From Methanococcus voltae PS (GTDB lineage: Archaea; AGJL01; Methanococci; Methanococcales; Methanococcaceae): a stretch of 64,000 nucleotides of DNA. Positions 1 through 64,000 of this stretch are shown piece by piece (the stretch's first letter is position 1; each line of letters opens with the position of its first letter). Where the stretch lies: the NCBI RefSeq assembly GCF_024807035.1, contig NZ_JANUCQ010000003.1:1-64000 (forward strand). Direction: 5' to 3'. The notes under the pieces were generated by a model. That model was not told where the DNA came from and made no database searches. It saw only the letters and a program-made list of their open reading frames with translations. Position numbers and translations under genes: made by a program.

Positions 1-77
1 GTAGCGAGGGGACGATTTGAACGTCCGATCTTCGGGTTATGAGCCCGACGGGATAGGCCTGGCTACCCTACCTCGCT
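1..77 (-). tRNA. initiator tRNA-Met (anticodon CAU)
   Basis: Read on the minus strand, the sequence folds as a tRNA. The seven-base acceptor arms AGCGAGG and CCTCGCT pair fully, and the T arm has a perfect GGACG/CGTCC stem with loop TTCAAAT. The anticodon loop CTCATAA puts CAT at 39-41. The anticodon stem carries three consecutive G-C pairs (GGG/CCC) and the molecule begins with A, both typical of archaeal initiator tRNA rather than elongator tRNA-Met. The discriminator base is A at position 2, and position 1 reads C on this strand. Whether CCA is encoded cannot be judged because the window starts here. No intron is seen. Confidence 0.95.
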
Positions 78-472
78 AATGTTCTTTTGTATTATTTCTA
101 CTATTTAATTTCTGACATTTCATTTGTCAACACATAAGAATAGCAAACATAGTATATAAAGCTATGGGTTACTTTTAAAAATGAGCTTATTTTTGAATTT
201 AATGTTCAATGGAGTATAATTTTAGTAGTTTAGGCAGTTTGGATATTTATTTTTGGCAATTGTCGAGGGGTAAAAATTAAGTAATTGACGGAAAATATAT
301 AAATGTAGAAGACAATAGTATTATCAAATATAATCATATCAAAATTTATCAGAACATAACAGAACTTATCAAAATTTGTAAATTAATTATATCGCGTATA
401 ATTATAAAATTAAGACTTATAAAACAATCTTGCAACGAAAAGTAGATTTATAAAGCTCCAAATGGTGAATAA
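78..472. other. intergenic region between tRNA and PHP gene
   Basis: AT-rich spacer between divergent genes. It holds the tRNA promoter on the minus strand and a plus-strand TATA-like element (AAATATATAAAT) near 292-303, which would serve the PHP gene with a leader of about 145 nt. A run GTCGAGGGG near 262-270 is the only GC-rich patch. No further gene or clear RNA structure is seen. Confidence 0.5.
151..161 (-). promoter_or_regulatory. TATA box for the initiator tRNA
   Basis: On the minus strand this reads GCTTTATATAC, close to the methanogen TATA consensus TTTATATA. It lies about 75 bases upstream of the mature tRNA 5' end, so it predicts a start near position 130 and a 5' leader of about 50 nt that would be removed by RNase P. 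The spacing is inferred from archaeal promoters in general. Confidence 0.6.
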
Positions 473-1159
473 ATGAAAATTGATATGCACGTTCATACGA
501 TAAATTCAAGATGCTCTATGAATTCTATCGATAAATTGGAAAAGATTTGCACTAAAAGTGGCATTACTCCGTTTATCGCTGACCACGACCAATTAACTAA
601 GGTTAAATTTGGCGTGGCAGGCGAAGAAATTTCTACAGCCAAGGGCGAGTTCATAGGATTATTTTTAACGGAACAAATTAATACTAAAGACATTTTTGAA
701 GCATTAGATACAGTTAAAGAACAAGGTGGTCTCATATATTTACCTCATCCTTTCGACGTTAGGAGAAGGAGAACACTTGCCAAGTTTAATATTTTAGATG
801 ATAAAGAATTTATTAAAAGAGTCGATGCTGTGGAAGTCTACAACAGCAGATGCGTCGACAATAAACCGAATTTACAAGCCAAGGAGTATGCAAAAAAGTA
901 CGACCTTTTAGCTGGTGTCGGTAGTGACAGCCACTTTTCATGGGAACTCGGCAACGCGTACATGGAAGTCGAAGATTTTGATTTAGAAAATCCTAAGCAA
1001 TTTTTAAAAGTTTTAACAAAAGCTAACAAGTCCATAAACACGGTTTTTAGATGTACAAGGTCAAGACCATTGAATATGCTATTTTTCAGCAAACTATCAA
1101 AAAAAATCCATAAATCAGGATATGCAGAATATTTTGACAATATTAGGAGCATTTTTTAA
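473..1159 (+). CDS. PHP-domain metal-dependent phosphoesterase
   Basis: The 228-residue protein has the PHP (polymerase and histidinol phosphatase) pattern: His6-x-His8 in MHVHT, Asp37-His38-Asp39, a central HPFD near residue 92 and GSDSHF near residue 150. These ligands normally hold two or three metal ions for phosphoester hydrolysis. The length fits a single PHP domain with a short basic C-terminal tail. The start follows GGTGA with normal spacing. It stands alone between the tRNA and a small membrane-protein gene. The substrate cannot be inferred; nucleotide or small phosphoester hydrolysis is the general family role. The stop codon sits at the edge of a short tandem repeat. Confidence 0.8.
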   Translation: MKIDMHVHTINSRCSMNSIDKLEKICTKSGITPFIADHDQLTKVKFGVAGEEISTAKGEFIGLFLTEQINTKDIFEALDTVKEQGGLIYLPHPFDVRRRRTLAKFNILDDKEFIKRVDAVEVYNSRCVDNKPNLQAKEYAKKYDLLAGVGSDSHFSWELGNAYMEVEDFDLENPKQFLKVLTKANKSINTVFRCTRSRPLNMLFFSKLSKKIHKSGYAEYFDNIRSIF

Positions 1160-1180
1160 GTTTTTAAGTTTTTAAGTTTT
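1152..1180. repeat. 8-bp tandem repeat (TTTTTAAG)n
   Basis: About three and a half copies of TTTTTAAG run from the last codons of the PHP gene into the spacer, so the stop codon TAA lies inside the repeat. Loss or gain of a unit would move the reading frame at the C-terminus. Confidence 0.8.
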
Positions 1181-1317
1181 AAATATGTTTTTTTAAGTTT
1201 TTGTATATTTGACATATTTTAAATTATTTTACCGTATATTTTTATTATAAGTTTTATTATGAGTTTATTGTAAATTTTATCATATTATGAGAATATACCA
1301 CAGGATTGCGTGAAAAA

Positions 1318-1542
1318 ATGGATAGTTTTGTTGAAGGAATTATGAATTTAATTTACCAAAGTTTTATTGATACCATCTACGACCTTATCGGGATTATTGT
1401 TCCCCTAATCATAATAATTGCAGTTCTTTTTGCAATGTACTACATCTATAAGAATAGATTTCGAATATTTGAAAAAGAAGGCGACCGTATGAAAATAGAA
1501 TTGTCTGAAACGCGTAAAAGGAAAGAAAAAAAGAAAAACTGA
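1318..1542 (+). CDS. small single-pass membrane protein, unknown function
   Basis: The 74-residue product has one long hydrophobic segment at about residues 14-42, rich in Ile, Leu and Val, followed by a strongly basic and charged tail ending in KRKEKKKN. I chose ATG 1318 because GTGA lies five bases upstream; an upstream TTG at 1306 in the same frame is possible but the GTGA would then be inside the gene. I do not recognise a family. By charge, the C-terminus would face the cytoplasm. The neighbours, a PHP protein and an M24 peptidase on the opposite strand, give no functional hint. Confidence 0.55.
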   Translation: MDSFVEGIMNLIYQSFIDTIYDLIGIIVPLIIIIAVLFAMYYIYKNRFRIFEKEGDRMKIELSETRKRKEKKKN

Positions 1543-1623
1543 AATAAATTAAGTAAAAAAATAATAAAAATAGTAAAATAAGGATAATATTATTTAATTT
1601 TAGGTAAATGGGGGCATTACCCA

Positions 1624-2664
1624 TTAATATTCTATTATTTTCGCATTGCTTAATCTTTTAAATCCGTCTTTTTTAACGAGGTATAAATCTTCGATTCTTA
1701 CTCCAAATTTACCTATATATAAACCGGGTTCTAATGTAACCACCATATTCTCTTCAAGAGTAAATTTAGAATTCTGGGAAATTGAAGGATTTTCATGTAC
1801 TTCTACACCCACTCCGTGTCCCAATGAATGAATAAAGTATTTATCATATTCTTTAAAATAACTTCTAACACTTGTTTCTAACTCTTTTGTGGTTATTCCA
1901 CTTCTCAAAGAATCTTCTGCAATTTTTTTTCCTTCGTTAACCATTCTGTAAATGTCAACCATTTCTTTTGTTGGGTCTAGAAGCACAGTTCGTGTTATAT
2001 CCGAACAATAACCTTTATACACTGCCCCCAAATCCATTAAACATATGTCTTTCAATATTTCGTCAGAAGGCATGCCGTGTGGCAAAGATGTCTTATTACC
2101 AGTTATTGCAATTGTGTCAAAAGAAGGTTTAATACTACCGCTTTTTTTCATGATGTATTCTAATTTAGCAGCTATGGAATTTTCCGTATCGGTTAAATCA
2201 TCTCTACTATCCATTAAATATTCAGATATAGATTCAACTGCTTTGTCACTTATATTAGCAGCTTTTGAAATATTCTTTATCTCATTTTTATTTTTAACCA
2301 TTTTCATCTTTGTTAGTTCTTTAGATACTATTTTATAACCCAAACGAACATATTTTAAAAATCCTACTGGTAAATCCCCTTCAACTCCGTTGCAACCATT
2401 TAAAGCTTCCCTCCATCCTTCAAATTTAGTTATTATTATATCCTTGGATTCATAAATCTTAGCCAATTCGTAATCCAATTTAGATACCTGTAATTCTATT
2501 TGATTTTCCTTTGCATTAATTATTAACACTGAAAAATTTGGAGAATAATCTTCCAAAAAATAATTTATATTTTCTTTTTTTATAAATACTGCTTTATTTA
2601 TACTGTTATTTTCCATATACCTTAAAAAATGGTCTATTTTTTCTCTTTTAGTTCTCTGAATCAT
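1624..2664 (-). CDS. M24 family metallopeptidase (Xaa-Pro aminopeptidase type)
   Basis: The 346-residue protein has an N-terminal creatinase-like domain (about 1-125) and a C-terminal pita-bread domain. All five expected metal ligands are visible: Asp211 and Asp222 in the DLGAVYKGYCSD stretch, a His in HSLGHGVGVEVHENP near 280, Glu in TLEPGLYI near 308 and Glu in VRIEDL near 322. This predicts a cytoplasmic di-metal peptidase releasing N-terminal residues that precede proline. The length is normal for archaeal prolidase or aminopeptidase P; motif reading cannot separate those two. The start has GGTG just upstream. Confidence 0.87.
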   Translation of the reverse strand: MIQRTKREKIDHFLRYMENNSINKAVFIKKENINYFLEDYSPNFSVLIINAKENQIELQVSKLDYELAKIYESKDIIITKFEGWREALNGCNGVEGDLPVGFLKYVRLGYKIVSKELTKMKMVKNKNEIKNISKAANISDKAVESISEYLMDSRDDLTDTENSIAAKLEYIMKKSGSIKPSFDTIAITGNKTSLPHGMPSDEILKDICLMDLGAVYKGYCSDITRTVLLDPTKEMVDIYRMVNEGKKIAEDSLRSGITTKELETSVRSYFKEYDKYFIHSLGHGVGVEVHENPSISQNSKFTLEENMVVTLEPGLYIGKFGVRIEDLYLVKKDGFKRLSNAKIIEY

Positions 2665-2683
2665 TCATACACCAGCAAGAAAA

Positions 2684-2718
2684 TTTTCAATATTTCAATT
2701 TTTCAATTTTTCAATATT
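2684..2718. repeat. tandem repeat (TTTTTCAA)n, imperfect
   Basis: Four imperfect copies of TTTTTCAA/TATTTCAA lie just upstream of the M24 peptidase start in its probable 5' leader. A TATA-like AATATATAAAT on the minus strand near 2769-2781 would place the repeat inside the transcript. The rest of the spacer to 2960 shows nothing else. Confidence 0.7.
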
Positions 2719-2960
2719 ACTTATGATTATTATAACGAATCATAGTAGCTATAAAATTATACAAATTCAATAATTTATATATTATCGAATCTAAACACTA
2801 TAAAATTAATCTTAATTATATTTATAGGTATAATATTTGTTATTGCCTATAATAATTTTTATTCGATTTTAGACTAAAAGAGATATTAATACAATAAATA
2901 CCATTAAAATAAAAAATTAAAAAGTAGAATAAGGTTATTAAATAATAATTTACTAATTAA

Positions 2961-4310
2961 TTAGTTAAAAATTTCTATATTTGCACCAATTGACTTTATA
3001 ACATCTACAAAATTCGGGAATGATATAGAAACTGCTTCTTCACCTTTTATTTTAGTTTGACCTTGTGCAAGCATTCCTGCCATTGTGAATGCCATTATTA
3101 GTCTATGGTCGTGATAGGTTTCTAATTCTGCACCTTTAAGAGTCTCGCCATTTTCCAAATCTAAACCTTTTATTATCAAACCGTCAGGTTTTTCTTCTAT
3201 TTTAGCACCCATTTTTGTTAACTCCTTAGTACATGCCATTAAACGGTCACATTCTTTTATACGTACGTGCTCACCATTGTATATTGTCGTAGTACCTTCT
3301 GCAAAACACCCCAATACTGCGATAGTAGGTACTAAATCGGGTGTATTTTTTACATCAATGTCAATACCTTTCAATTTAAATTTAGAATTGGTTGAATTCT
3401 TAATAATTACTTCATCTTCTTTTACTTCTAAATTAGCGCCCATTCTTTTTACAATACTTAAAATTTCCTTGTCGCCCTGTTTTGAATGTTTAAATAGATT
3501 TTTAATGGTTATGTCAGAGTCCAAAAGGACACCCATTGCTATTAGATAGGAAGCTGAAGAATAATCACCTTCTACGATATAATCTGTAGCTTTATAAGTT
3601 TGATTAGCATCAATCAAGTAATTATTATTTTCTTTTTTGATATTTACTCCAAATTTATCCAATACGTCGATTGTAATATCTAAATAAGGTTCTGATTTTA
3701 AATCGCCCTCAATTAATATCTTACTGTCTTGACTGTTAAAAGGTAGTAACATCATTAAAGAACTTATAAATTGGGAGCTCATGTCTCCTCGTATTTTTAC
3801 AGTGTTTCCTGCTATTTCAGAACTTTTAATTACCAAAGGTGCTTTATTATCATTTGATAGTACTTCAATGTTCAATTGGCTTAAAGCGTCTATTAATGGA
3901 CCCATCGGTCTTTTTCGTATCGAATTGTCCCCATTTAAAATTACTATTGATTTTTTATCATTTTTATCGTTATGACTTGTTTTAGTGTTGGAGTTAGATT
4001 TTACCTGAGATACTAGCGAGGTTAATATCCTGAGGGTTGTACCACTATTTCCAATATCTATTACATTTTTTGGTACTTTTAAAATGCCTTCTGACTCTAT
4101 TATCCACTTATCGGATTTTAAATCTATTTTACTCCCTAATGCCTCCATTGAAGTTAAGGAAGATATGCAATCTTGACTGTTTAAAGGCTGGACTATTTTC
4201 GAAGTTCCTTTTGATAAACCAGCGCATATAACTGCTCTATGTGTATATGACTTAGAAGGTGGTGCATATACTGTTCCACTTATTTTTTTTGTAGGATTAA
4301 CTAATAACAT
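2961..4310 (-). CDS. aroA: 3-phosphoshikimate 1-carboxyvinyltransferase (EPSP synthase)
   Basis: This 449-residue enzyme transfers the enolpyruvyl group of PEP to shikimate 3-phosphate, the sixth step to chorismate. Family signatures are the N-terminal PPSKSYTHRA, DIGNSGTTLR near residue 85 and RIKECDRL near 353. The two-domain repeat length is normal. A polar, low-complexity segment of about 15 residues (Ser, Asn, Lys and Asp rich) lies near residues 104-118 and looks like a surface-loop insertion. The start follows GGTGATTCA. No other aromatic-pathway gene is adjacent. Confidence 0.95.
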   Translation of the reverse strand: MLLVNPTKKISGTVYAPPSKSYTHRAVICAGLSKGTSKIVQPLNSQDCISSLTSMEALGSKIDLKSDKWIIESEGILKVPKNVIDIGNSGTTLRILTSLVSQVKSNSNTKTSHNDKNDKKSIVILNGDNSIRKRPMGPLIDALSQLNIEVLSNDNKAPLVIKSSEIAGNTVKIRGDMSSQFISSLMMLLPFNSQDSKILIEGDLKSEPYLDITIDVLDKFGVNIKKENNNYLIDANQTYKATDYIVEGDYSSASYLIAMGVLLDSDITIKNLFKHSKQGDKEILSIVKRMGANLEVKEDEVIIKNSTNSKFKLKGIDIDVKNTPDLVPTIAVLGCFAEGTTTIYNGEHVRIKECDRLMACTKELTKMGAKIEEKPDGLIIKGLDLENGETLKGAELETYHDHRLIMAFTMAGMLAQGQTKIKGEEAVSISFPNFVDVIKSIGANIEIFN

Positions 4311-4519
4311 TGAATCACCATGATTTCATGAATAATTTGATTTAATTTTTATTTTATAATTTACTTTAAAGTTTATTTTACTATTTTATCCTGTTATATT
4401 TTATATTATAACTATAAATTCATATTAATAAATATATCTTATTTGTATTTACATTTAAGTATGTAAAAGTATATGAATGTTAATTAAATATATGAAATTA
4501 AACAATTTAACAATATATC

Positions 4520-4575
4520 AAAAATATATAATCAATTACATAATGAATATGTGATTACATAATGAATATACAAAA
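4520..4575 (+). promoter_or_regulatory. purB promoter with 19-bp-period direct repeat
   Basis: A TATA-like AAATATATAATC at 4520-4531 predicts a start near 4555. Directly after it the 16-bp sequence ATTACATAATGAATAT occurs twice, at 4535 and 4554, a period of 19 bases. Because the copies cover the likely start site, this could be an operator; alternatively it is a chance AT-rich duplication. The rest of 4311-4633 holds only the aroA ribosome-binding site. Confidence 0.45.
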
Positions 4576-4633
4576 TGTTAAATTTTAATTGAATTATTCG
4601 AAATCAAAAACTCAAAATCAAAAAGGTGATTTA

Positions 4634-5980
4634 ATGCCGATTCATCCAATAGATTTTAGATATGGAACCCCTGAAATGAAAAATATATGGGAAGAAGAAA
4701 CCAAACTTCAAAAAATGTTAGAGGCTGAAGCTGCACTTGCACAAGCTGAAGCTGAAATCGGAATGATACCAAAAGAAGCTGCTGAAGAAATCAACAGAAA
4801 AAAATCTACTGAATTCGTAAAACTTGAAAGGGTTAAAGAAATTGAAAGAGCTACAAGACACGATGTAGTTTCAGTTGTTAAGGCTTTCGCAGAAGTTTGT
4901 GAAGGTAATGCAGGAGAATACATCCACTTTGGTTCAACATCAAATGATATAATTGATACTGCCCAATCATTACAGTTTAAAGATGCGGGCGATGTTTTAG
5001 AGCAGAAATTAGTAATTTTGAGAAACGAATTACTCCAAAAAGCAGAAGAACATAAAAACACAGTTTGCATTGGAAGAACACACGGACAACACGCTGTTCC
5101 TACAACCTACGGTATGAAATTCGCTTTATGGGCTACAGAATTACAAAGACACGTTGAAAGATTACAGGCTGCTAAAAAAAGATTGGCTGTTTCAATGATT
5201 ACTGGCGCTGTTGGTACAATGGCTGCAATCGGCGAAAACGGAATGACTGTACACAACAGAGTTGGCGAAATATTAGGTCTTGAACCTGTTTTAATATCAA
5301 GTCAAGTTGTACAGAGAGATAGGCACGCTGAATTTATGGCTGTTGTTGCTATGATTGCTCAAACACTTAACAAAATTGGCGTAACCGTTAGAAGTATGCA
5401 AAGAAGTGAAATTAAAGAACTCGAAGAAGAGTTTGACGCTTCAAAACAAACTGGTTCATCAACCATGCCTCACAAAAGAAACCCAATCACATTTGAGCAA
5501 ATTTGCGGTTTATCAAGGGTTATTAAAGTTAATGCACTTGCAGAATTTGACAACATGGTACTTTGGGAAGAAAGAGATTTAACAAATTCATCATCTGAAA
5601 GATGCTTATTCCCTGAAAGCTGTGTTTTATTAGACCATATCTTGAATTTATCAATAAAAGGATTCAGAAAAATCACTGTAAATAAAGAAAACGTTCAAAG
5701 AAACCTTGAAATGTCAAAAGGTTTAATCATGGCTGAACGTGTTATGATGGATTTAGCTAAAAAAGGAATGGGTAGACAAACAGGTCACGAAGTTGTTAGA
5801 ACCTGCGCTATGAAAGCTCATGAAGAAAGTAGACACTTAAAAGACGTTCTTATGGAAAATGAGGAAGTTATGAAATATGTTACGAACGAAGACCTTGATA
5901 AAATGTTTGATTATTCAACATACATAGGTCTTGCCCCTGAAATCGTTGATAATGTATTAAAAGAGTCTAAAAACTGGTAA
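4634..5980 (+). CDS. purB: adenylosuccinate lyase
   Basis: The 448-residue product belongs to the fumarase/aspartase superfamily. It cleaves SAICAR to AICAR and adenylosuccinate to AMP, both with loss of fumarate. The signature GSSTMPHKRNP is at about 274-284, and the TGxxH-type region reads GRTHGQHAVPTTYG near 150. I placed the start at ATG 4634, giving the usual MPIHPIDFRYG, because GGTGAT precedes it at 4625-4630; an upstream TTG at 4589 in frame lacks such a site. It converges on purD, so two purine genes share the spacer but not a transcript. Confidence 0.96.
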   Translation: MPIHPIDFRYGTPEMKNIWEEETKLQKMLEAEAALAQAEAEIGMIPKEAAEEINRKKSTEFVKLERVKEIERATRHDVVSVVKAFAEVCEGNAGEYIHFGSTSNDIIDTAQSLQFKDAGDVLEQKLVILRNELLQKAEEHKNTVCIGRTHGQHAVPTTYGMKFALWATELQRHVERLQAAKKRLAVSMITGAVGTMAAIGENGMTVHNRVGEILGLEPVLISSQVVQRDRHAEFMAVVAMIAQTLNKIGVTVRSMQRSEIKELEEEFDASKQTGSSTMPHKRNPITFEQICGLSRVIKVNALAEFDNMVLWEERDLTNSSSERCLFPESCVLLDHILNLSIKGFRKITVNKENVQRNLEMSKGLIMAERVMMDLAKKGMGRQTGHEVVRTCAMKAHEESRHLKDVLMENEEVMKYVTNEDLDKMFDYSTYIGLAPEIVDNVLKESKNW

Positions 5981-5997
5981 TTTTAAGTAAATTGAAT

Positions 5998-6072
5998 ACT
6001 AAAAATAAAAATAAAAATAAAAATAAAAACAAAATAAACTAGAAATAAAAATAAAAATAAAATAAAATTTAT
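5998..6072. terminator. A/T-rich bidirectional 3' region between purB and purD
   Basis: The spacer between the converging genes is made of (AAAAAT)n units. Read on the minus strand it is a series of T tracts, suitable as an archaeal U-tract terminator for purD. For purB the plus strand offers only A tracts, so its terminator is less clear. The repeat is also a microsatellite. Confidence 0.45.
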
Positions 6073-6084
6073 TGTAGAATAAAA

Positions 6085-7422
6085 TTAATTATTGAATAAT
6101 TCATTTATTCTATCAATTCTTTTTTGAATTAATTTTTTTGTACCGATATCTCTTCTGTAGAATACTTCTCCTTCGAAGTTTTCGATAGCATTTTGAGCGA
6201 TTTTTTCGGCATCTTCGATTTTGTCTGCAACTCCTACAACAGCAGCACTTCTTGAGCCGGTTATGTATAATTTACCATCTTCTTCGTTTACTGATGCGTA
6301 AAATAAAGTGGCTCCTGTTTTTTCTATTGCTTCGACATTGATTTTTAACTCTTTGCCTTTAACTGGCTCAATAGGGTAGCCGTTTGGTACAATGTATTTA
6401 CAAACAGTTGCTTTATTGTCAAATTCAATGGTTATTTTATCCAATGTTCCATTTGCGATAGCTTCACAAACTTCTACAAAATCAGTTTTTAAAATTGGCA
6501 ATAAGTTCATAGCTTCAGGGTCCCCAAATCTTGCGTTATATTCGATAATTTTAGGACCGTTTACTGTTAACATGAATTGACCATATAAAAATCCTTTATA
6601 TTCACCAACTTCTGCTTTAATAGCATTTACGGTGTTTTTCATTATCTCTTTTGCTTCTTCGTGCATTTCTTCGTTTAAAAATGGCAACTTATGGTTTGGA
6701 CATGAATATGAACCCATACCGCCGGTTATAGCGCCTTCATCATCATCGTATGCGTGAGGGTGGTCTTGAACAGGTGGCATAAATACGATGTTTTTACCAT
6801 CTACGAAACCATGTAATGTAAATTCAACACCTACAAGTTTTTCTTCAATAATTAACTTGCCTCCCCCAATACTTTTATCAAATACTTCTTTTGCATACTC
6901 TTTTGCTTCTTCGTTATCTTTTAATTGCTCACCAACTACTTTAACGCCTTTACCGCCGGTTAAACCTACTGGTTTAACTACAACTTCTTTTCCTTCCTTA
7001 GTCATTTGGTCGATGAATTCAAATACTTCTTCGCTGTATTCGTTAAAAGCTGCGTAACTTAAAGAACCATTTACATTGTATTTTTTGAATAAATTTCTCA
7101 TGAATTCTTTGCTTGTTTCGATTTGGGCAGGCAATTTGTCAGGTCCTGCAGTAGGAATGTCTAATTCTCTTAATGCGTTAGCCACACCTGCACCTAATGG
7201 AGCTTCTGGCCCTATTACTGCCAAAACAGGCTTTATTTTTTTTGCGAAGTCAACTACTGCTTCAACGTCTGTTTCAGGATTAAATGAAACTTCTTCGGAT
7301 AATTCTATAATGCCGGGGTTTTTGATTTTCATAAGTGTGTACAACTGTACATCCTTGTTTCTTTTTAAAGCTATTGCTATTGCGTGCTCTCTTGCACCGC
7401 CACCTACGAGTAAAACTTTCAA
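6085..7422 (-). CDS. purD: phosphoribosylamine--glycine ligase (GAR synthetase)
   Basis: This 445-residue ATP-grasp enzyme joins phosphoribosylamine and glycine, the second step of purine synthesis. The N-terminus [13 protein letters not shown] is the family hallmark. The ATP-grasp core follows, with [15 protein letters not shown] near 140 and the metal-binding [10 protein letters not shown] near 285. The start is TTG at 7420-7422: GGTGAT sits at 7426-7431 in the correct place and there is no closer ATG. The length is normal for the monofunctional archaeal enzyme. Confidence 0.95.
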
Positions 7423-7645
7423 ATTATCACCAACAGTGTTATAAAAATTAAATTTAATTTAATTAATTTAATTAATTTAATTTACAATTCAAAATTTATT
7501 CAAATATACAATTGTGAGTTATTTATTGCCAATTAGAATAATTAGATTAAATATAGCATATTATCCATTTACTTAATGATATTTTAAAGTTACCACCATA
7601 TCATATATTTAAATTTACAAATATAGGTAATTAAATAAAAAAGGA

Positions 7646-7685
<40 letters not shown>

Positions 7686-7687
7686 AT

Positions 7688-8218
7688 TTAATTTTCCTCA
7701 TTATCTATGATATCAACGTTGTTTAAATCTACTTCAGTATACTCTTTTGTACTAGTATTTAAAATACCTATTGAAGCTAAGCCCGTTAGCATTCCAAAAG
7801 CTTCTCCAGGATTTATTACTAAAACTCCGTCTACTTCTTCAAATTTTTGCTCGTGTGTATGACCGTGTAAAACCACATCGTAGTTTTTTGAACGAATTAC
7901 TGAATCCAAAATTTCTGCGTCCTGACCATGTAATACAAAAAATTTTAAGTTTTCCACGTCAAAAGATAATGAATCTTCGATTTTATTTTCCGGATTTATA
8001 TCTAATAACCATTCTTTTAAACGGGTCTTTTCTCCATCATTATTTCCATAAGTAGCGTATAATTTAGAGTTTAAATTTTTAAATTCGCTTATTACGAACA
8101 AAGAAACAAAATCACCACAGTGTACAACTAAATCAACATTAAAACGATTAAAAACTTGGATAGCTTTCCTAATATTGGGTAAATAGTCGTGCGTATCCGA
8201 TATTAAACCTATTTTCAT
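7688..8218 (-). CDS. MJ0936/YfcE-type metallophosphoesterase
   Basis: The 176-residue protein has the calcineurin-like phosphoesterase motifs in order: GLISDTHD at residues 4-11, HCGD near 37-40, TYGNND near 60 and LHGHTHEQ near 120. These ligate two metal ions, and the family hydrolyses phosphodiesters. The start is ATG 8218, preceded by GGTGAAT; an in-frame TTG or ATG farther upstream would add ten residues without a ribosome-binding site. The length matches the single-domain family. The natural substrate is unknown. Confidence 0.85.
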   Translation of the reverse strand: MKIGLISDTHDYLPNIRKAIQVFNRFNVDLVVHCGDFVSLFVISEFKNLNSKLYATYGNNDGEKTRLKEWLLDINPENKIEDSLSFDVENLKFFVLHGQDAEILDSVIRSKNYDVVLHGHTHEQKFEEVDGVLVINPGEAFGMLTGLASIGILNTSTKEYTEVDLNNVDIIDNEEN

Positions 8219-8424
8219 AAATTCACCAAACAAAAAAATTATAAACATTGCTTAAAACAAGACAATATTTTAATAATATATCAACGCCCAAATTAAGAAA
8301 ATGTATTTTTTAGGGCATATTTAATTTTACATTATTTTAATATTTAATGTTATTCATATTTCTATAAATGTAATATTAGTATATAAATATTTATAAATAT
8401 TTAAAATATTAAATTATATGGTTT

Positions 8425-8476
8425 TATTATTATTCTTATTTTTTTATTCTTATTATTCTTATTATTCTTATTATTT
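8425..8476. repeat. 9-bp tandem repeat (TTATTATTC)n
   Basis: Several near-perfect copies of TTATTATTC/TTATTCTTA lie just downstream of hemD. Read on the minus strand it is A-rich, so it is not a U-tract terminator for hemD. Confidence 0.7.
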
Positions 8477-8493
8477 CCACGATATTATCATAA

Positions 8494-9222
8494 TTATTTC
8501 TTCAAATTCAATATTAAATCCATCATTCCATCGATAGTGTAGGTTTTTTCAGGCATTATTGAGTCAAAACCAAATTTATCAACATTTTCTTTGGTTATAG
8601 GACCTATTGAGACTATTGTACACTTTTTAAATAAATCCATTAATTCGTCATCCGCATGTTTAAAGAAATTCTTTGCAGTTAATCCACTTGTAAATGTTAA
8701 CATTAAATTCTCTGAACCCGTATCTTTTAAAAGTTCTTTTAAACCGTTTAATTTTTCAGCTATATCTTCCGGCTCCCCTGAAGTGTAAACAAATAACAAA
8801 TCAGCGTTTAAATTTTTAACTAAAACATCCCTTGTTGCAGGCGTAGTTGGAATTAATATTTTTTCGTCAGGCTTTACAACTTTTTTAAGAGCCTCTAAAA
8901 GATTTTCTGCAGTATAACTATTTGGAACTAAGTCAGGTTCAAAATTAAAGATTTTCTTGAACTCTTTTGCTGTTTCAGTACCTATTACACCTATTTTTTT
9001 ATCCTTTATCTGCATTTTTTGCGAATCAGTTAAATTCCTAAACAAACCTTCAATTCCCCTTGGACTTGTGAAAACTATCCAATCATAACCGTCGAGTGAT
9101 ACTTCAACATTTTTAAAGGATAATTCTAATGTTGGCAATATTAATGGCTCAAAACCATTTTTTTCCAATAAATCTGAAAAATACTTAGCTTTTTGCTTAG
9201 GTCGTGTGATTAAAACTTTCAT
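8494..9222 (-). CDS. hemD: uroporphyrinogen-III synthase
   Basis: The 242-residue protein cyclises hydroxymethylbilane to uroporphyrinogen III, the branch point to sirohaem, F430 and corrinoids. Supporting motifs are the N-terminal VLITRPKQKAKYF, DWIVFTSPRGIEGL near 47-60, IGTETAKEF near 84 and LTFTSGLTAKNFF near 170-182. This family diverges strongly, so the whole pattern matters more than any residue. It begins ten bases after an unknown gene on the same strand, so the two are probably co-transcribed. It belongs with cbiC, cfbD and cfbB/cbiA elsewhere in the window. Confidence 0.87.
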   Translation of the reverse strand: MKVLITRPKQKAKYFSDLLEKNGFEPLILPTLELSFKNVEVSLDGYDWIVFTSPRGIEGLFRNLTDSQKMQIKDKKIGVIGTETAKEFKKIFNFEPDLVPNSYTAENLLEALKKVVKPDEKILIPTTPATRDVLVKNLNADLLFVYTSGEPEDIAEKLNGLKELLKDTGSENLMLTFTSGLTAKNFFKHADDELMDLFKKCTIVSIGPITKENVDKFGFDSIMPEKTYTIDGMMDLILNLKK

Positions 9223-9232
9223 ATTACCCCTT

Positions 9233-9685
9233 TTAACAATGTTTTTTTAACTCTTTCATATACTGAGTTACTTTTCGAACGTCAGATTCATATTTAACCA
9301 TTTTTATGAAATCTTTATGTAATTCATTGATTTTTTTAGAATTTTCCATATTATTAATAGCATTTTCTATATCTTGTTCAACTTCTAAAATATTTTTAAT
9401 AACAGAATTAACAATTTTTTCATCAATTTCGTATTTTTCCTTAAATTCTGAACTATCTTTTATATTGTATTTAGTAGATATATAATCTATTTTAGCATGT
9501 ATAGAACATAATTCTTCGTCAAATACTTTTTTCATTGAATTTATGATTATATTATCATCCACTAGAACACTGTTACAAGCGATTTTCTGCTCATTAACTT
9601 CTTTGTCTTCAACTTTTTCGTTGACTTTTTCAGAAATATTTTCCATTTGATTTTGATTTTGGGCTTCATTTTCTTCAGATTTCAA
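9233..9685 (-). CDS. hypothetical protein linked to hemD
   Basis: I do not recognise this 150-residue protein. The first 40 residues are acidic, Asn- and Gln-rich and likely disordered; the rest is charged and mostly helical, with heptad-like spacing near residues 55-145, suggesting a helical bundle or short coiled coil. There is no signal peptide or membrane segment. The start is TTG at 9683-9685 with GGGGAT upstream; the next Met (residue 15) has no such site. Ending ten bases before hemD, it is probably its operon partner. Its cysteines are few and give no metal-site pattern. Confidence 0.6.
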   Translation of the reverse strand: MKSEENEAQNQNQMENISEKVNEKVEDKEVNEQKIACNSVLVDDNIIINSMKKVFDEELCSIHAKIDYISTKYNIKDSSEFKEKYEIDEKIVNSVIKNILEVEQDIENAINNMENSKKINELHKDFIKMVKYESDVRKVTQYMKELKKHC

Positions 9686-10049
<364 letters not shown>

Positions 10050-11342
10050 ATGTTAAGAAACATTAACGCAAATTTTGATATTGAAAAAATACAAGCTCGT
10101 GAGGTTTTAGATTCAAGAGGAAACCCCACAATCGAAGTTGAAGTATTAACTTGTGGTGGAGGCTATGGCTCTGCAATTGTACCAAGTGGTGCTTCAACAG
10201 GTACTCATGAAGCTTTAGAATTAAGAGATAAAGATAACCGATACGGTGGTAAAGGAGTATTAACTGCTGTTAACAATGTTAATGAAAAAATAGCTCCATG
10301 TTTAGAAGGTATGGACACAAGAATGCAAAGAACCGTTGATGAAACACTTTTAGAATTAGATGGAACTAAAAGCAAATCAAACCTTGGAGCTAATGCTATT
10401 TTGGGAGTATCCTTAGCTGTTGCAAAGGCGGGTGCAGATACTGCCTCAGTACCTTTATACCGATTTATTGGTGGAAGTAATGCTTACGTATTGCCCACTC
10501 CAATGATGAATATCATAAACGGCGGAGAACACGCAGGAAACGCTTTAGACTTCCAAGAATTCATGATTATGCCTGTAGGGGCAGACAGCTTTAAAGAAGC
10601 TTTAAGAATGTGTTCTGAAACATACCAAAGCCTTAAAAAAGTAATTGCTAACAAATACGGTAAAGATGCTGTTAACATCGGTGACGAAGGAGGATTTGCG
10701 CCGAATGTTAAAACAATTGAAGAAGCACTTGCTATATTATCAGAAGGTGTTAAAAGCGCGGGATATGAAGATGAAATTGTATTTGCTCTTGATTGTGCAG
10801 CTAGCGAATTCTATAATTCAAAAGAAGGGGTTTACGAAGTTGCCGGTGAGAAATTATCAAGTGATAAATTAATAGAACTCTATAAAAATATGGTAAACGA
10901 ATATCCAATCGTATCAATCGAAGACCCATTAGATGAAGAAGATTTCGAAGGTTTTGCGACAATTACCCAAGAATTAAAAGGTACTCAAATTGTTGGTGAC
11001 GATTTATTTGTTACAAATACCGAAAGACTTAGAAAAGGTATTGAAATGGGTTCAGCTAACTCATTATTGTTAAAAGTAAATCAAATCGGTACATTATCAG
11101 AATCAATCGATGCAGCTAACTTATCATTTAGAAATGGGTACAGCGTTGTAGTTTCACACAGAAGTGGAGAAACAGAAGATTCAACCATTGCTGATTTAGC
11201 CGTTGCTTTAAATGCTGGACAAATCAAAACAGGAGCTCCTGCAAGAGGAGAAAGAACTGCTAAATACAATCAATTACTTAGAATCGAAGAAGAATTGGAA
11301 TACTCCAAATATGCTGGAAAAGACTTTAAAATTCCATTCTAA
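10050..11342 (+). CDS. eno: enolase (phosphopyruvate hydratase)
   Basis: The 430-residue enzyme interconverts 2-phosphoglycerate and phosphoenolpyruvate. Motifs include [17 protein letters not shown] at about 16-32, GDEGGFAPN near 210, the metal Asp in [10 protein letters not shown] near 290, GDDLFVTN near 317, the catalytic Lys in LLKVNQIGT near 342 and the signature [10 protein letters not shown] near 369. The length is standard. The start has GGTGA seven bases upstream. In a methanogen it serves mainly gluconeogenesis from pyruvate. Confidence 0.97.
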
Positions 11343-11460
11343 AAATTAAACTATTTAATTTATTTAGTTTTTTTATATTATTTTATATTATGTTATTCTT
11401 TTAGTCTTTTACTTATTTTTATTTAGTTTTTTATTCTATTCTTATTATTTTGCTATTGAT
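11343..11460 (+). terminator. U-rich 3' region after eno
   Basis: Repeated T tracts (TTTAGTTTTTTTATATT and similar) follow the stop without a hairpin, as is usual for archaeal U-tract termination. A TATA-like TTATATAAT near 11544 would then start the alaS transcript. Confidence 0.45.
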
Positions 11461-11604
11461 TACCACTATTTTCCGTTATTTTAAAATACAAAAATAAGTT
11501 ATAAATAATATAGAATTATAATGATAATAATTAAAGTAATAGTTATATAATACATTAAAAATGTTTAAAAAAAATTAAAAATTATTTATTAAATCGGTGA
11601 AAAT

Positions 11605-14415
11605 ATGGAAATTAATCACGATTACAATGTACAATTGTTTAAAGACTTAGGATTTGTACGTAAACAATGTACAGAATGCGGTCAACACTTTTGGACATTA
11701 GATGAAGAAAGAACTACCTGTGGAGACAGTCCTTGTGACCAATATAGCTTTATAGGTAACCCAATTACCTCAAAACCATATACCTATAACGAAATGTTAA
11801 ACGAATACAGGGAATTTTTACATTCAGAAGGTCATACACCTATTAAAAGGTCTCCTGTTGTAGCTAAAAGATGGAGAGACGATATTTTACTTACAATTGC
11901 TACTATTGCAGTATTTCAACCTTGGGTAACTAGTGGATTAGTAAAACCGGTTGAAAATCCGCTTACAATTGCTCAACCTTGTATTAGATTAAACGATATT
12001 GATAACGTCGGTAGGACAGGTCGTCACTTAACTTGCTTTACAATGGGTGCTCACCACGCTTTCAATACAGCTGATGATTTCAAATACTGGACCGATAGAA
12101 CCGTTGAATTATGCTACAAATTCATGACAAAAATCGGAATAGATGGTAAATCAATCACATTCATTGAAAGCTGGTGGGAAGGTGGAGGAAACGCTGGACC
12201 TTGCTACGAAGTAATAACACATGGTGTAGAACTTGCTACATTGGTTTTCATGCAATTTAAAAAAGTTGGTGACACTTACGAAGAGATACCGCTTAAAATC
12301 GTCGATACAGGATATGGTATTGAAAGATTTGTATGGGCATCACAAGGTACTTCAAATACTTACGAAGCAATATTTAGCAATATAATCAATATTTTGAAGA
12401 AAAACGCTGGAATTGGCGAAATTAACAAAAAAATATTAGATGAAAGCGCCAAATTAGCTGGTTTAATGGATATTGAAAACGTAGGGGACTTGAGAGTATT
12501 AAGACAACAAGTTGCTGAAAAAATGAATATGGATGTAAACGAACTTGATAAAATATTATCTCCTTTAGAATACATCTACGCTATTACAGACCACACAAGA
12601 TGTCTTACTTTCATGTTAGGTGATGGTATCGTACCTTCTAACGTTAAAGACGGATACTTAGCAAGATTAGTGTTAAGAAAAACACTTAGGTACATGGAAA
12701 AAGTAGGTATTACAATGAGCATAACAGATATTGTAGACTTACAACTTGAAGAATTAAAAGAAAACTATCCTGAATTAATGAATATGAAAAAATATATTCA
12801 TGATGTGTTAGAATCTGAAGAAAGAAAATACGCTCAAACCGTAAACAAAGGTAGAGGTATGGTTCAGAGAATGGTACAATCAGGTAAAAAATCAGAAGTT
12901 GCTGAAATTACGCTCGATGATTTGATTAATTTATACGATAGTAAAGGATTACCGCCTGAATTAGTACAAGATATCATATTAGAAATTAATGAAAATGAAA
13001 TAAATAATTATAAGAGAATTGCAGAAAGAAAAGGCGAAACAATTAGCGAAGATAAAATAGCTGAAATTAAAAATGGGCAAATTAAAATAAATGTTCCTGA
13101 CAATTTCTACACAATCGTTGCTGAAAAACACGAAGAAGAAAAATCAGAAGTTCAAAACGAAAATATCGATAGTAAAAAAGAACTTCCTGTAGTTAACGTA
13201 AATGGTAAAAGCGTTGAAGCTACTGAATTCTTATTCCATAAAAACAGTAAACAGACTGACTTTAAAGCAAAAGTTCTTGCTGTTGTAGAGGATTATGTTA
13301 TTCTTGACAAAACCTTGTTCTATGCAGAAGGTGGGGGTCAAAAATACGATATTGGTACTTTAAGCGGTATTGATGTTGTTGACGTACAAAAACAAAATAA
13401 CGTTGTTTATCATAAAGTAAGCGATGTTAAAGGCTTTAAAGTTGGAGATATGATTTATGGAAAAATCAATTGGGAAAATAGAATCAAATTGATGAGAAAC
13501 CACACTGCTACCCACATTATAAACGCTGCAGCTACAAAAGTGCTCGGTAAACACATCTGGCAAACTGGTTCAAATGTTGATACCGAAAAAGGAAGATTGG
13601 ATATTACACACTTTGAGAGAATAACCAGAGATGAAATCAAGGAAATAGAAAAAGTTGCAAATGAGATTGTACTTAAAGCTATTCCCATAACCTGTGAATT
13701 CTTAGAAAGAAACGAAGCTGAACAAAGATACGGCTTTAGCATCTATCAAGGTGGTGTAGTTCCAGGAGATACGCTTAGAATTATTAGCATTCCTGATATA
13801 GATACCGAAGCTTGTGGTGGTACACACTGTGAAAATACTCTTGAAGTAGGATACATCAAAATCTTAAAAACTGAAAGAATACAAGATGGTGTTGAAAGAC
13901 TCGAATATTCAAGCGGTAACAACTCCGTTGGAGAAATTGCAACTATTGAAGACTTAGTATTAGATTCTGCTTCAGTTTTTGGTGTCCCCATGGAACAATT
14001 ACCTAAAACAGCTGAAAGATTCTTTGAAGAATGGAAAGAACAGCGTAAAAAAATAGAAGAACTTCAAAAGAGAGTTGGAGAACTTGTAAAATACGAACTT
14101 GGCAATAATTTTGTGAAAGTTGCTAAATTTGATGTACTAGTTGAAAAAATTGATGCTGATACTAAAGAATTAATGAATACTGCAGATAACCTTGTAAAAG
14201 ACGATAGTATCGTCGTATTACTTAATAATAACGGCAATATATTATTAAAAAGAGGAGATAATGTAGAAATCAGCATGAAAACTCTTATCAGGCAAGTTGC
14301 AAAAGGTGGCGGTAAAGATAATTTAGCACAAGGTAAGTACACTGATGAATTTGAAGAAATTAAAAGCAAAGTTATAGAATTTATTGGGAATTCTTCGATT
14401 GACTACGTAATCTAA
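11605..14415 (+). CDS. alaS: alanyl-tRNA synthetase (archaeal type)
   Basis: This 936-residue class II synthetase charges tRNA-Ala and edits mischarged Ser and Gly. An N-terminal zinc-ribbon-like segment with Cys pairs (CTECGQHFW, then CGDSPC) marks the archaeal form. The catalytic core follows to about residue 420. The editing site shows HTATH near 633-637 and CGGTHC near 737-742. The C-terminal third is coiled and ends in the C-Ala domain, with a [10 protein letters not shown] patch. A Lys/Glu-rich linker near 509-535, before the editing domain, looks low in complexity. GGTGA precedes the start. Confidence 0.97.
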
Positions 14416-14752
14416 ATTATTTAATTTCTTATTCTTTTATTTACCTATTATTTTAATTATTTTCTTTACTGGTTATTTTTTACAATGCTCAATAATTTTA
14501 GTAATTTTTTGTAAATATTAATAAATCTTGATAAATTTTATACAAAATTGCATAAAACTTTTATACTTTTTGGAAGTATTTATTTTAAGAGATACATCAT
14601 TTATAATTAATAATAATGATGAATATAAGATATAGTAATAGTTTTGAAAAATTATAATAATAAAAATAATTGTGAACAATACTATCATAAATTTAAATTA
14701 AAAAAAGTAAATTTAAAATTTATTAGTTGGCAGTTCTTTTTTAGGTGTCATT
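14416..14752. other. intergenic region alaS to pantoate kinase
   Basis: T-rich run after alaS (probable terminator), then AT-rich sequence. A dyad CATCATT/AATGATG at 14595-14601 and 14615-14621 with a 13-base loop is present, of unknown use. No gene is seen. Confidence 0.4.
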
Positions 14753-15577
14753 ATGTATATACCCGCTCATATTACAGGATTTTTTAAAATAGTCAGAAAA
14801 AACGAAAACTTAAAAACAGGTTCCACAGGTGCAGGATTCTCACTTGATAAAGGAACTAAAACGGAAATAAAAGAAGGCAAAGGGAGAATTTATTTCAATG
14901 GCGAAGAAATAGACCTTTGCCCTGCTAAAGACGTGCTACATCACTTTAAAAATGTCGTAGGAGAAGAAAAGTTTAATATTGATGTACATTATACCTCAGA
15001 TTTCCCCCTTGGCTGTGGTATGGGGACATCAGGTGGTTGTTCCCTTGGATTAGCCCATGTATTAAACGATACATTTAATTGTAATGAAAAACCACTTGAA
15101 ATAGCACATATTGCAGAAGTAAAATGTAATACTGGCTTGGGTGATGTAGTAGCTCAGGAATATGGTGGTATTGGGATAAACACGACCCCCGGATTACCTG
15201 CAAATATTAAAAAGCTCAAATTAGATAATATAAACGATTATTACGTCGTAGTGGACATAATAGGTAATAAAAATACCGATACAATTATAAATAATCCAAA
15301 ATGGATAGAAACAATAAATATTACTGCTGACGCCAAACTCGAAAAATTATTAAAAAAACCAACTTTAGACTATCTTATGGAACTTTCATATGATTTTGCA
15401 AAGAATACGGGGCTTGCAACAGATGAAATCATTGAAATTTGTGAAGACCTCAAGTTTACACTTGGCGCTTCGCAAGCAATGTTGGGAAACACGATATTTT
15501 GTATTTGTACAGAAAAAGAGTTGAAAGATGTTGAATCCATTCTTAAAAATCCCGTAACTTGCAAAATATACGAATAA
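14753..15577 (+). CDS. pantoate kinase
   Basis: The 274-residue GHMP-family kinase phosphorylates pantoate; a separate synthetase then joins 4-phosphopantoate to beta-alanine. This is the archaeal route to coenzyme A, reversed in order relative to bacteria. The GHMP nucleotide motif reads LGCGMGTSGGCSLG at about 85-98. The N-terminus YIPAHITGFF and the STGAGFSL stretch near 23-30 are typical of archaeal pantoate kinases (COG1829). The partner synthetase is not in the window. The start is well placed after AGGTGT. Confidence 0.87.
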   Translation: MYIPAHITGFFKIVRKNENLKTGSTGAGFSLDKGTKTEIKEGKGRIYFNGEEIDLCPAKDVLHHFKNVVGEEKFNIDVHYTSDFPLGCGMGTSGGCSLGLAHVLNDTFNCNEKPLEIAHIAEVKCNTGLGDVVAQEYGGIGINTTPGLPANIKKLKLDNINDYYVVVDIIGNKNTDTIINNPKWIETINITADAKLEKLLKKPTLDYLMELSYDFAKNTGLATDEIIEICEDLKFTLGASQAMLGNTIFCICTEKELKDVESILKNPVTCKIYE

Positions 15578-15854
15578 TTTTCTTCTTTTATTATATACTC
15601 CATATATTATATTTTATTATTTTATATCCTATTAATTTTATTATTTTATATCCTATTATATTCTATCGTATTAGTTTGTAATAATATTCAATTAATGACA
15701 TGATTAATAATTTCAAATAATTATATATATCAGTATAGCAATTATTTAATCTTAAAATAACAATTAATCAATTATTTAAATTTACGAACAATATAAGAGT
15801 TAATTAACATTTCTAACTAATTTACAAGGATAAAATTTTAAATAAGGTGTAATT

Positions 15855-16709
15855 ATGCTAAATACAGCAAAACTATTGATATTAATGGCAGGATTAACAG
15901 GATTATTATATGCAGTCTGTAGTTTATTCAACATACCCCCAATATTTGCATTACTATTTGCCCTAGTACCTAACTTAATCGCATACTTTTACAGCGATAA
16001 AATAGTTTTATCGTCCTATGGTGCAAGAATTGTGACGGAAGAGGAAGCTCCAGAACTCTACAGGATAGTTTCAAGAGTTGCAGAACGTGCAAATATACCA
16101 ATACCAAGAGTAGCACTTATTAATACGCAAACCCCAAATGCTTTTGCTACTGGAAGAAGTCCAAAAAAAGCAGTTGTAGCAGTTACATTGGGAATTATGG
16201 AATTATTAAACGAACAAGAACTTGAAGGAGTTATTGCTCACGAAATAGGACACGTAAAACATAGGGATATACTTACAGGTTCAATTGTAGCTACAATAGC
16301 GGGTGCTATTGTTTATATGACGCATATGTTACAATGGGGTCTAATATTTGGCGGTGGACGAGATAATGATAATCCAGGCGGTTTTATGGGTTCCATACTT
16401 GCAATAATCGTTGCTCCTATCGCTGCCTCAATTATACAGATGGCCATATCTAGACAGAATGAATATAAAGCAGATGAAGCGGGTGCGTTATATTCCAACC
16501 CAGTTTACTTGGCAAATGCACTTAATAAACTAGAAAAAGGGGTAAATGCGTACCCTTTGAAAAATGGTAATCAAGCTACAGCGCATATGTTTATTGTAAA
16601 CCCATTTAGAGGAAAAGATTTTGCTAGTTTATTCTCGACACACCCTTCTACAGCAGATAGGATAAATAAACTTATGGAAATGGCAGGAAATCCAAAATAT
16701 TTGCGATAA
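15855..16709 (+). CDS. htpX: HtpX-like membrane zinc metalloprotease
   Basis: The 284-residue M48 protease is expected in the cytoplasmic membrane, degrading damaged membrane proteins. Hydrophobic segments lie at about residues 5-22 and 26-45, with further ones at about 143-165 and 175-198. The zinc motif HEIGH is at 129-133 and the third ligand Glu is in NEYKADEAG near 203. All catalytic residues are intact and the length is normal. The start follows AGGTGTAAT. A TATA-like TTATATATAT near 15721 could drive it. Confidence 0.93.
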   Translation: MLNTAKLLILMAGLTGLLYAVCSLFNIPPIFALLFALVPNLIAYFYSDKIVLSSYGARIVTEEEAPELYRIVSRVAERANIPIPRVALINTQTPNAFATGRSPKKAVVAVTLGIMELLNEQELEGVIAHEIGHVKHRDILTGSIVATIAGAIVYMTHMLQWGLIFGGGRDNDNPGGFMGSILAIIVAPIAASIIQMAISRQNEYKADEAGALYSNPVYLANALNKLEKGVNAYPLKNGNQATAHMFIVNPFRGKDFASLFSTHPSTADRINKLMEMAGNPKYLR

Positions 16710-16734
16710 TATAAAAAAAGTTTAAATGTATTTA

Positions 16735-16822
16735 TTTTCTTTTTTATTTATTATTTCGGTTATTTCTTTTATTTTTTATTTTTTATTTTCTTTTTTTATT
16801 TTCGTTTTTTACTTTTAATATT
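16735..16822 (+). terminator. U-rich terminator after htpX
   Basis: Dense T tracts, several of six to seven Ts, extend for nearly 90 bases after the htpX stop. The rest of the spacer to 17010 is AT-rich with a TATA-like GTATATG near 16898 and no gene. Confidence 0.5.
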
Positions 16823-17010
16823 AGGGGTCATTAATTTAAAATTATTCCTAAATATTATTAATTTTAAATAACGTTTAAATAAGTGTATTACAATTTTGTA
16901 TATGTGAACTATAGATATAGATTTAAATAATTAAATAAACAATTTATTAATGATAATATTATGTCATAATATGATTAAAACTTATAATTATTGTCAAAAT
17001 AGGGATTAAA

Positions 17011-17673
17011 ATGGATAAAAACGAATTAGGACTTAGTATTGAAACAGATGTAAATAATAAAAATATTCAATCGATTCTTAATATTATTAAGGAAGATAAA
17101 GGTTGTACCTCATATATTCATGAATTTAAAACAGAATATGGCAAGGAATTAATTCATTTAGAAGCTGAAAATTTAAAAGATATTGAAAAAACAGTCTCTA
17201 AAATAAATAATTTGGAATTTGTTCATAATGTTGAAGTCCATGATACAATGGATAAAATATTTGGTAAAAGAGTAATCATATTTGGTGGTGGTAGCCAAGT
17301 AACACAAGTCGCAATCGGAGCAATTAGTGAAGCAGACCGTCATAATATACGAGGAGAACGTATAAGTATCGATACCATACCTATTGTGGGCGAAGAAGAG
17401 TTGTACAATGCAATATTGGCATTTCAAAGATTGCCAAGAGCTGGAGTACTGGTACTTGCAGGTTCGTTGATGGGTGGAAAAATAACCGAGGCGGTTAAAC
17501 TAGTCAAAGAAAATACCGATTTACCAATTATTTCATTAAATATGTTTGGTAGTGTAGTTAACCATGTTGATATAGTTGTTTCAGACCCTGTTCAGGCAGG
17601 CGTACTTGCAGTAATGACTATAGCTTCAACAGCCAAATTTGACATAACAAGGATTAATAAAAAACTTATCTAA
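17011..17673 (+). CDS. ACT-like/DUF5612 protein
   Basis: The 220-residue protein has an N-terminal ACT-like fold (about 1-75) and a C-terminal alpha/beta domain. The latter begins RVIIFGGGSQVTQVAIGAISEADRH in two parts (RVIIFGGGSQ near 87, then the Ala-rich helix) and includes VLVLAGSLMGGK near 148. I match it from memory to the methanogen DUF5612 family, whose function is not established. ACT domains usually bind amino acids, so a sensing role is possible. It is cytoplasmic, with no membrane segment. The RBS is GGGAT. Confidence 0.7.
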   Translation: MDKNELGLSIETDVNNKNIQSILNIIKEDKGCTSYIHEFKTEYGKELIHLEAENLKDIEKTVSKINNLEFVHNVEVHDTMDKIFGKRVIIFGGGSQVTQVAIGAISEADRHNIRGERISIDTIPIVGEEELYNAILAFQRLPRAGVLVLAGSLMGGKITEAVKLVKENTDLPIISLNMFGSVVNHVDIVVSDPVQAGVLAVMTIASTAKFDITRINKKLI

Positions 17674-17676
17674 TTA

Positions 17677-17716
17677 GCAATTAATTATAAAATTGCAATT
17701 TTTTTTATTTCTTTTA
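17677..17716 (+). terminator. hairpin plus T tract after the DUF5612 gene
   Basis: GCAATT (17677-17682) and AATTGC (17691-17696) can pair across an eight-base loop, followed by AATTTTTTTTATTTC. This resembles an intrinsic terminator and starts four bases after the stop codon. Confidence 0.6.
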
Positions 17717-17771
17717 TTTATTGTATTTTTTACTCTATTTTTATTATTTTTATTATTTTTATTTTAAATTA

Positions 17772-17784
17772 GTGATATTATCAC
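17772..17784. promoter_or_regulatory. perfect 13-bp dyad GTGATA-T-TATCAC
   Basis: An inverted repeat with one central base lies about 30 bases upstream of a TATA-like AAATATATATTAC (about 17811-17823) and 215 bases before the methionine synthase start. It could be an operator for that gene. The rest of the 17674-17999 spacer holds the preceding terminator and AT-rich leader. Confidence 0.4.
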
Positions 17785-17999
17785 CTTTTGATGTTGTCAT
17801 ATATTCCATAAAATATATATTACATATTGCGCATATTAATAAAAAATGTAATATATAATTTCAATTATTCGTATGAAATAATTTATAAAATAACAGTAAA
17901 AAACTAAAACAACATAATATAAATTAAAATAATTAAATTAAAAGAATTAAAACTTTTATGTATTTTAAAGTATAATTTATTTAATTATTGGGTGATTAA

Positions 18000-18947
18000 A
18001 TGATAAAAACCGTTGTGGGAAGCTATCCTGTTCTTAAAAAACAGCAACCCCAAAATTTTAAAGAAAAGGTGCTCAATAAATTAGGACTATTTGATGAATT
18101 TAAAAAATCGATGAACCGAGCTATAGAAGCACAACTTGAATCGGGCATCGATATTATAAGCGATGGTCAGGTTCGTGGCGATATGGTAGATATATTTACA
18201 AGCCAAATGTATGGATTTGATGGCAAAAAAGTTATTGATAAAATAGAATTCTTAAAACCAATAACATTAAAGGATTTAAAATATACTAACGAGTATGTTA
18301 AATCAAAAAACCCGAATATCGGAGTAAAAGGTATTTTAACCGGTGCTTGTACAATAGCATCATCCATTAGGGTAGAAAAATATTATTCGGATAATAAAGA
18401 CGAAAGTTTAATCATGGATTTAGCAAAAGCCTTAAACAAAGAAGCTTTAGCAATACAAAATTATGTTAAAGTAATCCAAATCGATGAGCCTATTTTATCG
18501 ACAGGACTCTACGATATGAAAATTGCTAAAAAAGCCGTTGACGAGATAACTAAGGGTTTATCGATTCCAATTGCAATTCATGTATGTGGAAACGTTAAAG
18601 ATATATTCGAAGATTTAAATGAATTTAACGTGGATATATTAGACCATGAATTTGCATCTAATAGGGCTAATTTAGATATTTTAGAAAGTTGCAGAAAAAA
18701 AATAGGTTTTGGATGTATAAACACTAAATTAAAAACTATTGACCCAGTCGATAGTATCAAAGGATTATTGAGTGAAGGAATTGAAATCATTAAACAGAAT
18801 CCTTATATAAATGATGATTTAGACGGCAATATAATTATAGACCCAGATTGTGGTATGAGATTGTTACCTGAGAGTGTAGCTTTTGGAAAATTAAAAAATA
18901 TGGTTGTTGCGGCTGAAGAAATTGAAAAAGAGCTGTATAATAAATAA
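18000..18947 (+). CDS. core MetE-type methionine synthase
   Basis: The 315-residue protein corresponds to only the C-terminal catalytic half of cobalamin-independent methionine synthase, as in methanogen homologues of MTH775. Zinc-thiolate ligands are visible: His193 and Cys195 in IHVCGN and a later Cys in DPDCGMRLLP near 284. It lacks the N-terminal folate-binding half, and archaeal relatives use a methylated corrinoid protein or methylcobalamin as donor instead. The start follows GGGTGATTAA. It appears monocistronic. The stop codon lies in an 18-bp tandem repeat. Confidence 0.85.
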   Translation: MIKTVVGSYPVLKKQQPQNFKEKVLNKLGLFDEFKKSMNRAIEAQLESGIDIISDGQVRGDMVDIFTSQMYGFDGKKVIDKIEFLKPITLKDLKYTNEYVKSKNPNIGVKGILTGACTIASSIRVEKYYSDNKDESLIMDLAKALNKEALAIQNYVKVIQIDEPILSTGLYDMKIAKKAVDEITKGLSIPIAIHVCGNVKDIFEDLNEFNVDILDHEFASNRANLDILESCRKKIGFGCINTKLKTIDPVDSIKGLLSEGIEIIKQNPYINDDLDGNIIIDPDCGMRLLPESVAFGKLKNMVVAAEEIEKELYNK

Positions 18948-18993
18948 TATAATAATATACTATAATATAATAATATACTATAATATAATAATG
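18943..18993. repeat. 18-bp tandem repeat overlapping the stop of the methionine synthase gene
   Basis: Almost three copies of TATAATATAATAATATAC run from the stop codon into the spacer. Copies two and three are identical over 14 bases and the first differs by one base. Confidence 0.85.
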
Positions 18994-19318
18994 GACAATA
19001 TAAGATATTAAATAATAAAAAAGGATAATAGCACAGCATTCATATACTTATATAATACTAATAATATGTTTAAATTTAAAAATAAGGCGTCATAATCTTA
19101 AATTTACAATCGAAACTATATAATGCCTAATAATTACCTAAAAATGAATGTTATTCAAAAATTAAACTTAAACATTTTAAATATAATGGATTATATAAAT
19201 AAATACAATGTCCTAAATAATCAAGTCCCCTGCCCAAATAAATAATGATTGAAACAGCAAACTCTAGTTGTTACTATCAAATTATGTCAATTACTATCAA
19301 ATTTACACTGGAGATAGT
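18994..19318. other. intergenic region with promoter for the membrane winged-helix gene
   Basis: A TATA box TTATATAAAT at 19191-19200 predicts a start near 19225 and a leader of about 95 nt. A C-rich patch (GTCCCCTGCCC) follows at about 19225-19236, unusual in this AT-rich spacer. No gene is seen. Confidence 0.45.
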
Positions 19319-20818
19319 ATGATTAAGAAAAAAAGTTTTGAAGATAATTTCGATGGAAATATAAATAAGAAAGAAAAAAGGAATTTAAAAAATTGTACAT
19401 ATCATAATAGAGGATTAATCTTTAAAGTAATTATATTGACGGCATTAGTAGCATTTTGTACAGTTTCCTCAGTTGAAGGCCTAAAAATACAAAATTACGA
19501 TGTAAGCTGTAAAATAAATACTAGTAATATAGTCAATGAAACTATCATTTTAAAAATATACAACAATGAAAGCGAAGACATATCGCAAGTGAATTTCGAT
19601 ATTCCACAGATATTCTCAAATCCATCCTTAAAATCGGAGCATGGTGTCAAATCATATGGTTTAAGCACTATGGAGGGAGTAACATCATTGACTATGGATT
19701 TTGAAAAACCATTGAAACCCGGAGCTACCACGACCTTATCCATTGGATTTGTAAGAGATATAGATATTGACTATGAAGGTAAAAAATTTGTAACGGTGAC
19801 CGTACCTGCGTATGATTCCAGATTTACAATGGAAATAGCACTACCCCAAGGTGCAAGTATTGTATCACCAGCAGAAGGTATATTAAGTATCTCTCCACGA
19901 GATTACTCCATAGAAACGGATGGTAAAAGAATATATATAAAATGGTCGAAAGATTTGGATGCCGATGAAAAATTTTTCACGTCTTCAGTTAATTATGCTA
20001 TATTAACACCAGTAAATCCCCCTATAGATACCATACATGATAATACAGACTATTTAAATGTATATACAATATCATTATCTGCAGTTATAGTATTGCTTTT
20101 GATTATCGTATTATATCTGATATATAGGCTTAAAATAATTCTTAAAAAATCGATTGAAGATGAAGAATTAGATGAAGAAAAAAGGGATGAAATTAACGAT
20201 TTAAGGAGAAATTTGGAAATTTCAGAAGTTAATCTAAAAAATTGTAATAAAGAAATTGATAAACTTGAAAAAATCAATTCAAAACAAAATTTAGAGCTTA
20301 AAGAATTACATGACGATTTAGAATTCTACAAAATTAAAAATGTAGAATGCAATAACACAATTACAAATTTAGAAAGCAAATTGAAATTTGAAAAAGAAAT
20401 GAATGAAAAACTTTCTGATGCAATATCTGAGCGAGATAAAGAAATTAAAGAATTAGAAGAATATCAAGAAGCATGCGAAAAACAGAAAAAAACAATTTCT
20501 GAATTAAATAAAGAACTTACGTCCAAAAAAGAACATATTGATACTTTGGAAGTAAAAATAGACAAATATAGCGTTGGAAAAGCTGAAACTTTGTTAAATA
20601 TATTAACGAGTGAAGAAAAAGAGATAATAATTATAATTAAAGAACATGGAACTATATCTCAGAAAGAAATCGTTGATATTACAGGATATACCAAATCAAA
20701 GATTTCAAGAATGATTTCAGACCTTGAACAACGAGGTATTGTTGAAAAAATCAAAGTAGGTAGGTTAAATAAAATTAAACTATCTAAAAATTTTGAAGAT
20801 AAGGGAGATATGTCTTAA
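19319..20818 (+). CDS. membrane-anchored winged-helix protein with extracytoplasmic domain
   Basis: The 499-residue protein has a clear layout: a basic N-terminus, a hydrophobic segment at about 33-52 (signal anchor or signal peptide), an extracytoplasmic beta-rich domain to about 247, a second membrane segment at about 249-273, a long charged coiled coil at about 280-425 and a C-terminal winged helix at about 430-495. The last has the pattern TISQKEIVDITGYTKSKISR followed by LEQRGIVEK. It resembles archaeal surface-sensor plus MarR-like wHTH proteins. Inference: it binds DNA at the membrane in response to an outside signal. The start ATG 19319 follows GGAGATAGT; a TTG 17 codons upstream lacks a site. 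Confidence 0.75.
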   Translation: MIKKKSFEDNFDGNINKKEKRNLKNCTYHNRGLIFKVIILTALVAFCTVSSVEGLKIQNYDVSCKINTSNIVNETIILKIYNNESEDISQVNFDIPQIFSNPSLKSEHGVKSYGLSTMEGVTSLTMDFEKPLKPGATTTLSIGFVRDIDIDYEGKKFVTVTVPAYDSRFTMEIALPQGASIVSPAEGILSISPRDYSIETDGKRIYIKWSKDLDADEKFFTSSVNYAILTPVNPPIDTIHDNTDYLNVYTISLSAVIVLLLIIVLYLIYRLKIILKKSIEDEELDEEKRDEINDLRRNLEISEVNLKNCNKEIDKLEKINSKQNLELKELHDDLEFYKIKNVECNNTITNLESKLKFEKEMNEKLSDAISERDKEIKELEEYQEACEKQKKTISELNKELTSKKEHIDTLEVKIDKYSVGKAETLLNILTSEEKEIIIIIKEHGTISQKEIVDITGYTKSKISRMISDLEQRGIVEKIKVGRLNKIKLSKNFEDKGDMS

Positions 20819-21252
20819 TTCAATTGACCCAATATTTCCAAAATTATCTTTTATTATCATTACTACTATTATTATTATTATTATTATTATTATTGCGCCA
20901 GATTTCAAATTACTAGTTCTATTCTTATTCATTCATATTGTTCATATACATTCTGTTATTTGTTTTCTATTTTTAAACTATATTTATATTCAATTGTGTT
21001 GCTAAGAGTACCATATTATGAATTTATTATGAATTAACAGAAATTTTATATACTTCAAGTAGATATTTATAAGAAAACTAAGAGTATATATAAAAATATG
21101 TAAAATCAATAGATTAGAATAAGTGAATAATTAATATAAGTTAATAAATAATAATTGACTAATTGAAATAAATGTTAAACAAAATTTAAAAAAAACAAAC
21201 ATATTAGAGATTAAACCTAATTTATTTTATAACATATTCCAAGGTGGATATT
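20819..21252. other. intergenic region with ATT repeat and promoter
   Basis: An ATT/ACT microsatellite occupies about 20859-20894. A TATA box TTTTATATAC at 21044-21053 predicts a glycosyltransferase transcript with a leader of about 180 nt. Only a spurious low-complexity frame crosses the region; I see no gene. Confidence 0.5.
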
Positions 21253-22347
21253 ATGAAAGTATTGATATCAGTTTGCGGTGAAGGATTTGGACATACCACT
21301 CGGTGTATTGCCCTTGGAAAAGCACTATCTAGGAAACATGACGTTAAATTTGTGGCATATGGCAAAAGCAAAGATTTTATAGAATTATCAGGCTATAGGG
21401 TCTTAGAAACTTATCCTGAAATAAAATTATCGGGAAAAAACGGTAAATTTGATATTACCAAAAGTATGTTTAATACACAGTACCACCCTGCGAAGGCAGT
21501 TAAGAGAGAATTACAAATAATAAAAGATTACGACCCAGATTTGGTAATTTCAGACTGTAAATATAGTACTATATTAGCATCTAAGATTAGTAAAAAGCCA
21601 TATTATATAATAACAAATCAAAATGCTACAAAAACTCAAAAAAAGGAAAAATACATCGTATACCCAGTTATGAAGGTATTGAATGCAGTGAATAAATCTG
21701 CGGAAAAATTAATAATTCCAGATTTACCCTTACCATATACCATTTGCGAGTACAATTTAAAAATGATTGATAATTTACGATTTAGTGGTCCTTTAATCCG
21801 TTACGATGTTCCCACTGATGAAAGCGAATACGCTGAAGACTACATCTTGAGTGTAATTGGTGGATTCGAGTATAGACTTAGAATACTAGAATTAATAAAT
21901 AAAATATCCAAAAAAACAGGTTTGAAAGTAAAATTAGTCTGTGGTAGTGAAGAAGTAGCCAAAAAACTTGAAAAAGAAAAAGGTGAAAATGTCGAAATAA
22001 TTCCTGTGTCAACTGAAATGGACAAATTAATCAAAAAATGTTCTATGGTAGTTTGCCACGGTGGTCATTCGACACTCATGGAAGCAGTTAGTTTTGGAAA
22101 ACCAATCATAACAATTCCAGATTTGGACCATCCTGAACAGGAAAACAACGCTTTGAAGATTCAAAATCTAAAATGCGGTATAGCACTTAACTATAAAATT
22201 CTCGAAAAAGAATTGGAACCATCAATTATGAAGATTATGAATGATAAAACATATTCTAAAAATGCAAAAAAGCTTAGAAAAATTGCTTTAAACTATGATG
22301 GGAAAGAAAAGCTAATTGAAGAATTTGAAAATTCAATACTCCAATAA
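21253..22347 (+). CDS. MurG/GT28-like glycosyltransferase
   Basis: The 364-residue protein has a two-Rossmann glycosyltransferase plan. The N-terminal nucleotide-sugar glycosyltransferase start is [16 protein letters not shown] at residues 3-18. The C-terminal donor-binding motif is [19 protein letters not shown] near 265-283, typical of the MurG and UDP-glucuronosyltransferase superfamily. The donor and acceptor are unknown. It lies upstream of cofD on the same strand, and I recall the same pairing in M. jannaschii (MJ1255-MJ1256). The start ATG 21253 follows GGTGGAT; a GTG three codons earlier is part of that site. Confidence 0.8.
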
Positions 22348-22390
22348 ATACTATTTTTTATTTTTATTTTACTTTTAGTTTACGTTTAGA

Positions 22391-22464
22391 TTATTATTCT
22401 TATATTCTTATATTCTTTATTCTTATATTCTTTATTCTTATATTCTTATATTCTTATATTCTTT
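22391..22464. repeat. (TATTCTTA)n / (TTTATTC)n microsatellite
   Basis: About nine interleaved copies of TATTCTTA and shortened variants occupy the spacer after the glycosyltransferase gene. Being T-rich on the plus strand, it may also terminate transcription. Confidence 0.85.
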
Positions 22465-22585
22465 ATTTTATTTTTAGTTTTTACAATTAATTCATAATTT
22501 AATTATATTAGTATGTTAATTATAATTATAACAAGAATTAGAATTATAAATTTAGAGATACACTATTACATTTTAAGGTGAATAA

Positions 22586-23632
22586 ATGACTATTAAAAAT
22601 AGCTTAACAAATCATAGTAATACTTTTAAGGACTTAAAAATAACAATATTGTCTGGAGGAACTGGTACGCCAAAATTAATTCAGGGATTCGACAATATTG
22701 AAGAATTAGATAAAAAAAATATGTCCATTATAGTAAATACGGGCGAAGATAACTGGATTGGAAACATATATTTGTCACCCGATGTAGATACTGTATTATA
22801 TACCCTATCGGGACTTATTAATGAAGAAACCTGGTACGGTGTTAAAAACGATACGTTCGAGTGTCATGAGCAGTTGAAAAAGTATGGATTTGATGAAGTA
22901 TTAAAAATAGGAGACAAAGATAGAGCATTGAAAACACATAAGAGCAACTTAATAAAAAAAGGTGCTAAACTATCAAATATCATCGATGAAGAAAGAAAAG
23001 GACTCGGGATATGTGCTAAAATATATCCAATGAGTAATGACAAAGTTGAAACTAAAATCTTAATCGTTGATGAAGAAAGTGATAATAAATTAATTGATAA
23101 TAAATCAGATGTGGGTGTTAAAAAACAGCATTTATTAATAAAATTCCACGATTTCTGGATAAATAGGCGTGGAAATTCCAAAGTAGTTGACGTATTTTAT
23201 GAAAATTCAAATTATGCGGAAGCTGTTGAAGGTGCTATAGAAGATATTAAAAATAGTGATATTATAATAATTGGACCTTCAAACCCGATAACATCTATAA
23301 ATCCCATATTGAGTATCCCAAAGATTAGAGAATGTCTGAAAAATAAAGTTGTTTATGCCGTATCTCCAATAATAGGTAATAATCCAGTTAGTGGACCCGT
23401 AGGTACCTTAATGCAATCTAAAGGGTACGAAGTTAGCTCAAAAAGCGTTTATGAAATTTATAAAGATATATTGGATGTTTTTATTATAGATACTTCCGAT
23501 TCGAATGATATTATAGATAATATTGGTAATATTGAAATTTTAAAATGTAATACGATTATGAAAAATATTGATGATAAAAAACAACTTGCAAAAGAGATAT
23601 TAAACCACTATGTTAAGAATTTTAAAGAATAA
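22586..23632 (+). CDS. cofD: 2-phospho-L-lactate transferase
   Basis: The 348-residue CofD builds the side chain of F420, joining the phospholactyl (or PEP-derived) group to the deazaflavin Fo. Signatures are TILSGGTGTPKLIQGF near 20-35, NTGEDNWIGNIYLSPD near 51-66 and DTVLYTLSGL near 67-76, followed by IIGPSNPITSI near 231. An N-terminal stretch of about 17 polar residues precedes the first strand and may be an extension. GGTGA precedes the start. It is followed by GTP cyclohydrolase III, which starts the deazaflavin side of the same cofactor. Confidence 0.93.
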   Translation: MTIKNSLTNHSNTFKDLKITILSGGTGTPKLIQGFDNIEELDKKNMSIIVNTGEDNWIGNIYLSPDVDTVLYTLSGLINEETWYGVKNDTFECHEQLKKYGFDEVLKIGDKDRALKTHKSNLIKKGAKLSNIIDEERKGLGICAKIYPMSNDKVETKILIVDEESDNKLIDNKSDVGVKKQHLLIKFHDFWINRRGNSKVVDVFYENSNYAEAVEGAIEDIKNSDIIIIGPSNPITSINPILSIPKIRECLKNKVVYAVSPIIGNNPVSGPVGTLMQSKGYEVSSKSVYEIYKDILDVFIIDTSDSNDIIDNIGNIEILKCNTIMKNIDDKKQLAKEILNHYVKNFKE

Positions 23633-23872
23633 TCAATATATAATATAAGATATTATTAAAAAATGATTTAATAGATTAATTATCAAAGAAGGAATAATTG
23701 AATTATTAAAGGTATTAAAGATAATAGATGTTATTAAAAATAATTAATATGTTATGGTATTAAATAATAGGAAATAAAATATATGAAAGTAACAAAATAA
23801 TATAAAATAATATAAAATTTATAAAATATATGTGGTTTAGCATAAATACATAATCTCAGGAAGGAGATAAAA

Positions 23873-24679
23873 ATGATACAAATAACTGTTATGCAAATTG
23901 ATAATTACGGACCTTGGACAGTAACCCCAAACCCTCGAAGGGAAAGCGATTTACAAGCTCTCCAATCAAGATTATACACTGACTTAAGCTTACAATTCGG
24001 AGCTCATAAAGGACTCGTATTTTATACAAGATTTGACAATTTAATTGCTGTTACAAATGGTATTGACTTAGAAACTCATAAAAGAATTCAAAACAGCGTT
24101 AAAAATAGATATCCTTTTACATTGAGTATGTCGATAGCTTCTGCAGAGACGCCTTATGAAGCTCAGAAAATTGCTACAAAAAGATTACAAGAGTACGGTA
24201 GTGCACAAGACGAAGTTAGAAAAGAAGTATTCGATGTATCAACTGAATTAGTATCAGAAAATGAAGGATACGTACAATTAGCCCATATTGATATTGACGA
24301 TGTTACGGGCACTATGACCGATAAAGATTCGGCATATGACACGTATTTACAAATAAAAGATGCACAAGTAAAATTATTTAAATCTTTAAGAAACTACAAC
24401 GCTCTTGGCTTTTTCATAGGCGGAGATAATTTTATGTGTCCATGTAATGGAATGAATGAAAATGATTTAAGCTGTATGTTTGAAGATATTTTAAAATCCG
24501 ATGGGATTAGTTTAAAAGCAGGCTTAGGCATTGGAAAAACTGCTGAAGATGCTTCAAATCTTGCAGATATTGGTTTAGAAATAATTAGAGATAAAAAGTG
24601 TGAAGGTTCAGTATATACATTAAGACAAAACTCTGAAGAATCACTTAAAGTACCTCATAACTACACATGCTCATTTTAA
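23873..24679 (+). CDS. gch3: GTP cyclohydrolase III
   Basis: The 268-residue archaeal enzyme (ArfA type) turns GTP into 2-amino-5-formylamino-6-ribosylaminopyrimidinone phosphate, the first step to riboflavin and F420 in archaea. The N-terminus [19 protein letters not shown] in two overlapping stretches, and the Asp-rich metal site [13 protein letters not shown] near 138-150, fit the family, as do the length and the C-terminal [11 protein letters not shown] near 221. A strong GGAGAT lies upstream of the ATG. It sits with cofD upstream and a Dus-like TIM-barrel gene downstream. Confidence 0.93.
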
Positions 24680-24794
24680 ATAGCTCGTGTATTATCATTA
24701 AATTAAATAAATAATTAAATAAATATACTTATATCCCCTAATATCTATTTTAACATAATTTACGAATTTTATTCTTTTATTGAGATGTTATATT

Positions 24795-25661
24795 ATGAAA
24801 AATTTAAAAAATAAGGATTATTTAATAGATTTAGAATATTTAAAAGATTTAAAAACTTTAAACAATAAAATCGTTCTTGCACCTATGGCGGGCATAACAG
24901 ATGCAGAATTTTGTAAAAAATTTAGTAATTTTGGAATCGTATGTATTGGGGCATACAATCTTGACCCTGAAACTTTAAAAGCAAGTTTTGAGATTGAAAA
25001 AAGAGGTAGAAAAGAATTTAATATCCCTCTAGACAAATTTAGCAACTATATAAAAAATGAAATTAAAGAAATTAAAGAATCTCAAAATAGTAAAAATTCA
25101 TTAGTTTCTACGAATATACGGTTCAAAGACTTAGATTTATATAGTAATCCCCATTTGATAGATAATTTACAATCAGTTATTGGAAATTCGGATATAATAG
25201 AGTTTAATTGTCATTGTAGACAGCCTGAAATTACCAAATTAGGATTGGGTCAAGAGTTGATTACCAAAAAAGAAATAAAAGAATTAATTAAAATTCTTAA
25301 ATTTATACAGGGACTTAATATTAAAAAAATACCTTTATTTATAAAAATAAGAGCAAATTATATTTCTTCAAAAGAGTTAATCGATAATTTTAATGAAAGT
25401 AAAATAATTGATTATATAGACGGTATTCATATTGATTGCTTTAATCCGGGGCATAATTACCCAGATTTAGAATATTTAAAAGAATTAAGGCAAAAATTTC
25501 CTGAACTTATTATTATTGGCAATAATTCCGTTAAATCAGAAAATGATGCAAAAAAAATGTTAGAATATTGTGATTTTGTATCTGTTGCTCGCTGTGTACT
25601 AGCCAATAATATAGAATGGATTGAAAATTTTAATAAAAACAATATTAAGAATAAGAATTAG
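24795..25661 (+). CDS. Dus/NifR3-related TIM-barrel protein (archaeal subfamily)
   Basis: The 288-residue protein starts its barrel with VLAPMAGITDAEFCKKF near 19-35, as in tRNA-dihydrouridine synthases, and ends with the FMN phosphate-binding type IIIGNNSVKS and FVSVARCVL near 240-270. The usual catalytic Cys region reads EFNCHCRQPEITKLGLG near 137-153, unlike the NxGCP of true Dus enzymes. I therefore assign it to the archaeal NifR3-related group of unknown function rather than to Dus itself. The start at ATG 24795 is preferred over the upstream TTG at 24780. It lies next to gch3, a pairing I also recall in M. jannaschii. Confidence 0.7.
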   Translation: MKNLKNKDYLIDLEYLKDLKTLNNKIVLAPMAGITDAEFCKKFSNFGIVCIGAYNLDPETLKASFEIEKRGRKEFNIPLDKFSNYIKNEIKEIKESQNSKNSLVSTNIRFKDLDLYSNPHLIDNLQSVIGNSDIIEFNCHCRQPEITKLGLGQELITKKEIKELIKILKFIQGLNIKKIPLFIKIRANYISSKELIDNFNESKIIDYIDGIHIDCFNPGHNYPDLEYLKELRQKFPELIIIGNNSVKSENDAKKMLEYCDFVSVARCVLANNIEWIENFNKNNIKNKN

Positions 25662-25717
25662 AACTTAAGAATAAAATAATTAAAAAATTTATTAATTAAA
25701 AATATATTACTCATTTA

Positions 25718-26296
25718 TTAATCGTTTTCCCAATATATTGCATCTAATAATATAGCTACTGGATATCTCATAGTCTCTGACATATCCGTTGCATATTTTA
25801 TTATTTTTTCTGCTTCTTCAGGTGTTTTTGGGCAATAATAAGGTATTTCTGCAACTTCTAAGAGTTTTTTAGTCCATTGACCCATTGGGATTTGTGCAGA
25901 TATTTTTTCCTTTAAATCTCCCCGATGGCTAATTATCATTACGAGCGGTATTTTATAAACTTTTAAAAGGGAACCTATAGCATTTATAGAATTGCCCAAC
26001 CCGGAATTTTGCATTAAAAGAGCTGTTTTACGACCTGCCAAATGAGCTCCTGCGCAAATTCCTAGGCCTTCTTCTTCCCTAGTTACTGGTATATGTATCA
26101 ATTTGTTTTTTTGGGCTTCAAAATCTATATCAGGACTGTTTTGATTTAAATTATTCTCAATTTCATTTTCTATGAGGATAATTAAATTTTTTAAATTTGC
26201 ACAAGGCACACTTACTATAAAATCCACGTCTGAAGATTTTAGCGCATTAAAAACTGTATTACTTGCTTTTAAATTATTTTTATCATTTTGGTTCAT
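25718..26296 (-). CDS. comD: sulfopyruvate decarboxylase alpha subunit
   Basis: The 192-residue ComD is the N-terminal (pyrimidine-side) half of the thiamine-diphosphate enzyme that converts sulfopyruvate to sulfoacetaldehyde in coenzyme M synthesis. The catalytic Glu is in PVTREEEGLGICAGAHLAG near 75-93, followed by LLMQNSGLGNSINA near 98-111. The length is right for a separate alpha chain. The beta subunit (ComE) is not encoded nearby, so the partner must lie outside the window. The start follows CGTGATATT. Confidence 0.92.
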   Translation of the reverse strand: MNQNDKNNLKASNTVFNALKSSDVDFIVSVPCANLKNLIILIENEIENNLNQNSPDIDFEAQKNKLIHIPVTREEEGLGICAGAHLAGRKTALLMQNSGLGNSINAIGSLLKVYKIPLVMIISHRGDLKEKISAQIPMGQWTKKLLEVAEIPYYCPKTPEEAEKIIKYATDMSETMRYPVAILLDAIYWEND

Positions 26297-26533
26297 AATA
26301 TCACGAATATAATTATAACTTAATAAGGTATCTTTAAATTTAGATAATTTATTATCTTTTTAGGTTATATTTCTAAATTATATTTTTATAAGAATTTACA
26401 ATATCACGTATAAGTTATATAATATAAGATAGTATCTACTATGTAATAACTGATATATAATAATAGATTTAAATATTATAGAATTATTGTATTTCTACGT
26501 AAAGTTAATATTTTGATGAAAAACGGTGCTAAT

Positions 26534-27988
26534 ATGGAATTAAATAAGGAAATTAATAAAGAAAATAATAAAGAAAATAATTATAGTAATAACAAAATTA
26601 ATGAAAAATTATTTAATAACTTAAATGTACATCTAGAAGGATATGGTTGTACATTAAACACATCGGATACGGAAATAATAAAAAATTCAATGATTGAACA
26701 GGGTTTTAATGTATATACGGGAGATTTTAAAATTTCTGATAGTGAAAATATAAACTTGGTTGTTATAAATACCTGTATTGTTAGACAGGAAACCGAACAT
26801 AAAATGATTTCGAAAATCAAAAAATACAAAGAATCAGGCAAAAAAGTAGTTGTAGCCGGTTGTTTGGCAAAAGCACTATCTAAAAAAATAGAAGGATTAT
26901 ACGATGCTTTAATAATGCCTAGAGAAGCTCATTTGTCCGGTGAAATTGTAAAAGCTGTTTTTGAAGGTAAAAACTATCAAGAAGTTGTAAAAACAAGTGT
27001 AAGTTCTATAGACAACAAATTGAACTATTTGGCTAAAGATAATACCGATAATACCCATAACAAAGTTAATAGTAGCAATAATTTAATAATGGCATTACCA
27101 ATATGCGAAGGTTGTCTTGGAAATTGTACTTACTGTATTGTAAAAGTGGCTAGAGGTAATTTAATATCTTACGAGCCAAAAAACATTGTAAAAAAGTCTG
27201 AAGAGTTACTAAAGTCAGGTACTAAATGTTTATTAGTAACTGCTCAAGATACGGCTTGTTACGGTTTTGATAGAGACGATAATTATAGATTACCAAATTT
27301 AATAAATGATATTGTAAATAATAAAAATTTAATAGATAATACGGACGAAAATAAAACATACAACTTTGGAGTTAGAATTGGAATGATGCATGCAAATTAT
27401 GCAAATTCATTTATTGATGATTTAATCGAGACATATTCCAACGAAAAAGTTACAAAATTCTTACACTTGCCTATCCAAAGTGGTGACAATGAAGTACTAA
27501 AAGATATGAATCGAGGCTATACAGTTGACGAATTTATATCGGTTCTTGACGAATTTAAGCATAAAGTAAAAGATTTAAATTTCACTACGGACATTATTGT
27601 TGGATTCCCTACCGAAAGTGAGGAAGCCTTTGAAAATACATTAGAGGTTTTAAAACAGATAAAACCAGATTTCACACATGGAGCTAAGTATTCACAAAGG
27701 AAATATACTGTAGCAGGACGTATGAAACAAATAGATACCAAAATAAGAAAAGAACGCTCTGAAATACTTAATAAACTTCGAAGAGAAATAAGCTTTGAAA
27801 ATAATAAAAAGCATATCGGTCAAACTTTTGAATGCTTAATTGTCAAAGAAGGAGAAGCGATAACCAATAACTGTAAAAAAGTATTATTTGATTCACCAGA
27901 TGATGCAGAAATCTCCATTGGAGAATTTAAAACAGTTAAAGTTACCGGTGCAGGCACTTTTGGTTTACAAGGTAAACTATTAAATTAA
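26534..27988 (+). CDS. tRNA threonylcarbamoyladenosine methylthiotransferase (archaeal MtaB/CDKAL1 type)
   Basis: The 484-residue radical SAM enzyme adds a methylthio group to t6A37 in tRNA, giving ms2t6A. The N-terminal MTTase domain has its three cluster cysteines in YGCTLN, NTCIVR and AGCLAK. The radical SAM motif CLGNCTYC is at about 195-202. A C-terminal TRAM domain ends the protein. ATG 26534 is preceded by GGTG; an ATG seven residues upstream is less likely. About 20 Asn/Lys/Glu-rich residues form the N-terminus and are probably disordered. It acts after Kae1-Bud32, also in this window. Confidence 0.9.
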   Translation: MELNKEINKENNKENNYSNNKINEKLFNNLNVHLEGYGCTLNTSDTEIIKNSMIEQGFNVYTGDFKISDSENINLVVINTCIVRQETEHKMISKIKKYKESGKKVVVAGCLAKALSKKIEGLYDALIMPREAHLSGEIVKAVFEGKNYQEVVKTSVSSIDNKLNYLAKDNTDNTHNKVNSSNNLIMALPICEGCLGNCTYCIVKVARGNLISYEPKNIVKKSEELLKSGTKCLLVTAQDTACYGFDRDDNYRLPNLINDIVNNKNLIDNTDENKTYNFGVRIGMMHANYANSFIDDLIETYSNEKVTKFLHLPIQSGDNEVLKDMNRGYTVDEFISVLDEFKHKVKDLNFTTDIIVGFPTESEEAFENTLEVLKQIKPDFTHGAKYSQRKYTVAGRMKQIDTKIRKERSEILNKLRREISFENNKKHIGQTFECLIVKEGEAITNNCKKVLFDSPDDAEISIGEFKTVKVTGAGTFGLQGKLLN

Positions 27989-28063
27989 AAATGTTTAAAA
28001 TAATAAATTTATTTTAAATATGTAATTTATTTTAATTAATATTTAAGTATTCTAACATCTAAT

Positions 28064-28459
28064 CTAATTTTTAGTTAACAATTCATGTATTTCATCTAAA
28101 TCCATTTCTATTGGTTCGGATATTGATATAACAGGTTTCTTTTCATCATTATATCTTGGAACGATATGAAAGTGAACGTGTGGAACTTCCTGACCTGAAA
28201 TAGGCTGATTATTGTTTATTATATTGTATCCATCCATACCTAAGACTTTAAGCTTTTTAACCATTTTATGAACTAAAACTATTAATTTTGAAGCTAATTC
28301 TTCGGACATGTCATCAAAATCTACGTAATGTTCTTTTGTAAGGATTAAGGTGTGACCTCTTGATTTTGGGAAAGCATCCATAATTACTAAAAAATCATCA
28401 TCTTCATATAATTTTCTTGAAGGTATTTTGTTGTTTACAATATCACAAAATATACACAT
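28064..28459 (-). CDS. HIT family nucleotide hydrolase
   Basis: The 131-residue protein carries the histidine triad PHVHFHIVPRY with His94, His96 and His98, the middle of which forms the covalent nucleotidyl intermediate. An N-terminal CIFCDI gives two of the usual zinc ligands. Such proteins hydrolyse AMP-linked substrates, for example phosphoramidates. The start ATG 28459 has GGGTGAAATT directly upstream; a TTG four codons earlier is part of that site. The length is standard. Confidence 0.93.
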   Translation of the reverse strand: MCIFCDIVNNKIPSRKLYEDDDFLVIMDAFPKSRGHTLILTKEHYVDFDDMSEELASKLIVLVHKMVKKLKVLGMDGYNIINNNQPISGQEVPHVHFHIVPRYNDEKKPVISISEPIEMDLDEIHELLTKN

Positions 28460-28656
28460 AATTTCACCCAATTAAATTCCCATATGATACTTTTAAAATA
28501 TTCTTAGTACCTTATTATCTTAATATTTTAGTATTTTAGTATTTTTCTAGCATTTTCTTTTGTTATTCATTCCTTATTATTATTAAATTTACTATTTTAT
28601 ATAATTTTATATATAATTTTAAAACATTAAGTAATACACAAAACGACTAAATATAC

Positions 28657-28674
28657 TTTTATATACTAGTATAT
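28657..28674. promoter_or_regulatory. TATA box with 14-bp palindrome upstream of DUF92 gene
   Basis: TTTTATATAC is a good TATA box, and ATATACTAGTATAT at 28661-28674 is a perfect palindrome overlapping it. The predicted start is close to the ATG at 28704, so any protein bound here would block TBP. The sequence TTTATATACTAGTA recurs at 56958-56971 before cbiM. Confidence 0.5.
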
Positions 28675-28703
28675 CTAATTTATATTAATCAATCGGTGTA
28701 AAA

Positions 28704-29417
28704 ATGATATTAGTGTATAAATTTATCATATCAGTATTTATAATTGGTTTAATAGCATATATGAGTCACAAAAAGAAATTTTTGGATACAAAAGGGATAA
28801 TTGGCTCTTCGACTATGGCTTTTATTATAATAATGGGTACTGATATAACTTGGCTTTTAGTATTAATTAGCTTCCTAATTTTAGGTAGTCTTATGAGCAA
28901 AGTAGGGTATGGGAAAAAAGATAAATTAAAAATGGGTGAAAAAACCCGTTCGTTAAAAAACGTACTTGCAAATGGGTTAATGCCATTGATATTCGTTATA
29001 TTGTATATTGGTGGACTATTAGATTATCCAACTGCGCTTTTGGGTTACTTGGGTTCGATTGCTGCAGCTAACTCAGATACATTTTCGTCAGAATTAGGCA
29101 TGGTATTCGGCGGAAGTCCTAGATTAATTACGACATTTCAAAAAGTAGAAGTTGGAACTGATGGAGGCATAACCTTTGGAGGTACATTCTTTGGTTTGAT
29201 TGGTTCTTTTACAATAGGGTTAATTGCTATGCTACTATTCGGAAAAATAGAATATTTAGGTATTTGTACCTTATCCGGGATATTCGGTAACTTTGTAGAC
29301 AGTCTTGTAGGAGCTACATTTGAACGTAGGCATTTATTAAATAATGAGTACGTTAATTTCATTGCTACACTCGCAGGAGGACTATTTGCCATATTTGTAG
29401 CAGTTAAGGTAATTTAA
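28704..29417 (+). CDS. DUF92/VTE6-like membrane protein
   Basis: The 237-residue integral membrane protein has about six hydrophobic segments. DUF92 landmarks are present: KTRSLKNVLANG near 75-86, a conserved SIAAANSDTFSSELG near 114-128 and VGTDGGITFGGT near 149-160. Plant VTE6 of this family phosphorylates phytyl phosphate, so an isoprenyl-phosphate kinase role in archaeal lipid metabolism is possible, but this is inference. GGTGT precedes the ATG. A palindrome overlies its promoter. Confidence 0.8.
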   Translation: MILVYKFIISVFIIGLIAYMSHKKKFLDTKGIIGSSTMAFIIIMGTDITWLLVLISFLILGSLMSKVGYGKKDKLKMGEKTRSLKNVLANGLMPLIFVILYIGGLLDYPTALLGYLGSIAAANSDTFSSELGMVFGGSPRLITTFQKVEVGTDGGITFGGTFFGLIGSFTIGLIAMLLFGKIEYLGICTLSGIFGNFVDSLVGATFERRHLLNNEYVNFIATLAGGLFAIFVAVKVI

Positions 29418-29509
29418 AGGGAAATACGTTAGGAAATGATAATAATTTATTTTTAATCCTTTAATTTATTATATTTAATTTTTAAACTATTATTTTCAAT
29501 TTAAATTTA

Positions 29510-30859
<1,350 letters not shown>

Positions 30860-31104
30860 AGTGTCCCTTTTTTATTTTTTAGATTATTCTTTGTTTTTAA
30901 ATACCTATTTCCGAATGGATAATTTATTTTGATATTGCATAATTTTAAATAGGTAATTTTATAATAAACTTATCAATGTTTTTGAAATTAATAGCAATGT
31001 TATATAATATATTATATGTTAAATCCTATAATATTATTTTTATTTAATTTGGAGTAATATATTTTCAGTGGAAATTAATTTAATACTAAAACGATATTGC
31101 ATAA

Positions 31105-32019
<915 letters not shown>

Positions 32020-32036
32020 ACTCATTAAGATATGCA

Positions 32037-32070
<34 letters not shown>

Positions 32071-32125
32071 GAAACTGAAAATTAATATATTTTTAATATT
32101 ATATTAATATACTTTTAATATATTT

Positions 32126-33043
32126 TTAAATATTATTTTCAGATTCTTCAATTACTTCAGACTTTGATTTTAATTTTACAAGAATATAATTCTTGATTAA
32201 TGATTTAGAGATATATGCAATATCTTTTAATACATAATTATCTATTTTTAAATTTTCAATTCTTTCGTGCGACCTATCGTAATCCAATTTTATTCTTAAA
32301 CCATCTAATTGAGTTACAATTGGCATGGGTGCGAATATACCGTGAACATCTGCTATATTTTTTTCTATTTCATCTTTTAAAACCACTGGAGGTATTATAG
32401 GGGGGTCGTATGATAATTCAAGCCTTTTTTCACCGATTTTCTCGGTGATATTTTCTATCATATTATCTAGCGCCTTAATTTCAGAGCCTCTTCTTAAACG
32501 TTGGCTACGCCTACCTAAATTTCCAATGTAGGTTTTACCAACTTCAATTTGTTCAGGGCCTCCAGTGACAATTACTGGAATATCTACATCAAATAGATGG
32601 GTTTTATCTTCAATACAGCTTTTAAAATTACCCATCACGTATATGGCAAGGTCATGTTCCTCAATAAGCCTTTTTTCCTTTTCCTTGATTTGACTTATTG
32701 ATTTTCCCGCACCGTGCGATAATCCTATCATATTAGGCTTAGCTCCAAATTTACGGACGTATTCTGAAACGTCACAAGCTATATGGGGCAAATGATGACG
32801 TGACAAACTTGGTGCCACCACTGCAATTTCTATTCCTGCTAATGGAGTCTCTACAACCTTACCTTTGTAATTTTTTGAAAGGTTTTTGAATTCCGCTATT
32901 TCATCTTCTGGAAATGCGACAGTCATGAAAACATCCAATTGCATAACGTGCTCTTGGATTATAAATCCACCCACGTCTTCAATCCATTCTTTTAGCTCAT
33001 TGTGTTTGTAAACTCCGCCTTCATACCTAACTATTTGATACAT
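32126..33043 (-). CDS. mmp7: methanogenesis marker protein 7
   Basis: The 305-residue protein matches, by recall, the methanogen-specific marker 7 family: it begins MYQIVRYEGGVYKHNEL, continues with VMQLDVFMT and LAGIEIAVVAPSL, and has RHHLPHIACDVSEYVRKFG near 80-98. The family co-purifies with the ATP-dependent complex that reductively activates methyl-coenzyme M reductase, so a role in McrA activation is likely, although its exact chemistry is unknown. His, Cys and Gly-rich patches may bind a cofactor. The start follows GGTGATTAT. The divergent neighbour is a PfkB kinase. Confidence 0.82.
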   Translation of the reverse strand: MYQIVRYEGGVYKHNELKEWIEDVGGFIIQEHVMQLDVFMTVAFPEDEIAEFKNLSKNYKGKVVETPLAGIEIAVVAPSLSRHHLPHIACDVSEYVRKFGAKPNMIGLSHGAGKSISQIKEKEKRLIEEHDLAIYVMGNFKSCIEDKTHLFDVDIPVIVTGGPEQIEVGKTYIGNLGRRSQRLRRGSEIKALDNMIENITEKIGEKRLELSYDPPIIPPVVLKDEIEKNIADVHGIFAPMPIVTQLDGLRIKLDYDRSHERIENLKIDNYVLKDIAYISKSLIKNYILVKLKSKSEVIEESENNI

Positions 33044-33400
33044 ATAATCACCATACTGTAATTATCATAAATTATACTAGTACTTTTAATTAACATATTG
33101 CATTTTGTATTATATTTTATTTGTTAATCCATACTATAAAACAATTTATAATTATATTTGTAATTTATAATATATATCAAATTACATTCAAATATAAAGG
33201 GTATAATTATATCTATAGTCGTTTATTAAAGTAATGTTTTAATGTTGACTAAAATAATTTATATATCTAAAATAATAATCTTTATGAGATACAAAATACA
33301 TGTAAAATAACGACAAGTAATTTTAACATTTAAATTATAATTAGAAAATAATAAAATAAATATAAAAATCTTGTTATTTTATATACTATTTGGTGATAAT
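33044..33400. other. divergent spacer between marker 7 and PfkB genes
   Basis: AT-rich region with a plus-strand TATA box TTTATATATC at 33258-33267 that would serve the PfkB gene with a leader of about 110 nt. For marker 7 no TATA box stands out; ATTATACTAG near 33071 is a weak candidate. No gene is seen. Confidence 0.45.
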
Positions 33401-34357
33401 TTGGAGAATATAAAAAATAATAATAATAATAATTTAGACAGTAATGGTAAAATAAACGTTGTTGGACACGCTGCAATTGATTATATTTTTGATTTAGATA
33501 AATTCCCGGAATTAAATACATCAGTGCAAATTCCTAGTGCTAAAAAATACTATGGAGGTGCTGCAAGTAACGTGGCAGCACAAATATCTAATATGGGCAT
33601 AAATTCATCATTGATATCTTGCGTAGGTACTGATTTCATCACATCTGGATACGAAGAGTATTTAAAAGACTTGGGGGTCTCTTTAGACTTTGTATACACA
33701 TCCACAGAAGAAGAAACACCAAAAGCTTGGATATTTACCGACCCAGACGCTAATCAAATTACATACTTTTTATGGGGGGCTGCGAAACATTACAAAGAGA
33801 TAATTGTACCAGATTTTGACGGGGATATCGTACACTTATCGACAGGAGACCCAGAATATAACATAAAATGCGCTAAAAAAGCTAAAGAATTAAACAAATT
33901 GGTTTCTTTTGACCCAGGTCAGGATTTAACATTGTATAGTGCTGAAAATTTAGAGGAAATAATTAACTATGTAGATTTCCTATTTATGAATCATCACGAA
34001 TATAGAAGAATAATGGAAACAATAAATAAAACACCGGAAGGTATGAAAAATAAATTAAATTACTTGATTGTAACCTACAACAAAGATGGTAGCCATATAT
34101 ACCATGAAGGGGAAGAAATAAAAGTTCCTGCAATTATGGTTGAAGCTATGGACCCTACAGGTGCAGGAGACAGCTATAGAGCGGGCTTTTTATCTGCTTA
34201 CTTAAAAGGATATTCTTTGGAAAGTTGCGGTTATGTCGGAGCCTGTGTAGCATCCTATGTGGTTGAAAAAGTAGGTTGCCAAACAAATTTGCCTAAATGG
34301 GATAAAATTACAGATAGATTGTCTGAAAAATTAAATTATACGTTAAAAGAGTTATAA
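33401..34357 (+). CDS. PfkB family sugar/nucleoside kinase
   Basis: The 318-residue kinase has the PfkB C-terminal signature DPTGAGDSYRAGF at about 251-263, with the catalytic Asp in GAGD, and the N-terminal substrate-binding YYGGAASNVAAQISNMG near 47-63. I recall the closest M. jannaschii relative as the broad nucleoside kinase MJ0406, so phosphorylation of nucleosides or ribose is likely. The start is TTG 33401, with GGTGAT four bases upstream; an in-frame TTG at 33371 has none. Six Asn residues near the N-terminus come from an AAT repeat. Confidence 0.85.
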   Translation: MENIKNNNNNNLDSNGKINVVGHAAIDYIFDLDKFPELNTSVQIPSAKKYYGGAASNVAAQISNMGINSSLISCVGTDFITSGYEEYLKDLGVSLDFVYTSTEEETPKAWIFTDPDANQITYFLWGAAKHYKEIIVPDFDGDIVHLSTGDPEYNIKCAKKAKELNKLVSFDPGQDLTLYSAENLEEIINYVDFLFMNHHEYRRIMETINKTPEGMKNKLNYLIVTYNKDGSHIYHEGEEIKVPAIMVEAMDPTGAGDSYRAGFLSAYLKGYSLESCGYVGACVASYVVEKVGCQTNLPKWDKITDRLSEKLNYTLKEL

Positions 34358-34405
34358 AATTAAATAAAATATTTAATTTCTATTTTTTATTTAATATTTT
34401 AATAT

Positions 34406-35473
34406 TTAGTTATTTTTTAATAATTTAATAATTTCTTCAAGTAACTCATCTAAGTTAATCCTCCCGATTACGTCGGTTACTGGTAAATTTAATTTTTTAG
34501 ATATATCTCGTAAAATCAAAGATATTTCTTCGTCACTTTCAGAATCGAATAATTTTTTCGAATTTACAGTGACTCCAATTACTTTTTTACCAGTTAATAA
34601 CTCTGTGGCTAATATGTGCTTAGTTATATCCTCTAAATCTAGCAAATCAGAAGCTAATAATATATAATCCGGATTAGAGCCTAAAAGAAGAGCAATACTT
34701 ATTACACTTCCACCCCTTCCAGTTCCAACTTCCAAAGGGTTTGCAAAAATACCCGTTTGTCCAGAAACTATCATTAAATCATTTTCCGTTAAGTTATTTT
34801 CCATCTCTATTTTTTTCATAACTCCTAATATGGTGGGTGCCACATGACATATTGGTATTGGTTGGGGTATAACCATTTCGTCTGCACCGCATATCATAGA
34901 TTGAGGTTCGGTACCTAAAACACCCAAATTAATTCCTTTGTTTGTTAATTCATTTTTTAAAGTCATGCATGCTGTAAATTTACCGGATTGCCTACCTGTG
35001 CCCACTATTGTAAGGACTTTAGGTTTTATACCATCTAAACCTTTATATGCGTAATCTTCAACTTTTTTATAAATTTCAGGGTCTGAAATATCCCTTACAG
35101 ATACGTTGTGATTTTTTGCTAGTGCAAGCAAACTTTCGTTATTTTCGATTCTTTGCAATCTTGCCATGTTTAATATTTTCTTTCCTTTTTTAATCTCATT
35201 TGATATTGTTTTTTCCCAAATAAGTAATTCCTCGTCATCCAATATCTCTTTATTCCAAATAAAACAAGTGTAATCCTTTTTAGTATTACTATCATCAATA
35301 TTATTTATATTGATGCTATTGTTCGTGTTATTATCAGTATTTTTAGTATCTATGTCCTTTGTAATGTCATTAAAATCATTAAATTCTATATCAATTATAT
35401 TTACAAATCCAAATAATTTTATTCCATCTGCCACTTTGTTATTGTGTGATAATTTTACTTGCTCATTTTTCAT
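34406..35473 (-). CDS. DUF1611 P-loop protein
   Basis: The 355-residue protein has a C-terminal P-loop domain of the DUF1611/COG3367 type, with VGTGRQSGKFTACM near 165-178 and later GQTGIFANPLEVGTGRGGS near 245. The N-terminal part is a Rossmann-like segment. Relatives include amide-ligating and amino-acid metabolism proteins, but I infer no substrate. Residues about 38-62 form an Asp/Asn/Thr run with little complexity, probably a surface loop. AGGAT precedes the ATG. Confidence 0.75.
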   Translation of the reverse strand: MKNEQVKLSHNNKVADGIKLFGFVNIIDIEFNDFNDITKDIDTKNTDNNTNNSININNIDDSNTKKDYTCFIWNKEILDDEELLIWEKTISNEIKKGKKILNMARLQRIENNESLLALAKNHNVSVRDISDPEIYKKVEDYAYKGLDGIKPKVLTIVGTGRQSGKFTACMTLKNELTNKGINLGVLGTEPQSMICGADEMVIPQPIPICHVAPTILGVMKKIEMENNLTENDLMIVSGQTGIFANPLEVGTGRGGSVISIALLLGSNPDYILLASDLLDLEDITKHILATELLTGKKVIGVTVNSKKLFDSESDEEISLILRDISKKLNLPVTDVIGRINLDELLEEIIKLLKNN

Positions 35474-36103
35474 AATTATCCTTCTTATGATATCAAAGAT
35501 ATATTTATTTTATACGTATTTTACGATAAAATATAGTTTTTTATAGTTTTTTATAGTTTTTGGTTAGGTATTACCTTTTATTTTTATAGTTAGTAATTAT
35601 TTAGTAATTATTGTTACTTTATTTTTCAATTAAATATCAAGTTATTATTTTATCATATATCTAAAGTTTTCAATTAAATACTTTTTCATAGTCGACTACA
35701 ATACCCCTAATAAATTATATTTTAAAAATATTAATTTTTAAGAGCTTATTTATATATTTGAGACTTTTTAAGCGTTTTATAAAACAATGGTATATAAAGT
35801 TTTCTATTTAATAACAATAGTCTCATATATAAATTTGAATTTTAATATAATCATGAATGTTATTTTAATATGAAGTCGTATTTAATTATTAGATAATAAT
35901 TAAGCAAAAATATAATAATTATTAATAGTTGTGTAATAATTATTTACTAATTACCTAGTGATATACGCAAATAAGTATATTTAAAATCTTTATAATAGTA
36001 ATATAGTAGTAATATACTTACATAAAATTGAAATAAACAAGTAAATTCAAGTTAGGGTAATAAATATCTAGATATTTATTATAATACTAAAAATAGGGAT
36101 AAT
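35474..36103. other. 630-bp divergent gene-free region
   Basis: This is the largest spacer in the window. It has three copies of TTTTTTATAG at about 35533-35562, two copies of TTAGTAATTAT near 35583-35605, an ambidirectional TATA-like TTTATATATTTG near 35749 and a strong plus-strand TATA box GGTATATAAAG at 35789-35799. The last would start transcription about 290 bases before the CBS gene. A small RNA is possible, but I see no stable fold or reading frame. Confidence 0.45.
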
Positions 36104-36514
36104 ATGGAGCAATTAAATAGCACTATTGAAGAAATAATGATTAAAAATGTAGTATCTGCAAAAACCAGCGAATCTGTTGTTGACGCATTTGAAAATATGC
36201 TTAAAAACAAAGTAAGTTGCTTACCTATAGTAAACGACGATAAGGTTTTAATGGGCATTATAACGACCACAGATGTAGGCTACAACTTAATAAAAGATGT
36301 CTACACCTTAGAAACTACTCTTGAAGAAGTAATGACAAAAGATGTAATATCTGTTAAACCTTCTGAAACAATTAAACAAGCTTTGCAAAAAATGGATATA
36401 AACGGAACTGCTTCAGAAATTATAAACCAGCTTCCTGTAGTTGACGATGATGGAAAATTGATTGGTATAATTTCCGATGGGGATATAATTAGATATATTT
36501 CAAAATTAATATAA
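36104..36514 (+). CDS. CBS-domain pair protein
   Basis: The 136-residue protein is just two CBS domains (about 5-62 and 72-134), with the typical [21 protein letters not shown] and [20 protein letters not shown] patterns. CBS pairs bind adenine nucleotides or related ligands and dimerise; the protein has no other domain, so it is probably a regulatory subunit. GGGAT lies upstream of the ATG. It precedes a sodium symporter and, beyond it, a second CBS protein on the same strand. Confidence 0.88.
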
Positions 36515-36935
36515 TCTATAATCTAAGTTCAAATTATAAATTATAGTTTAATCTAATATATTTTTAATTATATTATTTTTTTTTAAATTATATCTTCTAA
36601 GAGATAGATATATTTTTATTATCTTGATTAAAAATTATTTTTAACATAAGGTTTATTGAGTATTATTAACCAAAATACCAATTATATCTCAATAAATATA
36701 TAATATGTATAACAAATAATATATCGAAATATAAATATATGAATAATAAAAAATTACATTTATAATTATAAATAATGATATTAATAAAATATAAATTGAA
36801 TATAACATATTGATAAATTAAATTAAATTAAATTAAATATAAAATATAATGTTACTTAATGTTTTTACAAAACTGATGTGGTGATATTGTATATAAATAA
36901 ATAATATACATCAAATCATATTGTGAGGAGATATT
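36515..36935. other. intergenic region before the symporter gene
   Basis: Contains a five-copy AAATT repeat at about 36814-36840 and a TATA-like GTATATAAATAA near 36889-36900 that predicts a short leader for the symporter. The text around GGTGATATTGT at 36880-36890 resembles the real start region GGAGATATTGTG downstream. No gene is seen. Confidence 0.45.
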
Positions 36936-38480
36936 GTGAGTGCAAGAGAACAATGGGGCTCTAATTTGGGTTTCATAATCGCAGCAATTGGTTCTGCGGT
37001 TGGTTTAGGAAACATATGGCGGTTTCCATACATGGCTTATGAAAATGGTGGAGGGGCTTTCCTTATACCTTATATAATTGGTTTATTTATTGTTGGTGTT
37101 ACAGTTTTAGCTTTAGAGTTCGTTATAGGACATTCTACAAAGGGTTCCGCACCCCTTGCTTGGAAAAGATTAAACGGTAAATTCGAATGGTTAGGTTGGC
37201 TTTCCGTATTTACTGCATTTATAATCACTACCTACTATATGGCAATCCTTGGTTGGGGTATTGCATACTTATACCAGCTTTTATTCATAGGAATACCTGC
37301 AGATATCGGAGGATTCTTCTTCAATGATATATTACAAATCTCAAGTGGGCCTGGTGAAATAGGTACATTCCCATTATTATCGTTAATATCAGTTGTTCTT
37401 GCGTGGGTTGTAACTTATGTTATTATCAATTCAGGGGTTAAAAAAGGTTTGGAAAGAGCAAACAAGGTATTTATGCCCATACTATTCCTTATGACTGTTG
37501 CATTAGTTATAAGAGGGTTTACCTTACCGGGTGGTATCGATGGTATCTTACTCTACGTAACTCCAGATTTTTCAAAGATAACTAACTTAAAAATTTGGGT
37601 TGACGCATTCTGTCAGATATTCTTCTCCTTAAGTTTAGGATTTGGTATTATGATAGCATACTCAAGTTACTTACCTGAAAAAACTGACTTGACAAAAAGT
37701 TCACTTATTGTAGCTTTGTCAAATTCATTCTACTCATTAATTGTAGGTCTTGCGGTATTTGGAACATTGGGATACATGGCATTCCAACAGAACATACCAA
37801 TAACTGAAGTTGTTCAACAATCCATTACTTTGGCATTTGTTACATTCCCTACGGCAATTTCATTAATGCCTTTCGGAAGAGAATTTGGTATTATATTCTT
37901 CTTAAGCTTCGTTATTGCAGGTATCTCATCAGCATTATCCTTAATGGAGTCATTCTCGTCTGCAATTATCGATAAATTCCAAATCAGCAGGAAAAAGACT
38001 TCGTTTATTGTTACAATATTAGGTATTCTAGGGAGTTTAATATTCGTAACTCAGTCTGGTTTATACTGGTTAGATATAGTAGATAACTTCATTTCAAACG
38101 TAACATTACCATTAGTTGGTATATTAGAAGCTATTGCGGCAATATGGTTATTTAAAGGTGAAAAACTTGTTGAATACATCGATAGATTGTCCCCTATTAA
38201 AATGGGTTCATTATGGAAAGTATTCGCAGGTATAATTACACCAGTGTCATTATTGGTGTTCTTAGGATTCCATACGTACAGTTTAATTACAACAGGTTAC
38301 GGCGGATATGAAAGCATATTTGTAGCATTAGGTGCTGCAGTTATTCCTGCTATGCTCTTAGGTTCAATCATCTTTACATCAATACCTTGGAAAGAAAAAA
38401 TTCAAGACTGGGACAGCTTTAACTACAATAGATTTAAAGAAATTGCAAAAGAAGTATTAAAAAAGGAAGAAAAAATATAA
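36936..38480 (+). CDS. sodium-dependent NSS/SNF family transporter
   Basis: The 514-residue integral membrane protein has the LeuT-fold signature GSAVGLGNIWRFPYMAYENG at about residues 17-36, where unwound helix 1 holds sodium and substrate, and about 12 hydrophobic segments. It imports an amino acid or related small molecule with sodium. The start is GTG 36936, preceded by GAGGAGAT with good spacing. It stands between two CBS-domain genes on the same strand with spacers of about 420 and 280 bases, so co-transcription is not certain. The substrate is not readable by eye. Confidence 0.92.
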   Translation: MSAREQWGSNLGFIIAAIGSAVGLGNIWRFPYMAYENGGGAFLIPYIIGLFIVGVTVLALEFVIGHSTKGSAPLAWKRLNGKFEWLGWLSVFTAFIITTYYMAILGWGIAYLYQLLFIGIPADIGGFFFNDILQISSGPGEIGTFPLLSLISVVLAWVVTYVIINSGVKKGLERANKVFMPILFLMTVALVIRGFTLPGGIDGILLYVTPDFSKITNLKIWVDAFCQIFFSLSLGFGIMIAYSSYLPEKTDLTKSSLIVALSNSFYSLIVGLAVFGTLGYMAFQQNIPITEVVQQSITLAFVTFPTAISLMPFGREFGIIFFLSFVIAGISSALSLMESFSSAIIDKFQISRKKTSFIVTILGILGSLIFVTQSGLYWLDIVDNFISNVTLPLVGILEAIAAIWLFKGEKLVEYIDRLSPIKMGSLWKVFAGIITPVSLLVFLGFHTYSLITTGYGGYESIFVALGAAVIPAMLLGSIIFTSIPWKEKIQDWDSFNYNRFKEIAKEVLKKEEKI

Positions 38481-38561
38481 ATAAGCTAAAAATATAAAAT
38501 TATAACTAAATAATATATTATACCACATTAATTTTATAATATATTTTTTTAAATACCTTTA

Positions 38562-38601
38562 ATTTTTCTACTTTTCTATTTTTCTATTTTTCTATTTTTT
38601 A
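38562..38601. repeat. 8-bp tandem repeat (TTTTTCTA)n
   Basis: Four to five copies of TTTTTCTA follow the symporter gene. As a T-rich tract on the plus strand, it is also a likely U-tract terminator. Confidence 0.8.
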
Positions 38602-38757
38602 ATTTTTAATAGTTATCATACTACCTAAATTCAATTAGATAAATAAATATAGTATAATATATAGAAATATTTTCAATAACTCTGTTATTAGCCCTTATTG
38701 CTAATAAATACAATATTTTGGTATTTTTAGAATATTAATGAATTTTGGTGATATTAT

Positions 38758-39720
38758 ATGTATTTTAATAAATTATCTACGATAGAAAGAGTATACAACA
38801 TAGGCTTGGAACATGATTCAATAGAATATTTATTTACTTATATAAACAAATTTATATTGGAAAGTGAAAGCGATTTAATAAAATTGTACGACTTAAAAAT
38901 ATTAAATAAGCTTAGTGTAAGTCAAATAATGTCTTCTAGGGTCGTTACAGTTAATGAAAATGATTCTGTAGATTTTTTGAATAGCGTAATACGGAAGCAT
39001 AAACATTTGGGCTATCCGGTCGTAGATTCTGACAAAGAACTTGTTGGAATTGTTACATTCAATGACCTTGAAAAGAAATCAGTACCTGGTAAAACAAAAA
39101 TAAAAGACATAATGACTAAATCCAAGAATTTAGTAACCATAAGATGCGATGAATCTGCATTAGCTGCTCAAAAATTAATGATAAAAAGTAAAGTTGGTAG
39201 ATTAATAGTTTTAGATGAAGAAAACAATATATTGGGCATTATAAGTAAAACGGATATCTTAAAAACCAATGAAATATATAGTAAAAAAACTACCAAAATA
39301 AAAGATTGTAAACATATTACAAACCTTTATTTCTACGATACAGATGTTAAAAAGCTTGAAAGACTTAAGGATAATATAATAGTACTTATGAGCGCTAGAG
39401 GATACATAATTTCTGAAAAAGAAGATTATGTAGAAGTAAAATCAAGAGATTGGGACGCATTTGCTAAATTAGTTAAAAATAATAACGGGGAATTATCCCA
39501 TATATCTATTGACACCAAATTGTTGGATATTATGAGTATTAAAGTTATTAAAGAAATGATGAAAACGATTGAAAAAGAAAAGTTTGAAGAAATCGTAATT
39601 ACTGACCACGTAACTATGGTAAATGAAAAATCAGCAATACAAAGAGTTATTACAGACTTTGCATTATTTGAAGACAGTAAAAGGACTTTTGGTACAATTA
39701 CCGTTCGAGTGGACATGTGA
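38758..39720 (+). CDS. CBS-domain protein with extra C-terminal domain
   Basis: The 320-residue protein has an N-terminal helical region (about 1-55), a CBS pair (about 58-175, with MSSRVVTVNENDSVDF and LDEENNILGIISKTDIL) and a C-terminal region of about 145 residues that I do not recognise. That region looks alpha/beta with a repeated ferredoxin-like or RNA-binding feel but no catalytic motif. GGTGAT precedes the ATG. It follows the sodium symporter gene. It may sense a nucleotide, perhaps the c-di-AMP that DacZ (encoded in this window) would make; this is inference. Confidence 0.8.
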   Translation: MYFNKLSTIERVYNIGLEHDSIEYLFTYINKFILESESDLIKLYDLKILNKLSVSQIMSSRVVTVNENDSVDFLNSVIRKHKHLGYPVVDSDKELVGIVTFNDLEKKSVPGKTKIKDIMTKSKNLVTIRCDESALAAQKLMIKSKVGRLIVLDEENNILGIISKTDILKTNEIYSKKTTKIKDCKHITNLYFYDTDVKKLERLKDNIIVLMSARGYIISEKEDYVEVKSRDWDAFAKLVKNNNGELSHISIDTKLLDIMSIKVIKEMMKTIEKEKFEEIVITDHVTMVNEKSAIQRVITDFALFEDSKRTFGTITVRVDM

Positions 39721-39823
39721 TTAAAAATAAACGAAAATTACTAATGAAAATAGTAATTATATTATTTATATTAAAATATCATATATCAAAATCTTATTTT
39801 ATATTTTACAATAAAATAAATTA

Positions 39824-40552
39824 TTAAATTTTAAAGTTATTTACTGTATTTATTGCGTCCTGTAGTTTAAAATTGTTTTTGTACAATGCAGAACCTACAA
39901 CAACGCCAGCTACACCTATTTTTTTGAATTCAATTAAATCTTCGATTGTAGTTACTCCGCCAGATGCTATAATCGGTATATTTAAGTTATCTACGAGTTC
40001 TTTTGTAGGTGTGATATTTATACCATTTAAAAGACCTTCAGAGTCTACATTTGTAAATAAAATACTACCAGCACCTTTTTCTTCTAAAATTTTACCCATT
40101 TGAACTGGTGTGTACTCTGTTTTTTCCTTCCATCCTTTTATAACTACTTTACCATCTTTTGCATCTAAAGCAACCATTATTTTGTCACTACCTACTTTTT
40201 TAGCAAGTTGTTCAACAAAATCTGGATTTTGAACTGCCACAGTACCGATAATAACTTTATTAATCCCCAAATCGACTAATTCTTCCACATCTTGTATGGT
40301 TCTTATGCCACCACCCATTTGAACAGGTACTTTTGACTCTTGAATTATTTTCTTAACACAGGGTAAATTTACACGCTCTCCGTCAATTGCACCATCCAAA
40401 TCTACAAGGTGCAACATCTCTGCACCATTTTCTATCCACATTTTAGCTATTTCGTCAGGGTTGTCATACTCCACATGTCTCTTTGTGGGGTCTCCTTGTA
40501 TTAACTGCACGCATTTGCCTTCTTTCATATCCACAGCAGGTATAATATACAT
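39824..40552 (-). CDS. hisA: HisA: ProFAR isomerase
   Basis: The 242-residue TIM barrel catalyses the Amadori rearrangement in histidine synthesis. The catalytic Asp8 is in [13 protein letters not shown] and the second Asp near 128 in [10 protein letters not shown]; phosphate-binding loops read MGGGIRTI and [12 protein letters not shown] chose ATG 40552 because GGTGAAACT lies directly upstream; an ATG four codons earlier overlaps that site. The length is standard. No other his gene is adjacent. Confidence 0.95.
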
Positions 40553-40579
40553 CAGTTTCACCATCTAAAATTTTATCAT

Positions 40580-40618
40580 AATTCTATTATAATTCTATTA
40601 TAATTCTATTATAATTTT
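40580..40618. repeat. 11-bp tandem repeat (AATTCTATTAT)n
   Basis: Three perfect copies plus a partial fourth lie 30 bases upstream of hisA, in its presumed promoter or leader. Confidence 0.85.
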
Positions 40619-40736
40619 ATACATATCAAAATACATTTTATACAATTATACTTTATTATTATTCGCTTATACAGACGTACTCTTATAAATTTTAATTACA
40701 TCCATTAGTAAGATAATTATTGTATTTAATTAAAAA

Positions 40737-42464
40737 TTATAAATATCTACCCTTTTTTTCAACTTTATCAATCATTTTTAAAGTTTTATCATAATCTTTA
40801 GAAATTTTGTAGCCTTCCAGAATATTATTCCAAATTTCGTCAAATTGTTTGTAATGTGTGCTTATTAGTGCTTTTTTCAAAACAATTAAGTCAATCGCCC
40901 TATCCTCAAAAACGTCAGTATATTTTGCTAATCCAAAATCTAACACATATAATTTAATATTTGATTCATTACATAACCCATTGTCTTGACTAACCATAAA
41001 ATTAGAGGTAGTTAAATCATTGTGAATTATGTTTTCGTTGTGCATTTTAGCAATTGATTCACCGACTCTAATTAATAAATTTTTTAAATCAGGATTTAGA
41101 CATTTATTATTTAATATATAATCTTTTAAAGATACACCGTCGATAAATTCCATTATTATGCTATTTTCATCTTTATTTATATCATAAACTGTAGGGGTGC
41201 AAATTCTTAAATTTTTTACATTATTTAAAAATCTTGCTTCTTTTACCGTTCTTCTTTGTCTTATAAGTATATCCAACTCATTTACACGGTAACCTTTTAC
41301 TATCCTAGTCTTCTTAATAGATTTATTCCCTAAATAATCAATAATTTCAATATCTGCCTCAGCACCCTTTCCAATTAAATTTTCGGGTATTACTCGTTGA
41401 GCTTCATTTATTTTTATATTATCCTCATTATTAATCCAATTTACACCCACCATATCTGCACGGTAATTTGGCATAATTTTTGTATCTGCTAAATCAGTTC
41501 TTTTTCCATTTTTATATTGTAAAATACCTAACCAGCCTATCATAGCCCCATTATCGCCACAGTATTGTTTTTCGGGCACATAGAAGTCAACATTTTGCTC
41601 ATTACACATTTTTTGTAGCATTTCTTTTAAACGGTCGTTTGCAGCAACTCCTCCAACTAACATTACTTCTGACTTATTGGTGTGTGCTAAAGCTCTCTCA
41701 GTTATTTCTGTTAACATTGCGAAAGCCGTTTCTTGTAAAGAGTAGCATACATCTTCCAAAGTATGATTCCCACTGGTATCTTTTGATTTCTTAATTGCCG
41801 CAGTTAGTAATCCAGAAAGAGATAAATCCATACCTTTTATTGTGTAGGGTAATTTTAAGTAATTTCCACGATTTTCCAAATTATCTTTTGATTTCTTTGC
41901 CATTTGTTCGATATATACGCCACCAGGATGTGGTAATCCACAACTTCTTGCAAATTGGTCTAAACAGTTTCCTATAGCTATATCGTGAGTTTCACCAATT
42001 ACTCGATATTTATTACCTACGTAAGCCAAAATTTGGGTATTTCCACCGCTTACATATAATGTTAAAGGGTCTTTTGCAGGTGTTGTTAATTTTCCTATCT
42101 CTACGTGACCTACACAATGATTAACGCCGATTATAGGTTTATTTAGTGAAAGAGCCAAAGCTCTCCCCGCCGTTGCAGTCACTCTTAAACTTGGACCTAA
42201 ACCAGGTCCTTGAGAAAAAGCCACTAAATCAATATCTTTTGGATTCACGTTGTTAAATGCGTCTTTTAAAAGTTTTATAAAGGTTTCCGCGTGATGGTCT
42301 GCAGCTTCACGAGGATTTATTCCTTGTAATGGCGGTTTGTAGATTATTGTATTATTGTACAGTACTTCTCCATCCTCGGTGACTATACCCACTCCTGTTT
42401 TTTCAGCAGTCCCCTCTAAGCCTAAACAGATTAATTTTTTACTTTTTCGATTCATAATTTTCAA
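40737..42464 (-). CDS. Kae1-Bud32 fusion: t6A synthase catalytic subunit and its kinase
   Basis: The 575-residue protein fuses two KEOPS subunits, as in M. jannaschii MJ1130. The N-terminal Kae1 half (to about 325) transfers threonylcarbamoyl to tRNA A37 and shows the metal His pair in [10 protein letters not shown], the [10 protein letters not shown] stretch and [11 protein letters not shown]. The C-terminal Bud32 half (about 345-570) is an atypical kinase with [11 protein letters not shown] and the metal LDFGLAKY. The exact start is uncertain: TTG 42464 or ATG 42455, neither with a clean ribosome-binding site. It works upstream of the methylthiotransferase at 26.5 kb. Codon use matches the neighbours. 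Confidence 0.94.
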
Positions 42465-42725
42465 CTTCGTATCATCTAAAATATTATTCTAAAATATCAT
42501 AATATTGATATGTTAATTAACTATTTAAATTAAATATTTATAATATGTAAGTAAATAAGTATGTGAATTATATCAATTTATAATTTCATAACTCAGAATA
42601 GAAAAAATCATATTTCGAGTAAATATAACAATGATATATCAATAATATTAGTATCTATTAATCAAATATTAAAAATATTAAAAATTAAAATAAAATTATA
42701 ATTCAAATTCATAATGAGGGACATA

Positions 42726-44615
42726 ATGAAAACTTTAATGATACACTCTGATTATTTAGAATATGAAGCTAAACAAAAAACTAAAATGGCTGAAGAAACT
42801 GAAAAATTAAGCGGAAAAATGGACGAATGTTTAACCGTTTTTATAGCGGTTGAAAGAGACGATGAATCCGACCCTGAAGCGGTTGTTAAAAACGTTGTTG
42901 ATGAAATAAAGAAAACTGCTGAAAATTTAAAGGTTGAAAATATTGTATTATACCCATATGCTCACCTTTCAAGTAATTTGGGCTCTCCTGATGTTGCTAA
43001 AAAGATTTTAAAAGATGTTGAAGAAATTTTAGCACCTGAATACAATGTTTTAAGGTCACCATTTGGATGGTACAAGGCATTTAAAATTAGCTGTAAAGGT
43101 CACCCATTAAGTGAACTTTCGAGACAAATTAGTGCTGAAAGAACCGAAGATGCTGAAGAAAAGGAAAAATCAAAAACCACTTTCTATGTTGTAGACAAAG
43201 ACTTTAATTTAATTGAAATGGATGAAAAAAGTGTTAAAACAGTTAAAGATGATGGTTTAAAAGCATTATTAAAACATGAATTAGGAATTAAAGAAAATAA
43301 AGAAGATAGAAAAAGCAAAAAGAAAAGTGAAAGCGAACCTCCTCACGTTACATACATCAAAGAAAAAGAAATTTGTGATTATGAACCAAGTTCAGATGCA
43401 GGTCACTTTAGATGGTACCCAAAAGGTAAATTAATCAGAGATTTATTATCAGACTATGTTTACGACTTAGTTGTTAAATACGGAGCTATGCCTGTTGAAA
43501 CTCCTGTAATGTATGATTTAGGAAACAAAGCAATTAAAGAACATGCTGATAAATTTGGAGAAAGACAATATAGATTCAGACAAAGCAATAAAGACTTAAT
43601 GTTAAGATTTGCTGCTTGCTTTGGTCAATTTATGATGAAAAAAGATATGTACTTATTACCTAAGCACTTACCTTTAAAATTGTACGAATTATCAACCTAC
43701 AGCTTCAGATACGAACAAAGAGGAGAATTAGTAGGTTTAAAAAGATTGAGAGCATTCACAATGCCTGATATGCACACTGTTTGTATAGACATGGAACAAG
43801 CAAAACAAGCATTTGAAGAACAGTTCTGGATGGGCTTAAAAACTGGTGATGACTTAAAAACACCTTACTCAATCATATTTAGATTTACAAAAGACTTCTA
43901 CGATGAACACAAAGATTGGTTATACAACATAATCACAGAATATAGAGCTAAATACGAAAAAGATGTAATTTTAGAAATTTTACCTGCAAGAAAACACTAC
44001 TGGATTGGTAAAGTTGATATGGCTGTTGTAGATAGCTTTGGAAGACCTATTGAAAACCCTACAGTTCAAATCGATGTAGAAAGTGCAAAAAGATTTGACA
44101 TTACTGTAAATGATGGCGATAAAAAAATAAACCCTATTATATTACACTGTTCACCTACAGGTAGTGTTGAGAGAGTATTATGTGGTTTATTAGAAGGAGC
44201 TTACTTAAACACTCTCGAAGACGTGCCTCCAATGTTACCTACTTGGTTAGCACCTATTCAAGTTAGAGTTATACCAGTTTCCGATAAACATCAAGAATAT
44301 GCGCTTTCAGTTGCTGAAACATTAAGAGCTAATGGAATAAGGGCTGATTACGACGATAGAGAAGAAAGTATCGGTAAAAAAATCAGAAATGCGGGTAAAG
44401 ACTGGTCTATGTACGTTGTAGTTATTGGTGACGAGGAAATGGAAAAAGGTAACTTAAATGTAACCGTTAGAGCTAAATCTTCAACCAAAAAACCAGTTAA
44501 AGAAGTAATGACCTTAGATGAGTTAATAACGAATATAAAATCAGAAACTGAAGATTGTCCGGTTAGGCCATTGCCATTACCTATCAAATGCTCAGTACAA
44601 CCAATATTTAGATAA
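42726..44615 (+). CDS. thrS: threonyl-tRNA synthetase (archaeal type)
   Basis: The 629-residue class II enzyme has the archaeal N-terminal editing domain (about 1-145), related to D-aminoacyl-tRNA deacylase, which removes Ser from tRNA-Thr. A charged linker follows near 145-215. The catalytic core has zinc-site residues around AACFGQFM near 298 and the class II motifs, with YELSTYSFRYEQRGE near 320-334 as motif 2. A C-terminal anticodon-binding domain includes QVRVIPVSDKH. ATG 42726 follows GAGGGACAT; an earlier ATG four codons upstream forms part of that site. Confidence 0.96.
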   Translation: MKTLMIHSDYLEYEAKQKTKMAEETEKLSGKMDECLTVFIAVERDDESDPEAVVKNVVDEIKKTAENLKVENIVLYPYAHLSSNLGSPDVAKKILKDVEEILAPEYNVLRSPFGWYKAFKISCKGHPLSELSRQISAERTEDAEEKEKSKTTFYVVDKDFNLIEMDEKSVKTVKDDGLKALLKHELGIKENKEDRKSKKKSESEPPHVTYIKEKEICDYEPSSDAGHFRWYPKGKLIRDLLSDYVYDLVVKYGAMPVETPVMYDLGNKAIKEHADKFGERQYRFRQSNKDLMLRFAACFGQFMMKKDMYLLPKHLPLKLYELSTYSFRYEQRGELVGLKRLRAFTMPDMHTVCIDMEQAKQAFEEQFWMGLKTGDDLKTPYSIIFRFTKDFYDEHKDWLYNIITEYRAKYEKDVILEILPARKHYWIGKVDMAVVDSFGRPIENPTVQIDVESAKRFDITVNDGDKKINPIILHCSPTGSVERVLCGLLEGAYLNTLEDVPPMLPTWLAPIQVRVIPVSDKHQEYALSVAETLRANGIRADYDDREESIGKKIRNAGKDWSMYVVVIGDEEMEKGNLNVTVRAKSSTKKPVKEVMTLDELITNIKSETEDCPVRPLPLPIKCSVQPIFR

Positions 44616-44767
44616 GAACTTAAAAATAAAAATAAAAATAATTTAATAAAATACTAAAATACTTTTTTTTCATTTTTGAGATGTTTAAAATTTAAAATAA
44701 ATAATTTATTAAAAAAGATATAATTTATATTATATTATTTTATGTTATAATTCTATAGTTAAGTTAA

Positions 44768-45406
44768 TTATGCTTTTTCGTTCCTACTTAATGCGATTAT
44801 CCCATTTGCAACGGAAACAGCTACTGGAGTTCCTCCTTTTGGACCTATTGTTGAAATAGCGCTATTTTCGGAATTTCTTAATAATTCTTTAGATTCTGCA
44901 GCCTTTACAAAGCCCACCGGTGCCCCCACAACTAGAGCAGGTTTTATATTTTCTTCTTTTGTCAATCTAACAATTTCTATTAATGCTGTTGGTGCATTTC
45001 CGATTACTACAACTCCACCGTCAATTTTGTCTTTTAATAATCTCATTGCAGCTTCTGCTCTTGTTATTTGTTCTTTTTTTGCCAATTCGATTGTTTCTTC
45101 ACTTTTTATATTGTTATAGATATTTTCATACCGAATTCCTGCTTCAACCATTGAAATATCTACGATTATAGGTTTTCCATTCTTTATTGCTTCGACACCG
45201 TTTTTTACTGCGTCATCTGTAAAATCCATTAATTTTGCATATTCGGGGTCAGCAGTTGCGTGAACAACTCTTTCAATTATACCCATTTGTTCTTCAGTGT
45301 AATCCTCGTATTTTGTTCCTAAAACATCTTTTATCTTTGATTTTACTATTTCTCTTGATTTTTCGGCAATATCTAATCCATTTTTGGTAATGGCTCCCAT
45401 AAACAT
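44768..45406 (-). CDS. cbiC: precorrin-8X/cobalt-precorrin-8 methylmutase
   Basis: The 212-residue CbiC moves a methyl group from C-11 to C-12, forming cobyrinate in the anaerobic corrinoid path. The active-site His is in VVHATADPEYAKL near residues 49-61. Later, GNAPTALIEIVRL and VGAPVGFVKAAESKELL are family features. The start ATG 45406 has GGTGAAATA upstream. No other cbi biosynthesis gene is adjacent; the cobalt transporter and CbiA lie 7-15 kb away. Confidence 0.94.
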   Translation of the reverse strand: MFMGAITKNGLDIAEKSREIVKSKIKDVLGTKYEDYTEEQMGIIERVVHATADPEYAKLMDFTDDAVKNGVEAIKNGKPIIVDISMVEAGIRYENIYNNIKSEETIELAKKEQITRAEAAMRLLKDKIDGGVVVIGNAPTALIEIVRLTKEENIKPALVVGAPVGFVKAAESKELLRNSENSAISTIGPKGGTPVAVSVANGIIALSRNEKA

Positions 45407-45683
45407 TATTTCACCAGCTGTCTAAAGTTTTTAAATTTTATAAAGTTTTATAATTTAAATTTCAAGTTTATATAATGATTGTAATATATTTTCGTATTAT
45501 TTATTAAAGTTATGTTTAATTATATTATTATTTAATTTATTATAGTACTATAAAATACAATATTATAAATAGATATGGAAATTAATTTTAAGTAATTTTA
45601 AGTTGATATTTAATAATATCTTTGAAAATAAAAACAAAAAAATATGATGAAAAAAGTAAAAATTCATTTTTTTTTGAATTAGA

Positions 45684-46133
45684 TTAAATATACACATATA
45701 TTTCGTTATCTAAAACTTTTATAATTTCAGATTCCTGGTCTAATTCAGTATTAATTATTTCAATATCGGCTTTTAAACAGTCTTGTATTGCTACGCTTAA
45801 TATATGTTGAACATTTTCATCTTTTGAATATAGTTTAACAGGTATTTTGTGGAATTTTGATAATCTTGCAATATCTCTTAATGCAAATCTCATTTCAGTG
45901 TACAATACCACATTGGCCATAGCTTCTTCAACATTTTTCTTAAAACCAAATAATACAGGGTATTCTTGTTGCGTTATCTCATCTTTTTTAACTTCGTGTT
46001 GAACTTCGTAGTTTGATAGTAATCTGCCAATTACTGATTGAGGCAAGCCTGCAGGGATTTTTACTTCAATAATATCAAATTCGGGGTTGTTAAATTCGTT
46101 ATTTTCTTTATTTTCGCTATTTTTTGCATCCAT
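45684..46133 (-). CDS. hypothetical protein next to rfcS
   Basis: I do not recognise this 149-residue protein. After about 18 acidic, Asn-rich residues it becomes an alpha/beta domain: FDIIEVKIPAGLPQSVIG, then a helix with RFALRDIARLSK near 85-97, and further strands to the end. No Cys/His metal site or catalytic motif is evident, and there is no membrane segment. The start ATG 46133 follows GATGTGA; a GTG three codons earlier is part of that site. It lies 121 bases downstream of rfcS on the same strand and may be co-transcribed with it, so a role in replication or nucleic-acid binding can be suspected but not shown. Confidence 0.6.
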   Translation of the reverse strand: MDAKNSENKENNEFNNPEFDIIEVKIPAGLPQSVIGRLLSNYEVQHEVKKDEITQQEYPVLFGFKKNVEEAMANVVLYTEMRFALRDIARLSKFHKIPVKLYSKDENVQHILSVAIQDCLKADIEIINTELDQESEIIKVLDNEIYVYI

Positions 46134-46254
46134 TTTTTTCACATCATTTATTGTTAGATTGTCTAAATATTACATCATTAAAGTTAATCAAAACTATGAC
46201 TTACTACGATATATATTTATTTGAAATTAATTTATACCATAATGTAAAATTAAC

Positions 46255-47199
46255 TTATAATGCCCCTAATTTAGCCAATAACGCTGATAACTGAATTCTA
46301 TCGTTTCCGCCTTCTACAATCCTAAAGTCGCATTCTGCTATAGCTTCAATTAAAGATATTTTTTCATGCTCTTCGATATCCAAATATGGAACTTCCCTAA
46401 AGATTTGAGTAAGGATATCTTGTCCACCCATTCCCCAATCGACCATTAGTTTATAAAGTTGTTCCCTTGATTCCATAAATCTTGCGTTTAATGCTAAATC
46501 TAACATTTTCTTAATTTCGTCAGGTCTAGCCCTTGAAGATACTTTGTAAACTATATCTTCATCAATTTCATTGGAAACAGCCGCTGCAGTCTGCAAAACA
46601 TTTATTGATTTTCTCATATCGCCTTCTGATACGTAAATTATTGCGTCACTACCACTTTTATCCAAGGTTATATTTTCACTTTTTGAGATGTATTCCATGT
46701 ATTCTAAAACATCTTCTGTTTTTAATGGCGAAAATCTAAATATTGCACATCTTGATTGAATTGGAGGAATAATCTTACTTGGATAGTTGCAACTTAAAAT
46801 AAACCTACATATATCGGAGTATTTTTCCATTGTACGTCTTAAAGCATTTTGAGCATCAGATGTTAAAGCGTCACTCTCGTCAAGGAATATGACTTTAAAT
46901 GGTGCATCTCCGATTGGTTTTGTTCTTGCGAAATCCTTTACTTTTGTCCTTATTACGTCAATACCTCTCTCATCAGAGCTGTTTAATTCCAAAAAGTTTT
47001 CTCTCCACTCTTCGCCATAAAGGTCCTTTGCTAAGCATAACGCTGCAGTGGTTTTTCCAACACCCGGTGAACCACTAAATAGTAAATGTGGCATTGATTG
47101 CTTTTCAACATAATTTTTAAGTCTTTCTATTATTTCTTTTTGACCCACAATTTCGCTTAAAGTATTTGGTCTGTATTTTTCAACCCATGGCTTTTGCAT
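46255..47199 (-). CDS. rfcS: replication factor C small subunit
   Basis: The 314-residue AAA+ ATPase is the repeated subunit of the clamp loader that opens PCNA at primer ends. Walker A reads SGSPGVGKTTAALCL near 42-56, Walker B VIFLDESDALT near 103-113, and the SRC motif QSRCAIFRFSP near 148-158 supplies the arginine finger. No intein interrupts the gene. GAGGGA lies before the ATG. The large subunit is not in the window. Confidence 0.96.
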   Translation of the reverse strand: MQKPWVEKYRPNTLSEIVGQKEIIERLKNYVEKQSMPHLLFSGSPGVGKTTAALCLAKDLYGEEWRENFLELNSSDERGIDVIRTKVKDFARTKPIGDAPFKVIFLDESDALTSDAQNALRRTMEKYSDICRFILSCNYPSKIIPPIQSRCAIFRFSPLKTEDVLEYMEYISKSENITLDKSGSDAIIYVSEGDMRKSINVLQTAAAVSNEIDEDIVYKVSSRARPDEIKKMLDLALNARFMESREQLYKLMVDWGMGGQDILTQIFREVPYLDIEEHEKISLIEAIAECDFRIVEGGNDRIQLSALLAKLGAL

Positions 47200-47368
47200 A
47201 TTTTCCCTCGATTACTAAAAGATTAATTTTTAAAATAAATTAACGATAATATTATAATCGTTATAGAATGTTAAATAATATCTAATATCTTTTAAGGTTT
47301 ATTTATATATTTATAAATTAATTTAAAGTATTAATGTAATCTACTTTTATTCTATTATTATTCTACGT

Positions 47369-48586
47369 TTATTCTTTAGAAAATGTATATTTTATTAATT
47401 CTCCAAAGCGGGATTTTACAATATTTTTCTTACCTAAAACTTTAGCGTGAGCATCTAATTCAATAATACCATAGTCAAACATGTCTTTTATTGGATAATA
47501 AAGTCTAGGACCGTCACTTATGCCAACTGTAACCGCATTAGGGTTTTTTTCTTTAATCTGGCTAAGTACTTTATCGTCTAAAGCGTGCGGTACTCCTGAA
47601 ACAAATATAATATCTGGAATTTCATCAATATTATTTGAATTAGATAACTTATTCAATATTTCGGAAGCTTTAGAACCTGTAATTGGATATTCATCTAATC
47701 CACCCGTTATATAATCTATGGTTATCCCATTTTCCTTAAATTCTGATAATACATTTTTTGCATCGTTTTTTACTTTTTCAAATCCTACACTATTGTCTAA
47801 ATTTGCAATGTTTATTATGGCCGCATCATCTTTGAAAGCTTTGTTTATTTCCACGATAGGGTGTGAAAATAAGTACGATGTTTCTTTCTTCGCATTTAAA
47901 ACACAAGCTATTACAGGCTTTGATTTAACGTTATTTAAGTTATCTAAATCACTTGAACTATTGGAACTATTTGAATTTCTTATTTTTTCCTTGAATATTT
48001 TTATTACTTCATCGATATCATCGTCGTAAGTTGGCTTTAAATATTTTTTCTTTGCCATTCCCTTGGCTTTTTCTACTTCAGTAGCTTTATTCAATAATTC
48101 AACCTGCCTATTAAATTCTTCTTCAGAAATTAAATTTACATCTAAAGCACTTTCCATTGCTCTAATAGCGCCTATTGTATTGTCTGTAAGTCCACTGTGG
48201 ATATCTACGGCAAGTATTAATTCATTGTCTCCATATTCCTCATTTAAACCAGTTATATCTTCACCGATTATCATACTAGCACAAGTTCCTACAACTCCTA
48301 TTTTTAATAATCTAGAGCTTTTAAGGTTTTTAGGGTCTTTTGAATCTTCTTCACGTAAATAGGATATTACATCATCAATTACGTTCTTTAATTTTTCAGT
48401 TGCGCCAAATATGAAGTCATTTTCATTCATAGCCGTTGTAAATACCCTTATGCCATCTATTTCCAAAAGTCTTGCAGTTCTAAAACAGCAACCACTAGGT
48501 CCGTGCATAATTATGGCATCTACGCCCATATCTCTTAGTTGGTACATTGTTGCGGCTATTGGAGAAGGTCTAGGGTGTAATATCAC
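47369..48586 (-). CDS. cfbD: Ni-sirohydrochlorin a,c-diamide reductive cyclase subunit CfbD
   Basis: The 405-residue NifD-like protein, with the NifH-like CfbC, reduces and cyclises Ni-sirohydrochlorin a,c-diamide in F430 synthesis. It starts VILHPRPSPIAATMYQLRD, then HGPSGCCFRTARLLE with Cys33-Cys34, and VVGTCASMIIGED near 94, supplying cluster cysteines. A Ser/Asn-rich stretch near residue 205 is a low-complexity insertion. The start is GTG 48586, preceded by AGTGATAA; this removes 25 residues that would otherwise lengthen the N-terminus beyond the family norm. Confidence 0.92.
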   Translation of the reverse strand: MILHPRPSPIAATMYQLRDMGVDAIIMHGPSGCCFRTARLLEIDGIRVFTTAMNENDFIFGATEKLKNVIDDVISYLREEDSKDPKNLKSSRLLKIGVVGTCASMIIGEDITGLNEEYGDNELILAVDIHSGLTDNTIGAIRAMESALDVNLISEEEFNRQVELLNKATEVEKAKGMAKKKYLKPTYDDDIDEVIKIFKEKIRNSNSSNSSSDLDNLNNVKSKPVIACVLNAKKETSYLFSHPIVEINKAFKDDAAIINIANLDNSVGFEKVKNDAKNVLSEFKENGITIDYITGGLDEYPITGSKASEILNKLSNSNNIDEIPDIIFVSGVPHALDDKVLSQIKEKNPNAVTVGISDGPRLYYPIKDMFDYGIIELDAHAKVLGKKNIVKSRFGELIKYTFSKE

Positions 48587-49005
48587 GTTATCACTCGTAT
48601 TTTTATAAATGCTATATTTTTTATGATATAGTACGATTATAAGATTAATATAATTAATCATAATTCGATTATAATATAGAATATTATTAAATTTATTATT
48701 AGTAATAATATCAGTTATGCACTATTAATATTTTATCAATCAGATACAATATTTTATAATTTTTATAGGATTTTTTCAGTATTTTATCATTAATTCATAA
48801 GATGATTTGGGATATATAATATATTTTATATATTATAAGATATATTAAAATTTATAGAGTCAATATTATTAGTTAGACATTTAAATTTGGATTAACTTTA
48901 GTTACAGCATTTAAAAGCGTGGCTTAAAATACATAGATAATATAAAAATAAAACTAAAATAAAACTAAAATAAACTATGAAAACGTGCTTTGGAGGAAGA
49001 AAAGC
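48587..49005. other. divergent spacer between cfbD and DUF211 genes
   Basis: AT-rich region. A TATA-like GATATATAATAT near 48810 would start the DUF211 transcript with a leader of about 160 nt. AATAAAACTA-type units repeat three times at about 48948-48974. No gene or RNA structure is seen. Confidence 0.45.
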
Positions 49006-49296
49006 GTGACAAAACTTAGAAGAGTAGTTCTTGACGTATTAAAAACACACGAACCCAAATTAACAGATTTAGCACTTGAAATTTGTGCTTTGGAGGGTAT
49101 CGATGGTGTAAATATCACAGTATATGAAATCGATAAATCCACGGAAAGTGTTAAAATTACTATAGAAGGCTACGATTTAGATTACGACGTTATTAAAGAT
49201 GTAATTGAAACAATGAACGGTGTTATACATAGTATCGACGAGGTAGCTGCAGGTACTAAAATTGTAGACGAAGTTAAAACTCCCCAAGATAGATAA
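49006..49296 (+). CDS. DUF211 protein
   Basis: The 96-residue protein is a small ferredoxin-like alpha/beta fold of the DUF211 family: RRVVLDVLKTHEPKLTDLA near 4-22, then EGIDGVNITVYEIDKSTESV and NGVIHSIDEVAAG near 75-87. Known members form ring-like oligomers and are of uncertain function, with metal binding suggested for some. The start is GTG 49006, directly after GGAGG; an earlier GTG in frame would place that site inside the gene. It lies upstream of rnp3 on the same strand. Confidence 0.85.
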   Translation: MTKLRRVVLDVLKTHEPKLTDLALEICALEGIDGVNITVYEIDKSTESVKITIEGYDLDYDVIKDVIETMNGVIHSIDEVAAGTKIVDEVKTPQDR

Positions 49297-49466
49297 ATAA
49301 TTTATATTAATTTTATTATTATTTTTAAAATTTAAAATAAAGATTATTGTGATATTATACGATAGTTTAAAGTAATCATGACTTAGTATATTAATTTTAT
49401 AGTGCTTAACATTTAAATTAAAGTACCAATAACGTTTTACAGGTTAAAAATTCAAAAAGGACAAAT

Positions 49467-50294
49467 ATGACTAAAAATACTAAAAACGAATTCAAAAAGG
49501 ACGAAAAAGAATATATTGATATAAACTACATCAATACATCCGAAGGAATTGAATATTTAAAAAAAATCGGATGGAAAGGCTTTGTTTTTACTCAAAATGT
49601 ACACTTATCAAAAAAAGTAGAAAAAAATACGGCTGGAAAATCAGATAAAATTGAAGTAGAAAAAACGGATTATAGCAAAGAAAAATATTTAGAGTGTAAA
49701 GAATTAGGTAATACTGCAGGTTTAAATGTTTATTCAGGAATTTTATTGTATGCTTCAGGCGTTAAAGATTTAGAAAAAGGCATAAAAAAATATAGGGGCA
49801 AATGTGATGTATTAATGGTAAAAGGTGGAGATTTAGATATTAATAGGTTTGCACTTGAAAAAGATGACGTAGATATATTAACATCCCCAGCATTTAGACG
49901 TTTAGACTCTGGAATAGACCATATAACCGCTAGATTAGGTAGCGTGCATAGAGTAGGCTTAAATTTAAATTTTTCGGATATTTTAGTAAAAAAAGGCTAT
50001 GAAATAGCAAGACTATTAAATTCATACCAAAGAAATATCAAACTTGCTAAAAAATATAACACTCCGGTTATTATATCAACTGGCGCTAAAAATATGTACC
50101 AAATAAAATCTCCAGAAAATTTAAGAAGTTTTTTAACAACCATTTCTAATTTAGAATATGCTAAACTTAGCATGGGTCAAATGAACAATATTATAAGTTA
50201 TAGAACCAAATTAAAAGAAAATAATGTACTAATGTATGGTTTAGAATTTGAAAAAGTTGAAAAAAAAGCTGAAAATATTGAAAAAGAAATATAA
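49467..50294 (+). CDS. rnp3: ribonuclease P protein component 3 (Rpp30)
   Basis: The 275-residue protein is the archaeal RNase P subunit that matures tRNA 5' ends, a TIM-barrel of PHP origin that has lost the metal sites. Matching stretches are VYSGILLYASGVKDLEKGI near 91-109, MVKGGDLDINRFALE near 118-132, LTSPAFRRLDSGIDHITARL near 139-158 and VIISTGAKNMYQIKSP near 203-218. The first 20 residues are charged and Asn-rich. A Lys-rich insertion near 50-70 is poorly conserved in appearance. AGGAC precedes the ATG. Confidence 0.92.
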   Translation: MTKNTKNEFKKDEKEYIDINYINTSEGIEYLKKIGWKGFVFTQNVHLSKKVEKNTAGKSDKIEVEKTDYSKEKYLECKELGNTAGLNVYSGILLYASGVKDLEKGIKKYRGKCDVLMVKGGDLDINRFALEKDDVDILTSPAFRRLDSGIDHITARLGSVHRVGLNLNFSDILVKKGYEIARLLNSYQRNIKLAKKYNTPVIISTGAKNMYQIKSPENLRSFLTTISNLEYAKLSMGQMNNIISYRTKLKENNVLMYGLEFEKVEKKAENIEKEI

Positions 50295-50368
50295 ACTACA
50301 TATAAATGTGTAAAATAATACAAATTATAATTTATAGTTATTATGTTATGTTTATAATTACATATTGA

Positions 50369-51238
50369 TTATAAATTAAATACTTCTTTTGCATTTTCCC
50401 CTAACATTTTATTTATTAAATCATTTGCACTATAATTTACAGATTTTAAATACCCCGAATTTTTTTCCAAAACAACTTTCATCTTTAAAAGACTGTATAT
50501 ATCAGAAGGGGCACTTGAAATATCACTGTTTATCATTATTTTTAAATTATTTGACTCCCTAAGCGCTTTTAAATCCTCTCGCTCATAAACGTATTTGATT
50601 AAATCCATTGCTGATTCAGGCGTTAATTTTTGAGGTTGTACTGTGAAACCCATATGAATATTATTTTTATAATCGGGATTTTCAGAAATTTTTAAATCGT
50701 TTGTTTTTACAATGTAATCCAGTATTAAATCAATATTTTCATAATCTACATGTTCTATGATGATATTGGTTGTTAAATCGCTCTCATCGATTACTTCTAA
50801 TAATTCTTTGGTAATCTCTCTTTTATTGGTTCTTGGTGTATGAAGTACTATAGGCTTTTTTAAACTCTCTGCTAAATCCATTTGCTTTTTTAAGATTATT
50901 ATTTCGGTTTCAGTAGCTAATTCTAGCCCTACTTCGCCTAAGCCTACAACTTTCTCATTTTTTAAATATTCTTTGATTATTTGATAATCAATGTCATCTA
51001 TCTTTTGAGGTATAGCCCTTGGATGAATGCCAATACAGACATAGTATTTTAAACCTACCTTTTCAAATCTCTTTGGTTCGAACATTAATAATTTGTCAAA
51101 ATGAGCCCTGGAGACTTCGAATGAGTAAACTGGCATAGGGTCATGTGCATGAGTAATTACGCCATCTAAAAATTTCGATAAAGCTTCTAAATCTTCAAAT
51201 GAGCGAGTGTCAGAATGAATATGACTATCAATTAACAT
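50369..51238 (-). CDS. TatD-like metal-dependent hydrolase (COG1099)
   Basis: The 289-residue amidohydrolase-fold protein has the HxH motif in IDSHIHSDTRS near 3-13 and a His-rich THAHDP near 30. YYVCIGIHPRAIP near 65, a metal Glu in VGLGEVGLEL near 97 and LHTPRTN near 129 continue the pattern. This fits the archaeal TatD relative COG1099, for which a phosphatase or nuclease activity is plausible but the substrate is unknown. GGTGAT precedes the ATG. The convergent neighbour is rnp3. Confidence 0.82.
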   Translation of the reverse strand: MLIDSHIHSDTRSFEDLEALSKFLDGVITHAHDPMPVYSFEVSRAHFDKLLMFEPKRFEKVGLKYYVCIGIHPRAIPQKIDDIDYQIIKEYLKNEKVVGLGEVGLELATETEIIILKKQMDLAESLKKPIVLHTPRTNKREITKELLEVIDESDLTTNIIIEHVDYENIDLILDYIVKTNDLKISENPDYKNNIHMGFTVQPQKLTPESAMDLIKYVYEREDLKALRESNNLKIMINSDISSAPSDIYSLLKMKVVLEKNSGYLKSVNYSANDLINKMLGENAKEVFNL

Positions 51239-51264
51239 AATACAATCACCTTAAAAAAATAAAA

Positions 51265-51306
51265 ATTATTATTAGTATTATTAGTATTATTAGTATTAGT
51301 ATTATT
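51265..51306. repeat. ATT/AGT microsatellite
   Basis: ATT units interrupted by AGT at two-unit spacing lie upstream of the TatD-like gene. It is a relative of the compound repeats at 9806 and 30167. Confidence 0.85.
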
Positions 51307-51363
51307 TAATATATTATTCAATATGTTGTTTATTAAGGTATTTATATTATATGGAAAGTGTTA

Positions 51364-52272
51364 TTAAAATTTTGACAATAAATCACCAATTAAACCTGGT
51401 ATTACATAATATATTAGATTTTTATAAGATTCTATGAATAAATCTATCATATTTATATTATTAGCTATTGAATAATTTCTTAAAGCCCAATCTAATGGCT
51501 CCAACAAACCTGCAATACTTACGAGAGTTAATATAGTTCCCAATAATATAATATAATTTATATAATCTCTTAATTTTAACTTTGGAAGATTTTTGATACC
51601 TGATATATTTGTACTTTTATTGTTATTATCCCTATTATTTTCGTTATTAGTATTATTAGTATTATTATCCAATGATTCATTTGAAAAATTTTCTTTTTTG
51701 GAATTTAAGTTTAATGTGTAAGATAAAGGTAATATCTTTAAAGCATAATGTATTCCCAAAGATATGGACAAAGCTACAGCTCCAAATTCAAAAATACCAT
51801 GTGGTATAACAGCTATTAAATCTAAATATCTTAATTTAGCACCTGAAAGTCCAGTGAACGGATTTATAATTGTTATTAGGTAAAATATAAATAAAGCATT
51901 TAAATAGGATATATTAGTATCATTTTCTTTTTTAATATCGTGCCTATATAATAACGCAACTGCAATTATTGCAGAAGATATTGTAAAACACGCTATAAAA
52001 TTATTAACGATATATGTAAGAGCTAATGATATATAGGACACTTCAGGACCAGTATGAGCTACCACTGCACTAGATACTATTTCAAATTTTTTAGTAGCAA
52101 TAAAATCTGCGTTTTTTAAAGAATACAACGAATTTATATACATACCCAATAATGTTATTGAAAGATATCCCGCAATACATAAAATATAAGTCACAAAAAA
52201 CTTTTTTGAGAATGATAATTCCAAAAATTTTATATATCGATTAATTACGTAATTATAAGTGTTTTTTAACAA
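51364..52272 (-). CDS. SpoIIM-like (DUF95) membrane protein
   Basis: The 302-residue protein has five or six hydrophobic segments and the SpoIIM/DUF95 hallmark IPHGIFEFGAVALSISLG near 153-170. In bacteria the family takes part in septal membrane events; its archaeal role is unknown. Residues about 196-225 are an Asn/Thr/Glu-rich soluble loop from an ATT/AGT-type repeat read on this strand. The start is TTG 52270-52272 with GGGGAAAT upstream. It diverges from cfbB/cbiA. Confidence 0.8.
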   Translation of the reverse strand: MLKNTYNYVINRYIKFLELSFSKKFFVTYILCIAGYLSITLLGMYINSLYSLKNADFIATKKFEIVSSAVVAHTGPEVSYISLALTYIVNNFIACFTISSAIIAVALLYRHDIKKENDTNISYLNALFIFYLITIINPFTGLSGAKLRYLDLIAVIPHGIFEFGAVALSISLGIHYALKILPLSYTLNLNSKKENFSNESLDNNTNNTNNENNRDNNNKSTNISGIKNLPKLKLRDYINYIILLGTILTLVSIAGLLEPLDWALRNYSIANNINMIDLFIESYKNLIYYVIPGLIGDLLSKF

Positions 52273-52608
52273 TATTTCCCCTTATTTGTGTCTTTTTAAA
52301 TTATAATATCATATTTTAAATATCATATAAATATTATTTAGCTATTATTTAATTATTATTTAATTACGGGTTTACTAATATAATGCTTTATTAATTTACT
52401 ATTTTAAACGTTAAATATTAATTACTACTTAAACATATTAATACCCATGACGTTTATACACTCCAATAATATATAATTTAGATATATGAATATTTAGTAT
52501 TATAATTTTTTATAATAGTAATACAAGATATAAAAGTATGAAAATAATATGGAGATAATTGACAAATTTAATATTATTCATAATAACCACTATAATTGCG
52601 TGAAAAAT
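52273..52608. other. divergent spacer between SpoIIM-like and cfbB/cbiA genes
   Basis: AT-rich region. A TATA-like AATAATATATAATTT near 52466-52480 could start cfbB/cbiA with a leader near 100 nt. The reading frame of cfbB/cbiA is open upstream to ATG 52549 but lacks the better ribosome-binding site. No other gene is seen. Confidence 0.45.
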
Positions 52609-54039
52609 ATGAAACGATTAGTTATTGCAGGCACTTCTTCGATGGTGGGTAAAACTACAGTATCAACAGGAATTATGGCAGCACTTAGTAAGAAATTAAA
52701 TGTACAACCCTATAAGATAGGTCCTGATTATATAGACCCTACATATCACACTACGGCTACAGAAAACCACTCGAGAAATCTAGATAGCTTTTTTATGAAC
52801 GATTTTCAGATTAAAAAATTATTTGCTAAAAACTCAAAGAAAGCTGATATAAGTGTAATTGAGGGCGTCAGGGGACTTTATGAAGGATTATCCCCTTATA
52901 ACGATATTGGAAGTACAGCGTCAGTTGCTAAAAGTCTAAAAAGTCCAGTGATTTTATTAATGGATGCAAGAAGCCTTACTAGAAGCGCTGCTGCAATAAT
53001 TAAAGGTTTCAAAAGCTTTGATAGTGATGTAGACATTCAGGGCGTCATATTTAATAAAGTAAGGGGCGAAAAACACTACTCAAAATTAAAAGATGCGGTA
53101 GAATACTACGATAAAGATATAAAAATAATTGGTGCAATCCCTAGAAGTGAAGAACTAACCGTTTCACAGCGGCATTTGGGATTGGTACCAACCCCTGAAA
53201 AGAAAAACGAAATGACTTCTCAAATAGAGCGTTGGGCTGAAACTATTGAAAATAGCTTAGATTTAGACCTTTTAAAAGAGTTGAGCGATGCTGATTTTGA
53301 TACCAATTTGAATGTGGAAAATATAAAAAATATAAAAAATTTAGAAAATATAGAAAATATAGAAAAGATAGGGACTAACGAGTGTTGTAATTTAGAAAAT
53401 GGATTATGGGATGTAAACAAAAATAATTGTAAGGTAGCTATTGCTCATGATGAAGCCTTTAACTTCTATTACTGGGATAATATAGATGCTTTAGAAGATA
53501 ATGGAGCTAAGATAAAATTCTTTAGTCCATTGCATGATGAAGAAGTACCTGATTCAGATATGATATATATTGGAGGCGGTTACCCAGAAATATTTGCAAA
53601 AGAATTGAGTCATAACAAAAAAATGCTCAATTCAATTCGGCAACGTGTTGAAAACAAAGAATCCAAGATTTATGCAGAATGCGGTGGTTTGATGTACGCT
53701 TCAAGGTATGTAGACGGCTATGAATCACTTGGATTATTGGATTGTGAAGCGGTAACTACCAAAAACGTGCAAGGATTAAGTTATGTTAAAGGAGAATTTA
53801 CTGAAAATTGTCCCATTGGTAAATCAGGGTTTAAATTCAGAGCTCATGAATTCCACTATTCCAAATTAGTAAATATTGGTGAAAATTCAAAATTTGCATA
53901 TAAAATTAATCGTGGAGTTGGCATAGCTAATAATCTTGACGGGCTTTTAAATGATGATAAAACAGTTTTAGGGGGCTATGCTCATCAGCATTGCGTTGGA
54001 AATCCATATTTTGCTAGTTCGCTAGTTAATTACATTTAA
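52609..54039 (+). CDS. cfbB: cobyrinate / Ni-sirohydrochlorin a,c-diamide synthase
   Basis: The 476-residue CbiA/CfbB enzyme amidates the a and c side chains of the corrinoid and of Ni-sirohydrochlorin with glutamine and ATP. The N-terminal dethiobiotin-synthetase-like ATPase begins [17 protein letters not shown] near 5-21. A class I amidotransferase domain has the nucleophile in [14 protein letters not shown] near 354-367 and a His in [10 protein letters not shown] near the end. A 45-residue insert near 230-260 is Asn/Lys/Glu-rich and made by nine-base repeats. ATG 52609 follows GTGAAAAAT; ATG 52549 would add 20 residues. Confidence 0.93.
53317..53366. repeat. 9-bp coding tandem repeat in cfbB/cbiA
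   Basis: About five imperfect copies of GAAAATATA/AAAAATATA encode an Asn-Ile-Glu/Lys run between the two domains of the enzyme. The unit length of nine keeps the frame open. Confidence 0.85.
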
Positions 54040-54315
54040 TAATCCTATTTTTTTATTTTAGATATTACAAATTAACTTATTTATTAATTTATATCAAAAA
54101 ATACATATATATGCAAATATAAAGGTTATATTAGACTAAATATATAATTCATGCAATATATTGACAAATTTATTAAAAATAAGATATAGATTACAAATAT
54201 AATTAAATTAATTAAATTAATTAAATTCTTAAATAGGTTAGTAAATAGTTAAATATTGATTATAGTGTTAAATTGCAACTCCCAAATAATATTAACTATT
54301 AATTGGTGTTTTTTG

Positions 54316-55194
54316 ATGGATAAAATTAAATATGTTATAAGACATGGTTTGGAACTATCTAACGATTTAAATGCAGATACTGTGTTAATATTCACTGAAT
54401 CTGGTTCTTCGTACGAACAATATAAAAAAATTATACTAGAAAACCCCAAATTGGTAAAAACAGGTTTAAAAGTTATAGTGGCTACTCCAAATAGTGACAC
54501 ATATTTTAAACTTAAAAATGAACCCATAATCCCAATATTAATGAATTATGGTAAAAATAGCAGAGTCTCAACAGTTAATCAGGCTATGATTGTGTTGTTA
54601 GAGAATGGATTTCTAAATATTGGAGAATTAATCGTATCAATTTTTGGAACCTCTAAGGTATCCATAAGTAATAATATTTCAGTATTAGAGGTAGATGATT
54701 ATCCAGATTTTGTAAGATTTTATAATTATATCAGCTCATTAGACGATATAAAAAGAAAAGTTATATTAGAAGCCTTAAATATTGGTATCGAACTTTCTGT
54801 TGAGGGTAGAGAAGGTAAACCAGTCGGTACCACATTTTTAATCGGTGAAAAAACTGAATTATTAAAAATGACTACTCCATTGATACTAAATCCGTTTGAA
54901 TGTCATGATGCAATAATATTTGATAAAAAAGTCAAAGGTACGTTAAAAGAACTATCCACCATTGATGGAGCTTTTTTAATAGATTATATTGGAAATGTAT
55001 TCGGAGGCGGACGTTATATAAATTGTGGTGGCGCTAAAATTAATTTACCCCATGGTTTAGGTGCTAGGCATTATTCTGCTGCGACTATAACCAAATATAT
55101 AGATTGTGTTGCAATCACGTTGTCGGCTAGTGGTGGAATAGTACGTGTATTTGATAATGGAGAAATATTAGCTGAATTTAAGCCTAACTCTTAA
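54316..55194 (+). CDS. dacZ: diadenylate cyclase DacZ (c-di-AMP synthase)
   Basis: The 292-residue protein has an N-terminal alpha/beta domain of the pyruvate-kinase C-domain type (about 1-120) and a C-terminal DisA-N cyclase domain. The catalytic DGA is in STIDGAFLIDYIG near 214-226, and the second motif is LGARHYSAATIT near 252-263. Here the bacterial RHR is RHY. The end LSASGGIVRVFDNGEI fits the family. It makes c-di-AMP from two ATP. The start ATG 54316 has GGTG eight bases upstream. It precedes the homoaconitase gene, the same neighbours I recall in M. jannaschii (MJ1002-MJ1003). Confidence 0.9.
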   Translation: MDKIKYVIRHGLELSNDLNADTVLIFTESGSSYEQYKKIILENPKLVKTGLKVIVATPNSDTYFKLKNEPIIPILMNYGKNSRVSTVNQAMIVLLENGFLNIGELIVSIFGTSKVSISNNISVLEVDDYPDFVRFYNYISSLDDIKRKVILEALNIGIELSVEGREGKPVGTTFLIGEKTELLKMTTPLILNPFECHDAIIFDKKVKGTLKELSTIDGAFLIDYIGNVFGGGRYINCGGAKINLPHGLGARHYSAATITKYIDCVAITLSASGGIVRVFDNGEILAEFKPNS

Positions 55195-55501
55195 TAATTA
55201 TTTATTATTTTATTAATTATTTTATTAATTATTTTATTAATTATTTTACAATTTTTTAGATAGTTATATTGATTTATCGAGAATTATCTTTTTGAGTTAA
55301 TCCGACTTTAATTCTAAGATTAAATCATTTTAAACTGCATGCTATTTTATTATCAATCGATAAATATATAACAAATATGAAATAATAAACATTGTAAAGA
55401 TTATCTAATCATTTAAAGAAGATTTAATTTTGATAATCTTAATAATAATGTTATCTATGATTTAAAATTTAAAATTTAGTTTAATTAAGTATGGTGAAAT
55501 T
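55195..55501. other. spacer with 12-bp tandem repeat
   Basis: TTTTATTAATTA repeats three to four times at 55208-55248; it is T-rich and may terminate dacZ transcription. The remainder includes AAATATATAAC near 55361, a possible promoter for the homoaconitase gene. No gene is seen. Confidence 0.55.
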
Positions 55502-56785
55502 ATGACACTTGCGGAAAAAATAATATCTAAAAAAATGGGTAGAGAAGTTGTTGCGGGTGAAACTGTTGAAGTTGACGTAGATATTGCGATGACTCATGAC
55601 GGAACTACGCCCTTAACCGTTAAAACCTTTGAAAAAATTGCAGATAAGGTCTGGAATCCTGAAAAAGTTGTTATCGTATTCGACCATAACATACCTGCGA
55701 ATACCTCAAAAGCTGCAAATATGCAAGTATTAACTCGAAACTTTGTAAATGAACAAGGTATTAAAAACTATTACAAAGGTGGAGAAGGGATTTGTCATCA
55801 ATTATTACCTGAAAAGGGTCACGTATTACCAAATACTGTTATAGCAGGTGGTGATAGCCATACTTGTACCCATGGGGCATTTGGGGCATTTGCTACAGGT
55901 TTTGGTGCAACAGATATGGGTTATATCTATGCAATGGGTAAAACATGGTTGAAAGTTCCTGAAACCATACGTGTGGAAGTTTCAGGGGTTAATGAACGTA
56001 TATATGGAAAAGATATCATTTTAAAAACGTGTAAAGAAATAGGTAGGAGTGGAGCAACATATATGGCTCTTGAATATGGGGGAAATGCGGTTAAAAATTT
56101 AGATATGGACGACAGAATGACTTTAAGTAATATGGCCATAGAAATGGGTGGTAAAACTGGTTTAATTGAAGCTGATGATACTACTTATGAATATTTAGCT
56201 CTTGCAGGAGTTAATAGTTCAAAAATAGCAGAATTAAAAAAAGAAAGGTTAACGTCAGATTATTACGACGAAAAAATTCAAAATGACGCATATCATGGTG
56301 TTTTAGAATTTGATATAACAGACATGGAAGAGCAAGTAGCTTGCCCACATCACCCCGATAACGTCACAGATGTTTCAAATATTAAAGGTCTTGAAATAAA
56401 CCAGGTATTTATAGGTTCTTGCACCAACGGTAAAATAAATGACCTTAGAGTTGCTGCAAAGTACTTAAAAAATAATGAAGTTCATAGAAATGTTAGATTG
56501 ATAGTAATACCTGCTTCCAAAGCCATATTTAATCAAGCAATAGCCGAAGGACTAATAAATACTTTCGTAGATGCTGGTGCAATGATATGTACACCAGGAT
56601 GTGGACCTTGTTTAGGTGCGCACCAAGGAGTTTTAGGAGATGGCGAAGTTGCGTTATCTACCACAAATAGAAACTTTAAGGGTAGAATGGGTAATTTAAA
56701 TTCAGATGTCTACCTTTCTTCCCCTGCAGTAGCTGCTATGAGCGCTATTAAAGGTTATATTACTAATGAACATGAAAAATATTAA
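55502..56785 (+). CDS. homoaconitase/isopropylmalate isomerase family large subunit
   Basis: The 427-residue aconitase-family protein dehydrates and rehydrates hydroxy-acid intermediates using a 4Fe-4S cluster. Cluster cysteines are in IGSCTNGKINDL near 306 and CTPGCGPCLGAHQG near 363-376; the substrate region is AGGDSHTCTHGAFGAF near 118-133. The neighbour dacZ suggests orthology to MJ1003, the methanogen homoaconitase large subunit for coenzyme B (2-oxosuberate) synthesis. A leucine-pathway isomerase cannot be excluded, because specificity is set by the small subunit, which is not in the window. GGTGAAAT precedes the ATG. Confidence 0.88.
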   Translation: MTLAEKIISKKMGREVVAGETVEVDVDIAMTHDGTTPLTVKTFEKIADKVWNPEKVVIVFDHNIPANTSKAANMQVLTRNFVNEQGIKNYYKGGEGICHQLLPEKGHVLPNTVIAGGDSHTCTHGAFGAFATGFGATDMGYIYAMGKTWLKVPETIRVEVSGVNERIYGKDIILKTCKEIGRSGATYMALEYGGNAVKNLDMDDRMTLSNMAIEMGGKTGLIEADDTTYEYLALAGVNSSKIAELKKERLTSDYYDEKIQNDAYHGVLEFDITDMEEQVACPHHPDNVTDVSNIKGLEINQVFIGSCTNGKINDLRVAAKYLKNNEVHRNVRLIVIPASKAIFNQAIAEGLINTFVDAGAMICTPGCGPCLGAHQGVLGDGEVALSTTNRNFKGRMGNLNSDVYLSSPAVAAMSAIKGYITNEHEKY

Positions 56786-57185
56786 TTGTAAATACCAAAC
56801 TCTTTATTTTTATTTTATCTTTATTATTTTATTTTACTTATGGTATATTTTAAATTTAAATCTTAGAGTACTATGCTATAATCTAGTTTTTTTTAACAAC
56901 CTATTTAATTATTAAAATTAACTTTAATAGTATTCTAATTAAATTTAACTAAAAATATTTATATACTAGTAATGTATTAAAGATAAGTTAAATATTGTAA
57001 AATTAAATAGAATTATATAGATTTGAATAAAATTGAATAGAATAGACTATACGTACTAAACTAACCTAAATTCAAAATAACATTAAAACACAAAAATACC
57101 AAAAATACCAATAATTTAAATTAATCAACTAACTATTAATCTCTTATTTTTAGATAATAAGCATATAAATTAATGAGGTGAAATT
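56786..57185. other. intergenic region upstream of cbiM
   Basis: T-rich end of the preceding gene, then a TATA box TTTATATAC at 56958-56966 and a leader of about 200 nt to cbiM. An ACCAAAAATACCAATAA-type direct repeat is near 57096-57112. I looked for a cobalamin-box or other riboswitch and saw no convincing conserved structure. Confidence 0.45.
56958..56971 (+). promoter_or_regulatory. cbiM promoter TATA box with TACTAGTA half-palindrome
   Basis: TTTATATACTAGTA is identical to the promoter element before the DUF92 gene at 28658-28671. The central TACTAGTA is palindromic. It may be an operator or only a favoured TATA context. Confidence 0.45.
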
Positions 57186-57854
57186 TTGCACATTATGGAA
57201 GGTTATTTACCTGTAGAATGGGCAATAGTGTGGTATATTATATCTGCTATTGTTGTAGGATACGGTATAATGAATTTAAATAAAGTTCTTAAAAATAATC
57301 CAGAAGCTAAACCATTATTAGCGATATCTGCTGCTTTCATGTTTGTATTAAGTTCTTTAAAATTGCCATCAGTATCAGGTAGCTGTTCACACCCCACAGG
57401 TAACGGCTTAGGCGTCATATTATTTGGCCCTGCGATTACATCAGTTTTAGCAACCATTGTATTGTTATTCCAAGCGTTAGTACTTGCACACGGAGGTCTC
57501 TCCACATTAGGTGCAAACATATTCTCAATGGGTATTATGGGACCATTTGTTGGATATTTAGTATTTAAAGCCCTTAGAGGCAAATTAAATATAACATGGG
57601 TTGTTGTACTCACTGCAATATTTGCGGATTGGGCTACATACTTAACTACATCCGTACAATTGGCTTTGGCATTCCCTAATCCAAGCTTTATGTCATCATT
57701 CACAGATTTTGGAACCATATTCGCAATAACACAGATACCTTTAGCAATAGCAGAAGGTCTTATTACAGGTTTATTGTGGGATTATTTATCCAAATTAAGA
57801 CCTGAATTATTTGAAAAAGTGATGAACATTAAAAAAGGTGGTAACAATGAGTAA
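57186..57854 (+). CDS. cbiM: cobalt ECF transporter membrane component CbiM
   Basis: The 222-residue substrate-binding membrane protein has about six or seven hydrophobic segments. Its N-terminus MHIMEGYLP is the metal-coordinating start of the family, so the start matters: TTG 57186, with GGTGA at 57177-57181, puts His at position 2, as cobalt binding requires. A second metal-related motif is GSCSHPTGNGLGV near 66-78. It opens the cbiMNQO group and overlaps cbiN by eight bases, so the two are translated from one message. Confidence 0.95.
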   Translation: MHIMEGYLPVEWAIVWYIISAIVVGYGIMNLNKVLKNNPEAKPLLAISAAFMFVLSSLKLPSVSGSCSHPTGNGLGVILFGPAITSVLATIVLLFQALVLAHGGLSTLGANIFSMGIMGPFVGYLVFKALRGKLNITWVVVLTAIFADWATYLTTSVQLALAFPNPSFMSSFTDFGTIFAITQIPLAIAEGLITGLLWDYLSKLRPELFEKVMNIKKGGNNE

Positions 57855-58152
57855 TAAGCATCTCTTTATGATTTTAGCACTTATTGCAATTATTGTAGCA
57901 CCTTTAATTATGTTTAACGGTCTTGGAGAAGACGAAGGTTTCTTTGGCGGTGCCGATGGAGCTGCTGAAGAACATATTACAGTAATAAATCCAGAATATG
58001 AACCATGGTTCAGCTCATTTTGGGAACCACCTAGTGGGGAAATAGAAAGTTTATTATTTGCTTTACAGGCTGCTTTGGGTGCCATAATAATTGGATACTA
58101 TATTGGATACTTTAAAGGACTTAAAAAAACTGAAAAGTCTGAAAATGAATAG
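57847..58152 (+). CDS. cbiN: cobalt ECF transporter accessory subunit CbiN
   Basis: The 101-residue protein has an N-terminal hydrophobic segment (about 5-25), a soluble acidic loop with EDEGFFGGADGAAEEHI and a second segment near 66-88. This is the CbiN plan; the small protein assists metal loading of CbiM. ATG 57847 follows GGTGGT and lies inside the end of cbiM, showing translational coupling. A GTG three codons earlier is part of the ribosome-binding site. Confidence 0.93.
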   Translation: MSNKHLFMILALIAIIVAPLIMFNGLGEDEGFFGGADGAAEEHITVINPEYEPWFSSFWEPPSGEIESLLFALQAALGAIIIGYYIGYFKGLKKTEKSENE

Positions 58153-58181
58153 GTCTGACCAGTATTTTTAAGTAATGTACG

Positions 58182-58220
58182 AATGGTAGACAAATACCAT
58201 TTATATTTTATTTTTTTTGA
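58182..58220 (+). terminator. hairpin plus T tract between cbiN and cbiQ
   Basis: AATGGTA (58182-58188) pairs with TACCATT (58195-58201) across a six-base loop, followed by a run with eight consecutive Ts near 58211. It may end or attenuate the cbiMN message before cbiQ. Downstream, four copies of AATTTG form a repeat at 58350-58375. Confidence 0.5.
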
Positions 58221-58349
58221 TTTAACATATTATTTTTTTAAACATTTAATTACAATTTATTAAAGATTACTTAATAACTATCAATTAAGTTTTAATAATA
58301 TTAACCATCTAATACTACTAACGAAAATAAAAAATAAAAATTTAAAATT

Positions 58350-58375
58350 AAATTTGAATTTGAATTTGAATTTGA
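58350..58375. repeat. hexamer repeat (AATTTG)n
   Basis: Four copies of AATTTG lie about 35 bases upstream of the cbiQ start. Confidence 0.8.
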
Positions 58376-58408
58376 AAATAACTTAAAAAATAAATTGTGG
58401 GGAATATA

Positions 58409-59188
58409 ATGGTTCAAAAATTAATAATAGACGATATAGCACATTCTAATGGGTTATACTCCACAAGTCCCAAATTAAAAGTAATATTTTCAATTTTATC
58501 ACTATTTGTAGTTTTATTATTTAATTCCCCAAGTATTTGTATTTTAATGGCTATTTCAATGATTTTTTTAACGATTTTTAAAGCAAAAGTTCCTAAAGGG
58601 ATATATTTCAAACTACTATCAATTCCAGTATTATTCGGGATTTTTTCACTGATATTCATGACTTTATTATTTGGTACTGATGTTTGGTTCAATTTGGATG
58701 TTGGAACTATTTCAATACCTTTATATTACGATGGTTTTAGTTTGGGATATCATGCTTTATTTAGGATGTTTGCAGGGGTTACTTGTACACTGTTTTTAGC
58801 ACTAACTACGCCATTTACTCAGCTATTAACTGTTTTAAAAGAGTTGAAAATACCAGAAAGTGTTATAGAAATTACGATGTTAGTATATCGATATATATTC
58901 ATATTAATCGATGAGGCACTTTTGATAGAGCATGCTCAAAAAACTAGATTTGGGTATTCAGGATTTAAAAATACATATAACTCGCTTGGAACACTTGCTG
59001 GTGTAATGCTAGTACGTTCTTTGGATAGAGGCGATAATTTATATACCACAATGTGTTCAAGAGGCTATAATGGAAATATCTATCATTTTGGAGAAGAACA
59101 ACCAGTTCAAAAAACTCAAATATTTGGAATATTTGTATTTGAGGGAATTATTATCTCCTTAGGATTGTTACCGTCGTTGATATTATAA
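58409..59188 (+). CDS. cbiQ: cobalt ECF transporter T component CbiQ
   Basis: The 259-residue membrane protein has about six hydrophobic segments and the two coupling-helix motifs of ECF-T proteins: the first near EHAQKTRFGYSG at about 172-183, the second MCSRGYNG near 219-226. It couples ATP hydrolysis by CbiO to CbiM. ATG 58409 follows GTGGGGAAT; a GTG four codons earlier is part of that site. The gap of 256 bases to cbiN, with a hairpin inside, is wider than in compact cbi operons. Confidence 0.93.
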   Translation: MVQKLIIDDIAHSNGLYSTSPKLKVIFSILSLFVVLLFNSPSICILMAISMIFLTIFKAKVPKGIYFKLLSIPVLFGIFSLIFMTLLFGTDVWFNLDVGTISIPLYYDGFSLGYHALFRMFAGVTCTLFLALTTPFTQLLTVLKELKIPESVIEITMLVYRYIFILIDEALLIEHAQKTRFGYSGFKNTYNSLGTLAGVMLVRSLDRGDNLYTTMCSRGYNGNIYHFGEEQPVQKTQIFGIFVFEGIIISLGLLPSLIL

Positions 59189-59373
59189 ATTATATAATTA
59201 TAATCGCTAACTTAATTTTTATTTTATTCTTTATTTTATCTTTATTTCCTAAAACTGACATATCATATTTTTTATATTAGGATACTTTATTATTACTATT
59301 ATATTACTATTATTACTATTATATTATTATTCAAATTAATCATAATCACGATTTTAATCATTATGGTGATAAA
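59189..59373. other. spacer cbiQ to cbiO with TATTACTATTA repeats
   Basis: T-rich stretch followed by TATTACTATTA-type repeats at about 59290-59330. A GGTGAT precedes the cbiO start. No gene is seen. Confidence 0.5.
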
Positions 59374-60222
59374 TTGCCAATTCTTGAAGTAAATGACTTA
59401 ATATATAAATATCCCGATGGAACATCTGCCTTAAAAGGAATTAATTTTAAAGCAGAAGAAGGAGATATGATTGCAATTTTAGGACCTAACGGCGCTGGCA
59501 AATCAACCTTATTTTTACACTTTAATGGAATTTTAAAGCCTAAAGAGGGAATTGTTAAAATTAAAGAAAAGCCGATATCTTACAAAAATAAAGATTTACT
59601 TGAAGTTAGGAAAACTGTTGGAATAGTATTTCAAAACCCTGATGACCAACTTTTTGCCCCTACAGTTGCTCAGGATGTAGCATTTGGTCCAATGAATTTA
59701 GGATTGGATAAAGAAGAAGTAACAAAGCGAGTAAAAGAAGCCTTAAAAGCTGTAGATATGGAGGGTTATGATGAAAAACCACCCCATCACTTAAGTGGCG
59801 GTCAGAAAAAGAGAGTAGCTATTGCGGGTATATTAGCAATGAAACCCGAAATAATAGTTCTTGATGAACCTACTGCAGGTCTTGACCCACTCGGTGCTTC
59901 TCAAATCATGCGATTGCTTTATGAATTAAATAAAAAAGGTATTACAATCATAATATCTACTCATGACGTTGATTTAGTTCCTGTTTATGCCAATAAAGTT
60001 TATTTAATAAGTGATGGAAAAATTATAAAAAATGGTACGCCTAAGGAAATATTTAACGATACAGAAGCTATCAGGAGTTCAAAATTAAGATTACCGCGTA
60101 TATCTCACCTATTGGAAATATTAAAACGCGAAGATAAATTAAATATTGATATGGGTTATACTATTGGAGAAGCCCGCGTAAATTTGTTAGAATACATTAG
60201 CAAAAGTCAAATTAAAGAATAA
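59374..60222 (+). CDS. cbiO: cobalt ECF transporter ATP-binding protein CbiO
   Basis: The 282-residue ABC ATPase powers cobalt uptake. Walker A is LGPNGAGKSTLFLHF near 36-50, the Q-loop QNPDDQLFAP near 89-98, the signature LSGGQKKRVAIAG near 140-152, Walker B IIVLDEPTAGLDP near 160-172, and the switch His in ISTHDVD near 194. The start is TTG 59374 with GGTGAT at 59365-59370. It closes the cbiMNQO group. Confidence 0.95.
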   Translation: MPILEVNDLIYKYPDGTSALKGINFKAEEGDMIAILGPNGAGKSTLFLHFNGILKPKEGIVKIKEKPISYKNKDLLEVRKTVGIVFQNPDDQLFAPTVAQDVAFGPMNLGLDKEEVTKRVKEALKAVDMEGYDEKPPHHLSGGQKKRVAIAGILAMKPEIIVLDEPTAGLDPLGASQIMRLLYELNKKGITIIISTHDVDLVPVYANKVYLISDGKIIKNGTPKEIFNDTEAIRSSKLRLPRISHLLEILKREDKLNIDMGYTIGEARVNLLEYISKSQIKE

Positions 60223-60258
60223 TACTTATAATTAATTATAATATTTTAAAAATTATAA

Positions 60259-60290
60259 GTGGAGAATAAATGCAAATAAATATACTATAA
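60259..60290 (+). other. ribosome-binding site followed by a six-codon frame
   Basis: GTGGAGAATAA then ATG CAA ATA AAT ATA CTA TAA. It is a plausible leader peptide or the remnant of a lost gene between cbiO and the MoaB-like gene, but it may be chance. Confidence 0.2.
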
Positions 60291-60380
60291 AAATGATATA
60301 AATAATATATAATATAGAAATAATATGAATAATATTACAAATAACATTATAACATTAATTAGTATAAAATGAGGGATTTT

Positions 60381-60866
60381 ATGCATACCAAAATACAAAA
60401 TATTAGATATGCGGTAGTATCTATTAGTGATAGTAGGTATATGGAAAAATTAAGGGGTTTAACTGTCGAAGACGGTTCTGGAATATTATTAAGAGATGAA
60501 TTAAACGCTGAAATATATGAATTAATCCCCGATAACCCTAAAATGATAAAAGGACTCATAGAGCACATTATAGATTACTCAGATGTGGAATGTATTGTTT
60601 TAACTGGAGGTACTGGATTATCTAACCGAGATAACACTTCGGAAGTAGTAAACGAGTTATACGATAAAAAATTAGAAGGATTTAGCATAGTATTCCATAA
60701 ATTAAGTTATGATGAAGTCCAATTCTCCACGATACTTTCAAGAGCTTCAGCAGGCATATATAATAAAAAACTTATCTACTCGCTACCTGGTTCAATTAAT
60801 GCTTGTAAAACAGGTTTAAAAATAATTAAACAGGAAAGTGGTCATATTTTAGGACATATTGAATAA
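60381..60866 (+). CDS. MoaB/Mog-like molybdopterin adenylyltransferase
   Basis: The 161-residue MoaB-family protein has AVVSISDSRY near 12-21, the conserved VLTGGTGLSNRD near 76-87 and YSLPGSINA near 136-144. It is expected to adenylylate molybdopterin before molybdenum or tungsten insertion, used by formylmethanofuran dehydrogenase. The start ATG 60381 has GAGGGAT upstream; the ATG four codons earlier is part of the site. Confidence 0.9.
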   Translation: MHTKIQNIRYAVVSISDSRYMEKLRGLTVEDGSGILLRDELNAEIYELIPDNPKMIKGLIEHIIDYSDVECIVLTGGTGLSNRDNTSEVVNELYDKKLEGFSIVFHKLSYDEVQFSTILSRASAGIYNKKLIYSLPGSINACKTGLKIIKQESGHILGHIE

Positions 60867-61080
60867 AAAAATTATATCTATCTGTCTTATTATTTTATTA
60901 TTTTTTACATTGCTATTTTATTAATATTATTTTTACGTTACTAATTTTGTATCCTATTTTACGAAGATTATTAATATTTTAAAATAGATAATATCTTAAA
61001 TAATTAACTAAAAAATGTCATATTATAATTATTTATCAAATATTAATTACGGAATGTTACAATTATTTATTGAGAATAGG
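60867..61080 (+). terminator. U-rich region after the MoaB-like gene
   Basis: T-rich tracts (for example TTTTATTATTTTTTACATTG) follow the stop, with no hairpin of note. Farther on, the spacer is AT-rich to the cofA ribosome-binding site. Confidence 0.4.
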
Positions 61081-61087
61081 TGGTTTT

Positions 61088-62494
61088 ATGTTTATTGATG
61101 GCAAATGGGTACTCAGAGATGAAATTGACGTTATAAATCCGTATGATTACAAAGTAATTGAAAAAATTACTGCAAATAGTAGGGATGAGACTAAAAATGC
61201 GATAAAAGTTGCCCTAGAAAATAAGGAACATATGCACAAATTATCGGCAAACAATAGGTATAAAATATTGATGAGATTAGCAGACGCTGTTTCAAACAAT
61301 AAGGACCGTTTTGTAAAATTATTAGCGATAGATGCGGGAAAACCTGTTCGTCAAGGTCGAATAGAAGTAGACCGTAGTATTACCACCCTTAGGTTATCTG
61401 CATTCTACGCCAAAGAATTGCGCGGAGAAACTATAAACTCGGAAAATAGGCTAATATATACTAAAAAGGAACCTTTAGGGGTCGTAGGTGCAATTACACC
61501 ATTTAATTACCCCTTAAATTTAGTAGTACATAAAATAGCGCCTGCAATAGCTACGGGAAATACTATTGTATTGCACCCTTCGTCTAAAGCTCCATTATCT
61601 GCAATATTACTTACTAAATTAATAGAAAATACCTTGAAAAAGATGAAAATACCCCTTGGAGTATTTAATTTAGTTACGGGTCATGGCGAAGTTGTAGGTA
61701 ATGAAATAGCTACCAATGAAAACGTTAATATGATTTCATTCACAGGTAGTGTAGAAGTAGGTCAAAATATTGCTAAAAATGCAGGTATGAAGAAAATTGC
61801 TCTTGAATTAGGGGGTAATAATCCATTGATAGTATTGGAAGATTGCGATATCGATAAAGCAGTAGAAAATGCAGTTAGAAGCAAGTTTTTAAATTCTGGT
61901 CAGGTATGTATCTCGGTAGGTAAAGTTTTAGTACATGAGCAGATTTACGACGAATTTATTGAAAAATTAGTTGATAAAACGCGTGATTTTAATATAGGGA
62001 ACCCTCTTGAAGATAGCACCGATATGGGACCGCTTATAACTTCAGAAAATGCAGATAGAGTGGAAAACTTAATAAAAACATCTATTTCAGAAGGTGGGGA
62101 ACTAATAACTGGTGGAATGAGACGAGATTCATTGATAAGTCCTACTATAATCTCAGTTAAAGAAAATAACATATTGTTGAATGTTGAAACTTTTGGACCA
62201 GTTTTACCAGTTACAAAAATTATAAATATGGAACATGGGCTAGAATTAGCTAATAAAGGCAATTATGGGTTACAAGCGGGCGTATTTACGCGAGATATAA
62301 ATAAAGCCATGTATATTGCAGAAAATCTCGATTATGGAGGAGTAATGATAAATAATAGCCCCACGTTTAGACAGGAAAATATGCCTTTTGGAGGAGTGAA
62401 GAATAGTGGTTTAGGGCGAGAAGGAATAAAATATACTGTAGAAGAGATGACAGAAGATAAAACTATTGTAATTCACAATGATTTTAAATTTTAA
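61088..62494 (+). CDS. cofA: lactaldehyde dehydrogenase
   Basis: The 468-residue aldehyde dehydrogenase matches the archaeal lactaldehyde dehydrogenase of F420 synthesis (MJ1411 by recall). It oxidises lactaldehyde to lactate with NAD. The catalytic Cys is in NSGQVCISVGK near 276, the Glu in ALELGGNNPL near 240 and the NAD loop SFTGSVEVGQ near 219-228. A glyceraldehyde-3-phosphate or other aldehyde role is possible because the superfamily is broad. ATG 61088 follows GGTGG; an ORF six codons longer is not supported by a second site. CofD and GTP cyclohydrolase III of the same pathway lie near 22-24 kb. Confidence 0.87.
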   Translation: MFIDGKWVLRDEIDVINPYDYKVIEKITANSRDETKNAIKVALENKEHMHKLSANNRYKILMRLADAVSNNKDRFVKLLAIDAGKPVRQGRIEVDRSITTLRLSAFYAKELRGETINSENRLIYTKKEPLGVVGAITPFNYPLNLVVHKIAPAIATGNTIVLHPSSKAPLSAILLTKLIENTLKKMKIPLGVFNLVTGHGEVVGNEIATNENVNMISFTGSVEVGQNIAKNAGMKKIALELGGNNPLIVLEDCDIDKAVENAVRSKFLNSGQVCISVGKVLVHEQIYDEFIEKLVDKTRDFNIGNPLEDSTDMGPLITSENADRVENLIKTSISEGGELITGGMRRDSLISPTIISVKENNILLNVETFGPVLPVTKIINMEHGLELANKGNYGLQAGVFTRDINKAMYIAENLDYGGVMINNSPTFRQENMPFGGVKNSGLGREGIKYTVEEMTEDKTIVIHNDFKF

Positions 62495-62630
62495 GGTGAA
62501 TAATACTAATTTATTTAGATACATTTGATAAAATATTAATAATTTTAAATAAAAAGACGGTTAAATAACATATATTAAATTATATTTAGTTTTAAAAATC
62601 AAAATAATTTATAAAAATATTGGTGACATT
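62495..62630. other. spacer with an orphan ribosome-binding-site-like sequence
   Basis: AAGGTGAATAATAC just after the cofA stop looks like a ribosome-binding site without a start codon. It could be a relic of a lost gene. GGTGAC precedes tldD at 62621-62626. Confidence 0.25.
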
Positions 62631-64000
62631 ATGGTTTTAAATTTAGATTGTTTGAATGTCGAGAAAATTCAAAAACTACTAGAAAAGGGAACTTATGCGG
62701 ATATAAGGGTCATTAAAAGTTGTTCTAACAACATAGTAATGAAAGATGGGGATATAGACGAAATATCTAGCGGAAATTACGGAGGCGTTATTGTTAGAGT
62801 GCTTGAAAATAATGGATGGGGATTAGCAACGTCTAATGACATAAATATGCCCAATATTGAAGAATTATTTGATAGCGCATATAAAAGTGCCAAATTATCC
62901 GATATGCACACCAATAAAGAAGTTATAATGAAGGAAGTTCCAATTGTAACCGATAAACTAAAAACAAAAGTTAAAATAAATCCTTTGGATATCTCAGTCG
63001 AAGAAAAAAAGGAATACATGAATATTGTAAATAAAAACCTTAGCGATGAGAATAATCAAATTGTAAGCAAATCTATTAATTATTCCGATGCAGAGGGTGC
63101 TTCATTACTCCTTACTAGTGAAGGCACATGTATTGAAAGCGAAGGGATAAAAACACTTATGAGAATGATGGCAGTTTCAAAAGGAGAATCTTTACAATTT
63201 GCATTTGATAAATCAGGTGGTGATGGTTTTGAAGCTATTTCTGAAGATAATCTAGAAGAAAAAAGTATAAAAGTCAAAGAAAGAGCTTTAAGATTACTTA
63301 GTGCAAAACCTTGTCCAAAAGGAGAATTTAACGTAGTTTTAGACCCCGAATTAGCAGGAGTATTTATACACGAAGCAGTTGGGCATGCTACCGAAGCAGA
63401 TTTGGTTTTATCCAATGATAGTGTATTTAAAAATAGAATAGGGGACATAATTGGTAGTGAAGAAGTAACCGTTATTGACGACCCTACAATTGAAGGTTCC
63501 TTTGGATTTTATAAATATGATAATGAAGGTGTTAAGGGAGCAAAGTCAACACTTATTGAGAACGGTGTTTTAAAAGGTTATTTGCATTCAAGAGAAACTG
63601 CAGGAAGGCTTGGGATGGATGTAACCGGTAATTCTAGAGCTCAAGCACTTAATAAGCCTATCGTACGTATGAGCAATACATACATAAAGTCTAAAAACTG
63701 GAAATTCGATGAATTAATCGAGGATACCAAAGACGGTATTTACTTAATTGGCTCCAGAGGGGGACAAGTCGATACAGGTAAAGGTTTATTCCAATTTAAT
63801 TCTGTAGAAGCATTTATGATTGAAAATGGAGAATTAACCACGTCTCTCAAAGATGCAGGACTTAGTGGCGAAATTATGTCAATTTTACATGACGTAAATG
63901 CCGTTACAGATGATTTTTACCTTAGCAAAGGTTACTGTGGAAAAGGAGGTCAAAGTGTACCCGTAGGAGATGGTGGTGGTTGTATAAGAACTAAAACCAC
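62631..64000 (+). CDS. tldD: TldD-family zinc metalloprotease, cut by the window end
   Basis: The frame is open from ATG 62631 to the window end, 456 codons without a stop, so the C-terminus is missing or only just complete. The zinc site HEAVGH is at about 248-253 and the family Gly-rich sequence GSRGGQVDTGKG near 376-387 is visible, and the last residues read VPVGDGGGC, typical of TldD near the C-terminus. The N-terminal domain has the YADIRV-type start of the family. TldD and TldE form a protease pair, and its partner may follow. GGTGACATT precedes the ATG. Confidence 0.9.
   Translation, partial: MVLNLDCLNVEKIQKLLEKGTYADIRVIKSCSNNIVMKDGDIDEISSGNYGGVIVRVLENNGWGLATSNDINMPNIEELFDSAYKSAKLSDMHTNKEVIMKEVPIVTDKLKTKVKINPLDISVEEKKEYMNIVNKNLSDENNQIVSKSINYSDAEGASLLLTSEGTCIESEGIKTLMRMMAVSKGESLQFAFDKSGGDGFEAISEDNLEEKSIKVKERALRLLSAKPCPKGEFNVVLDPELAGVFIHEAVGHATEADLVLSNDSVFKNRIGDIIGSEEVTVIDDPTIEGSFGFYKYDNEGVKGAKSTLIENGVLKGYLHSRETAGRLGMDVTGNSRAQALNKPIVRMSNTYIKSKNWKFDELIEDTKDGIYLIGSRGGQVDTGKGLFQFNSVEAFMIENGELTTSLKDAGLSGEIMSILHDVNAVTDDFYLSKGYCGKGGQSVPVGDGGGCIRTKT

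Follow-up and report, generated by a model that had tools for sequence, protein, structure and literature searches.

What does a protein do that begins with a signal-type segment and a beta domain, crosses the membrane, and continues through a long coiled coil into a winged helix? The question is raised by a gene for a 499-aa protein of Methanococcus voltae PS located in the window analysed here, i.e., a stretch of 64,000 nucleotides of contig NZ_JANUCQ010000003.1 (Table 1). Archaeal membrane-anchored regulators are numerous, and a signal or a target is known for few of them. Their class is already known in print: transmembrane transcription regulators (TTRs) are defined in PMC10269533 as having a predicted TM region and a predicted DNA-binding domain in one chain, and the count reported there is 1,384 archaeal TTRs in 367 of 404 species. 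By this published definition the M. voltae protein would count as a TTR, with its TM segment at residues 250–268 and DUF7343 as the predicted DNA-binding domain. Compared with TTRs in general, the M. voltae type adds a rod of 124–213 residues and an Ost1/M1-N-like ectodomain. We found that architecture and family together fit a one-component membrane regulator, and we regard the protein as very probably a membrane-anchored regulator.

Table 1. Features of the locus, in window coordinates
Feature	Position	Strand	Basis
Whole gene, 499 aa	19319..20818	+	ATG start, GGAG upstream
N-terminal hydrophobic segment, residues 32–50, probable signal peptide core	19412..19468	+	Kyte-Doolittle
Beta ectodomain, residues 55–228, Ost1/M1-N-like fold	19481..20002	+	AlphaFold2; VIA Z 15.8, yeast Ost1
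Transmembrane segment, residues 250–268	20066..20122	+	Kyte-Doolittle 2.95; model helix 243–280
Coiled coil, one unbroken helix, residues 286–427	20174..20599	+	model; period 3.50, no proline
Winged helix DUF7343, residues 429–488	20603..20782	+	Pfam E 3.3e-19; model
Linked gene, MJ1255/VC2487-family glycosyltransferase	21244..22347	+	TIGR00661, 337.8 bits
Linked gene, CofD	22586..23632	+	after glycosyltransferase in 18/20 loci
A+T-rich block, probable promoter region	19150..19209	+	alignment of G000, G002, G006 upstream regions
C-rich patch	19227..19235	+	present in G000, G002; absent in G006

The order of the elements given above had been proposed in an earlier note on this DNA, and the sequence and a full-length AlphaFold2 model agree on it (12-sequence alignment; mean pLDDT 78.6; pTM 0.39, a value too low for the relative placement of the parts to count as predicted). 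The model opens with a helix at residues 17–49, gives the beta domain a pLDDT of about 90 and contains the anticipated wHTH fold from 431 to 488. The winged helix matches DUF7343 (PF24034) with 68.9 bits against a curated Pfam cut-off of 27.6; MarR_2, HTH_24 and MarR also exceed the Pfam cut-off in this protein, DUF7343 was matched at E <= 0.01 in all 29 homologs scanned from the order, and the invariant residues of the 29-sequence alignment are concentrated in the wHTH. Pfam and NCBIfam scans of the 499-aa protein detected no enzyme domain, in line with the same note; the M1 zinc catalytic domain was likewise absent from the Pfam scan, and only the N-domain fold is common to this protein and M1 aminopeptidases. 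We found no solved structure related to it by sequence.

As for the two membrane segments that had been predicted, the second is clear by hydropathy, and the first fits a cleaved signal peptide. All 29 orthologs have A, G or S at residue 54, the position just ahead of the first beta strand; a small residue at this site fits signal-peptidase cleavage, likely after residue 54, and hence a single span rather than two stable membrane segments. An uncleaved N-terminal anchor is possible, because the n-region is long (about 31 residues) in the M. voltae protein and its two nearest relatives. These features fit a single-span topology with the ectodomain outside and the rod and wHTH inside, so that the wHTH would be C-terminal and internal and the sensor N-terminal and external, whereas ToxR-type proteins show the reverse arrangement of DNA-binding and sensor ends. 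The open frame itself reaches further upstream, to a TTG at 19268; the ATG and the RBS are kept in the two closest species.

The rod distinguishes the M. voltae protein from the relatives measured outside its order. In all 29 Methanococcales orthologs aligned (from 30 loci; L026 was omitted for its unclear 5′ end), the stretch from the TM end to the wHTH is 124–213 residues long (median 146; 159 in M. voltae), the rod is free of proline, and its hydrophobic period falls between 3.46 and 3.55. The periodicity is weakest in M. voltae (shuffle p <= 0.030) and its two nearest relatives, and reaches p <= 0.007 in the other 26 of the 29. A fixed rod length or a constant heptad phase was considered and rejected, the lengths spanning the range given above and their remainders modulo 7 varying. 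For comparison, 60 loci were fetched from two other archaeal groups (41 and 23 genomes), of which 54 were usable in alignment (L151, L152, L154, L165, L166 and L167 were in a wrong frame, truncated or short) and 52 measurable (in L123 and L133 the second TM was below threshold). The same distance is 9–31 residues in all 52, none of which has the long-rod layout; judged against these two groups, the rod thus looks like an insertion specific to Methanococcales.

Apart from the length of this linker, archaeal DUF7343 membrane proteins have the same signal peptide, beta ectodomain, TM segment and wHTH; the ectodomain of these canonical relatives is of the same family (hhalign 99.2%, E 9.8e-20). 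The M. voltae protein is a member of an archaeal family of membrane-anchored winged-helix proteins that is widespread and that we take to be COG2512. The open-licence literature, outside which many journals lie, yielded no papers mentioning DUF7343 or DUF7345, and COG2512 appeared in it only in two papers on unrelated subjects. EarA was considered as a relative and nothing is claimed for it, the available parts of PMC5512572 and PMC10665913 being without domain details. A match was found in 37 of the 41 genomes searched, that of M. voltae included, and for the DUF7343 query 34 of the 36 genomes in the window's group had one match above 60 bits, the remaining two being 54% and 81% complete. The gene would accordingly be order-wide in Methanococcales, as a near-universal single strong copy, and the genetics of this order are good. 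The search for relatives in viruses found none. M. voltae also encodes a paralog (L032:856-1704; C3, ~92 kb) of 283 aa with a C-terminal DUF7343 wHTH (32.8 bits), whose N-terminus seems to hold two TM segments; proteins of sister species (L091–L094; 209–219 aa) share this DUF7343 end and likewise carry two TM segments. The single-protein scan of relatives comprised nine entries, one of them a meaningless 33-aa stretch.

We determined that the gene context is conserved mainly on the downstream side. Of the 20 loci with wide flanks, 19 have the glycosyltransferase gene downstream in the same orientation, 13 of them as the next gene and 6 with one or two genes in between; the linkage with CofD could be mere conserved gene order. 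Upstream, eight of these 20 loci have a metE-like neighbor and nine a divergent secF-like gene (two of them Pfam-checked); the other three have a different gene. Near the 86 loci from outside the order, whose flanks were often short, we saw homologs of neither the glycosyltransferase nor CofD, and the canonical copies in one group adjoin unrelated-looking genes. In turn, a gene for a cell-wall-binding CWB2 protein lies immediately downstream in 12 of 14 genomes of the window's own family outside its genus (G007–G020). An adjacent CWB2 gene is found in none of the seven genomes of the genus and none of 14 of the sister family, and in the M. voltae genome itself nothing matches CWB2 at E <= 0.001.

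CWB2 is also the ectodomain itself in 11 of the 54 relatives, a count that includes near-identical species. Such CWB2-TM-DUF7343 fusions (L085:1876-2862, L089:1801-2805, L145, L158, L164, L172, L174) retain the same TM-wHTH half and have CWB2 (PF04122) as ectodomain, with neither beta domain nor rod; CWB2 was not detected in the Pfam scan of the M. voltae protein, nor among the 25 families listed for the 29 orthologs. One group has five distinct fusion loci (L085 and L157, being one and the same place, count once), and in each of them the next same-strand ORFs belong to one homology cluster, identified by Pfam as UDP-glucose/GDP-mannose dehydrogenase in the one scanned. Gene linkage and domain fusion thus offer a concrete hypothesis, in which the status of the cell-surface glycan or wall is the best-supported candidate for an input or output of the protein. 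We put an envelope or glycan role at slightly short of an even chance.

The model that we favor is a membrane-anchored one-component transcription regulator responsive to the envelope; taken whole, including dimer, signal path and targets, it has in our judgement an even chance of being correct. The protein would be a dimer held by the coiled coil, with an ectodomain sensing the cell-surface state, be it the S-layer, a glycan or a partner protein, for example one of CWB2 type. From there the signal would run through the TM segment and the rod to paired wHTH heads, which would bind promoters while attached to the membrane; a rod of about 20 nm (142 residues × 0.15 nm rise) would give the head enough reach to extend beyond the membrane and into the nucleoid. 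Targets may include surface-glycan and envelope genes, plausibly those of its own neighborhood with the MJ1255-type glycosyltransferase. Membrane-bound archaeal one-component regulators with known targets are represented by ArnR/ArnR1 of Sulfolobus, a different lineage (PMC6396743).

The signal could instead act by regulated proteolysis, the protein being a latent membrane precursor from which an envelope signal, through cleavage by an S2P-type protease or HtpX, would release a soluble dimeric coiled-coil/wHTH factor. The genome carries a gene for a protease of the M50/S2P type (101 bits), htpX is found at 15855-16709, three genes ahead of this one, and a single TM with a dimeric rod would suit release. 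Yet the presence of S2P says little, because all 14 control genomes proved to have S2P-type proteases as well; htpX adjoins the gene in only some genomes, and a cleavage site cannot be named from sequence. We consider release by proteolysis unlikely.

The 60-bp block upstream of the gene, at 19150–19209, is well conserved in three of three close species. In turn, the C-rich patch, which the earlier note had singled out in the leader, was rejected as a conserved element, being absent in the third close species. The same note had set the promoter apart from neighboring operons; in L067–L070 the gene follows metE by only 18–21 nt, which makes the separate promoter a local feature. The one-component membrane regulator stands as the best reading, on family evidence, without the C-rich patch and without a separate promoter as a general property. 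A search for operators as exact dyads upstream of the 29 orthologs returned only A+T-rich words; the best 5-mers occurred in 6 of the 29 (shuffle maximum 4) and the best 6-mers in 3 (shuffle maximum 2), and in some genomes the stretches with these words fall within the upstream gene. Such words are too weak to name an operator site. Just 3′ of the gene, at 20862–20893 of the window, we observed a run of ATT triplets that is far shorter or absent in the two nearest species.

That the operator search found no motif would suit a chromosome-membrane tether or nucleoid organiser, in which rod and wHTH keep DNA near the envelope and there is no switch, as would a long, order-specific rod in a single strong, near-universal copy. 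However, relatives without the rod keep the wHTH and the ectodomain, which implies that the common ancestor needed no rod; a conserved ectodomain would be superfluous for a mere tether, and the wHTH is of MarR/TrmB type. A tether is accordingly quite improbable.

Turning to the ectodomain of the favored membrane regulator, we found that, predicted alone, it reaches a pLDDT of 91.2 and a pTM of 0.85 in AlphaFold2. The best structural match is yeast Ost1 (6ezn_A 229-447; Z 15.8, rmsd 2.8, 169 of 180 residues, 12% identity), together with human ribophorin I (8pn9_E; Z 15.0, rmsd 2.9, 173 aligned residues; Foldseek TMq 0.71), in both cases through the membrane-proximal lumenal domain. Legionella lpg2210 (4g2a; Z 14.3) and the M1 aminopeptidase N-domain of ERAP1 (Z 13.4) come next. 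Several Ost1 rows lie within one Z unit of 4g2a, so that all of these make up a single fold group headed by Ost1; since the fold is common to lpg2210 and M1 N-domains, it is not by itself diagnostic of Ost1. In Ost1 and ribophorin I, as here, the domain lies directly before the TM segment; Ost1, however, combines a pair of lumenal domains with a helical bundle in the cytosol, whereas in the M. voltae protein a single domain of about 174 residues is followed by the rod and the wHTH. Sharing the modeled fold with Ost1 shows no function.

Ost1 homologs have been reported in Asgard archaea (PMC10307638) and in both TACK and Asgard archaea, where the cytosolic domain of Asgard Ost1 is described as binding ribosomes (PMC11417166). 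Membership of the M. voltae family in Ribophorin_I (PF04597) was rejected on score, none of the 41 genomes having a match above the curated cut-off of 25 bits. At E <= 1 this model gave six matches in the 41 genomes: three are orthologs of the M. voltae protein (13–14 bits, E 0.011–0.028), which, being orthologs of each other, are not independent, and three are ORFs of 244–254 aa, two of which read as signal-beta-TM proteins. By hhalign, Asgard Ost1 domain 2 was matched with 12.2% (E 0.0024) by the focal profile and 25.8% (E 0.00073) by the focal-plus-canonical profile, and domain 1 with 0.3%; for these two profiles, reversed Ost1 and six unrelated families gave 0.0–0.4%. The canonical-only profile gave 5.5% for Ost1 domain 2, yet 2.7% for the unrelated DUF5612. 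The match to domain 2 tops nearly all controls and is far from significant. A profile of 26 ectodomains had 19 strong matches (E <= 5e-8) in 14 Heimdall genomes (G041–G055), none of them an Ost1 locus, one Ost1 appearing at E 0.088; against PDB sequences, yeast Ost1 came at E 2.2, ranked under unrelated receptors. At the sequence level the link between ectodomain and Ost1 is only suggestive, weak yet in the same direction as the fold.

An Ost1-like accessory of the Sec or glycosylation machinery, with the winged helix as a protein- or RNA-binding module, is highly improbable: the fold and position of the ectodomain, the secF-like and glycosyltransferase neighbors and the reported ribosome binding of the Asgard Ost1 cytosolic domain (PMC11417166) would suit it, but the second ectodomain and the helical bundle of Ost1 lack a counterpart here (Asgard Ost1 L099 shows only Ribophorin_I in the domain scan), sequence similarity is under threshold, and the wHTH scores as a DNA-binding type with its helix and wing residues the most conserved. 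It is conceivable, albeit doubtful, that the family ectodomain and the lumenal domains of Ost1/ribophorin I are one archaeal envelope module by descent, which in Methanococcales would sit on a 20-nm-class coiled-coil arm with a DNA-binding head, sense cell-surface glycan or wall status and act on the chromosome from the membrane; this would connect an archaeal sensor domain with a eukaryotic glycosylation subunit in a way that can be tested. Another lead, also weak, is DUF3857, which matches 2 of the 54 relatives. Sixteen of the 19 strong Heimdall matches are ORFs of 339–395 aa, in genomes that mostly also encode true Ost1. In the sister family, L114:1186-1908 and L115:1435-2157 encode a 241-aa signal-beta-TM protein without wHTH, which matches Ribophorin_I weakly (E ~0.001–0.0015), below the cut-off.
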